A DNA stretch of 64,000 bases from contig DRHF01000109.1 in the NCBI GenBank assembly GCA_011049715.1, positions 1-64,000 on the forward strand, read 5' to 3'. Shown here one piece after another: positions 1 through 64,000 of this stretch (positions within the stretch are counted from its first letter, which is position 1; every line of letters starts with the position of its first letter). The notes below the pieces were generated by a model. The model was given only the letters and a program-made list of their open reading frames with translations. It did no database searches and was not told the origin of the DNA. Made by a program: the position numbers and the translations under genes. Origin of the DNA: Desulfobacterales bacterium. GTDB lineage: Bacteria > Desulfobacterota > Desulfobacteria > Desulfobacterales > UBA2156.

Positions 1-244
1 CCTTTCCTTTGTTTGTAAGGTATTCTGTAAAAACAGGGATGAATGCAATGCTTAACGACCCTTCGGCAAAAAGGCGCCTCAATAAATTGGGGATTCTAAA
101 TGCCACAAAAAAAGCATCTGAGCCAAGACCTGCTCCAAAGTATCCGGCGATAACAACATCCCTTAGGAATCCAAAAATGCGACTCAATAAAGTGGCACTT
201 CCTACGATTCCAGCAGCATTGGTTACACGGGTATTTTCGTACAT
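1..244 (-). CDS. murJ: Lipid II flippase MurJ/MviN, N-terminal part (runs off the left edge)
   Basis: Reverse-strand translation MYENTRVTNAAGIVGSATLLSRIFGFLRDVVIAGYFGAGLGSDAFFVAFRIPNLLRRLFAEGSLSIAFIPVFTEYLTNKG is a typical MurJ N-terminus; absent from the ORF track because it is truncated by the window edge. Confidence 0.93.
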   Translation of the reverse strand, partial: MYENTRVTNAAGIVGSATLLSRIFGFLRDVVIAGYFGAGLGSDAFFVAFRIPNLLRRLFAEGSLSIAFIPVFTEYLTNKGK

Positions 245-489
245 GGGGATATGGGGATTGTTTTTTTCAAATTATTCAAACATTCTCAATTGAGGTTAAA
301 ATATCTTGACATTGGATAACGAATTTAATACCCTAATCAAGTCAAAACTCGATTAGATGTTATTCGTTATCAGTTATCAATTATTGGGTTTGGTAAAATT
401 TAAATCAAAATTGTATCTCATCTATACTAAGGAATATAGTTTAGTGAACGGGATTAAAGCAAATAACCATTAACATTTAACTAATAAGC

Positions 490-521
490 CCCCGGTTGAG
501 GCTTTTTTCGCTCAATTGGGG
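490..521 (+). promoter_or_regulatory. Stem-loop in the rpsT 5' leader
   Basis: CCCCGGTTGAG-gcttttttcg-CTCAATTGGGG: 11-bp stem (two G-U pairs) about 24 nt upstream of the rpsT start. Confidence 0.5.
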
Positions 522-544
522 TTTAAGAAAAGGAGTTATCACAC

Positions 545-811
545 TTGGCAAACCATAAATCTGCGATAAAACGCGCGCGTCAGAATGAAATAAAGCGTCT
601 ACAAAATAAGCGGCTCAAAACCAGGATAAAAAAGGTCACCAAAGAGATTCGTCTGGCCGGAGATGAATCACAAAAAAGCACTGCTTTGAACCGGCTGAAT
701 ATTGCAAAATCTGTTATTGACAAGGCTGCAAAAAAGGGCGCCATCCATCGAAATACCGCCTCAAGAAAAATATCACGCCTCTCAAAGGTGGTTGACACCA
801 TCAGCCCTTAA
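545..811 (+). CDS. rpsT: 30S ribosomal protein S20 (TTG start)
   Basis: MANHKSAIKRARQNEIKRLQNKRLKTRIKK... canonical S20; RBS aggag upstream. Confidence 0.97.
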   Translation: MANHKSAIKRARQNEIKRLQNKRLKTRIKKVTKEIRLAGDESQKSTALNRLNIAKSVIDKAAKKGAIHRNTASRKISRLSKVVDTISP

Positions 812-935
812 GTTGTCTCTACCATCCGGTCAAAATGAAACACCCGAAAACCCCGGCCGATCGAACTGCCAAATCGGATCTCTTTCTTGGCGTTGAGGCC
901 AGGGATTTACTAATTGCTAAAATGCCTGTGGTCAT

Positions 936-1514
936 TTAAAAATCGCTTGTCAGCCGATTAAAAGCTTTTTCGGCAATCCTTTCTGATAACACGATAATGG
1001 CATCCCGTAGACTCTGTTCGGTTTCTAGTCTGGTTAAACCAACAGGATAGGTTCGACTTTCTAATACAACATTGGCCCACAGAATCTTTTTTTGCCGATC
1101 CTTTAGGGTGATAGAAACCTCGATGGTCACCTCCCGTTCATCTGAAGTATCGGTGCCGGTATGGAAGACGGTTTCAATGCCCATTCCACTGATTACCCCG
1201 GATAAAATCGCCTCTGCGTTTTCTCTGCGCCCTGCCAGAACATCTTCACTCTTTCTGATAAACTCATCGATAAGGTCGTCGGTAAATAGTTTTTCAATAC
1301 CGGTCTCTCTCGTACGATTCTCGAAAATAGTGATATAAATGGACCGAATCCCATCAGGGAATGTTCCGCTGCCTGCAAATTTATAACCACAGGCGATAAA
1401 AACAAATCCGAACAAACAGAAAAGGATCCAGATAGCTTTGATGTGTTTTGTCATTAAAAACAATTTTTCTCCACTTCTGACGACCCTAAAACAAAATACG
1501 CGACCATTCGGCAA
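936..1514 (-). CDS. lptE: LPS-assembly lipoprotein LptE-like
   Basis: Lipobox-like FIACGYKFAGSGTFPDGIRSIYITIFENRT; located directly downstream of leuS; start probably an internal Met. Confidence 0.8.
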   Translation of the reverse strand: MPNGRVFCFRVVRSGEKLFLMTKHIKAIWILFCLFGFVFIACGYKFAGSGTFPDGIRSIYITIFENRTRETGIEKLFTDDLIDEFIRKSEDVLAGRRENAEAILSGVISGMGIETVFHTGTDTSDEREVTIEVSITLKDRQKKILWANVVLESRTYPVGLTRLETEQSLRDAIIVLSERIAEKAFNRLTSDF

Positions 1515-1527
1515 ATCGGATTTTGGT

Positions 1528-4119
1528 TTAAACCACTATATTCACCAACTTTTTTTTGACCACGATCACCCGTTTTATCGGTTTGCCGTTGATAAATTTC
1601 GAAACCCGTTCGTCGGAAAGGGCTCTGTCCTTAATGACACTTTCATCTTCATCCGACGGAACATTGAACCGGCTTCTCAGTTTCCCATTGACCTGTACCA
1701 CGATTAGAAGATCGTCTCTGTCAAGCGCATCTTTCCTGAAGGATGGCCATGAAGTTAGAAAAATACTTGATCCATGCCCAAGGGACTTCCAGAGTTCTTC
1801 GCTAAAATGTGGCACCATCGGCGATAAAAGTTGAACCACCGATTCAAGGGAAAATTTTATTACCCCGGGTTTTTCCGGATTGTGGACATTTGGGTCCAGA
1901 CCGGACATCGTATTGACAAGGGCCATAACCGCACTGATGACGGTGTTAAAATGGAACCTCTCTTCAATATCCTTGGTAACTTTTTTAATGGTCTGATGGG
2001 TCTGTTTATATAAATCCCGAACCTGACTTTTGAGCAGGTCCGGATCGCCACAAAAAGAAACAGCATCTTTGATGCCATCCATGTGGTTAAACACCAGGCG
2101 CCACACCCGGTTCAAAAAGCGATACCCCCCCTCAACCCCCTGCTCGCTCCATTCCAGGTCCCTTTCAGGTGGTGCGGCAAAAAGACAAAAAAGCCGTGTG
2201 GTATCGGCCCCGTATTTCTCCAGCATTGTGTTCGGATCGATGATGTTTTTTTTGGATTTTGACATCTTTTCAACACGACCTTCAACCGCCTCTTTTCCGC
2301 ATTTACTGCAAAATCGTTTGGTACCCCTGGTTTCCACTTCATCGGGGAGAAGGAAGCCATGCTGAATACAGGATATCGTCTCTTTACAGACCATTCCTTG
2401 TGTCAGTAAACGGGTAAACGGCTCTTTGTAATCGACCAGTCCATGCTCTTTTAGTACTCTTGTATAATACCTAGAATAAAGCAGGTGTAAAATTGCATGT
2501 TCAACCCCACCGATATATTGATCCACCGGCATCCAATAGTCCACATCCCTTTTATCGAACATGCCGACGTCACAGTCGGGACTGCAGTAGCGCTCAAAAT
2601 ACCATGAAGATTCCACAAATGTGTCCATGGTATCGGTTTCCCTTCTGGCCTCGGGATTGCCGCATCGGGGGCATGCGGTCTTTACGAAACTATCCAGCAT
2701 GGGAAGGGGCGATCGTCCCCCATCCAGGATATCTTCTTCTTCCGGAAGTATAATGGGTAGATCTTCATCCTTGACAGATACAATACCGCAATCTTTACAG
2801 TGGATCATCGGAATCGGTGCTCCCCAATACCGCTGCCTTGAAATGCCCCAGTCCCTTAATCTGAAACTCACCATCCTTTTTCCGAAACCTTTTTCCTCGA
2901 GATAGTCCGAGATCTCCTCAATCGCTATTCTGCTCTCCGTGCCGTTAAAGTGTCCGGAGTTGAGCATGGTCCCGCTATCGACATAGGCTTCTGTCATGGT
3001 ATCGGCATCGAGGTCTCTATCAAAAGGCTTTACAACTACCACCACATCCAGACCGTATTTTCTTGCAAAATCGAGATCCCGCTGGTCATGGGCGGGAACA
3101 GACATCACCGCACCGGTTCCATATTCCATGAGAGCAAAGTTGGCGGTATAAACAGGCATCCGTCTTCCACTCAACGGATTGATGCTATAGGCGCCAATAA
3201 AAATACCTTCCTTTTCGTAACTTTCCACCGCCCGGATCGACCGGTCCTGTTTTGACATGCGCTCAACAAATTCACTGACCGATCCTTCCTGTCCGGTCCC
3301 TTCCGAGAGTTTGGGTACCAGCGGATGCTCCGGGGCAAGGCACATGAACGTTGCACCGAAAACCGTATCCTGCCGGGTAGTAAATACCGCTATCTCCTCA
3401 TCTTTACCTTCAACCGGAAACCGGATCTCAGCCCCGACGCTCTTACCGATCCAGTTTTTCTGCATGGTAATCACCTTGTCGGGCCACCCCGGGAGTTTGT
3501 CACTATAACTCAGCAAATCTTCCGCATAGTCGGTGATACGGAAAAACCACTGCCAGAGTTTCTTTTGGCGTACCGGTTTACCGCATCGCCAGCACATACC
3601 GGCTTCCACCTGTTCATTGGCGAGGACAGTCTGACAGGGATCACACCAATTCACAAAAGATTCTTTTCGATAAGCCATCCCTTTTTCATACATCCTCAAA
3701 AAGAGCCACTGTTCCCAACGGTAGTATTCGGGCTTGCAGGTAGTTATTTCACGGTTCCAGTCATAGGAAAACCCCATTCGTTTTAACTGGGCCCGCATGG
3801 CTTCAATGTTTTCATAGGTCCATTTGGCTGGGTGGGTATTGTTTTCAATCGCGGCATTTTCCGCCGGCATCCCGAACGCATCCCAACCCATGGGGTGGAG
3901 CACGTTGAACCCCCTCATTTTTTTGTACCTTGCAACCACATCTCCGATGGTATAATTTCTCACATGCCCCATGTGTATCTTGCCGGATGGATAAGGAAAC
4001 ATCTCCAAGAGATAATATTTTTCCTTGTCTCTATCTGTTTTCACTTCAAACAGCTTTGAGTCTTCCCAAAATGTTTGCCACTTGGTTTCAATCTTTTCGT
4101 GATCGTATTTCTCTTCCAT
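1528..4119 (-). CDS. leuS: Leucyl-tRNA synthetase
   Basis: 863 aa with [12 protein letters not shown] (HIGH region) and KMSKSKKN motifs. Confidence 0.98.
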
Positions 4120-4346
4120 TATTAACGCTATGCCTCAAAATGAATTTATGGATATGAAAAAATGTATGATATCACATGGCACATTAAATCCCATATTTCA
4201 AGACCATCTATCTATTAATTTATCTTAAACATCAAATAAAAGATTTAGTAATAGAAGCTGTTTCAAAATACCAGATCGTGTTCAAAGGCAAGGGGTTAAG
4301 CCAACAATACCTTGACAAACCGAATCTCAAATTATAGAGACGGGCC

Positions 4347-4808
4347 ATGAATTTTCAAAGAAGATCGATTATTCTTCTTGCAACTGTTGGCTATGTGGGA
4401 AAGATTCCTTTTGCTCCAGGCACGTTTGGTTCAATCCCTGGTCTCTTCATCTGGGTTTTTCTAGCGAAAATCGATCCACTTCTTTCACTATTCTTAATCC
4501 TTTTTCTGGTTTTGTCTTCGATTCCGATCGCTGGTCAAGCGGAGATTATGTTGAATAAAAAAGATCCAAGCGAAATTGTCATTGATGAAATGGCAGGAAT
4601 TGTGGTAGCCTTATTCGGTTTGCCGCTGAATGTTTTTTCAGCCACTGCTGGCTTTTTCATCTTCAGGGTTCTGGACATATTTAAACCCTTCCCGATTCGA
4701 TTTATCGAACGAAAATTACCGGGGGGAGTCGGTATTGTTATGGATGATGTGGTGGCAGGCATTTACTGCAACCTTTTACTGAGAACTATTTATCGTTTGA
4801 CAGGGTGA
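4347..4808 (+). CDS. pgpA: Phosphatidylglycerophosphatase A
   Basis: GKIPFAPGTFGSIPG and DEMAGIVVALFGLP motifs of the PgpA family. Confidence 0.92.
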   Translation: MNFQRRSIILLATVGYVGKIPFAPGTFGSIPGLFIWVFLAKIDPLLSLFLILFLVLSSIPIAGQAEIMLNKKDPSEIVIDEMAGIVVALFGLPLNVFSATAGFFIFRVLDIFKPFPIRFIERKLPGGVGIVMDDVVAGIYCNLLLRTIYRLTG

Positions 4809-4847
4809 AGACCAAGAGAAGAAAATACAATTCGCATAAGGAAATAA

Positions 4848-5137
4848 CTCAAGTTTCTCACCTGGTATTTTTGGAAAAGCCACATCAGGCATAGGGTAAA
4901 AAGAAATTTTTCTGGAAAAAATTGACGATGAGCGCTTTGAAAACAGAACAAAACCTTTTAAGAATTAGCATTCCAGAAGCAACCGATATTACAAAAAAAT
5001 CCGGACCATCGCGTGCCTGTGCACGGTGGTTACTTTATGGTTACCGTTTCAAACTGATTGCCTCATTGTTTTTCCAAAAAATTCTACTACCCCACACCAG
5101 ATGCGGCACCGTGCCCCATTGGGGGTGCAAAACTTGA
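4848..5137. repeat. MITE-like element, family A copy 1
   Basis: Imperfect terminal inverted repeats (CAAGTTTCTCACC ... GGTGCAAAACTTG), internal palindromes, flanking 8-bp direct repeat GGAAATAA (4840-4847 and 5138-5145); homologous to 59384-59579. Confidence 0.75.
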
Positions 5138-5219
5138 GGAAATAAATTTAAACACAATCATTTATGTCGTCATCTCAGAACACAAGCAAAAAAAGCAATA
5201 AAATTTTCCATTAAAAATT

Positions 5220-5861
5220 ATGATGTCAAAAAAGTCCGCAGAAAATAAAATCCCGAGAAAAAAAGGCCGTCTTCGAGAAAATATCGAAGCCATTGCCATT
5301 GCCATCGTTCTTGCATTGTTTATTCGCGCTTTTGTGGTACAGGCGTTTAAAATTCCTTCAGGGTCGATGAAGCAGACCCTGTTGATCGGAGATCACATCC
5401 TGGTGAACAAATTCATATATGGGGTGAAGTTTCCCTATTTACGCACCACCATCATTCCGATAAAAAAACCGAAGCAGGGTGATGTCGTGGTCTTCAAGTT
5501 CCCTGAAGATCCGGAGAAAGACTTTATCAAACGGGTGGTCGGGGTCGCCGGGGACGTTGTGGAGGTGCGTGATAAGCAAGTTTATATCAATCAAAAAAAG
5601 ACGAACGATACATATGGCATTCATACCGATCCTCACACCTTCCCTTCCGGATTGCAGCCAAGAGATAATTTTGGACCGGTTACCGTTCCTCGCGATTCCC
5701 TTTTTGTTATGGGAGATAACAGAGATCACAGTTATGACAGCAGATTTTGGGGTTTTGTCAATTTGAAAGCGGTGAAGGGTAAAGCTTTCATGATCTATTG
5801 GTCCTGGGACAAAGATAACTTCGGCGTCAGATGGAGGAGACTCGGGAACTGGCTAAAATAA
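5220..5861 (+). CDS. lepB: Signal peptidase I
   Basis: FKIPSGSMKQTLLIGDHILVNKF and VMGDNRDHSYDSRFWGFV motifs. Confidence 0.96.
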   Translation: MMSKKSAENKIPRKKGRLRENIEAIAIAIVLALFIRAFVVQAFKIPSGSMKQTLLIGDHILVNKFIYGVKFPYLRTTIIPIKKPKQGDVVVFKFPEDPEKDFIKRVVGVAGDVVEVRDKQVYINQKKTNDTYGIHTDPHTFPSGLQPRDNFGPVTVPRDSLFVMGDNRDHSYDSRFWGFVNLKAVKGKAFMIYWSWDKDNFGVRWRRLGNWLK

Positions 5862-5943
5862 GATAAATGGTGAAACCTTCGATAATCAATGCGAGTGACC
5901 ATCCGCATGTCCATTCTTTTTCCGGTGTCAGGAGGCACTTGAG

Positions 5944-7242
5944 ATGATAACCCGGATCGAGGGCGGAAGGGTGATCGATCCCGGACATATTGATGATGTA
6001 AAGGATATCATAATCGAAGAGGGGAAGATTATTGAATTAAAGGATTCCCTGCACAAGAAAACCCGGGGTTCAGACGAAGAATCCAAAATCATCGATGCTT
6101 CAGGAAAAATTGTAACCCCCGGCCTGATCGATATGCATGTCCATCTACGGGAGCCGGGGCATGAATATAAGGAAACGATTCGATCAGGCTGTTTGGCAGC
6201 CGCTGCGGGTGGTTTTACCTCGATTTGCGCCATGCCAAACACCGATCCTGTAAACGACAATCGACAGACCACAGAATATATCCTGAAGAAAGCAACATTG
6301 AACGGCCCCGGGGTTCATGTTTTTCCAATTGCCGCCATAACCAAAGGGCTTCAAGGCAAATCCCTTTGTGAATACGGAGAATTGAAAGATGCCGGTGCGA
6401 TTGCCTTTTCAGATGACGGCCGGCCGGTGATGGACAGCCAGGTTATGCGCCGGGCAATGGAAAATGCCAATGAGTTCAACAGTATCATCATTTCTCACTC
6501 TGAGGATCTTGGTCTTTCACAAAATGGGGTGATGAATGAAGGGACACTCGCCGCACAGATGGGCCTGGCCGGAATACCAAATGCGGCGGAAAGCATCATG
6601 GTGATGCGGGACATCGCACTTTGCGAATTGACCCGAACGCCGATTCATATTGCCCATGTCAGCACCCGGGAATCTGTTTATGCCATAAGAGATGCCAAAA
6701 CCAGGGGAATACCTGTTACCGCTGAAACCGCCCCTCACTATCTCACCCTTTGTGAGGATTCGGTGAAGGATTATAATACAAACGCAAAGATGAATCCGCC
6801 ACTTCGTTCAATTCAGGACCGGGAAGCGGTTCTGACAGGGCTTGCCGATGGCACCATCGATGCCATTGCCTCGGACCATGCGCCCCATTCTTCAACTGAA
6901 AAAGAGGTTGAGTTCGACCTGGCGGCCAACGGGATTATCGGGCTTGAAACCTCCCTTTCCCTGGGATTGAAGCTGGTAGAAAATAATATAATAACCATCA
7001 TCGACCTTGTTGAAAAAATGTCGACCAACCCGGCACACATCCTCGGCCTTGAAAGCGGTCTTCAAATCGGTAGCTCCGCTGATATCACCATTATTGATCC
7101 TGACAGACCCTATGAAGTCGATTCAAATCGTTTTCAGTCTCTCAGCCGCAACACCCCCTTTGACGGGTGGAACCTGAAAGGAACGGCGGTTTTAACTATG
7201 GTTGGTGGGAAGGTGGTTTTTGAAGAAACCGGAGCCATATAA
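5944..7242 (+). CDS. pyrC: Dihydroorotase
   Basis: DMHVHLREPGHEYKETI, AIASDHAPHS motifs; 432 aa. Confidence 0.95.
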   Translation: MITRIEGGRVIDPGHIDDVKDIIIEEGKIIELKDSLHKKTRGSDEESKIIDASGKIVTPGLIDMHVHLREPGHEYKETIRSGCLAAAAGGFTSICAMPNTDPVNDNRQTTEYILKKATLNGPGVHVFPIAAITKGLQGKSLCEYGELKDAGAIAFSDDGRPVMDSQVMRRAMENANEFNSIIISHSEDLGLSQNGVMNEGTLAAQMGLAGIPNAAESIMVMRDIALCELTRTPIHIAHVSTRESVYAIRDAKTRGIPVTAETAPHYLTLCEDSVKDYNTNAKMNPPLRSIQDREAVLTGLADGTIDAIASDHAPHSSTEKEVEFDLAANGIIGLETSLSLGLKLVENNIITIIDLVEKMSTNPAHILGLESGLQIGSSADITIIDPDRPYEVDSNRFQSLSRNTPFDGWNLKGTAVLTMVGGKVVFEETGAI

Positions 7243-7351
7243 AATCTCTCGTCCCAGCACGATCTCTAAGACCTACGGGATAAACAAAGGCGCAAAGACG
7301 CAAATATAAGGGAACAAGCCGGCGATAATTACTTAGAAATACATCTAAAAA

Positions 7352-8746
7352 ATGACAAAAAAGAAACCCCATATTCTTGTTGTGGACGATGAGCTGAGCA
7401 TGAGGGAGCTGCTCGAAATCATGTTCGGTCGGGAAGGATATAAGGTATCATGCGCGGAAAACGGATGCATGGCCATCTCAATGCTGGATAAAAGCGATTT
7501 TGATCTGTTGCTCTGTGATATCCGGCTCGGCGATATTTCCGGACTGGATGTGTTAAGAGCTGCAAAAAAGAAGGATCCAAATATAGTTGTTATCCTGATA
7601 TCTGCCTATGCGACAGCCGAGACAGCGGTTGAAGCAATGAATGCGGGCGCCTACGATTACGTGCCAAAGCCCTTCGACAAAGAGGAACTCAAACAGACCA
7701 TTGCCAATGCCCTGGATTTAAAAACCATTGCCCGAGAAAAAGAGCTCCTTGATAAAGAGCTTAAAAAAACCTTCCATTTTGGTAGAATCGTGGGAAACAG
7801 CCCCGAGATGATGTATATTTACGATATGATCAGACAGGTTGCCAAAACGAAAACCAATATTCTGATCACCGGAGAAAGCGGTACCGGCAAGGAATTGATC
7901 GCCCGTGCTATCCATGAACAGAGTGACCGGTCTGACAAGCCCTTTGTGGTAATCAACTGCGGCGGCATCCCCGAGACATTACTGGAGAGCGAGCTTTTTG
8001 GGCACAAAAAAGGCGCATTCACCGGGGCAACCCAGGATAAAAAGGGACTTTTTGTGGTGGCTGATAAAGGGACTGTCTTTTTGGACGAAATCGGGGATCT
8101 CAGCATCCCCATCCAGGTAAAACTGCTGCGGGCCGTCCAGGAAAAGGTGTTTAAAGCGGTCGGAAGCAATGAGGATGTTTCGGTTGATATCCGGATCATT
8201 TCCGCAACCAACAAAAAACTTGAAGACGAAGTGATCGCCAACAATTTTAGAGAGGATCTTTTTTATCGTCTGAATGTAATCGAATTAAAGGTTCCGCCCC
8301 TCAGGGAAAGAAAAAGCGATCTCCGCCTTCTTGCCCAGCATTTTTTAGAAAAATACTCCAGTGAAATGGGAAAAGAGATCTCAAAAATATCGTCGTACGC
8401 CATCGATTTGCTCAATAAATATGATTTTCCCGGCAATGTTCGTGAACTGGAAAATCTGCTGGAGCGGAGTGTGACTATTTCCACCACTAACATCCTTCTC
8501 CCTGATTCCCTTGCCCTATCGGTTCATAAACGAAGATGGATCGAAGGGATGCAGGATAGACGATTTGATCTTGGTGAAGTGGCAAAAGGGGTTTCTGTTG
8601 ACGCCATTTTAGAAGAAATAGAAAGGGCTTATTTGGAAAAAGCTCTAGAATTAGCGGGCGGCAAAAAGGAAACCGCCGCCGATCTGCTCGGTGTCAGGTT
8701 GCGATCTTTACGGTACCGGCTTCAAAAGCTGGGGATTAAGATGTAG
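7352..8746 (+). CDS. pilR: PilR/NtrC-type sigma54-dependent response regulator
   Basis: Receiver domain, GESGTGKELIARAIH (Walker A), GAFTGA, C-terminal Fis-type HTH; immediately upstream of pilA. Confidence 0.9.
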   Translation: MTKKKPHILVVDDELSMRELLEIMFGREGYKVSCAENGCMAISMLDKSDFDLLLCDIRLGDISGLDVLRAAKKKDPNIVVILISAYATAETAVEAMNAGAYDYVPKPFDKEELKQTIANALDLKTIAREKELLDKELKKTFHFGRIVGNSPEMMYIYDMIRQVAKTKTNILITGESGTGKELIARAIHEQSDRSDKPFVVINCGGIPETLLESELFGHKKGAFTGATQDKKGLFVVADKGTVFLDEIGDLSIPIQVKLLRAVQEKVFKAVGSNEDVSVDIRIISATNKKLEDEVIANNFREDLFYRLNVIELKVPPLRERKSDLRLLAQHFLEKYSSEMGKEISKISSYAIDLLNKYDFPGNVRELENLLERSVTISTTNILLPDSLALSVHKRRWIEGMQDRRFDLGEVAKGVSVDAILEEIERAYLEKALELAGGKKETAADLLGVRLRSLRYRLQKLGIKM

Positions 8747-8918
8747 AGTGATATAATCGAGACGAGTGAGTGAAAAACATACCAATTTTTGTCACAAAAA
8801 AACAATATTTGTAAAATAATGAGCAGCTGATAGATAGAAAAAAATGCCCTCCGTTTCAAATAAAACTATTTTTCAATAAATACAGTATGTTAAAAATTAT
8901 TTTTTAAATGATTAAAAC

Positions 8919-8934
8919 TGGTGTATTTCTTGTA
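8919..8934 (+). promoter_or_regulatory. Degenerate sigma54 -24/-12 promoter of the first pilA
   Basis: TGGTGTATTTCTTGTA: GG-N10-GT, aligned to the intact element of the second copy. Confidence 0.5.
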
Positions 8935-9001
8935 AACAGCAGTACCGTATGACAAGCAAGAAAACTTTAAATTCCATAAAGACCATAAAGGAAGGCATAC
9001 A

Positions 9002-9451
9002 ATGTTTCAGAAACTGAAAAAGAACAATCAAAAAGGTTTCACATTGATCGAGCTGATGATCGTCATCGCCATCATCGGCATTCTGGCCGCGATCGCCATC
9101 CCCAACTTCATCGCGTATCGTAATAAGAGTTTTTGCAGCCGGGCTGAATCGGATGCCAATGGCGTTGCCGCGGCGGTTGCAGATTATTTTGCCATACCAT
9201 CACATGTCAATACACCAACTATTGCCCAATTAAACAACAATGCGGGCTACACGTTTTCCGGTAGAGGCGGTTCACAAAACTCGGGAACCGTCGATGGGGC
9301 AGATCCCACCGTTAACATAACCGTTTCGGTAACCGATGGGAGTGGTCGGTGTCCGACTGGGTACCAGACTGCCCAAGTCACAGATGCAGGCAGCTCAGAT
9401 GGGTGGATAGTTGGTGCAACTTACATCTATTACAAATATGTTACACGCTGA
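9002..9451 (+). CDS. pilA: Type IV pilin, copy 1
   Basis: [25 protein letters not shown] prepilin signature. Confidence 0.96.
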
Positions 9452-9486
9452 TGCATGTGCAGGATAAGCATCAGCTGAAAGGTAGT

Positions 9487-9600
9487 AGCTGAAAAAAACC
9501 CTCCATTTTGTTAAGATCGTGGGAAACAGCAACAGATCTGCTCAATATCAGCCTGAGATCCCTACGGTATCAGCTTCAAAAGCTGGGAATTAAAACGTAA
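9487..9600 (+). pseudogene. Decayed, internally deleted pilR remnant between the two pilA genes
   Basis: 9487-9530 resembles pilR 7758-7802; 9533-9600 resembles the pilR 3' end (about 8680-8746) including the stop position. Confidence 0.8.
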
Positions 9601-9773
9601 AATGATACAATCGAGACAAACAGGCGAAAACATACCAATTTTTGTCACAAAAAAACAATATTTGTAAAATAGCGAGCAGTCGATAAATAGAAAAAAAATA
9701 ACCTCTATTTCGTATAGAAATATTTATCAATAAATACAGTATGTTAAAAATTAATATTTAAAATGGTTAAATT

Positions 9774-9789
9774 TGGCTTAGTTTTTGCA
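9774..9789 (+). promoter_or_regulatory. Sigma54 -24/-12 promoter of the second pilA
   Basis: TGGCTTAGTTTTTGCA: GG-N10-GC, 61 nt upstream of the start codon; adjacent PilR-type activator. Confidence 0.75.
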
Positions 9790-9849
9790 ACATAGCTTGA
9801 CGAACAAGAAAACTTTAAATCCCATAAAAACCATAAAGGAGGGTGAATC

Positions 9850-10302
9850 ATGTTACAGAAACTAAGGAAAAAGAGCAATCAAAAAGGTTTTACATTGATC
9901 GAGCTGATGATCGTCATCGCCATCATCGGCATCCTGGCCGCCATCGCGATCCCCAACTTCATCGCCTATCGAAACAAATCTTTTTGCTCCAGGGCTGAAT
10001 CGGATGCCAATGGTGTTGCCGCGTCGGTTGCAGATTATTTTGCCATACCAGCACATGTCAATACACCAACTGTTGCCGAATTAAACAACAATAATAGCTA
10101 CACGTATTCCGGTAGAGGCACTTCAATAAACACAGGAACCGTAGATGGCGGTGATCCCAGCCTTAACATAACCATTACGGTCACCGATGGGAGTGGTCGA
10201 TGTCCGACTGAATACCAAATTGCCCAAATCTCAACTGGAATTGGTGTTGATGGGTGGATATCTGGTGCAACTTACATCTATTACAAATATATTTCACCCT
10301 GA
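9850..10302 (+). CDS. pilA: Type IV pilin, copy 2
   Basis: [25 protein letters not shown]; close paralog of 9002-9451. Confidence 0.96.
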   Translation: MLQKLRKKSNQKGFTLIELMIVIAIIGILAAIAIPNFIAYRNKSFCSRAESDANGVAASVADYFAIPAHVNTPTVAELNNNNSYTYSGRGTSINTGTVDGGDPSLNITITVTDGSGRCPTEYQIAQISTGIGVDGWISGATYIYYKYISP

Positions 10303-10343
10303 TGCATGTGCAGGATAAGCATCAGCTAAAAGGCAGTAAATGT

Positions 10344-10375
10344 AAAGTGGGGGAATCTATCCCCCACTTTTTTTT
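10344..10375 (+). terminator. Rho-independent terminator after the second pilA
   Basis: AAAGTGGGGGA-atcta-TCCCCCACTTT followed by a T-run. Confidence 0.9.
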
Positions 10376-10532
10376 CATAGTTTTTGAACTTCCTGAATCA
10401 CGCCATGTACACCTCTTTTTTTTAACAACAAATTCTTTTTGTGATATAAGTGATTTTGACAATTGATTCGGGAACTTTAAGTATCCAGTCAAGATACTCC
10501 TTTTTGAAAAAGCGGACATTTCACCTTTATGA

Positions 10533-12656
10533 ATGGGCGACGAGACTTTGGGTAAATATAGTTCACCTGAAAACAGCAAGAAAATTTTTATTGCCTTTTT
10601 TTGTTTAGCATTTCTGATCCTTCTCGTCTATTCCAACACGTTTCATGCTTCCTGGCAATTTGATGATAAACCCAACATTGTCAACAATGGCTATTTGCAC
10701 CTCAAGGACCTGAATCCTGAATCCCTGTTTAAAACCTTTTTTACCAATCCGGCAGATCCCTGGAAAACAGGCAATAAACTATATCGACCCATTCCATGTC
10801 TGACATTTGCCCTTAACTGGTATTTTGGTGAGAACAATGTAATTGGTTACCACATTGTCAACCTGGTTATCCATTCTCTGACTGGGTTTCTGCTTTTTCT
10901 TACTATTTTGAACTTATTTCAATCTCCGAATCTTAAGCATAAATTTGCTGAAAACGCATTTTTCATCGCCCTTTTGACGGCAACGCTGTGGGCAATTCAC
11001 CCGATTCAAACCCAGGCGGTGACCTACATTGTTCAACGAATGACCTCGATGGCCACCCTGTTTTATATTCTCAGCATGTTTTTTTATGTAAAGTGCAGGT
11101 TGAGCAGTTCCTCTCTGCATCGGATCTTATTTCTTTTGGGTAGCGGGCTGGCTTTTTTATTTGCACTTGGATCCAAAGAAAACACCGCTACGCTCCCTGT
11201 CGCGTTGCTTCTGGTTGAGGTGATATGTTTTCAGGATTTAACCTCACAGCGAACTAAAAGGGTATTTCTTTGGGGGTCCATTGCCGGAGGCATGCTTCTG
11301 ATTGTCTTGTTTGTTTGGCTCTTCATCCCTGATAACTCGTTTTCATTTATAAAAGGTTATAATCACCGGCCCTTTAGTCTCACCGAACGGCTTTTAACGG
11401 AACCGAGAATTGTGTTTTTCTACTTGAGTCTCATTTTCTATCCAATGCCAAATCGGCTCTCTATTGAACATGATATAACTCTTTCCACTTCACTGTTTCA
11501 GCCACTGACAACACTCCCGGCCATTTTACTCACCTTGGTTATCATCGGGATCGGATTTTCACAGATCAGAAAACGGCCACTTATTGCTTTGGCGATTCTG
11601 TTCTTTTATCTCAACCATATCATTGAATCCACTGTCATTCCCTTGGAACTCATTTTCGAACATCGCAATTATCTTCCGTCTCTTTTTCTTTTTTTGCCCG
11701 TTGCTGCAGGATTCTCGAAGTTGCTTACCTACTACCAAAAGAGAAATAAAGCCCTAAGGGCCGTTTTGGCCGGTTTCCTTGCTTTGTCAATCATCGCAAT
11801 TGGATCGGGTACCTATATTAGAAACAGGGCTTGGGCCACAGAAATAAGCCTATGGAAAGATGCGATGGTTAAAGCACCCAAAAGCGCAAGGCCCTTGACC
11901 AATCTGGCATGGCAAATGGCCTATGTTTCTGATGCCAGCAAAAGCCAATATGACGAGGCACTTTTACTTTATGAAAAGGCACTTTTACTTCAAAAATCAA
12001 GGACACGTTTCAATCCGATCATCATGGGTAATATGGCTGGGATATATTTCAGGAAAGGTGAACATCCAAAAGCAATTGAATTGCTGGAAAAAGCCCTGGC
12101 TGTGTCTCCGGATTATGCAAAAGGCCGCTACGACTTGATCCAGATCCTGATAACGCTCGGGAGATGGAACAGCGCATCAGAGCATGCGGATTATCTCCTT
12201 ACAAAACATGCTGATCATGAAGGATACCTGAATCAAAAAGGATTAATATTATTGCATCAAAAAAGGTACGAAGAAGCGATCGAACATTTGCAAAAGTCAC
12301 TGTCAATTGCACCCCGATTCAAAACGACGTTAATGGGATTGGGTGTAGCCTTAAGTTTAAACGGAAATTACGGCAAGGCTGAAATCGTCTTGAGGCGCGC
12401 ACATCAACTACCACCTGGGAGTATGACAGCACTTTTTGGATTGATAGAAAATAGTTTAAGGGCTGGAGATATCCCCCGAGCCATGGATTATACAGACAAA
12501 CTGATCAATACTTACAATATTACCGCAGTAAAGCATCAATTGAAGAATCTTTCAAACGATCATTTTGTGCCGCCCTTATCACCTGAATTAATCTCTCAGG
12601 TAATAGCACGCCTTCTGGCAGAAAAGTCGAAGGAATTCTCGGAAATTCAGAATTAA
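10533..12656 (+). CDS. Multi-TM protein with C-terminal TPRs (TMTC/GT-C-like), paralog 1
   Basis: N-terminal TM segments with FDDKPNIVNN loop motif; C-terminal TPR repeats (YEKALLL..., AIELLEKALAVSPDYAKG). Confidence 0.75.
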   Translation: MGDETLGKYSSPENSKKIFIAFFCLAFLILLVYSNTFHASWQFDDKPNIVNNGYLHLKDLNPESLFKTFFTNPADPWKTGNKLYRPIPCLTFALNWYFGENNVIGYHIVNLVIHSLTGFLLFLTILNLFQSPNLKHKFAENAFFIALLTATLWAIHPIQTQAVTYIVQRMTSMATLFYILSMFFYVKCRLSSSSLHRILFLLGSGLAFLFALGSKENTATLPVALLLVEVICFQDLTSQRTKRVFLWGSIAGGMLLIVLFVWLFIPDNSFSFIKGYNHRPFSLTERLLTEPRIVFFYLSLIFYPMPNRLSIEHDITLSTSLFQPLTTLPAILLTLVIIGIGFSQIRKRPLIALAILFFYLNHIIESTVIPLELIFEHRNYLPSLFLFLPVAAGFSKLLTYYQKRNKALRAVLAGFLALSIIAIGSGTYIRNRAWATEISLWKDAMVKAPKSARPLTNLAWQMAYVSDASKSQYDEALLLYEKALLLQKSRTRFNPIIMGNMAGIYFRKGEHPKAIELLEKALAVSPDYAKGRYDLIQILITLGRWNSASEHADYLLTKHADHEGYLNQKGLILLHQKRYEEAIEHLQKSLSIAPRFKTTLMGLGVALSLNGNYGKAEIVLRRAHQLPPGSMTALFGLIENSLRAGDIPRAMDYTDKLINTYNITAVKHQLKNLSNDHFVPPLSPELISQVIARLLAEKSKEFSEIQN

Positions 12657-12675
12657 TATAGGAAGCACCTCTGAA

Positions 12676-14502
12676 ATGATCAGAAAAAATGCGATTATAA
12701 ATCGATTGTGGGATAGGAAATCGATGATTTGCCTTTTCTTGGTTTTAATGACCTTTGCTATTTTTTACCGGTTGTCCGGTTATGATTTCGTGAACTTTGA
12801 TGATGATTTATATGTAACGGCAAATTCTCGTGTCCAAAAAGGTCTGAACATGGAGAACATCGTTTGGGCCTTCAGCACCACCGATATTGCGAACTGGCAC
12901 CCCTTAACCTGGCTTTCTCACATGCTGGATGTTCAACTCTGGGGAATGAATTCGGGCCGGCATCACCTGGTAAATGTATTTTTTCATATCACTAATGCGT
13001 TATTGCTGTTTCTAACTCTCAACCGAATGACAGGCGCACCATGGTGCAGTGGTTTTGTGGCGGTTTTGTTTGCCCTGCATCCGATAAATGTGGAATCGGT
13101 TGCCTGGGTGGCGGAACGTAAAAATGTCCTGAGCACGTTTTTCTGGATGATGACCATGTGGAGTTACTGCCAATATGCAGAAAAGCCCGTTCGCGTGAAA
13201 TATTTAGCGGTAATTCTCTTTTTTATGCTCGGCCTGATGACCAAGCCGATGCTGGTGACATTGCCTTTTGTCCTGCTCCTTTTGGATTATTGGCCTCTTA
13301 AAAGATTCCGGTTCGCGGCTGCTTCTGTTTCAGGCCAATCACATTTTAAAGCCGACATCAAGTCACACTGTATAGGTAATTCGCACCAATCGGATGTATC
13401 ATCTTCCGATTCTTCAGCTTTTCAAAATCGATCGTTTTTAAGTCTGATTCGGGAAAAAATTCCCCTCTTTGTTTTATCTGCTTTTTCCTGTGGCGTTACT
13501 TATCTATCTCAGGATGCTTCGGGAGCTGTTCGTTCTTTGGAGGTGATACCGCTGACATCACGGATTGCAAACGCTCTGGTTTCTTATGTGGGTTATGTTG
13601 GCAAAATGATCTATCCTTTAAAATTGGCGGTTTTCTACCCATATCCAGCAATTATTCCCGGGTGGCGGATTGCCGGAGCAGGTTCCATCCTCATAACAAT
13701 GTGTTACCTGTCTTGGAAGATTCGTGTGAAACACCCGTATGTTCTTATCGGCTGGTTCTGGTACCTCGGCACATTGATTCCTGTCATCGGTCTGGTACAA
13801 GTCGGTTCCCAGGCCATGGCTGACCGCCATGCATATATTCCTTTGATCGGTCTTTTTATTGCAGGTGTTTGGAGTGTTTCAGAATTTTTGAAAGTTTATC
13901 TTTCTCGCTATAAACTGATTCCAATTGTCGCAACTCTATTGATAGGTATTCTTTTCATGATAACCTGGAAACAGATAGGTTATTGGAAAAACAGCGCGAC
14001 ACTTTTTCAACACACGATAGATGTTACCACTGATAATTATTTGGCTCGAAATAATCTTGGAAATGCAATGGTCCATTTAGGAAAAAATGATGAGGCATAC
14101 CAACATTATGCTGAAGCCCTAAGGATCAAGCCACACGATGCGAATGCGCACTATAACATGGGAATACTGCTGACCACCAAGGGTAAGCTGGATGAGGCCA
14201 TTGGTCATTATAAGGCTGCCATAAGATCCAATCCATACTTAAAAAAAGCGTATTATAACCTGGGAACGATACTGCAACAAAAAGGCAGTAATGCTGAAGC
14301 CATCATTAATTTTTTATATGCTCTACGGTTGGATTCGCGTTTTGCAGAAGCCCACAACAACCTGGGCGTCTTGCTGGCACAACAGGGAAAGATCAATGAA
14401 GCGGCCGCACATTTTTTAATGGCTGTCAGTCTGAAGACTAACTACATCGCAGCAATAAAAAACCTGCAAAAAGCGCGGAGCGACATGAGGCGTATCGATT
14501 AA
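12676..14502 (+). CDS. Multi-TM protein with C-terminal TPRs (TMTC/GT-C-like), paralog 2
   Basis: YDFVNFDDDLYVT, WHPLTWLSHMLDVQLWGM, HPINVESVAWVAERKNVLSTFF; TPR tail. Confidence 0.78.
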   Translation: MIRKNAIINRLWDRKSMICLFLVLMTFAIFYRLSGYDFVNFDDDLYVTANSRVQKGLNMENIVWAFSTTDIANWHPLTWLSHMLDVQLWGMNSGRHHLVNVFFHITNALLLFLTLNRMTGAPWCSGFVAVLFALHPINVESVAWVAERKNVLSTFFWMMTMWSYCQYAEKPVRVKYLAVILFFMLGLMTKPMLVTLPFVLLLLDYWPLKRFRFAAASVSGQSHFKADIKSHCIGNSHQSDVSSSDSSAFQNRSFLSLIREKIPLFVLSAFSCGVTYLSQDASGAVRSLEVIPLTSRIANALVSYVGYVGKMIYPLKLAVFYPYPAIIPGWRIAGAGSILITMCYLSWKIRVKHPYVLIGWFWYLGTLIPVIGLVQVGSQAMADRHAYIPLIGLFIAGVWSVSEFLKVYLSRYKLIPIVATLLIGILFMITWKQIGYWKNSATLFQHTIDVTTDNYLARNNLGNAMVHLGKNDEAYQHYAEALRIKPHDANAHYNMGILLTTKGKLDEAIGHYKAAIRSNPYLKKAYYNLGTILQQKGSNAEAIINFLYALRLDSRFAEAHNNLGVLLAQQGKINEAAAHFLMAVSLKTNYIAAIKNLQKARSDMRRID

Positions 14503-14525
14503 GTTCATCAAAAGGTTTTTGTATA

Positions 14526-16316
14526 ATGGTTTCAAAACAAAATAGGAAATATTGCCACAGGGAAACTGGATCCAAAATACGGCCGACGGTCGTTGTCGGT
14601 CTTTTTCTCATACTGGCAACACTAACTGTTTATTGGCAGGTCAGAAATCATGAATTTATCGGCTATGACGATGATGGATATGTTACTGAAAATCCGCGGG
14701 TACAAAACGGATTGACCTTAAAAAATATCATTTGGGCATTCGAATCTACACATAAAAGCAATTGGCACCCTACCACCTGGTTATCCCACATGCTGGATGT
14801 TCAGCTTTTCGGAATGAATCCGGGAGGTCACCATATGACCAGTATGCTCTTTCACATATTAAACAGTTTATTGTTGTTTGCTGTGTTTAATAGGATGACA
14901 GGTAAATTATGGCAGAGTGGATTTGTTGCGGCCATGTTTGCTCTCCATCCCCTTCATGTGGAATCCGTGGCATGGGTGGCGGAGCGCAAAGATGTCCTGA
15001 GCACCTTTTTCGGGATGCTGACCCTTTGGAGTTATGCCCGTTACGCTGAACATCCGGATACAAATCGATTTTTGCCGGTTATAGGGTTCTTTGTTCTGAG
15101 CCTTATGGCTAAACCGATGTTGGTAACATTACCGTTTGTTCTGCTCCTTTTGGATTATTGGCCTTTGAGACGAGCTAAAATCAGATCCTCCGATGATGAT
15201 GCCGGTAACCTTCAACCGAGGTCGTTAGTGTTTTTCCTAATCTGGGAAAAAATTCCTCTTTTTTTTCTTTCTTTGGCATCGTGTTTCGCTACATTTTTTG
15301 TCCAGAGAAAAGGAGGAGCCATAGGCACATTTGACACACATCCATTTTTTGTTAGAGTTTCCAACGCCTTGGTTTCATATACAAAATACATCCAAAAGAT
15401 GATTTGGCCTGACAATCTGGCCGTTCTGTATCCCCATCCCGCCTCGATATACTGGTGGCAGGTTATAGGTGCTTTTCTACTACTCAGTGGGGTCACTTTT
15501 TTAGCCATCAGATATCTGAAAAAACTTCCATGGCTTGCGGTCGGATGGTTTTGGTATCTGGGTACGCTTGTCCCGGTAATAGGTCTGGTCCAGGTTGGTA
15601 CACAGGCAATGGCTGACCGGTACACTTATGTGCCGTTGATCGGTCTGTTTATCATTTTGGCCTGGGGTGTCCCTCAACTTGTGGACAGGTGGCGACACAA
15701 AACCAAATTGGTTTTTACGATATTAACGACCCTGTTCCCCATCCTTATAGCAACCTCGTGGATACAGGCGAGGTACTGGCAAAACAGTATTACGCTTTTC
15801 AGGCATACTCTGGATGTAACATCCGCAAACTTCGTTATTCAAAATAATTTGGGATTCGAGCTGGCATTTCAAAGCCGAACTGATGATGCGATTAAACATT
15901 ATAAGGAAGCATTAAGCATAAATCCCGATTTCGAAATGGCTTACATTAATTTAGGGAAGGCCCTGCTTTCCCAGGGTAAGTTGGATGAAAGTGTCAATTA
16001 TTATCAGAATGTCTTAGCAATTAAGCCGAATTACGCAGGCGTTCATCACAATCTGGGTATCATGCTGCTTCGCAGGGGAGAGATAGATAAAGCGATCTTT
16101 CATTTCCGAGAGGCACTCCGTATAAGGTATGACTATGCTGAAGTATATAACAGTCTTGGAGCCGCCATGGCAGCTAGAGGTGAAATCAAGAAAGCCATTA
16201 TGTACTTTAAAGAGGCACTACGAATAAGGCCGGATCTCCTTACAGCTGAACAAAACCTTAATAAGTTGGAGAATAAAATGGCCTTAAAGTCCAAGGTAAC
16301 TCTTGATTTTAAATAG
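14526..16316 (+). CDS. Multi-TM protein with C-terminal TPRs (TMTC/GT-C-like), paralog 3
   Basis: YDDDGYVTENPRVQNGLT, WHPTTWLSHMLDVQLFGM, HPLHVESVAWVAERKDVLSTFF; TPR tail. Confidence 0.78.
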   Translation: MVSKQNRKYCHRETGSKIRPTVVVGLFLILATLTVYWQVRNHEFIGYDDDGYVTENPRVQNGLTLKNIIWAFESTHKSNWHPTTWLSHMLDVQLFGMNPGGHHMTSMLFHILNSLLLFAVFNRMTGKLWQSGFVAAMFALHPLHVESVAWVAERKDVLSTFFGMLTLWSYARYAEHPDTNRFLPVIGFFVLSLMAKPMLVTLPFVLLLLDYWPLRRAKIRSSDDDAGNLQPRSLVFFLIWEKIPLFFLSLASCFATFFVQRKGGAIGTFDTHPFFVRVSNALVSYTKYIQKMIWPDNLAVLYPHPASIYWWQVIGAFLLLSGVTFLAIRYLKKLPWLAVGWFWYLGTLVPVIGLVQVGTQAMADRYTYVPLIGLFIILAWGVPQLVDRWRHKTKLVFTILTTLFPILIATSWIQARYWQNSITLFRHTLDVTSANFVIQNNLGFELAFQSRTDDAIKHYKEALSINPDFEMAYINLGKALLSQGKLDESVNYYQNVLAIKPNYAGVHHNLGIMLLRRGEIDKAIFHFREALRIRYDYAEVYNSLGAAMAARGEIKKAIMYFKEALRIRPDLLTAEQNLNKLENKMALKSKVTLDFK

Positions 16317-16342
16317 GAATAGAGATCAAATGTTTTAGTACA

Positions 16343-17116
16343 TTGATTGGAGTCTGGATGTACAAGGGACAAAAAATTGTCGTCGTCATGCCTGCATACA
16401 ATGCGGCCCAAACCCTTCGCAAAACCTATGACGAAGTCATGGCTCAGGATATTGTTGACCTGATTATCGTGGTTGATGACCAAAGCCGTGATGAAACCGT
16501 GATAATTGCCAAGTCTTTGCCTAATACCCGAGTTTACTCTCACGAAAGAAACAGAGGATATGGTGGCAACCAGAAATCATGCTATCGACTGGCTATGGAG
16601 GCCGGCGGAGATATCATCATCATGATTCATCCGGACTACCAGTATACTCCAAAGCTTATACCGGCCATGGCTTCGATGATCGGAAATAAACTGTATCATT
16701 GTGTGTTAGGGTCCAGAATATTAGGTGGATATGCTATAAAAGGTGGAATGCCCATTTGGAGATATGTTGCCAACCGGGTTCTTACTCTAATTGAAAATAT
16801 TTTACTAAGAGCGAAGTTGTCGGAGTACCATACAGGTTATAGAGCATTTTCCAGGCATCTATTAGAGCGATTGCCCATTGAAGCCAATTCTGATGATTTT
16901 GTTTTTGACAACCAAATGCTGGCGCAGGTGTTGTGGTTTGGATATACCATAGCCGAAGTGAGTTGCCCCACAAAATATTTTACAGACGCCTCGTCAATTA
17001 ATTTTTCCAGAAGCATTAAATATGGATTTGGTTGTCTGCAAACAGCTCTAACCTTTCGTTTGGCAAAAATGGGACTAATAACTTCAATGATTTTTCCTGA
17101 TAACTTAAAACACTAA
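16343..17116 (+). CDS. Family 2 glycosyltransferase (dolichol-phosphate mannosyltransferase-like)
   Basis: VVMPAYNAAQTLRKTYDEV, IIVVDDQSRDET. Confidence 0.85.
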   Translation: MIGVWMYKGQKIVVVMPAYNAAQTLRKTYDEVMAQDIVDLIIVVDDQSRDETVIIAKSLPNTRVYSHERNRGYGGNQKSCYRLAMEAGGDIIIMIHPDYQYTPKLIPAMASMIGNKLYHCVLGSRILGGYAIKGGMPIWRYVANRVLTLIENILLRAKLSEYHTGYRAFSRHLLERLPIEANSDDFVFDNQMLAQVLWFGYTIAEVSCPTKYFTDASSINFSRSIKYGFGCLQTALTFRLAKMGLITSMIFPDNLKH

Positions 17117-17152
17117 TCCTTGATATTGTTACTTCGGCCAGTTTTACCATAA

Positions 17153-17331
17153 GGGTTCGCGCAGAAATAACTTCGCAGAATTGGCGCTTAGATTTGGTTC
17201 AGGTTTGGCTGATCCGAGAGAGTAAAACCACAGGAATAGCGAGTTATTTCGAGGATTTTGCGAGTGAGGCATCGGTCAAAGATGGGCTGAAGCTAAGATG
17301 CTAAAATGTGAAGTTATTTTTGCGCGAACCC
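17153..17331. repeat. MITE-like element, family B copy 1
   Basis: 179 bp; TIR GGGTTCGCGCAGAAATAACTTC ... GAAGTTATTTTTGCGCGAACCC; flanking TAA trinucleotide on both sides; near-identical to 54625-54803. Confidence 0.85.
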
Positions 17332-17428
17332 TAAGCATCTTCACTCATTGGAAACAGCTGACTGTGCAAGTTCGAGCGATTGGCCGAAGCTAACAAGGGA
17401 AAATATTGGCCGCCGGACAAAATTATTT

Positions 17429-18235
17429 ATGAAAACTAATGAGAACAGAAATTTTCAAGCGCTTTTTAAGGAAGAAAGATACTTAATCCTTAAGAATTAT
17501 CTTTATAATTATCTTTTACGCAAGAGAGCTATTGAAAAATGTTTAAATCAGGAAGAGCCTGAATTGATACTGGAAATCGGAAGCGGGATTTCTCCTTTAA
17601 CAACCTTCTTCAGCCGCACTGTGTATTCTGATTTGTCCTTAGATGCTATCCGTTTCCTTAAACAGAAACAAGGAAAGGGGTATTATGTTATCGCTGATGG
17701 AATCCATCTGCCATTTAAGTCGGATATCTTCTCACACGTTATCTGTTCGGAGGTTCTAGAACATATCAAGAATGATCTGCAGGCAATGAAACAACTCGCC
17801 CGCATCCTTAAAAAGTACGCGGGTTGTCTTATTATTACCGTTCCTCACCGAAAGTGTTATTTTACAAACGATGATCATTTTGTCAAACACTATCGGCGCT
17901 ATGAACTCGATGAAATTATAAAAAAGTTAAAATTGGCCGGTCTCAAACCGATTTGCCTACAAAAAGTACTTGGCCCTTTGGAAAAGATCACTATGAGCTT
18001 TGTTGTATATCTATTTTCTATTGTTCAAAGGCATAAACCATCAAAAGAAATATTCCGGAACCCCGGCCACAACCGGTTTATGAAATTTTTTGTTTTACTT
18101 TTCAAGTACGCAAATTTATTTTATCAAGGATATATTTGGTTGGACGCGAAAATTATGCCCATATCCTTTTCCACGGTAATCTTAATTAAGTCTATTCTTT
18201 CAAACAAGGAATGCAAAGTTAGTGACATAAAATAA
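17429..18235 (+). CDS. SAM-dependent methyltransferase
   Basis: LILEIGSGISPLTTFF, HVICSEVLEHIKNDLQAMKQLARILK; start moved to an internal ATG (track ORF starts at 17348). Confidence 0.75.
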   Translation: MKTNENRNFQALFKEERYLILKNYLYNYLLRKRAIEKCLNQEEPELILEIGSGISPLTTFFSRTVYSDLSLDAIRFLKQKQGKGYYVIADGIHLPFKSDIFSHVICSEVLEHIKNDLQAMKQLARILKKYAGCLIITVPHRKCYFTNDDHFVKHYRRYELDEIIKKLKLAGLKPICLQKVLGPLEKITMSFVVYLFSIVQRHKPSKEIFRNPGHNRFMKFFVLLFKYANLFYQGYIWLDAKIMPISFSTVILIKSILSNKECKVSDIK

Positions 18236-18321
18236 AAACCGAAGTGCGGGTATATCTTAGGCCGCAGAAGACTATTTTAAATATTCGCTCACTGTATTTG
18301 TGAAACAAAGGTTAAGGCTAT

Positions 18322-18477
18322 GACTTGGATGAGCATTTGAAGGAATATTTCCAGGTACCATTCGATATCAGGGACGGATTAAAGCTTGGCATTACCGGCA
18401 CACCTGCTTTTGTCATAGATGGTAAAGCCTATTTGGGTCAGTTACCACCTGAAATCATCAAAAAAGCAATCGAATAG
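18322..18477 (+). pseudogene. C-terminal fragment of a DsbA/thioredoxin-fold protein
   Basis: DLDEHLKEYFQVPFDIRDGLKLGITGTPAFVIDGKAYLGQLPPEIIKKAIE*; the GITGTPAFVIDGK motif is typical of the DsbA-like C-terminus; no start or CxxC part present. Confidence 0.6.
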
Positions 18478-18554
18478 AGAACCTTTGTTTTTCTGACAGG
18501 ATAGACAGGATTTATTGGATTCTTTTGTTGCGTTCTCTGCATCTGCTTTTTTCC

Positions 18555-18606
18555 TTGACATTTTGATCTGTATGTATATATACACTTATACACTTGATAT
18601 ATACAC
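18555..18606 (+). promoter_or_regulatory. Promoter/operator of the toxin-antitoxin pair
   Basis: TTGACA-N16-TATATA overlapping repeated TATACACTT / TATATACAC units just upstream of the antitoxin. Confidence 0.5.
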
Positions 18607-18626
18607 TAAACAAATGAGGTCGAGAG

Positions 18627-18899
18627 ATGGAAAAAGTAAATGCGCTTCAAATCAGAAACAATCTGGGTCAAATATTGGACCGCCTGAATGAAAAAGGTGA
18701 GCCCATCCTAATCAGCAAAGCACACAAAATAAGAGCGGTATTGGTTACCCCCGAACAATTTGAAAAGCGATTTTTAGACTGGCAATCTCAAGATAAAAAG
18801 AAACGCCTGCTAAATGCAGTGAAAGAACTGAGGGAAAAAAGAGTGGGAAATTTGACGAGTCTTTCTGTTCTGCGTGAGTTGAGGGGTTATAAAAATTGA
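18627..18899 (+). CDS. Phd/YefM-type antitoxin
   Basis: MEKVNALQIRNNLGQILDRLNEKGEPILISKAHKIRAVLV; 4-bp overlap with the following PIN gene. Confidence 0.8.
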   Translation: MEKVNALQIRNNLGQILDRLNEKGEPILISKAHKIRAVLVTPEQFEKRFLDWQSQDKKKRLLNAVKELREKRVGNLTSLSVLRELRGYKN

Positions 18900-19327
18900 T
18901 CTGGGTTATAGACGCTTCCGTCGCTATTCGATGGTTCATTAAGGAAGAGGCACATCCCCATGCGGATGAAGTTTTGAAAGGGATTATAGACGATCCTGAA
19001 AGGTTTGCTGTACCGGAATTATTTGGATTCGAAGTCTTTTCTGTTTTGTGCCGTTTACATTCAAATGGACTCGATGCTTTTCAAAAAGGGGCCATTCCAA
19101 TTCTCCAATTGGGCATATTTCGGCAACCTATGACAAGCAACTTGGCAGGGTTGGCAAATAATTTCGTCCAATTGGGGTTAACAGGTTATGATGCGTGTTA
19201 TGCGGCGCTTTCAAAAGATTTAAACGGAACCTGGTTGACTTTTGACAAAAAGGCGCATCAGTTGATTCAAAAAGAAAAAGTATCGCACCTATTGGATGAT
19301 GAACTCCCAAATGGTTGGCCAGATTAA
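18896..19327 (+). CDS. PIN-domain toxin (VapC-like)
   Basis: VIDASVAIRWFIKEE, GLTGYDACYAALSKDLNGTWLTFDKKAHQ. Confidence 0.85.
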   Translation: MIWVIDASVAIRWFIKEEAHPHADEVLKGIIDDPERFAVPELFGFEVFSVLCRLHSNGLDAFQKGAIPILQLGIFRQPMTSNLAGLANNFVQLGLTGYDACYAALSKDLNGTWLTFDKKAHQLIQKEKVSHLLDDELPNGWPD

Positions 19328-19543
19328 ATATATGCTCACTCCAGTCGGTCCCGCCAGGGCTTGAATTTGGTCTGATTTTTCCTTCTCAAAAAATCAGATC
19401 AACCATAGGTTTTACCTTTGCGAACTCCGCGTGCTCAAGCGAACCCTCCGCAGGCGGATAAAGCGGGTGTGAGATAATCATTTCATTCACCATAGTGATA
19501 AAGGTTGGATCACCAGCATAGTTGATGGTTTCGGAATTATTTA

Positions 19544-21238
19544 ATGGCACCAGCAAAGTATAAAAAATTGACCGAATCCTACACAAAACCCTACATCAAC
19601 GTATTCCTTATAGTCCTATTATTCATCTTAATTCTTTCCATTATTATCCTGGCATTGGTTCCGCCAATAAGCAGAGACGCTCTTATACACCATCTTGCTA
19701 TTCCTAAGCTCTATCTAAAACACGGCGCCATCTATGAAATTCCGGATCGTGTCTTTTCCTATTATCCAATGAATCTTGACCTTTTGTACATGATTCCTTT
19801 GTATTTTGAAAATGACATCATCCCAAAATTGATCCATTTCGCCTTTGCCGTTCTGACTGCATGGCTCATTTACGACTATCTAAAAAAAAGAACCGATACC
19901 TCATATGCCCTTATGGGCGCGCTTTTTTTTCTGTCGATTCCCATCATCGTCAAGCTTTCTATAACCGTCTATGTGGATTTGGGGCTGGTCTTTTTTTCGA
20001 CAGCATCTCTGCTGCTTCTGTTTAAATGGACTGAAAATCAACATAAACTCAAATATTTGATTGCCTCCGCCGTAACCTGTGGCCTCGCCCTCGGAACTAA
20101 GTACAATGGGCTGATTTCTCTGTTGTTATTAACTTCACTGGTACCTCTAATCTATATCCGCCACACTCACCAAAAAACTAAAGGCCAGATGAAAGCACTG
20201 GCCTTCGGCACCTTTTTTCTCCTGATCGCGTTAACCATCTTTTCGCCGTGGATGATCAGAAACTACAAATGGCAAAAAAATCCTGTATATCCTCTTTATA
20301 ATTCTTGGTTTCAATCGATCGGTTCAGAAGTGTCACCTTCCATATCCGATCCTGATACTGTAGAATCTAAAAGAGGCCTGGGACATTTTGCCGTTAGAAA
20401 ACTCGTTTATGGAGAAAAGTGGTGGGAAACACTTCTTATACCTGTTCGAATATTTTTTCAGGGTCGAGATGACAATCCAAAATATTTTGACGGAAAGCTT
20501 AATCCGTTTTTGCTGTTCTTACCATTTTTTGCCTTCATAAAAGGGAAAAAAAGATCCTCTTTTGTAAATTATGATAGAAAAATCTTTGCCTTTTTTTCAG
20601 GTTTTTTTCTGCTTTTTGCTTTCTTTCAAACCGACATGAGAATCCGTTGGGTTTCACCCATGCTTCCACCCCTTGTTATGCTCTCAATGCTCGGCCTCTA
20701 TGAAATGAATGTGTTCTCTTTTAAAAGAAGCACTATTTTTAGAAAAAAAATAATTGCAGTTTTTGTTTATGGTTCCATCATCGCCCTTTTTACAATTAAT
20801 TTCATCTACATTTTCAGGCAGTTTCATTATGTCGCCCCCCTTCCTTATATCACCGGAAAAATCAGCCGTGATGATTACATCGAACGTTTCCGACCCGAAT
20901 TTCGAGTCATCCGGTTTGCCAACCAAAACCTTCCCGAAACCGCTAAAATCCTTGCCTTGTTTATCGGCAACCGGGGGTATTACTTTGATCGTGAACTCTT
21001 TTTTGGGCAAGGATGGTTTAAAAAGCAGATCAAACATGCGAATTCGCCAAATGCCATTAAAACATCATTGAAGAAGAATGGGATAACACACCTGTTGTTG
21101 CGAAACGACCTGTTTTCAAATTGGTTAGACACTGTATTTAATTCTAACGAGAAGCAAATATTTTTATCCTTTTTCAACGACTATGCCACCATGCTGCATT
21201 CGCACGCTGGGTATTCCCTTTTTATTTTTTCATCATGA
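19544..21238 (+). CDS. Polytopic membrane protein, GT39/ArnT-like glycosyltransferase
   Basis: PPISRDALIHHLAIPKLYLKHGAI extracytoplasmic loop; multiple TM segments; 564 aa. Confidence 0.65.
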   Translation: MAPAKYKKLTESYTKPYINVFLIVLLFILILSIIILALVPPISRDALIHHLAIPKLYLKHGAIYEIPDRVFSYYPMNLDLLYMIPLYFENDIIPKLIHFAFAVLTAWLIYDYLKKRTDTSYALMGALFFLSIPIIVKLSITVYVDLGLVFFSTASLLLLFKWTENQHKLKYLIASAVTCGLALGTKYNGLISLLLLTSLVPLIYIRHTHQKTKGQMKALAFGTFFLLIALTIFSPWMIRNYKWQKNPVYPLYNSWFQSIGSEVSPSISDPDTVESKRGLGHFAVRKLVYGEKWWETLLIPVRIFFQGRDDNPKYFDGKLNPFLLFLPFFAFIKGKKRSSFVNYDRKIFAFFSGFFLLFAFFQTDMRIRWVSPMLPPLVMLSMLGLYEMNVFSFKRSTIFRKKIIAVFVYGSIIALFTINFIYIFRQFHYVAPLPYITGKISRDDYIERFRPEFRVIRFANQNLPETAKILALFIGNRGYYFDRELFFGQGWFKKQIKHANSPNAIKTSLKKNGITHLLLRNDLFSNWLDTVFNSNEKQIFLSFFNDYATMLHSHAGYSLFIFSS

Positions 21239-21499
21239 ATTTAGAGTTGCTGGAGGTCTTTTTATGGTTTTTGTTCCCCAACAGCTCCAGATATCGTTGT
21301 TTCCACTTAGAATTTAATAAAAATCTATCAATACTCTTTCGCATTTATAATAACCACTTGAAAATCTATATTTTTTCTGCTACCTTTAACGTATTATCAC
21401 TCTTTTCAATTTTGTTTACGACCATTTATTAAGAACATCTTTTGGGATTTTTACCTAATTTGCAAATACGCGCGGCATTAATCATTTTTTTCTTTATAG

Positions 21500-22453
21500 A
21501 TGGATCTTTCAAACGCTCACTTTCCTATGCAAAATAAAAAAATATCGGTAATTATTCCCGCTTATAATGAAGCGGAGAATATAGGGGATGTAATCAGTGA
21601 AATTCGATTACTGCATCCTGATTTTGAGATCATCGTTATCGACGATGGCTCCGACGACAACACATCAGAAGTGGCAACCCAGGCTGGGGCGATCGTCTAT
21701 CAGCATCCTTATAACATCGGCAACGGTGCGGCAATTAAAAGCGGGATGAGAGTTGCTTCTGGAGATATTTTAATTTTCATGGATGGGGATGGACAACATG
21801 ATCCGAATGATGTGGCACGGTTGTTGGAACATTTTCCTGAATATGACATGGTCGTGGGCGCACGCCGCCTCTCGGGACACACCTCAATGACACGAGCCTT
21901 TGGCAACAAGATATACAACTGGCTCGGAACATATGTTACTAATTTCCCAATTAAAGATCTTACCTCTGGTTTTCGAGCCATTAAGACTGAAATTGCTAAT
22001 AATTTTAGATACTTACTTCCCAACACATATTCTTACCCCACTACCTTGACCCTGGGGCTGCTTCGAAGCGGCAGAAGTGTGAAATACATACCTATCATGG
22101 CACGGATGCGAAAAAAGGGTACAAGTGACATTAAGTTGGTTCGAGATGGAGCCAGATTTTTTATGATCATCATACGCATCTGCACCCATTACTCTCCAAT
22201 GCGGATTTTTCTACCGGTAAGCTTATGCATGTTTGCCCTGGGCCTGATTCGTTATATCCATTCTTTCCTAACAGAAGGACGTTTCACCAACATGAGTGCA
22301 CTGCTATTCGTTACATCTGTTATTATTTTTATGATGAGCTTGATTTCAGAGCAGATCAGCCAGATGCGTTTCGAAAGGCGCGGACACCGATCACCCCTTC
22401 AACAAACTGACGGGGGCTCAGGTAACGAAAAACCACAGGCTCCCATAACATGA
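21500..22453 (+). CDS. Family 2 glycosyltransferase with C-terminal TM segments
   Basis: SVIIPAYNEAENIGDVISEI, IVIDDGSDDNTSEVA, FMDGDGQHDPND. Confidence 0.9.
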   Translation: MDLSNAHFPMQNKKISVIIPAYNEAENIGDVISEIRLLHPDFEIIVIDDGSDDNTSEVATQAGAIVYQHPYNIGNGAAIKSGMRVASGDILIFMDGDGQHDPNDVARLLEHFPEYDMVVGARRLSGHTSMTRAFGNKIYNWLGTYVTNFPIKDLTSGFRAIKTEIANNFRYLLPNTYSYPTTLTLGLLRSGRSVKYIPIMARMRKKGTSDIKLVRDGARFFMIIIRICTHYSPMRIFLPVSLCMFALGLIRYIHSFLTEGRFTNMSALLFVTSVIIFMMSLISEQISQMRFERRGHRSPLQQTDGGSGNEKPQAPIT

Positions 22454-23595
22454 GTTCTGTTGAGAATTGTACCTCGGAACTCTCACCAAACTTACTTCAT
22501 CGAATTACGTTTGAAATGCCTTTTAAACTGCTGGTTATTACCCGAAATTATCCTCCTCAAACTGGTGGTCTTGAGAATTTCAGTTTTAATTTAATTCGAG
22601 AACTCAAAAGACATCTACCTGTTCAGACAATAACTCTCAAGAAAACAAAATTCCACTTATTATTGTTTTTTCCCATTTCAATTATTTTGGGTCTATTTTT
22701 TATAAAAACCAAATCGATCTCTATCGTCCACATTTGCGATGGGTTTTTGTCCCCAGTCGGGTTTGTCTTGAAACTATTTACTCGCACGCAAGTCACTGCA
22801 ACTGTTCATGGCCTTGACGTCACTTATGGAAATCTTATCTATCAGTTTTTAATCCCGAAATGTCTCAATAAACTAAATAAAATCATATGCGTCAGCCGAA
22901 GCACGCGAGATGAATGTGTCAAGAGAGGAATTTTAGCAAAACGCTGTAACGTCATTCCAAACGGAATTAATGTGGATGCCATTTATCTTTCAACAGGAAA
23001 AGAGAAGCTGCTTGAACAAATTAAAGGTGAACTAAAGTGCTCTCTAAAAAATAAAATGATCCTTGTCACAGTTGGAAGATTGGTAAAACGGAAGGGAATC
23101 GGTTGGTTTGTTGAAACTGTGATGTCTAGGCTTAGACAGGGCTATATCTACATAATCGTTGGTACAGGACCTGAATTCTCAAATATTCAAGAAATTATTC
23201 ATAAAAAAAGACTTCATGAACGGGTCCTATTGATTGGCAAAAAGCCCGATCGATTTCGCGATATTCTACTGAACGCAGCAGACGCTTTCATTATGCCAAA
23301 CATTTCTATACCCGACGATGTCGAAGGATTTGGAATTTCTGCCCTGGAAGCAGGGGCATGCGGTTTGCCGGTGATTGCATCCAACATTCAAGGGATTCGT
23401 GATGCCGTATTGGATGGTATCACCGGTTATCTAGTTGAGGAGGGGGATGTGGAGGGATATATATCTAAAATTCACTCGTTGGATTTTGAACGAGCTAAAA
23501 TTCGATCTGTTGTGATCAGCATGTTTAACTGGGAGAAAATCGGCCGGCTATATGTTCAAGCGTTGATCCCAGGCAATAAAAGAAGCTTTTGTTGA
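22450..23595 (+). CDS. Family 4 glycosyltransferase
   Basis: TRNYPPQTGGLENFSFNLIREL, NVIPNGINVDAI, VGRLVKRKGI, EGFGISALEAGACGLPVIAS; 4-bp overlap with upstream gene. Confidence 0.9.
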   Translation: MSSVENCTSELSPNLLHRITFEMPFKLLVITRNYPPQTGGLENFSFNLIRELKRHLPVQTITLKKTKFHLLLFFPISIILGLFFIKTKSISIVHICDGFLSPVGFVLKLFTRTQVTATVHGLDVTYGNLIYQFLIPKCLNKLNKIICVSRSTRDECVKRGILAKRCNVIPNGINVDAIYLSTGKEKLLEQIKGELKCSLKNKMILVTVGRLVKRKGIGWFVETVMSRLRQGYIYIIVGTGPEFSNIQEIIHKKRLHERVLLIGKKPDRFRDILLNAADAFIMPNISIPDDVEGFGISALEAGACGLPVIASNIQGIRDAVLDGITGYLVEEGDVEGYISKIHSLDFERAKIRSVVISMFNWEKIGRLYVQALIPGNKRSFC

Positions 23596-23658
23596 AAATG
23601 AACGCAGATAAAATTTAAGAAGCTTTTCTATTTAAAACTACATAAGGAATAAATTGAA

Positions 23659-24420
23659 TTAGGCTGGCTTTTGCAAAAGCCAAATATAACCGGGACACAG
23701 CCAATAAGCATACTTAACAATCAAACCGGCGAGTCTGGCTTTTTTTGAGTCTGGCTCGATCATGTATTCAGCATGAAATTTCTCCGGTTCTTCAATAATT
23801 CTTTGTGTGTAATCAATACACTCAAAATTTTGAACAAGCTTCTTTAATCCCCAATATGATCGATGGTTTTCATAATATAAATTACTCTTACCCGATGCAC
23901 GAATATAAAAATTTGCGAGTGGTTTCGGAATCACTGAAAGAAAGGGCAGATTGTAATGCGGCTCCATGATTTTCATCCTATTTCCAGCTGAAAAAAAACA
24001 AACCCCTTCTGGTTTTAAAACCCTAAAGACTTCTTCCATTAGTCCGCTGGCATCCGGCACATGCTCATAAATATGGGCACAAACTACAACATCAAATAAC
24101 TTTTGAGAAAATTTTATTTTCAGGGAATCATTTTTAATAAATGTCAAATTGTCTTTTTTAAATTTTTTTTCTGCAAAATTAATTGCTGATTCGTCAATAT
24201 CGATCCCCAAAACCTGACCGAAATGATCAGCAAGATAGTTAGAAATTATTCCTGTAGAACACCCTACGTCTAATAGTGATTGGGAATGAAAATCTGATTG
24301 AAAAAAATCATTTAAAACCGCGACTATCGTTTTTGCTTTTCTTTCTCTGCCTTCATAGTCATACATTTGTTTATGCAGTATTTCCGAGAAATTGTATTGA
24401 TAATCTCTATTTTTCTTCAT
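23659..24420 (-). CDS. SAM-dependent methyltransferase
   Basis: SLLDVGCSTGIISNYLADHFGQVLGIDIDE. Confidence 0.88.
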   Translation of the reverse strand: MKKNRDYQYNFSEILHKQMYDYEGRERKAKTIVAVLNDFFQSDFHSQSLLDVGCSTGIISNYLADHFGQVLGIDIDESAINFAEKKFKKDNLTFIKNDSLKIKFSQKLFDVVVCAHIYEHVPDASGLMEEVFRVLKPEGVCFFSAGNRMKIMEPHYNLPFLSVIPKPLANFYIRASGKSNLYYENHRSYWGLKKLVQNFECIDYTQRIIEEPEKFHAEYMIEPDSKKARLAGLIVKYAYWLCPGYIWLLQKPA

Positions 24421-25543
24421 AGGACACTTTCAACATTATCTCTTCAAGGATGACTGCCAAATCCTCCCAAGTTGGGATTGGTGGATAATCCGTTATTCTA
24501 TCGGAGAATCTCCCTTCAAGCACTTCAGAAAGAGATTTAACATCTCCGGCCTTGTAAAGCCATTCGGGATGATTTCGAAATAATAACTTCAAACTGCCAA
24601 CCTCGGCTGCAACGATTGGAACATCGCAGGCCATGAATTCCCTTGTTTTCTGAGGAAAGCAATATTTCCCAAACTCATCGTCTGCATAGCAGATCACAGC
24701 AATATCCAATGAATTAATAAACAAAGGCACTTTATCAAATGGTAGGATTCCTAGGTAATGAACACGGTCATCTATTGGAATTTGTAAATTCTTATCAAGG
24801 GAGCCCGCCAATGCGAGGTGCAAATGATAATATTTTTCTCTTAACTTCATAAATGTTTCTATCAACAAATGCACATCCCTATTTTTGAATAACCCACCAG
24901 CAGTTCCAACGATAAATGCATCCCGGGGTAGGCCAAAGGTTTCCCGGCAATGCATTTTATTAAATGGTTTAAATAAGTCATTTCGAACTGCAAATTCGAT
25001 TGGATACACGTGTTTGGTTCTTCCATATTTTTCTTTTATTAACTTTGTAAAGGGTATACTTAAACAGGTTATCGCATCACTCTCCCTGATGGCCCAGTGA
25101 TAAAGCTGTTTCATAATCGGAAGTTTGGCCACAAAAAATTCTGCAAAATTATCATATATGTCAAAAATCACCGGGACTTTAAATAGTCGTCCAAGTATAC
25201 AGCCGATGACGCCAAAAAATGAGTCTGAGCAAGCCCACATGACATCTGACTTCATCGCATAGGAGCGAGCTGTTCTAATAAAACGAAGTAATCCTGGAAG
25301 TTTCATAAATGTAGCATTTATACTATGCCATGCCACCAGTTCATCCTGAAACAAACCCTCTTTTTTATCTGAATAGCTCAAGCACAATCCCTGAACTTTA
25401 TGACCCTTTTGAGCCAGTGCTAACGGAATTTCTCTAAACCGGCCAAAACGATCATCAATTAGATCCTTATTCATGTATTGGCGTTTCGTTAAAACTAATA
25501 TTTTCATGACTTGAGGATATCCTAATTCAAGATTTAGATACAA
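24407..25543 (-). CDS. Family 4-like glycosyltransferase
   Basis: FIVGTAGGLFKNRDVHLLIETFMKL, FPQKTREFMACDVPIVAAEVG. Confidence 0.8.
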   Translation of the reverse strand: MYLNLELGYPQVMKILVLTKRQYMNKDLIDDRFGRFREIPLALAQKGHKVQGLCLSYSDKKEGLFQDELVAWHSINATFMKLPGLLRFIRTARSYAMKSDVMWACSDSFFGVIGCILGRLFKVPVIFDIYDNFAEFFVAKLPIMKQLYHWAIRESDAITCLSIPFTKLIKEKYGRTKHVYPIEFAVRNDLFKPFNKMHCRETFGLPRDAFIVGTAGGLFKNRDVHLLIETFMKLREKYYHLHLALAGSLDKNLQIPIDDRVHYLGILPFDKVPLFINSLDIAVICYADDEFGKYCFPQKTREFMACDVPIVAAEVGSLKLLFRNHPEWLYKAGDVKSLSEVLEGRFSDRITDYPPIPTWEDLAVILEEIMLKVSYEEK

Positions 25544-26436
25544 TTGTTTTTTCCAATCCAGCGTCGTTTAGGCCTTATTTTCAGTGGTAAAGGTGATAGT
25601 ATTAATGCTATTAATGGGGCCATACTCTTATGGCGTATTGTGCGAATGGCAGCTCGAATGGCTAGAACAAAGGTTTTCAACATGATAGAAAGTATTTTTT
25701 TTAATGGGTTTTTGAATAGGATGAAACACAACAGATAGTGCATCCGAGCCATATGATATTCATAGAAGAATGATCCAATCCTTGCTGAATGACTACCTTT
25801 ATGAGATACTAATTCCTTTTCTATCAAGATAATGGGAACACCCTTTTCGTTAGCCCGAAAGGATAGTTCTATATCTTCGCCATACATAAAAAATTTATCA
25901 TCAAGATAGCCTACTGTATTGAGAAACGATAAATCAAATGCCAAAGCACAACCAGTTATATAATAAAACCAAACATTTGATTCGGGTATCCAGGTATTAA
26001 CTATCAAACCCAAATATTTATGATAATAATTGCCTTTATTTATTCGTTTGTCCCATTTAATTGTTGGAGCTATTAATGTTGATGGCCATTGATTGAATGC
26101 TTTGATCAGTTGCATTTGAGCTCCATCTAACAATACCGCATCATTATTTAATAAAAGAAACCACTTAAAATCTCTCTTTACAGCTTCCGTAATCGCAAGA
26201 TTTGCTCCTGCTGCAAAACCCATATTTTCATCTGGAAAAAACATTTGGATATCTTCTTCTTTTTGAAAAATATCCAACAGTTTTTCTTTTTCATTTAGTT
26301 CGGCTGAATTATCAACGAGAAATATCTTCGAATATAAGGTTTTTCTAACCGAATTGATGCAGTTCATAGTGTCCTGAATAGCAAAGTAATTTAATACAAT
26401 AACCGCAATTTTATTATTAGTCACTTTTCCCCACAC
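25534..26436 (-). CDS. Family 2 glycosyltransferase (rhamnosyltransferase-like)
   Basis: IAVIVLNYFAIQDTMNCINSV, LLLNNDAVL, YGEDIELSFRANEKG; true start may be the internal GTG (MTNNKIAV). Confidence 0.85.
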   Translation of the reverse strand: MWGKVTNNKIAVIVLNYFAIQDTMNCINSVRKTLYSKIFLVDNSAELNEKEKLLDIFQKEEDIQMFFPDENMGFAAGANLAITEAVKRDFKWFLLLNNDAVLLDGAQMQLIKAFNQWPSTLIAPTIKWDKRINKGNYYHKYLGLIVNTWIPESNVWFYYITGCALAFDLSFLNTVGYLDDKFFMYGEDIELSFRANEKGVPIILIEKELVSHKGSHSARIGSFFYEYHMARMHYLLCFILFKNPLKKILSIMLKTFVLAIRAAIRTIRHKSMAPLIALILSPLPLKIRPKRRWIGKNNCI

Positions 26437-26439
26437 GGA

Positions 26440-27914
26440 TGGAAATTTTGTAAACGTTCACAGGGTTAGTTAGTAAAACTTTACGATAACCATACTACGC
26501 TTGGTTTTTGCTGTTTAAAGTACGATGAGATGGCATTCACCAATATTGGGAATGTGGCCTCAGAGCGCTGACGGCAAGTTTGCCTCACTGACAGGATACG
26601 CTCCACCCACCGGTTGCCTTTCTGGCTCTGAGTACCATTGCTTCTTTTTCGCCACAATACGCCGAAGCGAAGCGCCCGTTCCGCTCGATTGTTGGTGGGC
26701 TCAACATCGGATTCATCCAAAAAGACCCAAAGTGAATCCAACTCATCCAATATCCGACGGGCCAGCTTACCCGCATCATCATCGGCGCCTTCAAACAGCA
26801 GCAAAAGCAGTATTAAACGAGAATAAAAATCGGTCCACTGTTTTTGTTTCGGAGGTGCCTGGGCAAATTGACAAAGATGTTTCAGCTCGGCAGTCAATTG
26901 CTCACCAAAGCGTTGAACCGATTCATCCTTTCGTTCCGACAATGCCTTGGCACGGCGGATCAAATGGGCTAAACACAGCTGGCGATGATTGATCCAGTTT
27001 TTATAGACCCCATAGTCGTCACTGATGAGAATACCACGCCAGTCCTCAATTAGTGCCTCAAAGGCTTTTTGAGACCGGTTGGGGTGAACCAAAAAGAAAC
27101 AGACGTTTTTATTGACCATGGTCCAAAGCCATTTGAGCTTACCGTTTTCAAACCAGGAGGTCTCATCGATGCCGTTGACACCGGAAGTTCTGGCGATCCG
27201 GCCGATGCGTTCATAGATAGGTTTTATGGCTTCTGATGCCCGATCTAAAACTTATTGGATACCGCCAACAGAGATGGGAACATCCAAAACACTGTTGCAA
27301 AAGCGTTGGACAGCTTGACGGCTCATGCCTTCGGTGCCGCTGAGTTCTGCGATCAAGGCGCTGAACCGGGGACCATAGCCGGATTGAAACTCATTTGGCA
27401 GTGTTGCCTTAACCGTTTGTCCACACAGCCGGCATTTGCCCTGTTGCAGTATGTAATGGGTGACATCCATTTGGATTTTTGGAAGTTCAATCACTTGATG
27501 CGTGTAATAGGATTTCAACCGGTTACCGTTAAAGTCTAAGTTTCCACATGAACCCTGCTTCGGTACAATTTTTACCATATGAGTCGGTTTCAGCAGTTGC
27601 TGGCGATATCCTTTATGGCCTTTCTGAGCGCCTCTTTTACGTTTCTTTTTGTCGGCCTTCTTCTTGAGCTGCTTAAAAGGGCCGTCCGATGAAGGCGGTT
27701 TATTCGAGTTTTGAGAATTTTGATTGAGCCGATTTTCTAATTGCTCAATACGCTTGGCCAACTGATCAATTTTGACAACTAATTGAGCGTTGATCTGCTC
27801 CTGGGCCTCAATATATCTGCGGACCGCTTCGGGAGTTTTAAGCCACTCAGACAAGGAAAAAGGTCTTCTAAATTCCATGCCTGAAAGGCTATCATAGTGA
27901 GACTCCGCCCGCAA
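26440..27914 (-). mobile_element. IS66-family (tnpC-type) insertion sequence, damaged
   Basis: IS66 transposase halves with NSNKPPSSDG, GMSRQAVQRF, DETSWFENG, LCLAHLIRRAKAL, NNRAERALRFGVLWRKRS; tnpA/tnpB not seen; outer boundaries approximate. Confidence 0.9.
26481..27914 (-). pseudogene. IS66 transposase interrupted by one in-frame TAA stop
   Basis: ORFs 27252-27914 and 26481-27119 are in the same frame; read-through ...VGGIQ*VLDRASEAIKPIYERIGRIARTSGVNGIDETSWFENGKLKWLW... Confidence 0.88.
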
Positions 27915-27954
27915 AGCGGGTGGCCTCAGGAAGCCCCAAAGGGGCTATTATGAT

Positions 27955-28377
27955 TTATTCAAAATCAAAATCCAGTTGTTTTACAGCTTCTTCCTGTTCA
28001 CGAATATATTTGCGGATGGTTTCTTCATCCAAACCAACTGTACTCACGCAGTATCCTCGGGACCAGAAATGCTTACCCTTCGTTTGTTTGCTTTTTAGCA
28101 AATACCGGTGGATTCGAACTGCGCTCTTTCCTTTCAAGAAACCAATTACAAACGCAATGCTGAACTTCGGAGGAACGCTCAGACACATGTATATATGGTC
28201 CAACCTCAAATTGCCTTCCAATAATTCAACTTCACGTTGCCGACAAAGATCTTTTAGAATATCGCCAACATTGCGCTTAAATTTCCCGTATAATTTCCTT
28301 TTCCGATACTTTGGAACAATGACCACATGGTATTTGCAATCCCAACGAACGCGCGATAAACTTTGCCAATCATGCAT
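27955..28377 (-). CDS. tnpA: IS200/IS605-family transposase TnpA (Y1 HUH)
   Basis: KYHVVIVPKYRKRKLYG, LEGNLRLDHIYMCLSVPPKFS, FWSRGYCVSTVG. Confidence 0.95.
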   Translation of the reverse strand: MHDWQSLSRVRWDCKYHVVIVPKYRKRKLYGKFKRNVGDILKDLCRQREVELLEGNLRLDHIYMCLSVPPKFSIAFVIGFLKGKSAVRIHRYLLKSKQTKGKHFWSRGYCVSTVGLDEETIRKYIREQEEAVKQLDFDFE

Positions 28378-28439
28378 AGGTTCTTCCTCCTTATGTCCCT
28401 AATGGGGCTTTCCTGGAGGAAGAACCTATTTTATTTCTC
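28376..28439 (-). promoter_or_regulatory. Long 5'UTR hairpin sequestering the tnpA Shine-Dalgarno and start codon
   Basis: Perfect 15-bp stem ATAGGTTCTTCCTCC / GGAGGAAGAACCTAT ending inside the ATG. Confidence 0.8.
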
Positions 28440-28539
28440 GCCGGAATGGTAGAACCTTTCCGGGTCCACCACTAAAAGTGGTGGCTTAATATCGGAGTTA
28501 AATACCCTTGTTTTTATTTACCTAAGATATGAGCTTATT

Positions 28540-29454
28540 CTATTTTTTTCCCCACCTAAAACAGTAATGAATTATTGTCTCCATCAGCGAGTTATAAAGC
28601 GTGGAAATCAATCCATAAATTCCAAAGAGGCTGAGGCATGATTTAAATGTTTTAATTTTAAAATAATTAGCCAGCTCATTATTAGATATTCTCGAATAGT
28701 ATGCAAACAATGAAGCGTTAGTCATTAAGTGCATTTTGATTTTTTCTTCGCGATTTTTTTTTGAAAGCATGCTATTATCATGAACTCTGTATCTTGCAGG
28801 CGTTATGTCCCCCAAATATTTTCCTTTGCCATACTGCCCAAGAAGCGACCACAGAAACAAATCACCAATTTTAGCTATAGCCATTTCTGGCGGAAAGGCA
28901 GTTATTACATTTCGAAAGCAAGTCGTTAATGTAAATATAGGGGTACGTCTTTGCAATTCAGTTGACTCTAGGTCTCTAAGAGCTCCACCAAAGTTTATAT
29001 TAAGATCTCCAGTTTCATCAAAAGGCTGTGAATTATGATATGTAAGTACATAATCTGGATTTTCTTCCAAAAAAGTCACTTGCTTTTGAAGTTTATGTGG
29101 ATCAACCCAGTAATCATCTCCGTCACAAAGGGCAATGTACTTTGCCCTACTTTGTTTGATGGCAATCGGAGCTATTCTTCTACCCTTTGAATATTGATTT
29201 TCTTCTTGAAGAATAAGCCTTATTATATTTTTGTATTTTCGTGCATACTGCGTGATGATGTTTTTTGTAGAATCGGTTGAAGCATCATCATGAATAATTA
29301 TTTCAAAAGGAAAGTCGGTTTCTTGGTTTAAAAACCCTTCGACTGCATCTTCGATATAATTTTCATGGTTATAAGTAATACAACAAACGCTCACTAAAGG
29401 AGTATTGCTATTACTCCAATTTTTCATTATTTCTTGCTCGGTTTTTGCTCTCAT
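28540..29454 (-). CDS. Family 2 glycosyltransferase
   Basis: PLVSVCCITYNHENYIEDAVEGFLNQ, IIHDDASTDSTKNII, CDGDDYW. Confidence 0.9.
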   Translation of the reverse strand: MRAKTEQEIMKNWSNSNTPLVSVCCITYNHENYIEDAVEGFLNQETDFPFEIIIHDDASTDSTKNIITQYARKYKNIIRLILQEENQYSKGRRIAPIAIKQSRAKYIALCDGDDYWVDPHKLQKQVTFLEENPDYVLTYHNSQPFDETGDLNINFGGALRDLESTELQRRTPIFTLTTCFRNVITAFPPEMAIAKIGDLFLWSLLGQYGKGKYLGDITPARYRVHDNSMLSKKNREEKIKMHLMTNASLFAYYSRISNNELANYFKIKTFKSCLSLFGIYGLISTLYNSLMETIIHYCFRWGKK

Positions 29455-29522
29455 ACAGATCTCTTATCCTTAATACCCTTAAATAAATTCTCAAACCTCA
29501 CTTACCAATCGGCAAGCTACTT

Positions 29523-30335
29523 TCATGGTTTCTTAACAATATATAGAACACTCTGTTGTGTTATTCCATGTTTGACAAACTGTTGAATACCAAATTCTTC
29601 AACACCCAACTGCTCCAATTCAAAGCCTGCTTCAATAATGCGATCAATAAACCCTTGTTTTGAGTACTTTCTCACATGATCACCTTGGCCAAATCGACGC
29701 CATCTTTCTGCAACATCGCTACAATCAGGATTTTCATCTATTTCCTTAAGTGACAAATCAATGGGAACCATAAGAATGCCTTGACCGCCATTTTTCAGGA
29801 TCCTGTACAATTCCCTTAAAGCCTGACGGTCATCTTCAACATGTTCAAGCATATGTGAGCAAATGAAAAGATCAAAATAGTAATCATTATAAATAGTCAT
29901 ATCTGAGATATCTACTTTATCGTTTACCCCATCTGCGTGGAGATCTGCTGTACGATAATGAAAATAAGGTAATCCTGAGAATTCAGAGATTATAAATGAA
30001 GACAAACCTTTAGTAGGTGCTAAATCAAGCGTATTGAATGAAGTTTTTTTAGAACTTAATTTCTTGCTGATAAATTGTCGCAGATAGATTGCGTACAGCC
30101 TGTCTCTATCAGCAGCGCCACAATGAGGGCAAGAATATTGCTCTCGATTGCACGTTTCGGCTGGTCCTATTTTGTACCCATATTTCTTGAAATTATCAAA
30201 ATAAAACCTGGGAAGTGGCCGAAAACTAATAACTTTTTTCTTGCAAACACTACAGCTATATTTGCCAAAAATATGTATTGCCCCACTGAAATACCTTACA
30301 ATCTCTCTCAATATCCTTTTCCAAATTTTTATCAT
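29523..30335 (-). CDS. Methyltransferase with N-terminal Cys-rich segment
   Basis: CSVCKK / YSCPHCGAADRDR zinc-ribbon-like segment; HMLEHVEDDRQALRELYRILKNGG. Confidence 0.8.
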   Translation of the reverse strand: MIKIWKRILREIVRYFSGAIHIFGKYSCSVCKKKVISFRPLPRFYFDNFKKYGYKIGPAETCNREQYSCPHCGAADRDRLYAIYLRQFISKKLSSKKTSFNTLDLAPTKGLSSFIISEFSGLPYFHYRTADLHADGVNDKVDISDMTIYNDYYFDLFICSHMLEHVEDDRQALRELYRILKNGGQGILMVPIDLSLKEIDENPDCSDVAERWRRFGQGDHVRKYSKQGFIDRIIEAGFELEQLGVEEFGIQQFVKHGITQQSVLYIVKKP

Positions 30336-31804
30336 TTTACCTGTGTCTTCGCTTTAAAAATAATACTTTTTCGCGAAAATAGCATATCACACATCTCCAT
30401 AAAAACACCTGATTGGAAGTAAAGGCAAAGAATACCGTAAATTACTATCCCAATAAATATTTGGGAAAGCAGCAAGGTAATATTGTTGGAGAACGTGACT
30501 AATTGTACAGAATAAATCCCAACTCCCATTACAGCACTTATTGGTAAGTAAGACGCAAAGTCGAACACCTGTTCCTTTAAAGGATAATCGATCATCTTTC
30601 CTGTGTAATAGGCGTTCACAAAATAGGCAAGAAAGGATGTGGCAATCTGCCCATAGATCATGGCTGTGATACCCCACCGGTAAGTGACGGTAATGGCAAT
30701 CACAATCAGGATCCTTTTCAGTATCTCAAGTCGGAATAATAGATTGGAACGACCCTGAGCAATCAAAACATTCAGATTTATTGAATGAACTGGATACAAC
30801 ATTCCAACCACGCAAAGCAATTGCAAGTATGGAACACATGGAATCCATTTTTCGGTGAGCAATACCAGAACCAGCGGTTTGGCCACAATCGCCAAACCTA
30901 CCATTATGGGAAAATTGATCACTACCAGCATGGTCAGCGCCTTACGAAGACCATGTTTTAACCGGGGTTTATCATCCTGCATCGACGAGAACACAGGAAA
31001 AGTAACCCGCCCGACTATACTAGAGATATTTGTTACAGGTAGTTGCTGAAGTTCCTTGGCGCGGGAATAAAACCCCAGGGCCATCGGAGAAAAAAGTTTA
31101 CCTATCACCACAAGATAAATATTTTGGAAAACAGTATCGAGTAAACCCGAAGCAAAAAGACGCGAGCCAAAAGCAAACATACCGCTCAGGGAATCAAAGC
31201 TAAAGACCAGTGATGGGCGCCAGGTGTTGAAAAACCACAATAGAATGATTCGAAAAAGATTGCTGCCAAGCGACTGCCCCACCAGGCTCCAGACGCCAAA
31301 ACCATTGAAAGCCATAGTTATACCAATCGCTCCTGAAACAATAGTGGCTATCATGCTTACTTTTAGTTGTGTCTTGAAATCTAGCTGCTTTGTGAGCAGA
31401 GTAATCTGCACTAGGCCAAAAGCATTAATAATTAGATTAAGAGACAAGGCGTATGTCAGAGTCGCCAACAACGGCTGATTATAAAACCCGGCTATCCACG
31501 GCGCAGATAGACACAGAAGGCCGGCAGCAAGAAAGCCCACAAGAATATTGAAATAAAATATCGAACATTCATCAATATGAGTTACGTCTTGCTTTTGAAT
31601 CAGGGCCTGGCCAAACCCGCTGTCAATAAACGACTGGGCACCAGCCATAAAAATCGCCATCATGGCAATCAGGCCAAACTCTTCGGGTAGAAGCAACCGG
31701 GCCAGAATGATCGAGATGATAAGTTGGATTCCCAACTGGCCAAAGCGCTCAAGAAAACTCCAGAAGAGGGCGTGCAATGTTTTGTTTTTTAATCCGTCTG
31801 ACAT
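30332..31804 (-). CDS. Polysaccharide flippase (MOP/Wzx superfamily)
   Basis: 490 aa, about 12-14 TM segments; LLPEEFGLIAMMAIFMAGAQSFIDSGFGQALIQK. Confidence 0.85.
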   Translation of the reverse strand: MSDGLKNKTLHALFWSFLERFGQLGIQLIISIILARLLLPEEFGLIAMMAIFMAGAQSFIDSGFGQALIQKQDVTHIDECSIFYFNILVGFLAAGLLCLSAPWIAGFYNQPLLATLTYALSLNLIINAFGLVQITLLTKQLDFKTQLKVSMIATIVSGAIGITMAFNGFGVWSLVGQSLGSNLFRIILLWFFNTWRPSLVFSFDSLSGMFAFGSRLFASGLLDTVFQNIYLVVIGKLFSPMALGFYSRAKELQQLPVTNISSIVGRVTFPVFSSMQDDKPRLKHGLRKALTMLVVINFPIMVGLAIVAKPLVLVLLTEKWIPCVPYLQLLCVVGMLYPVHSINLNVLIAQGRSNLLFRLEILKRILIVIAITVTYRWGITAMIYGQIATSFLAYFVNAYYTGKMIDYPLKEQVFDFASYLPISAVMGVGIYSVQLVTFSNNITLLLSQIFIGIVIYGILCLYFQSGVFMEMCDMLFSRKSIIFKAKTQVK

Positions 31805-31848
31805 ATTTCAGGAACTCTTATGCCTCATAAAAGGTTTGGCTACACGAT

Positions 31849-32020
31849 TCAGGATTCGTCAGCACCGCTCGTCTCATTCAGATATGCTCGAAAAATAACC
31901 ATAGCAAAGCGCCAACTGTCCTTTACCGCAAAGTCTCGCTCATTTCTTCGCAGCGCTTTCTGTTGATCGACAGGTGCGTTGCGCGATTCCACGCTGTACA
32001 ACGACCCCGCTGTTCAGAAT
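31849..32020 (-). pseudogene. 3' fragment of an unidentified coding sequence
   Basis: Open frame GSLYSVESRNAPVDQQKALRRNERDFAVKDSWRFAMVIFRAYLNETSGADES* without upstream continuation. Confidence 0.3.
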
Positions 32021-32025
32021 AGGAG

Positions 32026-32330
32026 CTATGTTTCTGAATTCAGGTGGGCCATAATCTCCTCCGGGGTATTCCACATCAACACGTCAATGATCGAGAGTCC
32101 AGGAACGAAATCCCAGCGTCGGCAATCATATTCCATATTCTGGAATTCTTGGATTTTGAGGGTGATGCCGCTGGCAGCGAAGTTCCCAGTGTCAAAAGTA
32201 TCAGCTCCGCCAGGGGAATTGAGGTATTCCGTCGCGCCCATTGCTTCTGAAATTCGCAGCGCCCAGTCGACGACAAACGCTTTTCAACACTCCCACGTTC
32301 AGGTGCGAGATATAAGATTCCTTTTCATCA
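32026..32330 (-). pseudogene. WbqC-like family remnant, frameshifted
   Basis: SYISHLNVGVLKSVCRRLG then, in another frame, GATEYLNSPGGADTFDTGNFAASGITLKIQEFQ...WDFVPGLSIIDVLMWNTPEEI; resembles the WbqC C-terminal pattern. Confidence 0.6.
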
Positions 32331-32395
32331 TCTTTTTGCACAATTTCATTCGATCTGCCGGGTTTTGGTTTTTCCAAAGAAACAGAGAAGTTCAA

Positions 32396-32563
32396 ATACA
32401 CTGTAGGGGTAAAAACGATCTGATTCTTCCTCCTGAAAATGCGTTTAAATTGGAAAAACACTTCAAACATGCCAAAGTAGCACTTCTACCAAAATGTGGT
32501 CATTTACCTCATGAAGAAAAGGCCGATGATTTCAATAAACTCGTTTTACAATATCTTTCTTGA
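32396..32563 (+). pseudogene. C-terminal fragment of an alpha/beta hydrolase
   Basis: GKNDLILPPENAFKLEKHFKHAKVALLPKCGHLPHEEKADDFNKLVLQYLS*. Confidence 0.5.
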
Positions 32564-32575
32564 AAATATCGATTT

Positions 32576-33880
32576 TTATGATGTGGGTATCGGTCGAGAA
32601 ACCCATCGAACAAGATGATGATTTAACATATATCCGTCCCAGGGAAGTTCAAATTGCGTCATCGCACCAAGCTCGGTAAATCGCTGTACTCCTTTTTCCG
32701 CAAATAACATTGTCAGGATTTCATATCTTTCCTTTTCAGCAATCAAGCCAACTGATTGTACATTTGGGGTGATAAGATCGGCAACACGCTCCAGACGATC
32801 TACTTTTCTAATGAATAACGTTCTGTTTCCTATTGGGGGTCCCAATTTTATCTCATCGTCCGAAAGAATTGTAAACTCAATACCGTCAGAATACCAAGCT
32901 TTATGAAACATATCATATTGTGCTCTTAAATTCAAAATTGCCGAAACTTCCTTTTGAGTTGGAACTGTTTTAGGAATGGACAGAAGTGCATTATTTAATG
33001 CTTGCTTAAGAAGAAACGCAAATTCTTCCAGTTCAGTTTCATCTTCGGTCTCAAGGAACAATGTGTGAGGCGATGCACAGGCCTTTTGCTCAAAGACGGA
33101 CATGTCCGTGGCAATCCGTTTTGAAATAGTCTCCTTGTCAATTGATTGTAAAGAATTTTTATCGATAATCATCAATGAGGTTTTATTGGAAAAAACCAAA
33201 TCCATGACTCCAAGTTTGGCAGGAAGCGAACGTAAAGCTTTGACGCTATCATCATTTCCCCAAAATATTCGAACGTCTGCATGTTCGGAAATAAATCGTC
33301 CCAATTCTTTCTTAGAACTATCATATCGGATAACAGCAATAGATCTTGCCAACTCTTTGCAACTATGGTTCTCATCAATTGTTACCTTGGAAAGAATTTC
33401 CAAGAGTCGGGCCAGTAAATCACCAGATTGGGAAGATGTCTTGATCAGGTTAACATTTTTAGTTAATATTCCCTGGATTAGTGATAGAAAACCTAAAGTT
33501 GGTACATTACCGGCCATCCAGTGAATCACCAAGCCTCTGGGTAAAGCGCGATATGAGCGGTTTTTTACAGCTGACCCTGACACGAAGCTATCAAGGACAT
33601 ATATGTCTGAAAAACTGTTTTTTAGCAAACGAATTAGATTTGATTTACGGCACCACCCAGCAATATATGCAATACCAGAATTCGGAAAAGCACGATGAAT
33701 GGGATTTTGTCTATCCATTAGTCTCTTACTGAAATCATCGAAAACGTCGATAATCTTACCTACTGGCAATTGTCCCAGAACATTTCCGGCATTTATAATG
33801 CCATCGATAATTTCAGATATTTTATAGTTTTCCTGTGCAACCCGCCCATTATAAAAATCAGCTTGAACTTGCTCCATCAC
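32576..33880 (-). CDS. LuxC-like acyl-CoA/acyl-protein reductase
   Basis: ALPRGLVIHWMAGNVPTLGFLSLIQGILTKNVNLIK; putative catalytic Cys in FEQKACASPH. Confidence 0.85.
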   Translation of the reverse strand: MMEQVQADFYNGRVAQENYKISEIIDGIINAGNVLGQLPVGKIIDVFDDFSKRLMDRQNPIHRAFPNSGIAYIAGWCRKSNLIRLLKNSFSDIYVLDSFVSGSAVKNRSYRALPRGLVIHWMAGNVPTLGFLSLIQGILTKNVNLIKTSSQSGDLLARLLEILSKVTIDENHSCKELARSIAVIRYDSSKKELGRFISEHADVRIFWGNDDSVKALRSLPAKLGVMDLVFSNKTSLMIIDKNSLQSIDKETISKRIATDMSVFEQKACASPHTLFLETEDETELEEFAFLLKQALNNALLSIPKTVPTQKEVSAILNLRAQYDMFHKAWYSDGIEFTILSDDEIKLGPPIGNRTLFIRKVDRLERVADLITPNVQSVGLIAEKERYEILTMLFAEKGVQRFTELGAMTQFELPWDGYMLNHHLVRWVSRPIPTS

Positions 33881-34989
33881 GCAAATTTCTCCGCCATAAT
33901 ATCACCACAGCCCCGAATTTCAGCTTGCTTTGCTCTCCCCAACACCTTGAAAGTTTTTCCTTTCCTTCCACAAGAACAGTCATCAATCCCTGTAATACAG
34001 CCCACATCCTCTGTTAACACCGAATGCCCGGGATAAGATGTTTGTATTGGGGTAATAAACTGAAGCAAGCCTTCTTCACCAATTCTCATCGGATTTAATG
34101 AAAGCTGATCTCTGACAACAACCTCACCCCATATTGGAACATGTCTTACCCCTGCTTCACATGTTGGATAGATCATACCGGATTGTTCTGTAAAACCGTA
34201 GAAGTCAACAACATCCCCCTTATTAACACCAAAAACGTCACTACAATCGGCAATCAATTTCTTTGGAGATACTTTTTCAGACTCAAGTTTCTTCCATCCA
34301 CCAATGTGTATAATCTTACTGCCTTTGAGTTTGTATTTCATCTTCTTTTCTAAAAGCTTACGTACAACAACCGAGTAAAGAATATAGGTAAAACCAAAAA
34401 TTATAATTTCCTCTTTTGCATTTTCAGCCTCAAGTAAAAGTTTGTCAAATTTATCGTCATCAAGGTTGAACTTCCCATCTATTTCTTCAAGGCAGGTATG
34501 AGTTTTACCGGCACAAAATAATAAGGATCGAATGGTAGAGCTTCTAGCCGTAACTTGCCTATTTCTACCAACAGATTCGGGGGTATCTATAACAATAAAT
34601 TTCCTTCGCTTATTTCCAAGCCGATTAAGGACAACTTTGTTAAAACATTTGGACTGCCGGCGGCTTGTCTCTTTATCCAAAGCTATACGACTAGATCTTC
34701 CACTTGTAGTTGCACTTGAGCTTATAGTTCTGAAAATCTTATTTTCAGGTATAGATAACAGCAATGCATCTTTGAATATAGAAGCTGGCAAGTACGGCAA
34801 TTCTTCAATTTGCTGCCATTTATCATAATTAAACCTTCTCTTCTTGCAGAAGTTTTGATATGGCTGACAATTATTATAATGATGATGTGCTACTTTTCTT
34901 AAAACTTCAATTAATAATGAAGATTTATGCGCTCTATCTAGTGAATATACTTCTTTCATTAAAAGATCGTTAAGATGTTTAAACTCCAT
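33877..34989 (-). CDS. LuxE-like acyl-protein synthetase
   Basis: LPYLPASIFKDALLLSIP...TISSSATTSGRSSRI, VVDFYGFTEQSGMIYPTCE adenylation-type motifs; 4-bp overlap with the LuxC-like gene. Confidence 0.85.
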   Translation of the reverse strand: MEFKHLNDLLMKEVYSLDRAHKSSLLIEVLRKVAHHHYNNCQPYQNFCKKRRFNYDKWQQIEELPYLPASIFKDALLLSIPENKIFRTISSSATTSGRSSRIALDKETSRRQSKCFNKVVLNRLGNKRRKFIVIDTPESVGRNRQVTARSSTIRSLLFCAGKTHTCLEEIDGKFNLDDDKFDKLLLEAENAKEEIIIFGFTYILYSVVVRKLLEKKMKYKLKGSKIIHIGGWKKLESEKVSPKKLIADCSDVFGVNKGDVVDFYGFTEQSGMIYPTCEAGVRHVPIWGEVVVRDQLSLNPMRIGEEGLLQFITPIQTSYPGHSVLTEDVGCITGIDDCSCGRKGKTFKVLGRAKQAEIRGCGDIMAEKFA

Positions 34990-35000
34990 ATTTCTATACC

Positions 35001-35258
35001 TTATGTAAGTTTTGATTCAAAGAATGATACTATCATTTTAAAGTTTTCAAGTTCTATGCCTTCGTCAGGATTTATTTCAATGGAAAAAGTTTCTTCAAGT
35101 GCTGAAATCAACTGAACGTGGGCCAGAGAATCCCAGGATTCAACATTGTCGGGATTCGAGGAATCGGTAATGGAATCCTCATGAACTTCCATAACTTGGG
35201 AAAACACGCCTATACAAGTCTGCCTAACATTATTCATAAAAAATCTCCAGATTAACAA
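35001..35258 (-). CDS. Acyl carrier protein
   Basis: 85 aa; phosphopantetheine site NVESWDSLAHVQLISALEETFSIEI. Confidence 0.88.
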   Translation of the reverse strand: MLIWRFFMNNVRQTCIGVFSQVMEVHEDSITDSSNPDNVESWDSLAHVQLISALEETFSIEINPDEGIELENFKMIVSFFESKLT

Positions 35259-35261
35259 TAT

Positions 35262-36224
35262 TTATTTAACAGCCAAAACTGCTGCGTAATTAATGTTATG
35301 TCCATCTTTCTCAGATTCTTCAATGGTCATTTGTCTTAATGTGCCCAAATGCTCATCTAAAACCCTCCATTTACATTTGTCTATAAAATCTCGAATTTCT
35401 TTCACAGTTCTAAAAAGTAGAATGTGGTCTTCGGCGGGAGAGTTAGCAGCTGTTGAAAAATAGCAAAAGCCTGAGGTTTTCATTTTAGTAGCCATGTTTG
35501 ACATCACTGCTTCACCATCCTGAATATGCTCTATAAGCTCTCCCATCAGCAAAGCATCAAGAGATTCATCCTCAACTGGAATTTCCTTTTGTATATCACA
35601 AATAATGGGCTCTGCTCTTTTGGAATCAACACCAGTTGCTTCAATCATCTTTTGCGTCATTTTCAAAGCTGATGGGCTGATATCAATAAGTTTGGATTGC
35701 ATCTCCGGACAACCGCGCAAGAGCTCGGAATGAAAAAGCCCATGGCCAACACCAACTTCAGCACCATTTGAAAAGTCCTTTACCTTGGGAATAAAACTAT
35801 CAAGAAAAAATTTAAATATTTCCCAATGGTTCGGCCAAAATATCTGGGTCATGCCTAAGCCTACAACATAATCAATCATATAATCGTCACGCCCATAAAC
35901 TTTTCTAAATACTTCTTCATAATCAGAATACCTATAATTGCCTTCTTTCCTAAAGTACATCTCCTCAATGCGAATGGTTTTCGTATACCAGAGATATGTT
36001 TTCGCAATATATTCATATCCATCCTCGCAATCTACTACCTTCAGCATTCTATTTGCAAGACTTTCAGCAAATTCAAAATATCGTTTATCAGCAATATTGC
36101 AATATCTATTAATTGCTTTTTTCTGAAAAGGCGATAACGCGGCAATTTGTTCAATTATTTTATATAAATTCGTGTAGTTTTTTACCATATCAGCCACATT
36201 TTCCTCCCTCATATTATTTTTCAT
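35262..36224 (-). CDS. SAM-dependent methyltransferase-like protein
   Basis: GAEVGVGHGLFHSELLRGCPEMQSKLIDISPSAL, LDALLMGELIEHIQDGEAVMSNM. Confidence 0.75.
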   Translation of the reverse strand: MKNNMREENVADMVKNYTNLYKIIEQIAALSPFQKKAINRYCNIADKRYFEFAESLANRMLKVVDCEDGYEYIAKTYLWYTKTIRIEEMYFRKEGNYRYSDYEEVFRKVYGRDDYMIDYVVGLGMTQIFWPNHWEIFKFFLDSFIPKVKDFSNGAEVGVGHGLFHSELLRGCPEMQSKLIDISPSALKMTQKMIEATGVDSKRAEPIICDIQKEIPVEDESLDALLMGELIEHIQDGEAVMSNMATKMKTSGFCYFSTAANSPAEDHILLFRTVKEIRDFIDKCKWRVLDEHLGTLRQMTIEESEKDGHNINYAAVLAVK

Positions 36225-36927
36225 TTTTCTGAATCACTTCCGGCTCATTAAAGAAAAAACATATTTCAGCTTCAAAATTTACATTCAAACCCTTTACTGA
36301 ACATCTGCGAATAAGGTAGCATTTACCATTATGATGAACTGTTGACTTGTTCTTAAACTTGACTTCTTTATATATTGAAAACTCACTATTATCCGGCCAT
36401 TTAAAATTGGTTAAATATGCCCATGATGGCCTACCACTTACCCCAGTATGAATCACCTCGGCCATGCAGTATCGGTAGTTTGCTTCTACTACTCCACGAA
36501 CAAGAGAAAATGTGTCAGATATATTATTTAGAACAGTTAAATATATACCATCTTCACTTTTATACTCATCTTCAATGTATATACTTCGATCATAATCTTC
36601 CTTTCTCTCAACAACTGGTTGTCTTTTTTGTTCAAATAGTAAAAGTTTTTTTCCTCCACTTTCTCCGGTCAAAATGTGCATCTGGGCAGCAGCATCTCGA
36701 CTTATAATATTTGAAGCATCATCATCTTTAATCTCTAAAAAACAATTAGACCTAATGAACCGATTGATTTTGAATGATTTAATACTTGTGATAAATCCAT
36801 TCTCATTACTTATCTTATCTATTTTTTGATAACTTTTCAGCATTTCTTCAAAAATAGTTAAACCATTCACATAATCTCGTTTGCCCAAGTAAAACAATGG
36901 AATATATATCATACATATTCTCCTCAA
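36214..36927 (-). CDS. Conserved hypothetical protein of unknown family (237 aa)
   Basis: Intact ORF overlapping the methyltransferase by 11 bp; no family recognised by eye. Confidence 0.6.
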   Translation of the reverse strand: MRRICMIYIPLFYLGKRDYVNGLTIFEEMLKSYQKIDKISNENGFITSIKSFKINRFIRSNCFLEIKDDDASNIISRDAAAQMHILTGESGGKKLLLFEQKRQPVVERKEDYDRSIYIEDEYKSEDGIYLTVLNNISDTFSLVRGVVEANYRYCMAEVIHTGVSGRPSWAYLTNFKWPDNSEFSIYKEVKFKNKSTVHHNGKCYLIRRCSVKGLNVNFEAEICFFFNEPEVIQKNEK

Positions 36928-37007
36928 TTTTCCATCTTACATTTTAGGTAAATAATAGTGTCTTCTTCCGATGTCTTTTTATCAATAGTTTTTGAATTAT
37001 GTTGCAT

Positions 37008-37949
37008 TCACGAATACCGTGCTGGTACTCCTGATAATTTCCCGCTATATGTCTTCAAATTCAATTTCTCCGCAGGGTTTCCAAATAACGTTATGCCGGT
37101 TTCTTTAAAATTCTTTACTACAACAGCCCCAATTCCAATTGTTGTATTATCAGGTATTTTGATATGAGGTCTGGCAGAAGTTGCGGACCCCAAAAAACAG
37201 TTCTTTCCGCTCTGTACAGAACCTGCCAGAGAAACATTACTTGCCAAGTGGTTATTTTCTCCTATAATACAGCTATGTCCAATTAAAGTCCCATGACCTA
37301 TTAAACTCTTTCTTCCAATAATTGTAGGTGTGTTCTCAAAGGCACCTTTAACAATTGTGACATTAGAACCTATAAATACATCATCTTCAATAATGACATT
37401 TCCTGTTTGCAAACACCGTATCTTATTTCCTTTTTCATCCCAGGCCCACATGACACCGGTAGCGCCAATTACAGAATTGGACTGTATATGAATATTATCT
37501 CCTATTTTAGTACCTTTATGAATTTTCACTCCGGATTCAATTAGCACATTTTCCCCAATCAAACAGTCCTCTATCAAACTAAATGGACCAATAGATGCAT
37601 TTTTTCCTATAATAGCAGATTCATGAACAATTGAATGAGGATGAATTTCATAATCCCTTTTGTTTTCAAATAAAGAAGATATATAATAAAATAATAATTG
37701 TGGATGTTTAGTAAAAATGTAAGCGTTTTTCAGCTTTTCATTTATTTTTAAATCGGGCTTACAGATGATAATTGATTTTTCTATTCTCTCTATACTATCC
37801 GGCTTATTACCTTCATAATAACATAATGTTTCTTTTACTTCCGGACCTATGGCTGATAATTTATTAACTTGTATATCATCTCCATGTACATTGAATTCTA
37901 GATTCTTTGAATTCAAAAAATCTATTATAGTTTCTAATTTAATAACCAT
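37008..37949 (-). CDS. LpxD-like hexapeptide-repeat acyltransferase
   Basis: Hexapeptide repeats (IGKNASIGPFSLIEDCLIGENVLIESGVKIHKGTKIGDN) after an N-terminal domain. Confidence 0.82.
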   Translation of the reverse strand: MVIKLETIIDFLNSKNLEFNVHGDDIQVNKLSAIGPEVKETLCYYEGNKPDSIERIEKSIIICKPDLKINEKLKNAYIFTKHPQLLFYYISSLFENKRDYEIHPHSIVHESAIIGKNASIGPFSLIEDCLIGENVLIESGVKIHKGTKIGDNIHIQSNSVIGATGVMWAWDEKGNKIRCLQTGNVIIEDDVFIGSNVTIVKGAFENTPTIIGRKSLIGHGTLIGHSCIIGENNHLASNVSLAGSVQSGKNCFLGSATSARPHIKIPDNTTIGIGAVVVKNFKETGITLFGNPAEKLNLKTYSGKLSGVPARYS

Positions 37950-38042
37950 TTTAATAACCTCACATAAATTTCCTTAAAACTGTTCTTGGACAATAGTGGT
38001 TTTATTATACTTAAAACTACAAATTTAAATTTGTTCCCCTAA

Positions 38043-39239
38043 CTAACTAACTTTTGAGATAGAATATGTGCGTGAAGTGGTTACTTCTTCAGTAATTTGC
38101 ATTGCTGTTGTTCTTTCTCTATGAATATGCATAATAATATCACAAATTCGATTCACATCATCCAGACTCAAATCATAATAAGTGGGCAATGTTAGAATAC
38201 GTTCCGAAACTTTCTGCGCTACTTTCAGGGAGGCAACTATCGATATGCTTTTATAACACGCGAAATCACATATTAGCGGATAAAAATATCGTCTCGCAAA
38301 AACATTGTATTGATTCAGTTTTTCATAAAGTTCATCGCGGTTCATGCCGAACTCCTTCTCATCTACTTCGATAGGCATGTAGGCGTAGTTGTATCGAATG
38401 TCCTCTGGGAGTGGTGGTGGCAGATGGATTCCAGGAACTGTGCTGAACCTCTCGCGATAAAGCGTGTCGATCTGCTGGCTCTTTTCGATGATTTCGTCGA
38501 AATACTTGAGGACATGGATGCCCATAAGGGCCTGTATTTCGGTCATCTTGGCGTTGGTCCCGGGCATCACGACTTCGACTTGGCTCTTAAAGCCGAAATT
38601 CTTCAGGTAGTCAAAAGTGCTTTTGAGACCCGAATCCTTAAAGGTCAAGAGGCCACCTTCGAGGGAGTGGTAGGACTTGGTGGCATGAAAGCTGAACATG
38701 CTCATATCGCCAAAGTGCGCGATAGACCTGCCGTTCACCTCTACGCCGAATGCGTGCGCCGCGTCGTAGATCAGGTTCAGATTGTGACGCCGGGCAATGT
38801 CTGCCAAGGCGTGCAAATTGGCAGGATAACCAAAGACATGGACCGCGAGGATCGCAGTGGTCCAAGGGGTAATGGCTGCCTCAACCTTCTCGGGGTCTAA
38901 TGTATAGTAGTCTGGCTCGATGTCCACGAAAACGGGCCGGATCTTATTCCAGAAGAGAGCGTGAGTGGTGGCAACGAAAGTGAACGGGGTCGTGATAACC
39001 TCGCCGGAAATTCCCATCCCCTGCAGCCCGATTTGCAGCGCCAAGGTGCCGTTGGTAAAGAGACACGCATTATCCGTCTGGAAATAGTGAGACAACTGAC
39101 GGGTGAAACGCTGAAGAACTGGTCCGTCGTTCGTCAGCCAGTGGGTATCCCATATTTCCTTAAGGCTTTCACAGAAATCCTCAAACCTTGGCAAAAATGG
39201 CTTGGTAACATATATCGGCTTTTTAAAAGGTTTTATCAT
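38043..39239 (-). CDS. DegT/DnrJ/EryC1/StrS-family sugar aminotransferase
   Basis: TNGTLALQIGLQGMGISGEVITTPFTFVATTHA, LIYDAAHAFGVEVNG, SFHATKSYHSLEGGLL (PLP lysine context). Confidence 0.92.
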   Translation of the reverse strand: MIKPFKKPIYVTKPFLPRFEDFCESLKEIWDTHWLTNDGPVLQRFTRQLSHYFQTDNACLFTNGTLALQIGLQGMGISGEVITTPFTFVATTHALFWNKIRPVFVDIEPDYYTLDPEKVEAAITPWTTAILAVHVFGYPANLHALADIARRHNLNLIYDAAHAFGVEVNGRSIAHFGDMSMFSFHATKSYHSLEGGLLTFKDSGLKSTFDYLKNFGFKSQVEVVMPGTNAKMTEIQALMGIHVLKYFDEIIEKSQQIDTLYRERFSTVPGIHLPPPLPEDIRYNYAYMPIEVDEKEFGMNRDELYEKLNQYNVFARRYFYPLICDFACYKSISIVASLKVAQKVSERILTLPTYYDLSLDDVNRICDIIMHIHRERTTAMQITEEVTTSRTYSISKVS

Positions 39240-39435
39240 GTTAACTCCATATTAGGACGTTGCCACCTTCTATAGGTGGAAAAAAGAGGGACAGCCATGA
39301 TTTTATGCGTTTCTTATCTTTTTTTAGCGGATCTGGTGTGTTTGCTGCTATTGTTTAGTATCAGGGAGATGAATTCTTGAAAATGCAATTTTGTATCCAG
39401 CTCCACCCCTTAATTAGCACGAACATAATGAGTTA

Positions 39436-39909
39436 TTAATCGGTTAAAATCACTTCCCAATACCCATTTCGATCACTTCCAAAGCGTTTTAATCGCTCCG
39501 TGGCCTTTAATTTTACAATATGCCCTTTAATCGTATTCGGACTTTTTACAAGAGCTCTGGCGAGATCTTCACGCGTTATATTTGGATTTTTACTCAGGAG
39601 AGCGAGGATTTGATCACGAGTTCGAGTTTTCTGGGTGGCTTTGAAAATCGTTACCTTAAAACCTTTCTGAATCTCTTCAAAAACCGGTTGGGGCAGGTCG
39701 TACTCGCTAAAGGTCTCAAGAACTCTTTTGATACCAGATCCATATTTTTCGATTATTCCCGCTTCCTTAAATACTGTTGCGATTTGTTTATTTCGTATGG
39801 AAGGAGAATAGTCTCCTCGGATCAGTTGCTCTACGGCTAATCCATCCGGCAGATTACCAGGATTAAAATGCGAGCAACCTCCCTTCTCATGGATTATGCC
39901 AGTTTTCAA
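39436..39909 (-). pseudogene. C-terminal part of an ATP-binding/RecG-like (AlbA-type) transcriptional regulator, N-terminus missing
   Basis: FNPGNLPDGLAVEQLIRGDYSPSIRNKQIATVFKEAGIIEKYGSGIKRVLETF plus winged-helix tail; no DNA-binding/ATPase N-terminus upstream. Confidence 0.6.
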
Positions 39910-40306
39910 TTTTCAGCCTCAAAAACTGTTTAAAATCGTCAATGTTCCGCGTTACCAGGATCAGACCATTCACCACGGATATTGCCGCAATCTGTCCATC
40001 AACAAATGACGGGGTTAAGCCTTTCGATGATAATCTGGCACGTTCTCTTGCATGCCACTCTGCTGCCCTGTCGTCATAAGGTAGAATAAGCATCGTGCGT
40101 TTGACGATGTCGTTAAGGAATGAAGCGAGTACTTCACGTTTACGGGATCGCGGAAGGCGTTGACAACCAAATTGAAGCTCATGCCAAACTGGCGCCGCAG
40201 TGACGATCTCGTGCTGGAATTTTTCAAACATCTTCAAGACCGAGGTATCCGGGACAGTTTTCACTGCCTCTGATAGTACGTTTGTATCAATGAGATATTT
40301 CATCAC
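39887..40306 (-). CDS. PIN-domain toxin (VapC/FitB-like)
   Basis: MKYLIDTNVLSEAVKTVPD, FVDGQIAAISVVNGLILVTRNIDDF. Confidence 0.88.
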   Translation of the reverse strand: MMKYLIDTNVLSEAVKTVPDTSVLKMFEKFQHEIVTAAPVWHELQFGCQRLPRSRKREVLASFLNDIVKRTMLILPYDDRAAEWHARERARLSSKGLTPSFVDGQIAAISVVNGLILVTRNIDDFKQFLRLKIENWHNP

Positions 40307-40593
40307 CTCAACTCGACTTCTCTTCCGACAGATAGGTCTCGAAGTCCTTTGAAATCCCTTTCAGATATCTCGATCCCTTCATCTTCAAACTTTCGTCGAA
40401 ATTCCGAAATGGCATTCCAAAACCCAGTATATTTGCGGCTGAGCCGTTCATATTCTCGAATCGACAACAACATTGCAACCGGTTTTCCTCGTCTGGTCAA
40501 TTCAACATGTGGCCCTTTTTCGACATAATGGATAATTGTAGGAAGTCTATTTTTTGCTTCAGCTATGGAAAATTGCTTTTGCATTATAACCAC
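40303..40593 (-). CDS. Phd/YefM-type antitoxin
   Basis: MQKQFSIAEAKNRLPTIIHYVEKGPHVELTRRGKPVAMLLS; overlaps the PIN gene by 4 bp. Confidence 0.85.
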   Translation of the reverse strand: MVIMQKQFSIAEAKNRLPTIIHYVEKGPHVELTRRGKPVAMLLSIREYERLSRKYTGFWNAISEFRRKFEDEGIEISERDFKGLRDLSVGREVELR

Positions 40594-41065
40594 CTCTTTG
40601 ACACGTTATATTTTTTGTCGATTATAGCTATCTTTGTGGACATAAGCAAGAGAATAAAATGGTGTAAGGAACCGAGACATGTGGGAATCGGTGTCGCGTC
40701 CCAGATAAATAAAAGCAAAAACAGTTTAACGGGATAAATCTTGATTAGTGCATTAATCTCATTTTTATTATATCGTGTCCATCACCCTGCGGGTTCGCCT
40801 CTGGCGAATCCAATACCGTTTCACAGCGGAATTGCCCTTGAACTTGAATAAAAATCATCGTTTTTAAAGACCCATGCAGCCCCGATTGAGCGCGATCTTC
40901 GCTATGCTTCGACAAGCTGCAGGGAATCTTCCACTGATAAGGAAATTGTCTTATTTTAAGATTCGCTCGCTAACCCCGCAGCCCCGAATGTCTGGATCTT
41001 CGCTGCGCTTTAACAATCTACGGGGAATGCGCTCGCTGTTTCGTTCATGGATTCTCACACTCAGT

Positions 41066-41482
41066 TCACTTTTTTTCTAATCTGTGTATAAAAGGCAACT
41101 TGATTTGATCAACTATAGTAATGATTTCAAATTCAGGATCTTTGTGAATGAGGGTAGCATTGTAAATAATCGCATGGGCCACAATGATAGAATCTGCTAT
41201 GGATATCTGATGAACTGCTTTAATTTCCCCTCCTTTCAACAAAACAGGTTCAGTCAGTTCCGAAATGTGGTTCGCCTTGATACTCTTCAGGGTGGCATAC
41301 CTCAATTGAGCTGCTTCAAGGCCCTGGTACTGAATGGTCTTGTAATAGACCTCAAATAAGACCATTGCAGGGAATATGATTTTTTTTGTTCGTAAAATAT
41401 TTTCGACAATATCGGCCCCTTCCTCATTGTCCATCATTGTCAGAATTGCCGATGTGTCGGGCAAAAAGAGGTTACTCTTCAA
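41066..41482 (-). CDS. PIN-domain toxin
   Basis: LFLPDTSAILTMMDNEEGADIVENIL, SIADSIIVAHAIIYNATLIHKDPEFE. Confidence 0.85.
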   Translation of the reverse strand: MKSNLFLPDTSAILTMMDNEEGADIVENILRTKKIIFPAMVLFEVYYKTIQYQGLEAAQLRYATLKSIKANHISELTEPVLLKGGEIKAVHQISIADSIIVAHAIIYNATLIHKDPEFEIITIVDQIKLPFIHRLEKK

Positions 41483-41702
41483 GCCTTTTATCCTCCTGTC
41501 TGTCTTTCAGCAGGCTCTGGGTAAGCTTTTCTCCTTCAGAGCAACCACGCAAAGCTCCCACAGGATCTTTCGGCAGTAGAATTAGCTTTATAACAGATCC
41601 GGTATCTATCCAAGCCACCCTTGCACCGGTGGTGATTCCATATTTTCTTCTTAATGCCACAGGAACAACCACCTGCCCTTTTTTTGTTATTACTGATTCC
41701 AT
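41472..41702 (-). CDS. AbrB/SpoVT-family antitoxin
   Basis: MESVITKKGQVVVPVALRRKYGITTGARVAWIDTG; overlaps the PIN gene. Confidence 0.88.
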   Translation of the reverse strand: MESVITKKGQVVVPVALRRKYGITTGARVAWIDTGSVIKLILLPKDPVGALRGCSEGEKLTQSLLKDRQEDKRLEE

Positions 41703-41780
41703 TTATTATACCTTTTTATTAAATTATCTTACTTTTTCTAATAATATAGGAATAATTATCAAACGTCAACTATGTTTATG

Positions 41781-41940
41781 GAGAGCTTTGCACAACCCTC
41801 TAAAATTCTCCGGGTTCCCTCCAAAGGGAAAATAGCTAAGAAATCACCCTAAAATTATTTTAGCTTACTGATAATACTTGATATAATATACATTTTATAA
41901 AAGTTTTTCTTTTCAAATATGCATATGAGAGGAAAACATG
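41781..41940. repeat. Direct repeat family C copy 1 (candidate IS left-end remnant)
   Basis: GAGAGCTTTGCACAACC...CTAAGAAATCACCCTAAAATTATTTTAGCTTACTGATAATAC...GAGGAAAACATG; matches 43943-44109 in the same orientation. Confidence 0.65.
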
Positions 41941-42200
41941 GGGGTTGCCATTGTATAAGGTGGTGAAGTGCGCCCGGAATGATAAAATCGGGCAAAACAC
42001 CTCAAAAGAAACCCAATGCGAGGCCGATATACAATAAAGTTCATGAAAATTTGCAGATTTTTGAGCATATTGGAATCGAACGAAATTCACCGACGGACAG
42101 TTCGATCTGGCATGGAGTTTTGTGGTATAGACAGAGCTGCATCATCCACCGGAGGCAGGTGTCAGGGTAGTTATACTTGTGAGTTTGTCTCTTTTGAAAA

Positions 42201-43964
42201 TCAAAATTGTTTTGAATCGGGAAGCAAAACTTCTGAAATCTTAATATAGGTATATGGAGTTATACGAATTTTTTTAAGTTCTTTGGTTTGAAACTCTTTA
42301 TTTAGAACGGTGCGTTTGTAAATTTTTTCTGAATCACTATGATATCTTTGAATGGCAACAATCTTGTTAATCTGGCGGGAGGAATATATTTTTCTCAATT
42401 GGTTATTGACAGCTGAATAACTTAACGCACTGTAATCATGTATGATATATAAATTTGGTTGTTCGGCAACAATTAAAGGATACTGCTTTTTCTTATAATG
42501 CTCATTTAAAAATGCCATAACTTGTCCGTATTCATACTGGAGAGACAAACCATTAATAATCCTTTGCTGTATTCCATATGGCCAGTAAATCAACAAATGA
42601 AATAGGAAAAAAATACTCAATACCAAATGGGAGGATCGACGTTTATGAAATAATGTATGAATGCAAAATATAGTACAGAAAATTATATACGGTAAAAAAA
42701 TTAATGCCAAACGGTTATCCATTGGAATTTTAAAATTCCCCCAATAAAAAGAAGTGATAATACCGAATAACACAACGCATGAGCTCCCTCCACTGGCAAC
42801 AAGTTTTTTAAAAGGAAGATCAACTTCTTTGGTGACGAATATCCTCTTTAATATGAAATAAAATCCAAATATTGCTAATATTGCAATTACGGGTGAAAAA
42901 CCCAAGTTTGGATCTAATCCCAAAAGCACCCATATATTATCATGAAAATTTTGAAACAGATTGGTCAGGCTAAATATTTGCTCCGCTTTTTCAAAAGTGA
43001 CCTGTCCAATCTTATTTATTTCAGGCATATTCAGAAAAATACGTCGCTGCCAAAATACAGGAACAAATAAAAATGGCATTATATATATACAAAACGTATA
43101 TCGACTACCTTCATTTTTTACAGGCAACCTGAAAAAAAACGGTATTAATAATAAAAAAATTATCGATTCATACCTACATTGTGCGAGTAATACAAAAGTT
43201 GCACAGAGCAATTCAATATATCTTATGTCCTTACGAATAAATATTTCATACATTATAAAAAAACTGAAAATGATAAAAAACAGATTTAAAGACTCAAATC
43301 CGCTTGAAGTAATACTCATAACATAAACGGGAAACGATGATAGTATTAGTATTGATAACATACCGAAAAACGGATTAAACAACCTTGTAAAGAACAAAAA
43401 TAGAAAAAATAATGAAAAAATACTTAATATAAAATTCAGTATAAATCCGTTGTTAGGGCTATACCCGGAAAGAGTATGGATTAAAGATACAAGAAAAGGG
43501 AATAGGACTGGCCGTTTATCAATAGTTTTAGAATATTCCGGTCTTGCATAATCAGCGTATAATCCCTCAATGGGGAGAGAAGTCTCCTTATCCTGAAACA
43601 TCATCATCGAAACACCGATCAAATTTGTCTCATCAGATAAAATTTTAAACTGGGGAGGGGATATGATGAAAATGATTACCGTTATTAAGATAGATAATAA
43701 CAAGCCTGAAAGATGATGATAATTAAAAAATTTGATTTTTTTGTAATAAATACGGAAAAAAAGAAATATCCAAATGACAAATGCAACTAGTATGAAAAAA
43801 TACGCAAAATTCTGAAATAGTAATTTTAAAAGACCAATCGATGGCATTATACCCAGAAAAATTGATGCTGCCATCGCAGCGGTAAAGTATAAAAATCCAC
43901 GACGGAAAAACATTTTTATAGAAGAAAATAGAATTAGAATTCGAGACCTTTGCATAACCTCCAC
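42201..43964 (-). CDS. Polytopic membrane protein, GT39/PMT-like glycosyltransferase candidate
   Basis: 587 aa, many TM segments; ILSDETNLIGVSMMMFQDKE loop; GTG start lies inside repeat family C copy 2. Confidence 0.55.
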   Translation of the reverse strand: MEVMQRSRILILFSSIKMFFRRGFLYFTAAMAASIFLGIMPSIGLLKLLFQNFAYFFILVAFVIWIFLFFRIYYKKIKFFNYHHLSGLLLSILITVIIFIISPPQFKILSDETNLIGVSMMMFQDKETSLPIEGLYADYARPEYSKTIDKRPVLFPFLVSLIHTLSGYSPNNGFILNFILSIFSLFFLFLFFTRLFNPFFGMLSILILSSFPVYVMSITSSGFESLNLFFIIFSFFIMYEIFIRKDIRYIELLCATFVLLAQCRYESIIFLLLIPFFFRLPVKNEGSRYTFCIYIMPFLFVPVFWQRRIFLNMPEINKIGQVTFEKAEQIFSLTNLFQNFHDNIWVLLGLDPNLGFSPVIAILAIFGFYFILKRIFVTKEVDLPFKKLVASGGSSCVVLFGIITSFYWGNFKIPMDNRLALIFLPYIIFCTIFCIHTLFHKRRSSHLVLSIFFLFHLLIYWPYGIQQRIINGLSLQYEYGQVMAFLNEHYKKKQYPLIVAEQPNLYIIHDYSALSYSAVNNQLRKIYSSRQINKIVAIQRYHSDSEKIYKRTVLNKEFQTKELKKIRITPYTYIKISEVLLPDSKQF

Positions 43965-44109
43965 ATTTATACTATCAGATGAATTCCCTCCTAAGGAAAA
44001 CCAGCTAAGAAATCACCGTAAAATTATTTTAACCTTCTGATAATACATGGCATAACGTATATTTTATGATAGTTTTTCCTCTCAAATACGCATACGGGAG
44101 GAAAACATG
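43943..44109. repeat. Direct repeat family C copy 2 (candidate IS left-end remnant)
   Basis: GAGACCTTTGCATAACC...CTAAGAAATCACCGTAAAATTATTTTAACCTTCTGATAATAC...GAGGAAAACATG. Confidence 0.65.
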
Positions 44110-44455
44110 GGATACAGTTTACGTTGTTGACAAATTGTACAAACTTTTCTTAAAAGGTTGTGTGTGAAAAAAAGGAGATGGTCATGATTTTATGCATATT
44201 TCATATTGAACCGCTAAGACGCTAAGGGCGCTAAGGGTTTTTCTGCTTTGATGGCACAAACCCCAAGTGATATCCTGAAAATTGTGAAAACAGCGAAATA
44301 CTTCAATGTACTCCTGCCTGCCCCGTGGAATGCGAAGCCTATTCCTCTGGGGTGGCTAAAATCCTTATCTTCCTTGATCTTGCGAAAACTATCTCATTTC
44401 TGGATGGACACTAGCACGTTAGCGCTTATGGAGTGCAGCTCTGGCCCCTATGTTT

Positions 44456-45694
44456 TCAAAAATAGTGGACTGGAATTTGCATAATATTTTCGGCCAAAAA
44501 TTCTATTTTATCTGAGTTGTTTACTAATATCCCCAAATGAGCATTAGTATCTTTTATAAAATTCTTCAATGCCGTCAGCATCCCTTTTTTAATTTTATAG
44601 CCCAGTTTGATCTCAATCGGGATAACACCAAAAGGAGCGTCTATAATAAGATCTATCTCTGATTTGTCTCTGGTTCTGTAAAAATAAAAATCGATACCTG
44701 CTGTTAATGTGCACTGAAACCCTCTTATAATTTCTTCTACAACAAAAGATTCAAATGAAAAACCTGCCACAGGGTGGATTAATAAGTTATCAAGACCATT
44801 AATTTTCAAGAGATGGTGCAGTATCCCCTGGTCACGGAAAAAACCTTTGGGCATCTTTTGCACTTTCTTTAATTTATTTTTTTCATAACTTCTCAGATTT
44901 CGCCATATAAATGTATTATGAATTATTTCCAGATACTCTTTTGCGGTAACGGAGCTGACCTCCAATGCCCTGGCTATGTCTGACTGATTAATAATTTTAC
45001 CTGAGTGAAAGGACAGAGTCTGGATAAAAAGACGAAAATTATGAGGGTTGATTCTGGGGAAAAGGCGTTGAATATCTCTCCTGATATAATCCGAGAAATA
45101 TTCATCCATCCATAAACCGTGAAACTCCGGAGTATCACAACCTCTTATCCTGGGCTCCGGGTAACCACCTAACTGCCAATGGTCGTATATCTGCTTGACA
45201 TCCAACTCCGGCTTTAAACCTGAAATCAGATCTAAATCCGGGTTATTCTGAGAAATCAGAGAGTAAATTTGCGAAAGAGGTTTGTCATAAAATTCTGCTG
45301 CCTTAAATGGCCAAAGTTCAATAGTTGCAATTCGCCCAGCCATGCTTTCGGACAGCCCTTTGACTATCTCAGGCGAACTTGATCCGGTAAGTAAAAATCT
45401 GCCGACTGCTTTTCTGTCCTGGTCAATGACACCCCTTAATGCCTTGAATAATTCCGGGTATTGCTGGGCCTCATCAATGATAGTTTTTTCACTTTGCCTG
45501 ACAAAAAAACCTAATGGATCACTTGTTATTAGTTGATAGTCATCCGGTCTTTCCAGATCATAGTATTTCCAATCCGGACGTAGTTTTTTAACCAGTGTTG
45601 ATTTTCCACATTGCCGTGAGCCAATAATGGCAACAACAGGGAACATATCCAAAAGCCGGTCTATTTTTTGCTCGATCAATCTTTTTTTATACAT
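44456..45694 (-). CDS. AAA ATPase with DUF4143-type C-terminus
   Basis: VVAIIGSRQCGKSTLVKKL Walker A, TIIDEAQQYPELFKALRGVID, LLTGSSSP, FYRTRDKSEIDLIID. Confidence 0.9.
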   Translation of the reverse strand: MYKKRLIEQKIDRLLDMFPVVAIIGSRQCGKSTLVKKLRPDWKYYDLERPDDYQLITSDPLGFFVRQSEKTIIDEAQQYPELFKALRGVIDQDRKAVGRFLLTGSSSPEIVKGLSESMAGRIATIELWPFKAAEFYDKPLSQIYSLISQNNPDLDLISGLKPELDVKQIYDHWQLGGYPEPRIRGCDTPEFHGLWMDEYFSDYIRRDIQRLFPRINPHNFRLFIQTLSFHSGKIINQSDIARALEVSSVTAKEYLEIIHNTFIWRNLRSYEKNKLKKVQKMPKGFFRDQGILHHLLKINGLDNLLIHPVAGFSFESFVVEEIIRGFQCTLTAGIDFYFYRTRDKSEIDLIIDAPFGVIPIEIKLGYKIKKGMLTALKNFIKDTNAHLGILVNNSDKIEFLAENIMQIPVHYF

Positions 45695-46227
45695 TATTTT
45701 TAAATGCTACCTTTAAAAATGATGGCTGTCAAGCAGAAAGCACATATCAAAAACTACTGGATGAAATTACTTAAGAAATATGGAATGAGATTTAGGGGAC
45801 ATCCTTCACTAATTAATGCTCATCCACGACTTTAAAATAAATAATATGGCAATGGTGAAGAACGCTGTTGCATTATGAACTTATGAACCGCTAAGTCGCG
45901 AAGGGTCCCAGTACCATCTGCCCGAGCTACCCCAGTGAAATACGCTACGCTGTCACTGACGTGAATTTCACGGGGCAGGCGGAGCAGGCGCAAAGGGGGC
46001 TTTTTGTTGGTGAATCAAATGAAAACAATAAATCAGCACTCTTCCCTTTTGTTCTACAAGGTGTGGGCTCTTTTGGGCAGGAGGCTTGGATTTGGTCAAA
46101 AAAGCGCATTTTTAAAAGGTCTCAAATACAAGATGCTGTTTATTGATCGATCAGAAATGCAGACATAGCTCCGCCCCTTAAGTTAAATAGGCATAGTTGA
46201 TGTAACTTATTGATATATCTATTTAAT

Positions 46228-46821
46228 TTATGAGTGTAGGGCAATAGGTTTTTTTAAGGGCTTCCCGATTCCGCTATGTTTCTTTGCTTCCCAGATCAAC
46301 AGCCATGGTCGATTTTTCATCTTTGCATGAAAACTTTCGAACTCGTCTTTTCCCAGCACCAAAGATCGTATCTTACGTTTGATGTATCGTTCAGTTTTTC
46401 TGCTCAAATCGTTAAGATGATATTCGTCGATATCCCCAACCAACAAGAGATCGATGATGCCAGTATCTTTACCCTCTGCATAGTCATCGATCAGATACGC
46501 CCGTTCGAGATCGCCCAGTCTCATTACGATGCTGTCTATCACCTGATCGATCCCCATCACCTTGCTGACCATCGATTTAAGTTCCGGAAAAAGGGAGTGT
46601 TTCGTATTGGCCATATAATAGATCTGCCGACCGTTTTTCTCAGATTTGAGCAGATCGGTCTTCGTCAATTGGTTAAGTTCTTCACGCACGGAATTGGTAG
46701 AAACGTCAAATTCCTTGGCCAATTCTCTCAAATAAGACTTGGCCTGCGGATTAAAGAAAAGGCGGATCAGCAGTTTAATCCTTGTCTTTGAAGCGATAAG
46801 ACCTGATAAAAGATTGTCCAA
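46228..46821 (-). CDS. ArsR-like winged-helix regulator with nucleotidyltransferase-like C-terminal domain
   Basis: N-terminal wHTH (YLRELAKEFDVSTNSVREELNQLTKTDLL); C-terminal YAEGKDTGIIDLLLVGDID resembling the NTase G-x-x-D pattern. Confidence 0.7.
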   Translation of the reverse strand: MDNLLSGLIASKTRIKLLIRLFFNPQAKSYLRELAKEFDVSTNSVREELNQLTKTDLLKSEKNGRQIYYMANTKHSLFPELKSMVSKVMGIDQVIDSIVMRLGDLERAYLIDDYAEGKDTGIIDLLLVGDIDEYHLNDLSRKTERYIKRKIRSLVLGKDEFESFHAKMKNRPWLLIWEAKKHSGIGKPLKKPIALHS

Positions 46822-47212
46822 TATGTTTACCTTTTTGAGTAGTTTTATTACTCATAATATGATCATAATTCTGTGTCAAGATTTTTTTTGATAAAATTGA
46901 ATTTTCGGGTGAATTTTAACCTTTTCCAAAAGGTGGGTTATAATTGAGTATTGAAAAGATTAATCGAGACTTCTTTGAATTGTATTTGGTTCCATTGCAC
47001 ACCCCGTTCACAAGCCTCTTTATCTGTTTGGCGTTGGCACAACTTTTTCATTCCTTGACAAAAAAGACAGCCCTTTAATATCTTTATTCAGGGTGTATGG
47101 CCCACTTTATATTAGATTTTTTTTAACGCACTATCGGTGGTTTCAGCCCGACAAGAGAAGTGGTTATAGAAAAAAAGATCTGATTTAAGCCGAAATAGCG
47201 CGTGTATGCTTC

Positions 47213-47596
47213 TCAGTTGATATCTGTCAAACGGGTAATTCGAATTGTTGAACCGTTTGATACGGCTTTGAGCGGTTCTGTATCATCGATGACTTGCCCG
47301 ACAATATTGACCGGGCTGTACGCCCTTGGTTTTTCACCGGTGCTGACCGGGGTGCGCCCAAAAAAAATGCAAAGTGCACTGCCGACCGGCCAGTAGGCCA
47401 GGGTCCCGACTTCAACCTCCTCCCGGGCATCCGATGCCTGGTCAGCGGAAACGGGGATATCAAAATAGATCTCCTCTCCCCAGACATTTACCGTCCCTTC
47501 AATCGGCAGAGCTTCGGATATCTTTTGCGCTGTTTCGGAATCATTGAGTTCGGCTAAAAACGACACACCTTCCACTGAAATGGTGATTTGATTCAT
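47213..47596 (-). CDS. Cyclophilin-like fold protein (TM1367/DUF369-like)
   Basis: NDSETAQKISEALPIEGTVNVWGEEIYFDIPV, VGTLAYWPVGSALCIFFGRTP. Confidence 0.75.
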   Translation of the reverse strand: MNQITISVEGVSFLAELNDSETAQKISEALPIEGTVNVWGEEIYFDIPVSADQASDAREEVEVGTLAYWPVGSALCIFFGRTPVSTGEKPRAYSPVNIVGQVIDDTEPLKAVSNGSTIRITRLTDIN

Positions 47597-47919
47597 TTTT
47601 TTTCCCTCATAATTGGTTTAAAATGGGTTAAACTTGAATATTGCATGAAAATTTTTCGATACCTTGATCTCCGATTCGTAATTACGGTAACATATATTCA
47701 GGCAAACAAAAAGCATTTCACCGCCCGTTCGCTTCGCTCCCTCAAGACACAAAGAACGCTGAGAGGGTCTTTCTTTTATCCATCAATATAGTTCGAGGTT
47801 TAAGTTATTAATTAAGCTATTGAGACAATTCCAGAATCGATCCATTTTTGCTTGACTATGAAAAAATGTAGCTGTAATGTAGCTTCTATTTCGATTCGCA
47901 AACCAAAAAGGATACAGTT

Positions 47920-49773
47920 ATGCACAAATTACTTCAGGATCATCCGGGCCAAAAAATACTTCTTCTCGGGAATGAATCGATTGCTCGAGGAGCGATCGAG
48001 GCAGGTGTTGCGGTGGCGACCACCTATCCGGGAACACCATCCTCTGAAATCTCGATGAACTTTTTCCAGGTGGCACAGGAAAGCGACCTCTATTTTGAAT
48101 ACAGCACCAATGAAAAGGTCGCGCTCGAGGTGGCGGCAGCAGCGGCAAACACCGGCGTCCGCAGCATGTGCGTGATGAAGCACGTTGGGGTCAATGTGGC
48201 CGCTGACCCGCTGTTGACGCTCGCCTATATCGGCGTCAAGGCGGGCTTGGTGCTGCTAACAGCAGATGATCCGTATATGTTTTCGAGCCAGAACGAACAG
48301 GACAACCGGTATTACGGAAAGCTGGCCGGGCTTCCGGTGATCGAACCCTCTTCCGTTGAGGAAGCAAAGGAAATGGTTCCATACGCCTTTGACCTCTCAG
48401 AGACCCTCGGAGAGCCGGTCATCATGAGAACCACCACGCGGATCAATCACTCCACCGGTCCCGTTGTCCTGGGAAAAATCAAAAAGATCAACTCCAAGGG
48501 CAATTACACAAAGGATCCTTTTAACCAGGTTCCGATTCCAGCGGTGGCCAGAAAACTGCATAAAAGGTTGTTGGACAATCTTGAAAAAGCCGAAAAAATC
48601 GCCGAAAATTCTCCCCATAATTTTATCATCGGGACTGGCGCCTGGGGGATCGTATGCAACGGGGTCAGCTATAATTATGTTCGTGATGCTGTAAGGGATC
48701 TGGGGATTAAAACAGAAAGCAAAATACTTCGCATCGGCTTTTCACACCCCCTCCCCCTTCGTTTGATCAAGGATTTCTTAAAAGGATGCGAAAAGGTGCT
48801 GGTGGTCGAAGAAGGCGAGCCGTTTATGGAGGAGACTTTGAAGGCTTTTGCCCAGGAGGAGGGGTTGACGCTGAAAATTAACGGGAAAGGGGAAGGTCTT
48901 TTCACGCGACTCTATGAGTTCAACCCCGGGCAGGTGAGGCAATCGATCGCAACATATTACGGTATCGATTATACACCAAAAGCGCTCCTCGATCTTTCCG
49001 ACATTCCGGAAATTCCACAGCGGCCGCCAAACCTCTGTCCCGGGTGTTCCCACCGGGCCACCTACCATGAAGTGAAGATGGCGGCCAAGGGCATGGAAAC
49101 CATTTATCCAACCGACATCGGATGCTATACCCTCGGCATTCTCCCTCCGCTCTCCATGGCAGATTTTCTATTATGCATGGGCTCTTCTGTGGGCACATCA
49201 TGCGGTTTTTCAAAAACCACGGATAAGAAAGTCATCGCTTTTATCGGGGATTCCACTTTCTTTCATTCCGGAATATCCGGTTTGGTTAATGCCGTCTTCA
49301 ACAACCATAACTTTACACTGGTCATCCTGGATAACGGCACGACGGCCATGACCGGGCATCAGCCCAATCCGGGTGTCGATATGAACATTTTGAATCTCAG
49401 CAGATATGGCCGTGTCTCCATAGAAGCGGTGGTTCGGGGAATCGGGGTATCCCATGTCACCACCATCAAACCGTACAAGGTGAAAAAAAGCATCGAAGCC
49501 ATACGGGAAGCCTTGAATTATAATGGGGTTTCCGTGGTCATTGCCGAGGAAATATGTGTTCTGTATGCAAAACAACTTAAAATAGCGAAGGGAAAACCGT
49601 TTGAGGTCACTGGAAAATGTAAAAATCACAGAAACTGTTTGAATGAGATTGCATGTCCTGCGTTTTATATAAGGAACGATCAGGTGAAAATCGATCCTGA
49701 CCTCTGCACCGGTTGCGCGGTCTGCGCGCAGATCTGCCCGGAAAATGCAATTTTACCCATAAAAGCAAAATGA
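47920..49773 (+). CDS. iorA: Indolepyruvate:ferredoxin oxidoreductase alpha subunit
   Basis: GNESIARGAIEAGVAVATTYPGTPSSEI, LCPGCSHRATYHEVK, GDSTFFHSGISGL, C-terminal 4Fe-4S CTGCAVCAQICPENAI. Confidence 0.95.
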   Translation: MHKLLQDHPGQKILLLGNESIARGAIEAGVAVATTYPGTPSSEISMNFFQVAQESDLYFEYSTNEKVALEVAAAAANTGVRSMCVMKHVGVNVAADPLLTLAYIGVKAGLVLLTADDPYMFSSQNEQDNRYYGKLAGLPVIEPSSVEEAKEMVPYAFDLSETLGEPVIMRTTTRINHSTGPVVLGKIKKINSKGNYTKDPFNQVPIPAVARKLHKRLLDNLEKAEKIAENSPHNFIIGTGAWGIVCNGVSYNYVRDAVRDLGIKTESKILRIGFSHPLPLRLIKDFLKGCEKVLVVEEGEPFMEETLKAFAQEEGLTLKINGKGEGLFTRLYEFNPGQVRQSIATYYGIDYTPKALLDLSDIPEIPQRPPNLCPGCSHRATYHEVKMAAKGMETIYPTDIGCYTLGILPPLSMADFLLCMGSSVGTSCGFSKTTDKKVIAFIGDSTFFHSGISGLVNAVFNNHNFTLVILDNGTTAMTGHQPNPGVDMNILNLSRYGRVSIEAVVRGIGVSHVTTIKPYKVKKSIEAIREALNYNGVSVVIAEEICVLYAKQLKIAKGKPFEVTGKCKNHRNCLNEIACPAFYIRNDQVKIDPDLCTGCAVCAQICPENAILPIKAK

Positions 49774-49792
49774 AAAAGACGGGACTTTTATA

Positions 49793-50404
49793 ATGAAAAC
49801 AACCAGAGTGATTATTGTAGCAGTGGGTGGGCAGGGAAACCTTCTGGCATCCAGGGTGTTGGGCGAAGCCGCATTGATTGCGGATGTTCCGGTTCGAATG
49901 AGCGAAATCCATGGGATGGCCCAGCGGGGCGGGGTGGTGGAATCTTCCATCGTGTTTGGAGATTCGGAAAGCACGATCATCTCAGACGGTGAAGCGGATG
50001 TGCTGGTTGGATTTGAACCTTCGGAAACCCTTAGGGCCGTTAATAAATGCAATTCAAAAACCATCGTGATCACCAACCTTTCACCCCTGGTGCCGTTTAC
50101 GGTCAGCATCGGAAAGGGCGTCTACCCGGACCTCGACGTTTTGCAAAAGTTAATCCAGGAAAAGGCCGCAAATCTTATCGCCTTCAACGCAACAACCCTT
50201 GCCAGGGAGGCCGGGAATGTGATGGCCGTCAACATGGTGCTCCTTGGGGCACTGATTCAAACAAAAACCCTCCCCCTCTCGTCGGATCATGTGAAAGAAG
50301 CGATCAGAACCCGGACAAAAAAAGACTTTGTTCAAATCAATGTAACGGCCTTTGATCTTGGCTATTCCGCCGCCCAGGCAGTGTCTAAGACTGAAAATGC
50401 CTAA
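49793..50404 (+). CDS. iorB: Indolepyruvate:ferredoxin oxidoreductase beta subunit
   Basis: VGGQGNLLASRVLGEAALIADVPVRMSEIHGMAQRGGVV. Confidence 0.94.
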   Translation: MKTTRVIIVAVGGQGNLLASRVLGEAALIADVPVRMSEIHGMAQRGGVVESSIVFGDSESTIISDGEADVLVGFEPSETLRAVNKCNSKTIVITNLSPLVPFTVSIGKGVYPDLDVLQKLIQEKAANLIAFNATTLAREAGNVMAVNMVLLGALIQTKTLPLSSDHVKEAIRTRTKKDFVQINVTAFDLGYSAAQAVSKTENA

Positions 50405-50421
50405 ATTTAAGGAGGTAAGTT

Positions 50422-51723
50422 ATGCCCTGGAATGATACCTACGAATGCATGCCGGTTGAAGCGCTTGAAAAATTTCAGGTAGAAAAGCTCAGAGAGACCC
50501 TGTCCTGGGTGCATGAAAAAGTTCCGTTCTACCGGAAAAAACTGGATGAAGCCGGTGTAACTCCCGGAGACATTCAACATTTGGAAGATTTATCCAAACT
50601 CCCGGTGACGGTCAAAAACGACATGAGAGACAACTATCCTTTTGGTCTTTGCGCCGTCCCGATGGAGAAGCTGGTTCGGGTCCATGCCTCTTCAGGCACC
50701 ACAGGAAAGCCAATAACCGGCCCGTATACTGCCGAAGATCTGGATCTGTGGACCGAATGCATGGCCAGAAATCTTTGGGCAGCTGGAATTCGGAGAGAAG
50801 ATATCGTCCAAAATACCTATGGATACGGGCTGTTCACCGGTGGGCTCGGTTTTCACCAGGGGGCCAATAAGATCGGGTGCATCGTTGTTCCAGCCAGTTC
50901 GGGTATGACCGAGCGGCAGGTCACCCTGATGCAGGATTTCGGAACCACTGCCCTGTTTTGCACCCCTTCTTATGCGTTGACCATCGTCGAACAAGCTGAA
51001 GAAATGCATATCGATATCAAGAAACTGCCTCTGAAAGTGGGTATTTTCGGCGCGGAACCATGGACAAAGGGGATCCGTCTGGAAATTGAGGAACGAATGG
51101 GGATAAAGGCCCTGGAAGCTTACGGTCTGACTGAAATCGGCGGACCCGGGGTATCGTTTGACTGTGAAGCACAGGAAGGCCTCCATATCAACGAGGACCA
51201 CTTTATTCCGGAAATCGTAGACCCTGTCACCCTTCAACCCCTCCCTTTAGGAGAAAGAGGTGAACTCATTTTCACATCGATCCAGCGACGGGCCATGCCG
51301 ATGATTCGGTATCGCACCAAGGACATCACACGGCTTTACCGTGAGCCGTGCGCCTGCGGGAGGACCCTGATTAAGATGGACAAAGTGACCGGGCGTTCCG
51401 ATGATATGCTCATCATCAGTGGCGTCAATGTTTTCCCCTCCCAGATCGAATCGCTTCTGCTCGATATCGACGAGGTGGAGCCCCAGTATGTGATCGTCGT
51501 AAAAAAGAAGGGGCGCCTCGATCATCTCTCCGTCAAAGTCGAGGGGAAAAGCGAGGTTTATGAAACCGGCGCAGAAAAGAGGGGGCAAGTGGAAGAAAAA
51601 ATCGCACATCACATCAAGGGGATGATGGGGATCGGCGTCGAAATTGAACTGGTTGAACCAAAATCGATTGCCCGAAGCGAAGGGAAAGCATTGCGGGTTA
51701 TCGACGAAAGACCAAAAGATTAA
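50422..51723 (+). CDS. paaK: Phenylacetate-CoA ligase-like
   Basis: VHASSGTTGKPITGPYTAEDLDLW, EAYGLTEIGGPGVSFDCE, GRSDDMLIISGVNVFPSQIE. Confidence 0.92.
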   Translation: MPWNDTYECMPVEALEKFQVEKLRETLSWVHEKVPFYRKKLDEAGVTPGDIQHLEDLSKLPVTVKNDMRDNYPFGLCAVPMEKLVRVHASSGTTGKPITGPYTAEDLDLWTECMARNLWAAGIRREDIVQNTYGYGLFTGGLGFHQGANKIGCIVVPASSGMTERQVTLMQDFGTTALFCTPSYALTIVEQAEEMHIDIKKLPLKVGIFGAEPWTKGIRLEIEERMGIKALEAYGLTEIGGPGVSFDCEAQEGLHINEDHFIPEIVDPVTLQPLPLGERGELIFTSIQRRAMPMIRYRTKDITRLYREPCACGRTLIKMDKVTGRSDDMLIISGVNVFPSQIESLLLDIDEVEPQYVIVVKKKGRLDHLSVKVEGKSEVYETGAEKRGQVEEKIAHHIKGMMGIGVEIELVEPKSIARSEGKALRVIDERPKD

Positions 51724-51729
51724 GGCGCC

Positions 51730-53751
51730 ATGCAAGCTGAAGACCCCAGAACCCACCGGGACCGATACCGGGTCTTTATCGAGGATGTTGCCGATGGGTT
51801 TTACGAAACCAATTTAAGAGGGGATTTTACATTTTTTAACGATGCCCTATGCCGGATTTTTGGTTACTCGAGGGAGGAGATTAAGGATCGAAATTTCCGA
51901 AAATTCATGAACAAAAAAAATGCTGAGCTCGCCTATGAGAGTGTCAACTCGGTATATAGAACCGGCAAAAGCATTACCAATATCATATGGCAGATTATTC
52001 ACAAGGATGGGGAGACGCGGATCCTTGAAATTTCTTCCAACCCAATATTTGATAAAAGCGGTAAAATAGATGGGTTCCGGGGAATTGCACGGGATGTCAC
52101 CCGGGAAAAACGGGCCGACCGGACAAATCATGCGCTGTTTCGCATCGCCATGGCGCTTTATCGTTTCAGGGGCCTCGATGAGCGTCTCGAATATATCGTC
52201 AAAGAGGTGAAAGACCTCATCGGACTCGAGGGTGCATCGATCATCCTCATCGACGATAAAAAAAATGAATTCTTCTTTCGGGCGGCCGGTTATGACAATA
52301 CCGAAATCAGCGAAAAGATAAAAGGAGTCCGGTTTCCGCTGGACAAAGGCGTAGCTGGAAGAGTGTACAGAACCGGCCGGCCGGTGATTGTTCCCGATAC
52401 CTCTAAAAGCCCCGACTTCTTCAACCAGGTGGACGTTCAATCCAATTATCAAACCCGAAACATGATTGATGTTCCGATCTCGACCTATGATCGAATGATC
52501 GGTATCCTCTGCGCGGTCAATAAGAAAGAGGGTGAATTTGACCAGACAGACCTGGAACTGATGAGCACCATTGCGAACACGGTGGCCTTTCCGATTGAAA
52601 ATGCCAGTATCAATGAAGCGCTCAATCGTTCCTATGAGGAAGTCAAGAGCTTGAACCGGGCGAAAGACAAGGTAATTCACCATCTCTCCCACGAGCTGAA
52701 AACACCCGTCTCCATCCTTTCCGCCTCATTGAGCCTTTTAAATGCCAAGCTTTCTTCCCACAAGGACAAGAGCTGGAAGCGAATCATGGAACGGGCGCAA
52801 CGGAACCTGAACCGGATCCTCGAGATGCAGTATGAAATTGAGGATATTTTGAGAGAGGGAAAATATCAGACGTATTATCTGCTCTCCTCTTTGCTCGATG
52901 CCTGTGTGGATGAACTGGAGGTTCTGTTTGAGTCCGAAGTTTGGAAGATGGGTAAAGACGTCAAGGGGCTCGCCGATGCCGGAATTGATGGAATCTTGGG
53001 AAAAATTCGTCAAAAGGTGGAAGAACTCTTCGGCCCCCGGGAATCCGTCTCCGAATTGATCGAACCCAATAAATTTGTTGAAACCCGGGTCAACGGTCTC
53101 CGGCCCCGATTTGCCCATCGAACTTGCCGGCTGATCACCCGGTTTGAACCGACATCATCGATCTGGATACCGCCGGATGTTCTTAAAAAGGTTGTTGAAG
53201 GCCTCATACGCAATGCGGTTGAAAACACACCGGACAACGGCCGAATAGAAGTGACGGTACGAGAAGGAAAAAAGGGACCCGAATTTGAAGTCAAGGATTA
53301 CGGCGTCGGGATAACCCCTGAAAAGCAACGCCTTATCTTTGAAAACAACTTTATTACTTACGAAACCATGCAGTACTCTACTCGAAACCCTTATGATTTC
53401 AACGCCGGTGGAAAAGGCTTCGACCTGCTGAGGATGAAAATTTTTTCCGAACGGTACAATTTCAAAATCCGGATGTCGTCGAAACGGTGCGGTTACATCC
53501 CCCGTGATGAGGACATCTGCCCGGGAAATATTGAGCTGTGTGAACAGTGCAGGAGAGAAAAAGATTGCCCCCATTCAGGTGGAACCACGATGACCGTTCA
53601 GTTCTTACCGGCGGATCAGTACGCCTTGGATCGAACAACAGATGAAAAAACAGAAGATATTATGGACAAAAAAAATGACAACAGACAGCAAGAGCCAAAA
53701 AAAACATCCAAAAAAATCAGATTCGCCAGAACGCTTCTTCCAGGAGATTAA
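51730..53751 (+). CDS. PAS-GAF sensor histidine kinase with Cys cluster in the ATPase domain
   Basis: PAS (ADGFYETNLRGDFTFFNDALCRIFGYS), GAF, HHLSHELKTPVSIL H-box, HATPase; C-x9-C-x6-C-x2-C-x5-C near the C-terminus. Confidence 0.88.
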   Translation: MQAEDPRTHRDRYRVFIEDVADGFYETNLRGDFTFFNDALCRIFGYSREEIKDRNFRKFMNKKNAELAYESVNSVYRTGKSITNIIWQIIHKDGETRILEISSNPIFDKSGKIDGFRGIARDVTREKRADRTNHALFRIAMALYRFRGLDERLEYIVKEVKDLIGLEGASIILIDDKKNEFFFRAAGYDNTEISEKIKGVRFPLDKGVAGRVYRTGRPVIVPDTSKSPDFFNQVDVQSNYQTRNMIDVPISTYDRMIGILCAVNKKEGEFDQTDLELMSTIANTVAFPIENASINEALNRSYEEVKSLNRAKDKVIHHLSHELKTPVSILSASLSLLNAKLSSHKDKSWKRIMERAQRNLNRILEMQYEIEDILREGKYQTYYLLSSLLDACVDELEVLFESEVWKMGKDVKGLADAGIDGILGKIRQKVEELFGPRESVSELIEPNKFVETRVNGLRPRFAHRTCRLITRFEPTSSIWIPPDVLKKVVEGLIRNAVENTPDNGRIEVTVREGKKGPEFEVKDYGVGITPEKQRLIFENNFITYETMQYSTRNPYDFNAGGKGFDLLRMKIFSERYNFKIRMSSKRCGYIPRDEDICPGNIELCEQCRREKDCPHSGGTTMTVQFLPADQYALDRTTDEKTEDIMDKKNDNRQQEPKKTSKKIRFARTLLPGD

Positions 53752-54508
53752 TGTCGAGTTTCTGATCCATGAATTGAAGGGTCCTATTTCGATCGTTGAA
53801 ACAGGTCTCCGTTCCCTGCTGGAGAGAAAAGAAAAATACGGGCCCTTGTCCACCCGGCAGGAAAAAACATTGAAACGGGCCGCAAAAAACATCAAAAAGA
53901 CCCGTGAAATGGTCAATGGTTTGCTTGAAATCGGTCGCTCCGAAGCCGGCGCATGCATCTGTTGCCGGTTTCAACCCTCCCGGACCGTCCACGAAGTCGT
54001 TTTGGATGGGCTGGAGACCGCATTGGGGGCTATTTTCGATGAGTCAAAGGAAGATTGGAAAGAGAATGAAATGTATCAATTTTTTTCCGAAAATGGCGTT
54101 TTCCTCGACATTTCGCCACGCGTGAACAACATTGAGATGCTACAGGATGAAACAAAGTTTCGTCAGATCTTCTTGAATCTTGTCACCAACGCCCTTTTCT
54201 ACCGCAAAAAACGGGTTGAAATCAAAATGAGAATGAAAGACGACCAGCTTCTCCTGGAAATTACCGATGACGGACCCGGGATCAAACCCGAACATCACGA
54301 TACCGTTTTTAAACAATACACACAGATCCAAGGCGCCTCATCCGAACTCCAAAGAAAAGGCCATGGACTCGGGCTCGCAGGCGCCCTTATCTTATCACGA
54401 TGCCTCGGTGGTAATATTCAAATCAAAAGCGATAAAGAAAAAGGAACCACTTTTTGCCTGACGCTCCCCATAAGACTGGAAAACAGCGCCCGTTTACTGA
54501 CCCCCTGA
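53675..54508 (+). CDS. Histidine kinase overlapping the preceding one
   Basis: FLIHELKGPISIVETGL H-box, NLVTNALFYRKK N-box, DDGPGIKPEH, GHGLGLAGALIL; track ORF begins at 53642. Confidence 0.85.
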   Translation: MTTDSKSQKKHPKKSDSPERFFQEINVEFLIHELKGPISIVETGLRSLLERKEKYGPLSTRQEKTLKRAAKNIKKTREMVNGLLEIGRSEAGACICCRFQPSRTVHEVVLDGLETALGAIFDESKEDWKENEMYQFFSENGVFLDISPRVNNIEMLQDETKFRQIFLNLVTNALFYRKKRVEIKMRMKDDQLLLEITDDGPGIKPEHHDTVFKQYTQIQGASSELQRKGHGLGLAGALILSRCLGGNIQIKSDKEKGTTFCLTLPIRLENSARLLTP

Positions 54509-54624
54509 TCGGTGAACGCCCCCAATCGAGGACATGCACCTCAGCCTACACGGGTTTCGCCTCTTTACTCCGCCGGGATGCGGTATCCTGAGCAGGTGAA
54601 CTGACACTTGTGCCCTGCACTTTA

Positions 54625-54803
54625 GGGTTCGCGCAGAAATAACTTCGCAGAATTGGCGCTTAGATTTGGTTCAGGTTTGGCTGATCCGAGAGCGTAAAAC
54701 CACAGGAATAGCGAGCTATTTCGAGGATTTTGCGAGTGAGGCATCGGTCAAAGATGGGCTGAAGCTAAGATGCTAAAATGTGAAGTTATTTTTGCGCAAA
54801 CCC
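54625..54803. repeat. MITE-like element, family B copy 2
   Basis: 179 bp, near-identical to 17153-17331; TIR GGGTTCGCGCAGAAATAACTTC ... GAAGTTATTTTTGCGCAAACCC; TTA trinucleotide on both sides. Confidence 0.88.
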
Positions 54804-55669
54804 TTAGTTTGCAAAAGTGCAAAGTCGCGGTCGACCATCCCCTGGATACCTTCAAAATCATCATCTGTCAGATGTTGAAACCGGCCCTGCATTTTCATGT
54901 AGTCTTTCACCGGTTTGTCTCCGATGAAATTGAGGGTGTACCCTGTGCCGTCTATGACCTCGTATAGCGGGAACACATTAGACTGGACCGCCAGTCGGGA
55001 GATCTTGACGGACATTTCCGAGGGTACTTTCCAGCCTGTCGGGCAGGCCGCAAAAACATGGATAAATCGAACCCCTTGTTTCATATCTTTTGCCCGGGTG
55101 AACTTGCGGATCATGTCTTCGGGAAACGCGATGTTGGCGGTAGCCGCATACGGGATACGATGGGCAGCCAGAGCCTCAACAATATTCTTCTTATGGGTCT
55201 TTTTCCAGCTCCGACCGGGTGTGGTGGTGGTTCGGGCGCCGTAAGGGGTGGATGAACTCCGCTGGGCCCCTGTATTCATATAGGCTTCATTGTCATAACA
55301 GACATAGATAAAATTCTCGTTCCGTTCAACCGCTCCGGAAAGGGATTGGAATCCAATGTCAAAGGTGCCGCCGTCCCCGGCCCAGGCCATTACCGTGGTT
55401 TCGCTATCTCCCTGCATATCCAAAGATGCCCGAACACCGCTGGCGGTGGCCCCGGCCGTGGCAAAGGCGGCATGCAAAATCGGCACCTTGAGACTGGTCT
55501 GCGGGTAAGCGCCTGAAATAACCCCCCAACAGCATGCGGGAATCACAACCACGGTCTTTTTGCCCAATGCTTTTAATGCAAATTTCATGGCAATGGCAGC
55601 GCCACAACCCGGACATGCCACATGCCCGGGGTAGAGATAATCGATATCAGGGATATATTTCGATATCAT
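54773..55669 (-). CDS. 2-oxoacid:ferredoxin oxidoreductase beta subunit (TPP-binding)
   Basis: HVACPGCGAAIAMKFALKAL, VMAWAGDGGTFDIGFQSLSGAVERNENFIYVCYDNEAYMNTG. Confidence 0.93.
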   Translation of the reverse strand: MISKYIPDIDYLYPGHVACPGCGAAIAMKFALKALGKKTVVVIPACCWGVISGAYPQTSLKVPILHAAFATAGATASGVRASLDMQGDSETTVMAWAGDGGTFDIGFQSLSGAVERNENFIYVCYDNEAYMNTGAQRSSSTPYGARTTTTPGRSWKKTHKKNIVEALAAHRIPYAATANIAFPEDMIRKFTRAKDMKQGVRFIHVFAACPTGWKVPSEMSVKISRLAVQSNVFPLYEVIDGTGYTLNFIGDKPVKDYMKMQGRFQHLTDDDFEGIQGMVDRDFALLQTKGLRKNNFTF

Positions 55670-55697
55670 ATCAGTTCAACCTTTTCATGGTGCGGGC

Positions 55698-56867
55698 TCA
55701 ATTTTTTACCTCCACAACCTGAGTCTCCACCCAGGTACTTTCTCCCTTTGGAAGCTCGCCCTTTTTTGTTTTCCAGTATATCGCTTCCAAACTGTCCGGC
55801 GTCACATCCCTGCCACCGAGCCCCGCAATATACCCAAACACCGGCGGGTGCGGATCCATGTTATAAAGGGCGGATTTTAGCTCCTGGCAAAAAATACCGC
55901 CGGCCCCAAAAGAAATATTTCTATCGATGACCGCCACTTTTTTGGCCGCTCTCACCGCCCGGCGGACAAAATCAGCAGGAAAGGGCCTGAACATTTTGAT
56001 TTTGAGCATCCCCGCCTTTTCCCCTTTTGATCTTAAATCGGAAATGACAGAGCGGCAGGTGCTGGCGATCGTTCCGCTCACAACCAGTATAACCTCTGCA
56101 TCTTCACACGCAACCGCTTCCACCGGACCGTATTGACGATCAAAAAGGGTAGAAAATTCTTTTTCCACCTCCAAATAACATGAACTGACCTGTTCCATGG
56201 CCATCTGAATATTCTGTCGCATTTCCATGTAGATCGATGGGGGCGTCAGCTGGCCCATGTTACAGGGCTTTTCGGTGTCAAGTTTTACACCGGATGAAAA
56301 TGGGGGAAGAAATTGATCCACCTGTTTCTGCTCGGGGATATCGACCGGTTCCAGGGTATGGGAAAGAAAAAAAGCATCCTGGATCACCATGACCGGAAGA
56401 TTCACCCATTCGGCCAGCCGGAACGCGTGAAGTGTGGTATCAAAAACCTCCTGACCATCTTCACAGTAGAATTGTATCCACCCGGTGTCCCGCTGGGCGA
56501 GGCTGTCGGTCTGATCGGCCCAGATATTCCATCCGGGCCCCAACGCGCGGTTTACCTCCGCCATGACAATCGGAAGGCGGGCCCCGGAAGCCCAATGCAA
56601 AAGTTCATGCATCAGGGCCAGCCCGTGTGAAGACGTAGCAGTAAAGGTTCGCACCCCCATGGTCGAAGCGCTGATCACCGCAGCCAAAGCAGAGTGCTCG
56701 CTTTCCACACATAAAAATCGCGCATCCATGGTACCATTTTCGCAATATTCCGACAATGCCTCCACGATATGTGTCTGTGGAGTGATCGGATAGGCAGAGA
56801 TCACCTGAACCTTTGCCAGACGCACCGCTTCCGATGCTGCATGGCTTCCCTCCATGACCTGTTTCAT
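55698..56867 (-). CDS. 2-oxoacid:ferredoxin oxidoreductase alpha subunit
   Basis: MEGSHAASEAVRLAKVQVISAYPITPQTHIVEALSEY; start shifted from 56927 to MKQVMEGSHAA. Confidence 0.92.
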   Translation of the reverse strand: MKQVMEGSHAASEAVRLAKVQVISAYPITPQTHIVEALSEYCENGTMDARFLCVESEHSALAAVISASTMGVRTFTATSSHGLALMHELLHWASGARLPIVMAEVNRALGPGWNIWADQTDSLAQRDTGWIQFYCEDGQEVFDTTLHAFRLAEWVNLPVMVIQDAFFLSHTLEPVDIPEQKQVDQFLPPFSSGVKLDTEKPCNMGQLTPPSIYMEMRQNIQMAMEQVSSCYLEVEKEFSTLFDRQYGPVEAVACEDAEVILVVSGTIASTCRSVISDLRSKGEKAGMLKIKMFRPFPADFVRRAVRAAKKVAVIDRNISFGAGGIFCQELKSALYNMDPHPPVFGYIAGLGGRDVTPDSLEAIYWKTKKGELPKGESTWVETQVVEVKN

Positions 56868-58594
56868 ATGTTCTCCTCCTCCAGGACGATGGCGTTTCGG
56901 GGACATTCCACCACACAGATGCCGCATCCTTTACAGTAATCCAGATCAATCACCTTCTTTTCGCCCCGACCTATAGCGACCTCGGGGCAAAACAACCAAC
57001 AGTTATCGCAATCGTTGCAGATGCCACAGTTAAAACATCGTTCGGCTTCTTTTATTGCTGCCTTGGTTGGCAAAGCCGGCTCAGGTTCAGTGGGCAGATG
57101 AAGGTCGTTTTTCCCATGAGTCGCGGGAACCCGGGAGGATGATTCAAAGTAATCCGTGTTGATTTCATCAAACAAAACAACGTGGGGATTTCTTTTTTTG
57201 CGATCACCGCTGCGATAGATCTCCATGGAAAGAGATGGCCCATCCCCTACCCGACACTCATCAATACATTCTTCAATGGCTTCCCAGCCTTTTTTAAAAT
57301 AAATATCCAGAGCCATTGCCGCCTGTTTCCCCGATGCGATGGCATCGGCCACGCTCTTGATCCGGTTGGTTAAATCACCACCAAAAATCACCGGCCGATC
57401 ATCCACTGTAAATACCGTGTGGGTCAGGCTCAGGCTTTTGCCTGCATTTTCTGCGGGAAGATACCAGGATTTACCGGCTTCGGCGCCAATGGCGCTGAAA
57501 ACATTTTGGACCGACAGGGTTTGATGCCCGGATCCGTCGGGGACAACATTCGCCCGGCCCATTTCATCCCTCCCGCTTATCTTCATTCGCTGCAGTGTCA
57601 GCAGATACCCACCTTTTTGTTCCTGTATCTGCAAAGGGGCAACCCGTTCGATAATTTCAACACCCTCCTCAATGGCCATTTCCACTTCGTGCTGAAATGC
57701 CGGCATGTCTTTTTTGCGCCTGCGATATACCAAAATAGGATTTGTCCCCTCGCGAACCAACGACCGGGCAACATCAACGGCGGTATTCCCGCCGCCGATC
57801 ACTGCTGAAGACCCACTAAACCCGGATGTTTGATTCCGGCGAAATCGATGGAGAAATTCGAGCCCTTCAATTGCTTTCACCGCTCCCGGGATTTTCATTT
57901 CCAGCGGTTTTGTGTGTCCGCAGGCCATGAAAATCGCATCAAATCGTCCTTTCTCATTTTTAAGAAAATCTCGGGTCACCGGTTTTTGGCAATGGATCTT
58001 AACACCCTGGTGTTCAATCCGTTGGATTTCATTTTTTAAAATGTGGGCCGGTAATCGAAAGCCGGGGATTCCCCAACGCAGGACCCCGCCGGGTTCGGGA
58101 TGCTGATCAAACACTTCGCAAGTGTAACCCAGCGCCGCCATAAAATAAGCCGCAGACAGACCCGCCGGCCCGGCGCCGACAATGGCAACCCTTTTCCCGT
58201 TGTCCGGAAGCGGGTTCATCGCCCTCTCCTTCCCGTTTGACAAAACCATATCGCCGAGAAACCGTTCAAGGTGCTGAATTGCAACGGGCTCATCCCATTC
58301 GTTCCTGTTGCAGGACGCTTCACAGGGATGAAAACAGACATGCCCGCAGGTCGAAGGGAATGGATTTTCCCGTAGCAGGGTTTCCCCTGCCTCCTTGAAC
58401 AAGCCCCGGCTGATCAGCATCTCGATCCGGGAAATATCTGTTCCGGCAGGGCAGGCAACGCTACAGGGGGCGGTTTTTTCATCATACCGCGGTCGAACAA
58501 ATCGCCACATACCGGTTTTATTGATTTCGGTGGACATATGAGATCGTGCATAAAATAACGGAATCCTATTTATGGATTTTTCTGCTGCAGTCAT
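56864..58594 (-). CDS. GltD-like FAD/NAD(P) oxidoreductase with C-terminal 4Fe-4S ferredoxin domain
   Basis: RVAIVGAGPAGLSAAYFMAALGYTCEVFD, AVIGGGNTAVDVARSLVREG, CKGCGICVVECPRNAIVLEEENI; start shifted from 58678 to the ATG one nt after the upstream stop. Confidence 0.92.
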   Translation of the reverse strand: MTAAEKSINRIPLFYARSHMSTEINKTGMWRFVRPRYDEKTAPCSVACPAGTDISRIEMLISRGLFKEAGETLLRENPFPSTCGHVCFHPCEASCNRNEWDEPVAIQHLERFLGDMVLSNGKERAMNPLPDNGKRVAIVGAGPAGLSAAYFMAALGYTCEVFDQHPEPGGVLRWGIPGFRLPAHILKNEIQRIEHQGVKIHCQKPVTRDFLKNEKGRFDAIFMACGHTKPLEMKIPGAVKAIEGLEFLHRFRRNQTSGFSGSSAVIGGGNTAVDVARSLVREGTNPILVYRRRKKDMPAFQHEVEMAIEEGVEIIERVAPLQIQEQKGGYLLTLQRMKISGRDEMGRANVVPDGSGHQTLSVQNVFSAIGAEAGKSWYLPAENAGKSLSLTHTVFTVDDRPVIFGGDLTNRIKSVADAIASGKQAAMALDIYFKKGWEAIEECIDECRVGDGPSLSMEIYRSGDRKKRNPHVVLFDEINTDYFESSSRVPATHGKNDLHLPTEPEPALPTKAAIKEAERCFNCGICNDCDNCWLFCPEVAIGRGEKKVIDLDYCKGCGICVVECPRNAIVLEEENI

Positions 58595-58595
58595 T

Positions 58596-59204
58596 TTATT
58601 CGTTTTCCTGTTTCTCCGTTTTTTCCACGCCGTTGCCCTGGTCCACCATGCCAAAACAGGCCACTGCTTCAAATGCAAGGGTTGCCGCCTTCACATTTTG
58701 TTCCGGCTTCACAGAAATTTCCTCTTGAATCGCCGAGGTCACCGCATGCAGTGGTAGTGTCTCCATAATTCCGGAAAACGCCCCCGTCATTGCCGTATTT
58801 ATCATCGGATGGGTATGGGTTCCCAGATCATTATCCACCGCAATGCCGGTGGCATCCACATGTGCCAGTTTATATCCGTTAAACGGTTCCAGGTTCTCCG
58901 GAAGGACCGGGGAATTTAACAAAATCCACCCGCCGGGTTTGAGGCCCCCTGTCACATCCGCTGTCTCCAGAAGCTTGCGGTCCTGAACAATTACAGCGTC
59001 CGGATTATACACGTTGCTTCTGATCAGGATCTTCTTTTTATCGAGCCGCAGGTATGCCTCAACCGGCGCCCCCCGCCTCTCCACACCAAAATGTGGAAAG
59101 GTCTGGACATAATACCCAACGGAGAAAAAGGCCTTTGCCAGGATGACCGAGGCCACCACCGTACCCTGCCCTCCGCGACCATGAAATCGAATTTCCTGCA
59201 TCAT
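58596..59204 (-). CDS. 2-oxoacid:ferredoxin oxidoreductase gamma subunit
   Basis: IRFHGRGGQGTVVASVILAKAFFSVGYYVQTFPHFGVERRGAPVEAYLR. Confidence 0.94.
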   Translation of the reverse strand: MMQEIRFHGRGGQGTVVASVILAKAFFSVGYYVQTFPHFGVERRGAPVEAYLRLDKKKILIRSNVYNPDAVIVQDRKLLETADVTGGLKPGGWILLNSPVLPENLEPFNGYKLAHVDATGIAVDNDLGTHTHPMINTAMTGAFSGIMETLPLHAVTSAIQEEISVKPEQNVKAATLAFEAVACFGMVDQGNGVEKTEKQENE

Positions 59205-59383
59205 GACCGATCTGCCTTATGATTATCGAAAAATTGAAGCATGCCCTGCCGTGCCATCCAATGCCTTTTGAAATTAAAGCATATTTTCGTTGAAGATGTG
59301 GCATATTGCCGGCTTAAAACAATTTGCTTTGCGATGATGACGGCACAATCAAAATGTTGGTCCAGACTTATACATAAATATTT

Positions 59384-59579
59384 CAAGTTTCGCACCTGAT
59401 ATTTTAAGGAAAGTTGCATCAGGCATAGGGTAAAAAGAAACCAGACCATCGCGTGCCTGTGCACGGTGATTACTTTATGGATACAGGTTCAAACTGATTG
59501 CTTCATTGTTTTTCCAAAAAATTTTATTTACCCCACGCCAGATGCTGCACCGTGCCCCATTGGGGGTGCGAAACTTGAG
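59384..59579. repeat. MITE-like element, family A copy 2
   Basis: Perfect 13-bp TIR CAAGTTTCGCACC ... GGTGCGAAACTTG; flanking 9-bp direct repeat TAAATATTT (59375-59383 and 59580-59588); homologous to 4848-5137. Confidence 0.85.
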
Positions 59580-59587
59580 TAAATATT

Positions 59588-60089
59588 TACATCGATGCTT
59601 ATCAAACACGTAACCCGAATGCAAGCGCCTATTACCGCTGCGTCGAAGATCATTTTGAACAATTGGAAGCTGTCTGGGACGACCGTTATCAGTGCCGCTT
59701 TGACTTTTGGCGATTTTCAAAATTTTTATCCCCATCTGCATATTCTCGCCACCGATGGCTGCTTTTACAACGATGCCGCCTTCATGGTATGCCCACCGCC
59801 TGATACCGGTGAACTTGAAAAGCTGTTGCGTTATGAAGTCTTCAAGATGCTTAAAGCGGAAGGCAAAATCACTGATGTCGTGATCGAAAACATGCTCAAT
59901 TGGCATCATAGTGGCTTTAACGTTTATTGCGGCAAAACCATATGGCCGCACAATCAAGAGGGCCTGGAAAATCTGGCGCGCTATATTATTCGAGCCTCCT
60001 TTTCCCAGGAGCGCATGACATATGTTGCGGCACAGGATACATCCGACGGGATTGCCAAAAGGGTTTTCATCTACCAATTTCAACCGTGA
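59588..60089 (+). pseudogene. IS91-family transposase remnant, internally deleted and frameshifted
   Basis: Frame 1: YIDAYQTRNPNASAYYRCVEDHFEQLEAVWDDRYQ (N-terminal part); frame 2: LTFGDFQNFYPHLHILATDGCF...LENLARYIIRASFSQERMTYV (C-terminal part). Confidence 0.8.
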
Positions 60090-60251
60090 ACGGTTACAAA
60101 TCCGATTCCTTCTGACCAGCAATCCTTGAACCACGGTGGCCGGATACGGGATTTGTAAGGCAATGCCCTACAAAAAAATCAGCCAAAACCTTACAGACAA
60201 ATAAAATTCTTTGCTGTATAACTATGCATAAAGACTGAAGTTTCACCGTTT

Positions 60252-60569
60252 TTGAAGTCTTTTTATCTCTTAATTGTGCGGCTTGCCATGAAAGACATGA
60301 TTTTTCCGTCGCACAGGCAAGACAACCGGAAAGCTGTGCCATTTGTCATAATACCGGGGGAGGGAGATCCGCAGATCGAGGCCTATAATATGTCGATGCA
60401 CGGAACCACTTATCGCGCTAAAATCGATCAAATGAATCTCCATGATGCTCAATGGATTGTGGGTAGCGTTTTGCTCCATTTTTCAAGCCCCGGAAAGGCC
60501 ATTTCTAAGGGGTTTGGGGAAGGTCGATATTTTCTTGACATGAACGATTGTGTTGCAACCCGTCAATAA
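60252..60569 (+). CDS. Hypothetical protein (105 aa), just upstream of the solute-binding protein gene
   Basis: Intact ORF 16 bp upstream of the next gene; no family recognised. Confidence 0.4.
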   Translation: MKSFYLLIVRLAMKDMIFPSHRQDNRKAVPFVIIPGEGDPQIEAYNMSMHGTTYRAKIDQMNLHDAQWIVGSVLLHFSSPGKAISKGFGEGRYFLDMNDCVATRQ

Positions 60570-60584
60570 TGGAGGGCACAACCC

Positions 60585-61469
60585 ATGAAAAAAATTGCTA
60601 TTGTTTTGATGTTATTATTTGTTGGCTTCTACCCTGTCAAGAGCTCAGCACAAAAAACAATTACCTGGCCAGAAGTCGATTTTCCACCGTATGACATTCA
60701 GAGCGGACCTGACAAAGATAAGGGAATACTAAACGAAATTTTAATAATCATACAACAAGGCCTTTCCGAATATCAACATGAGAGGGGAGATTTGATTAAT
60801 TTTAACAGAATGTGGAAGCTATTACAACAAGGTGAAAAAATATGTTATCCAGGTGTCATGAGGTCACGTAATACTGAGAGCATTGGACACTTGTCAGTAC
60901 CAGTGGGTGTCGCTCCATACATTCCAAGCTTTGTGTTCATCATAAAAAAAGACAAATCTCATCTTTTTGAAAATCAGTCTGTTCTCTCATTGAAGGATGT
61001 TTTAAAGAAATCCAACCTTCACTTGGGTATTGCCAGTCGTGGATATGGAAGTAGAATTAATGCTATTCTAGATAAACAAAAAGGAGAAAGCCACATCCAT
61101 GTGAGATCAGGATCGGGTAATTTTTCTGCTCTCATGGAAATGTTGTTTAAGGATCGTCTTGACTATGTCTTAGGCTACTCCCATGAAGCGGTGTACCAAG
61201 CCAAGTTGATGAACAGGGAAAACGAGATTTCCATTATCAATATAACAGAAACCGCTGGTGACGTTATAGTGGGGCGGGTAATTTGTCCTAAAACCGATTG
61301 GGGCCGTAAGATCATAAAGAAAAGCAATGCATTTCTGAAGAAAAAGCAATCCATTCAAAAAATTAGAGATATCGTCCTGAAATGGGTCAACCCAAAATTA
61401 AGGGAGGACTTTAGGAAGAAATTTGACGATGTTATCACAACCGATACGTGGACTTCTGTGGACCAATGA
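60585..61469 (+). CDS. Periplasmic substrate-binding-like protein
   Basis: Signal peptide MKKIAIVLMLLFVGFYPVKSSAQ; ITWPEVDFPPYDI...GILNEIL SBP3-like layout. Confidence 0.75.
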   Translation: MKKIAIVLMLLFVGFYPVKSSAQKTITWPEVDFPPYDIQSGPDKDKGILNEILIIIQQGLSEYQHERGDLINFNRMWKLLQQGEKICYPGVMRSRNTESIGHLSVPVGVAPYIPSFVFIIKKDKSHLFENQSVLSLKDVLKKSNLHLGIASRGYGSRINAILDKQKGESHIHVRSGSGNFSALMEMLFKDRLDYVLGYSHEAVYQAKLMNRENEISIINITETAGDVIVGRVICPKTDWGRKIIKKSNAFLKKKQSIQKIRDIVLKWVNPKLREDFRKKFDDVITTDTWTSVDQ

Positions 61470-61495
61470 ATGTCTCGATATAGGAGTGTAGCATC

Positions 61496-63709
61496 ATGCT
61501 ATTCTTATGGAAATCACAAAACCGTTTAGTATACAAGCTGATAGTAAGCATATTGCTCTTCAGTGGCACAATTACGGTCATTATAACGGCAATTCAATTA
61601 TATGCTGAATACCGTAGAGACGTAAATGACATTGACGTATTCATTTCCAAGATCGAAAAAAGCTTTCTATCTCCTATTGCTTCGAGTCTATGGCATTTAG
61701 ATATGCAATCAGTCAGGCTGCAGTTAGAAGGAATACTCCGTTTCAGGGACATTGAATACCTTGAGATTACAGAGGAAGGCAACAAAGTTGTCGTAGTTGG
61801 GAGCCCGCAAACCAAGCATGAGATCGTAAAAAGCATTCCTCTGATTTATAATTTCAAAAATCAAGACCGTGAAATTGGAAAGCTGACCGTTGCTGCAAGC
61901 CTATCAAGGATTTACTCTCGACTATTTGATAGAGCTATTTCCCTACTAATATCGCAAGGAATAAAAACCTTTTTGGTCTCGAGCTTTATCCTGATGATTT
62001 TTCATTTACTGGTCACCAGGCATCTGGGTTCAATAAATTTATATTTGAAGAGCTTAGATCTTAAAAACCTTCCACGACCATTAAGGTTAAATCGTCGCGT
62101 TTCCACGAAACATGATGAATTGGATCAAGTGGTAGATTCGACGATTGAGATGGCCGTGAATCTCCATGAATCATATCAGACCATAAACACTGAGCTGGAA
62201 TTGCGAAAACAAGCTGAGGATGAACTGCGGGAAAGTGAGGAGCGTTATCGTGCTCTGTTTGAAGACAATCCAATTGAAACCATCGTTGTCGATAAGGATG
62301 CGCGTATCACGATGTACAATAAGGCCAAAAAAACATCCGGTGACAGGTTACCCCGAATTGGAGATGTGATGTACAGGGATTATGCGGCAAGCCATCTCAT
62401 CGATATGCATCAGGAATTGATGGAATGTATTAAGCGGGGAGAATCAAAAGACTTTTCGGATCAGGACTACAAAGGCAGATTTCTTGACATCAAAATGTTT
62501 CCTTTTGAGGAAGGCGCTATAATTATTTCGATTGATCAGACCGAAAAAAAGAACCTGGAAGCCAAACTCCAACGTGCCCGGAAAATGGAGGCCATGGGTC
62601 TTATGGCAGGAGGCATTGCCCATGATCTGAACAACATCCTGTCAGGGATCGTAAGCTATCCGGGACTGCTCTTAATGGATTTATCCGAAGACAGTCCGCT
62701 TCGAGAGCCTATCGAGACCATACAGGAGTCTGGCATGAGGGCTGCCGATGTGGTCTCGGATTTGATCACCATCGCCAGGGGGGTGGCTACCGGTAAAGAC
62801 GTCCTAGATCTCAATACCTTGGTCGAAGAATATCTGGATTCTGCCGAGCACCAAAAGATAGAAAGTATCCATCCCCTGATTACTTTCAAAACTGCGCTTG
62901 ATTCCGAATTGTTGAATATCACTTGTTCGGCCTCTCACGTTAAAAAGATCCTGATGAATCTTGTAACCAATGCCTCGGAAGCCATTGATGGCGCCGGAAC
63001 CGTCACCGTGGCGACCATAAACCAATATCTGGATGAACTCCTTAGGGGATATGAAGATGTGCGCACAGGTGAATATGTGGTACTGACCATATTGGATGAT
63101 GGGTCCGGCATATCTTCTCAAGACCTGGATAGAATATTTGAGCCCTTCTATACCAAGAAAGTGATGGGTAGAAGTGGTACAGGTTTGGGCCTTGCTGTTG
63201 TCTGGAATGCAATCCAAGATCATAATGGGTACATAGATGTGAGAAGCAGTAGGAAGGGGACCACTTTTGAGCTTTATTTCCCTGCGACAAGAAAGGCGTT
63301 GGCTCCCGAGAAAGAAGCGATCCCTCTGAAAGAATATCAAGGGCATGGAGAGAAGGTCCTGGTAGTTGATGATGAGGAGATGCAAAGGGAGATTGCTTGC
63401 CGGTTGCTGACCAGACTGGATTATACCGCTGACGCTGTCTCAAGCGGCGAAGAGGCCGTTGAATATCTGAAAGAAAATCCCGTGGACTTGATCGTACTCG
63501 ATATGGTCATGCCCAAAGGGCTCAACGGACGTGAGACCTACGAAGAGATAATAAAGATCCGTCCCGGACAGAAGGCGATCATAGCGAGTGGGTATGTCAA
63601 GTCAAAAGAGGTAGACATGGCCCAGGAATTAGGGGCAGGCAAGTATATAAAGAAGCCGTATACCCTGGAAAAGGTTGGCCTCGCTGTTAAGGAAGAATTG
63701 GAAAAATAG
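61496..63709 (+). CDS. Hybrid sensor histidine kinase (periplasmic sensor region, PAS, HisKA, HATPase, REC)
   Basis: GGIAHDLNNILSGIVSYPGLLL, NLVTNASEAIDGAG, GRSGTGLGLAVV, VLVVDDEEMQREIACRLL...LDMVMP. Confidence 0.92.
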   Translation: MLFLWKSQNRLVYKLIVSILLFSGTITVIITAIQLYAEYRRDVNDIDVFISKIEKSFLSPIASSLWHLDMQSVRLQLEGILRFRDIEYLEITEEGNKVVVVGSPQTKHEIVKSIPLIYNFKNQDREIGKLTVAASLSRIYSRLFDRAISLLISQGIKTFLVSSFILMIFHLLVTRHLGSINLYLKSLDLKNLPRPLRLNRRVSTKHDELDQVVDSTIEMAVNLHESYQTINTELELRKQAEDELRESEERYRALFEDNPIETIVVDKDARITMYNKAKKTSGDRLPRIGDVMYRDYAASHLIDMHQELMECIKRGESKDFSDQDYKGRFLDIKMFPFEEGAIIISIDQTEKKNLEAKLQRARKMEAMGLMAGGIAHDLNNILSGIVSYPGLLLMDLSEDSPLREPIETIQESGMRAADVVSDLITIARGVATGKDVLDLNTLVEEYLDSAEHQKIESIHPLITFKTALDSELLNITCSASHVKKILMNLVTNASEAIDGAGTVTVATINQYLDELLRGYEDVRTGEYVVLTILDDGSGISSQDLDRIFEPFYTKKVMGRSGTGLGLAVVWNAIQDHNGYIDVRSSRKGTTFELYFPATRKALAPEKEAIPLKEYQGHGEKVLVVDDEEMQREIACRLLTRLDYTADAVSSGEEAVEYLKENPVDLIVLDMVMPKGLNGRETYEEIIKIRPGQKAIIASGYVKSKEVDMAQELGAGKYIKKPYTLEKVGLAVKEELEK

Positions 63710-63743
63710 ACGGTTTTTGACCTACAGGTCGTTGGAGGATATC

Positions 63744-64000
63744 ATGAACAGACATTCACTTTCTTTATCTCACCTATTCCCCCTGATTCTTGTCATTGTT
63801 TTGCTGGGGAGTGGTCGCATATCCTATGGAGCAAGCGGCACGAGCTACCGTATTGATAAAGATACGGCAGGGCATATAGAAGTGACGGATCACATTCTCA
63901 ATCTGAGTATCATCTCTAATGATCCCAACACGTACAAGGCTGAATACGAAGCCGGCTTCATTCAAGGAAGATTGCAAAAAGACCAGATCATCGCCACTCG
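63744..64000 (+). CDS. Secreted protein of unknown family, N-terminal part (runs off the right edge)
   Basis: MNRHSLSLSHLFPLILVIVLLGSGRISYGASGTSYRIDKDTAGHIEVTDHILNLSIISNDPNTYKAEYEAGFIQGRLQKDQIIAT; signal peptide. Confidence 0.6.
   Translation, partial: MNRHSLSLSHLFPLILVIVLLGSGRISYGASGTSYRIDKDTAGHIEVTDHILNLSIISNDPNTYKAEYEAGFIQGRLQKDQIIAT

Follow-up and report, generated by a model that had tools for sequence, protein, structure and literature searches.

How two type IV pilin genes came to stand side by side behind a single regulator gene, and what the short stretch between them once was, is the question raised by this locus. The window, i.e., the whole stretch of 64,000 nucleotides that was analysed, comes from one draft assembly, in 461 contigs, of a metagenome-like genome of the Desulfobacterales.

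The pilin locus and the pilR relic

The gene order on the + strand is pyrC, a pilR-like gene, pilA1, pilA2, and a gene for a TPR membrane protein. The product of the pilR-like gene has the domain order receiver, AAA+, Fis-type HTH, and the name pilR was assigned from the position beside pilA and the conserved context. A gene for an NtrC-type activator beside pilA is what is expected of a pilin gene under PilR/sigma-54 control. No pilS-like sensor kinase gene was seen adjoining pilR (7352-8746). The features of the locus are the following:

5944-7242, + strand: pyrC, directly upstream of pilR, as it also is in G002 and G003, which represent sister genera of the same family
7352-8746, + strand: pilR-like gene for a sigma-54-dependent response regulator, the intact source copy (Pfam Response_reg, Sigma54_activat, HTH_8)
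7758-7801, + strand: source of relic piece 1 (match to 9487-9530); the duplicated segment starts here at 7758, within pilR codon 136
7793-7798, + strand: GGAAAC, microhomology at the left edge of the 875-bp deletion, from position-by-position comparison
8668-8673, + strand: GGAAAC, right microhomology and start of the source of piece 2, from position-by-position comparison
8668-8745, + strand: source of relic piece 2, the pilR 3' end (match to 9522-9599)
8774-8820, + strand: conserved block upstream of pilA1, agreeing with that of pilA2 at 45/47 positions, with the presumed PilR site TACCA-N5-TGTCA (8780-8794)
8919-8933, + strand: decayed sigma-54 promoter of pilA1, TGGTGTATTTCTTGT, with GC changed to GT at -12 (score 13 of 20)
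9002-9451, + strand: pilA1, type IV prepilin of 149 aa (Pfam N_methyl, TIGR02532)
9452-9487, + strand: pilA1 3' UTR with a small hairpin, without a T-run terminator; right duplication end at 9487/10338
9487-9600, + strand: pilR relic (fossil) of 114 bp, matching two pilR pieces, with the old stop codon at 9600
9627-9673, + strand: conserved block upstream of pilA2, with the presumed PilR site at 9633-9647
9774-9788, + strand: sigma-54 promoter of pilA2, TGGCTTAGTTTTTGC (score 18 of 20)
9850-10302, + strand: pilA2, type IV prepilin of 150 aa (Pfam N_methyl), 80% identical to PilA1
10344-10375, + strand: intrinsic terminator after pilA2 (11-pair stem and T run), just outside the duplicated segment
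10533-12656, + strand: TPR membrane-protein gene (TPR families), right flank of the locus and the same neighbour in G002 and G003

Directly after the pilins, three large ORFs (707, 608, and 596 aa) follow in series at 10533-16316 and look like TPR-repeat membrane proteins that are related to one another; TPR families were matched for the first of them, which is also the neighbour of pilA in G002 and G003 and whose product might act on the pilin. Elsewhere in the window, at 18627-19327, two overlapping small ORFs of 90 and 143 aa by eye resemble a Phd/YefM-type antitoxin and a PIN-domain toxin and are candidates for these.

According to the original prediction, the spacer between the pilins holds two non-contiguous pieces of pilR in their original order, and this was borne out. 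The first piece (9487-9530) is identical to pilR 7758-7801 at 39/44 positions with a local score of 63, and the second (9522-9599) to the pilR 3' end at 61/78 positions with a score of 71. Chance similarity was ruled out by 1000 dinucleotide shuffles, which gave a mean of 18.5, an sd of 2.5, and a maximum of 30 for piece 1, and a mean of 18.9 and a maximum of 30 for piece 2; both scores are thus clearly better than those of shuffled sequence, the comparison on which the prediction was to be judged. The predicted coordinates were right to within a few bases, except that the 3' piece corresponds to 8668-8745 and not to about 8680-8746. The two pieces are adjacent in the relic, in pilR order, and overlap there over GGAAAC(A)GC (9522-9530), which is compatible with both parental sites.

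Extent and distribution of the duplicated segment

The similarity does not end with the relic and continues collinearly through the intergenic region, pilA, and the 3' UTR to position 10338, in agreement with the earlier claim that a copy of the promoter region and of pilA follows downstream. The promoter region 9603-9843 aligns with 8749-8995 at a score of 252 (shuffled maximum 39), and the 3' UTR 9441-9487 aligns with 10292-10338 at a score of 74 (shuffled maximum 26). The locus therefore contains one segment twice, collinear and in the same orientation, as is characteristic of a tandem duplication; the repeats between the two units fall in families D1-D7.

Both ends of the segment could be placed. 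The sequences that follow pilA1 and pilA2 match as far as 9487/10338, where the former passes into pilR at 7758 with a 1-bp overlap, and the duplicated segment runs from pilR codon 136 to 36 bp past the pilA stop, short of the terminator. The prediction that pilR through pilA was duplicated thus stands in outline, but the unit began inside pilR, at codon 136, with a 1-bp junction. Because the pilA1 3' UTR joins pilR at codon 136, the second pilR lacked a start codon and the receiver domain, and judging from this junction it was probably 5'-truncated from birth. Moreover, as the terminator is found only after pilA2, it is pilA2 that keeps the original right flank and pilA1 that keeps the original left flank. 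The deletion junction in the relic lies within 9522-9527, on a 6-bp exact repeat, and the deletion in the second pilR copy comprises 875 bp and shifts the frame. An internal deletion of the second pilR, as had been proposed, is the simplest account of two pieces that join on GGAAAC with 875 bp missing.

The whole-genome search gave no further copy of the unit, no dispersed repeat, and no second fossil, and the plasmid collection gave only short matches covering at most 9% of the query, which, where named, lay under pilin genes. In G002 and G003, the order is pyrC-pilR-pilA-TPR gene with a single pilA between the same flanks, which answers the earlier proposal to compare related strains for one or two pilA genes. 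The other genome of the same genus (G001) has no match to this pilR or pilA region. PilA1 and PilA2 are identical at 119/149 positions (80%), while orthologues reach at most 72%, and in the protein tree they pair together with support of 84/91 as nearest sampled relatives of each other. From this pairing and the single pilA of the sister genera, it follows that the duplication is lineage-specific among the sampled genomes.

A survey covered 97 further distinct pilR loci, each followed by 1.2 kb of sequence or more. A pilin lies within 5 kb in 62 of them and two pilins in four, and a convincing pilR 3' remnant was found only in L061 (= G058). As in the window, a decayed second pilR 3' end lies there between pilR and pilA; unlike the window, it stems from an independent event, the scrap includes post-pilR sequence, and there is only one pilA. 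On contig 41 of G058 (7320-8432 and 8613-10203), the decayed 3' end, together with 36 bp of the following sequence, is located downstream of the intact pilR; the two copies flank an antitoxin-like/PIN-like gene pair, an ATPase gene comes next, and pilA is thereby displaced to a distance of 2.8 kb. At L149 (G191 contig 160, 4300-5618), an independent tandem pilA pair of about 87% DNA identity stands behind pilR, with no pilR remnant between the genes and with a strong sigma-54-like site for each copy. Two other downstream pilR matches were set aside: that in L192 is long and resembles a separate sigma-54 activator gene, and that in L058 has 21 nt.

Divergence and upstream sequences of the two units

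The two units differ by 17-24%. In the relic, the divergence is about 22%, which is the level of the flanks, whereas the 47-bp block upstream of each pilA diverges by only 4% (96% identity between the copies against about 78% in the flanks and the relic, P=0.003). The comparison of the units hence shows which sequence ahead of pilA was kept and which was not, and the conserved block pointed to an order-wide palindrome as a candidate PilR site. Among 64 sampled upstream regions of the order, the window's two counted and loci with a sigma-54 promoter score below 16.9 excluded, 34 have a perfect palindrome of YGACA partnered with TGTCR. Its spacing is nearly always 5 bases, it mostly stands 110-147 bp before the -24 element, and its score is reached by 0.1% of composition-preserving shuffles. 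Both window copies have TACCA-N5-TGTCA at the position of the order-wide TGACA-N5-TGTCA, which is presumably the PilR binding site of the order. The latter sequence is common to about 60 Desulfobacterales pilA loci, approximately 140 or 122 bp upstream of -24.

The downstream promoter elements of the two genes are not alike. The pilA2 promoter has the -24/-12 form GG-N10-GC, and that of pilA1 departs from it at -12; the scores in nearly all relatives are 17-20. Judged by these elements, pilA2 is probably the main PilR-driven pilin gene, and pilA1, whose -12 element is damaged, is probably weakly expressed. For the PilA1/PilA2 pair, dS is 0.25 and dN is 0.13; the first 45 codons have a dN/dS of about 0.1, and those from codon 70 onward one of about 0.8-1.2. 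A gene-conversion tract in pilA was rejected, as the longest stretch without synonymous change (codons 56-81) is not significant (P=0.13).

Between pilR and the relic, 19 of the 39 compared codons differ, 10 of them synonymously only and 9 in the amino acid, where about 12 amino-acid changes are expected under pure neutrality (P about 0.1). In simulation, a pseudogene from birth and a mildly constrained copy fit alike and strong constraint is rejected; a period of some constraint on the second pilR copy is therefore possible. Eight of the amino-acid differences could be polarised against about 80 relatives. At four, the relic has the family residue and the resident pilR is derived (F141, R145, V448, R449), and at the other four the relic is derived (G144V, A443T, G447N, R456Q); A443T and R456Q hit near-invariant residues. 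Since changes have occurred on both sides, the relic is no recent copy and the resident pilR has changed since the duplication. In this sense, the relic has frozen an earlier state of a portion of the regulator's DNA-binding domain.

Origin of the pilin pair and comparison with known systems

We hypothesize, and consider it very likely from the junctions and the alignments, that a local tandem duplication gave rise to a 5'-truncated pilR', that this copy was reduced to the relic by internal deletion, and that both pilins were kept. A segment of approximately 1.7 kb, from pilR codon 136 to just past pilA and short of the terminator, would have been duplicated in tandem to give pilR-pilA1-(5'-truncated pilR')-pilA2. 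A frameshifting deletion of 875 bp between two copies of GGAAAC would then have reduced the useless pilR' to the 114-bp relic, and both pilA copies would have persisted, with most of their divergence in the C-terminal halves. It would mean that the relic is a scar between two pilin genes, each with a PilR-type upstream site. As no relative with an intact or undeleted second pilR was found among the sampled genomes (one genome per species), we infer the order of duplication and then deletion and do not observe it.

Other origins would explain part of these data. It is unlikely, though conceivable, that a full pilR-pilA unit was duplicated, that both regulators were active for a while, and that the second pilR was later cut both at the 5' end and internally. 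With 10 of the 19 differing codons changed synonymously only, strong earlier constraint is possible for part of the history; however, nothing of the earlier part of pilR is left where the pilA1 3' UTR abuts codon 136, which would require two separate losses, and two such pilR copies were seen in no relative. Very unlikely, in our judgement, is the import of the second unit from a related strain or species, by which a diverged segment of the pilR 3' part and pilA would have been joined beside the resident copy. The 17-24% difference between the units would suit a foreign source, and so would the four family residues that the relic has and the resident pilR has not, but the latter are equally expected if the resident pilR changed after a local duplication. 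Furthermore, each of the two pilins has its nearest sampled relative in the other, and a better donor is absent among the sampled genomes.

On the other hand, the relic itself might have been retained as a functional element, such as an inter-pilin leader RNA or a small partial-HTH peptide, an idea to which we assign hardly any probability. pilA1 has no terminator, so its transcripts may read through the relic, and a short open stretch still reads ETATDLLNISLRSLRYQLQKLGIKT. However, this stretch contains no ATG start, and a functional RNA was ruled out by the lack of a stable fold (z=-0.3) and of an Rfam family match for the relic. The relic also diverges as the unconstrained flanks do and not as the 47-bp block does, and key HTH residues are mutated. 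Disabled by the out-of-frame deletion and devoid of a start codon, it is most likely functionless. A foreign second unit, a full second regulator, and a retained function are all less economical than local duplication and deletion. It is possible, if rather doubtful, that the two-pilin system is in transition: pilA1 with its decayed promoter would persist as a weak variant on which selection is relaxed or diversifying, sequence may be exchanged between it and pilA2, and the resident PilR would have changed near the recognition helix (I448V, S449R) after the duplication, with the relic keeping the earlier sequence.

PilR-regulated, sigma-54-dependent pilA genes are known from Pseudomonas, Myxococcus, and Geobacter (PMC6058289, PMC3333781). 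The window is like these in having an NtrC-type activator gene beside pilA, a -24/-12 promoter, and a presumed upstream activator site, and unlike them in having no pilS beside pilR; the presumed site is the palindrome TGACA-N5-TGTCA, while the PilR elements of Pseudomonas are TGT-N11-AGA and GTCT. Pilin paralogues with unequal and partly opposing roles are described for pilA1/pilA2 of Xylella fastidiosa, where a sigma-54 (RpoN) promoter is documented for pilA1, and the parts of these accounts consulted describe no pilR relic (PMC3224663, PMC9956873). The Xylella pilins are gammaproteobacterial and their functions were tested in Xylella, whereas the window pair is known from its sequence. Paired pilins also occur at the PilA1/PilA2 locus of Legionella pneumophila, a different lineage, for which the portion of the source consulted describes no duplication scar (PMC13170364). 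A literature search for pilR, pilA, pilin, and tandem duplication found no account of the present arrangement. The silent pilS-type cassettes of Neisseria are promoterless, 5'-truncated donors that recombine into one expressed gene, whereas both pilA genes of the window are complete, with a start codon and an upstream block.

Among the known tandem segmental duplications of bacteria are those with short-junction endpoints whose redundant part was then deleted between short repeats. The window resembles these in its collinear direct copy, in a duplication junction with little or no homology, and in the later short-repeat deletion. Duplications in which a passenger gene has decayed are a known type of event, of which this is a real, well-resolved, and ordinary case, and the understanding of no mechanism is altered by it. 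It offers a legible example of how a pilin pair originates, with both endpoints and the likely mechanism of the deletion. It is of the same kind as the known tandem duplications; its particular traits are that the gene carried along encodes the regulator of the pilin itself and that the scar can still be read.
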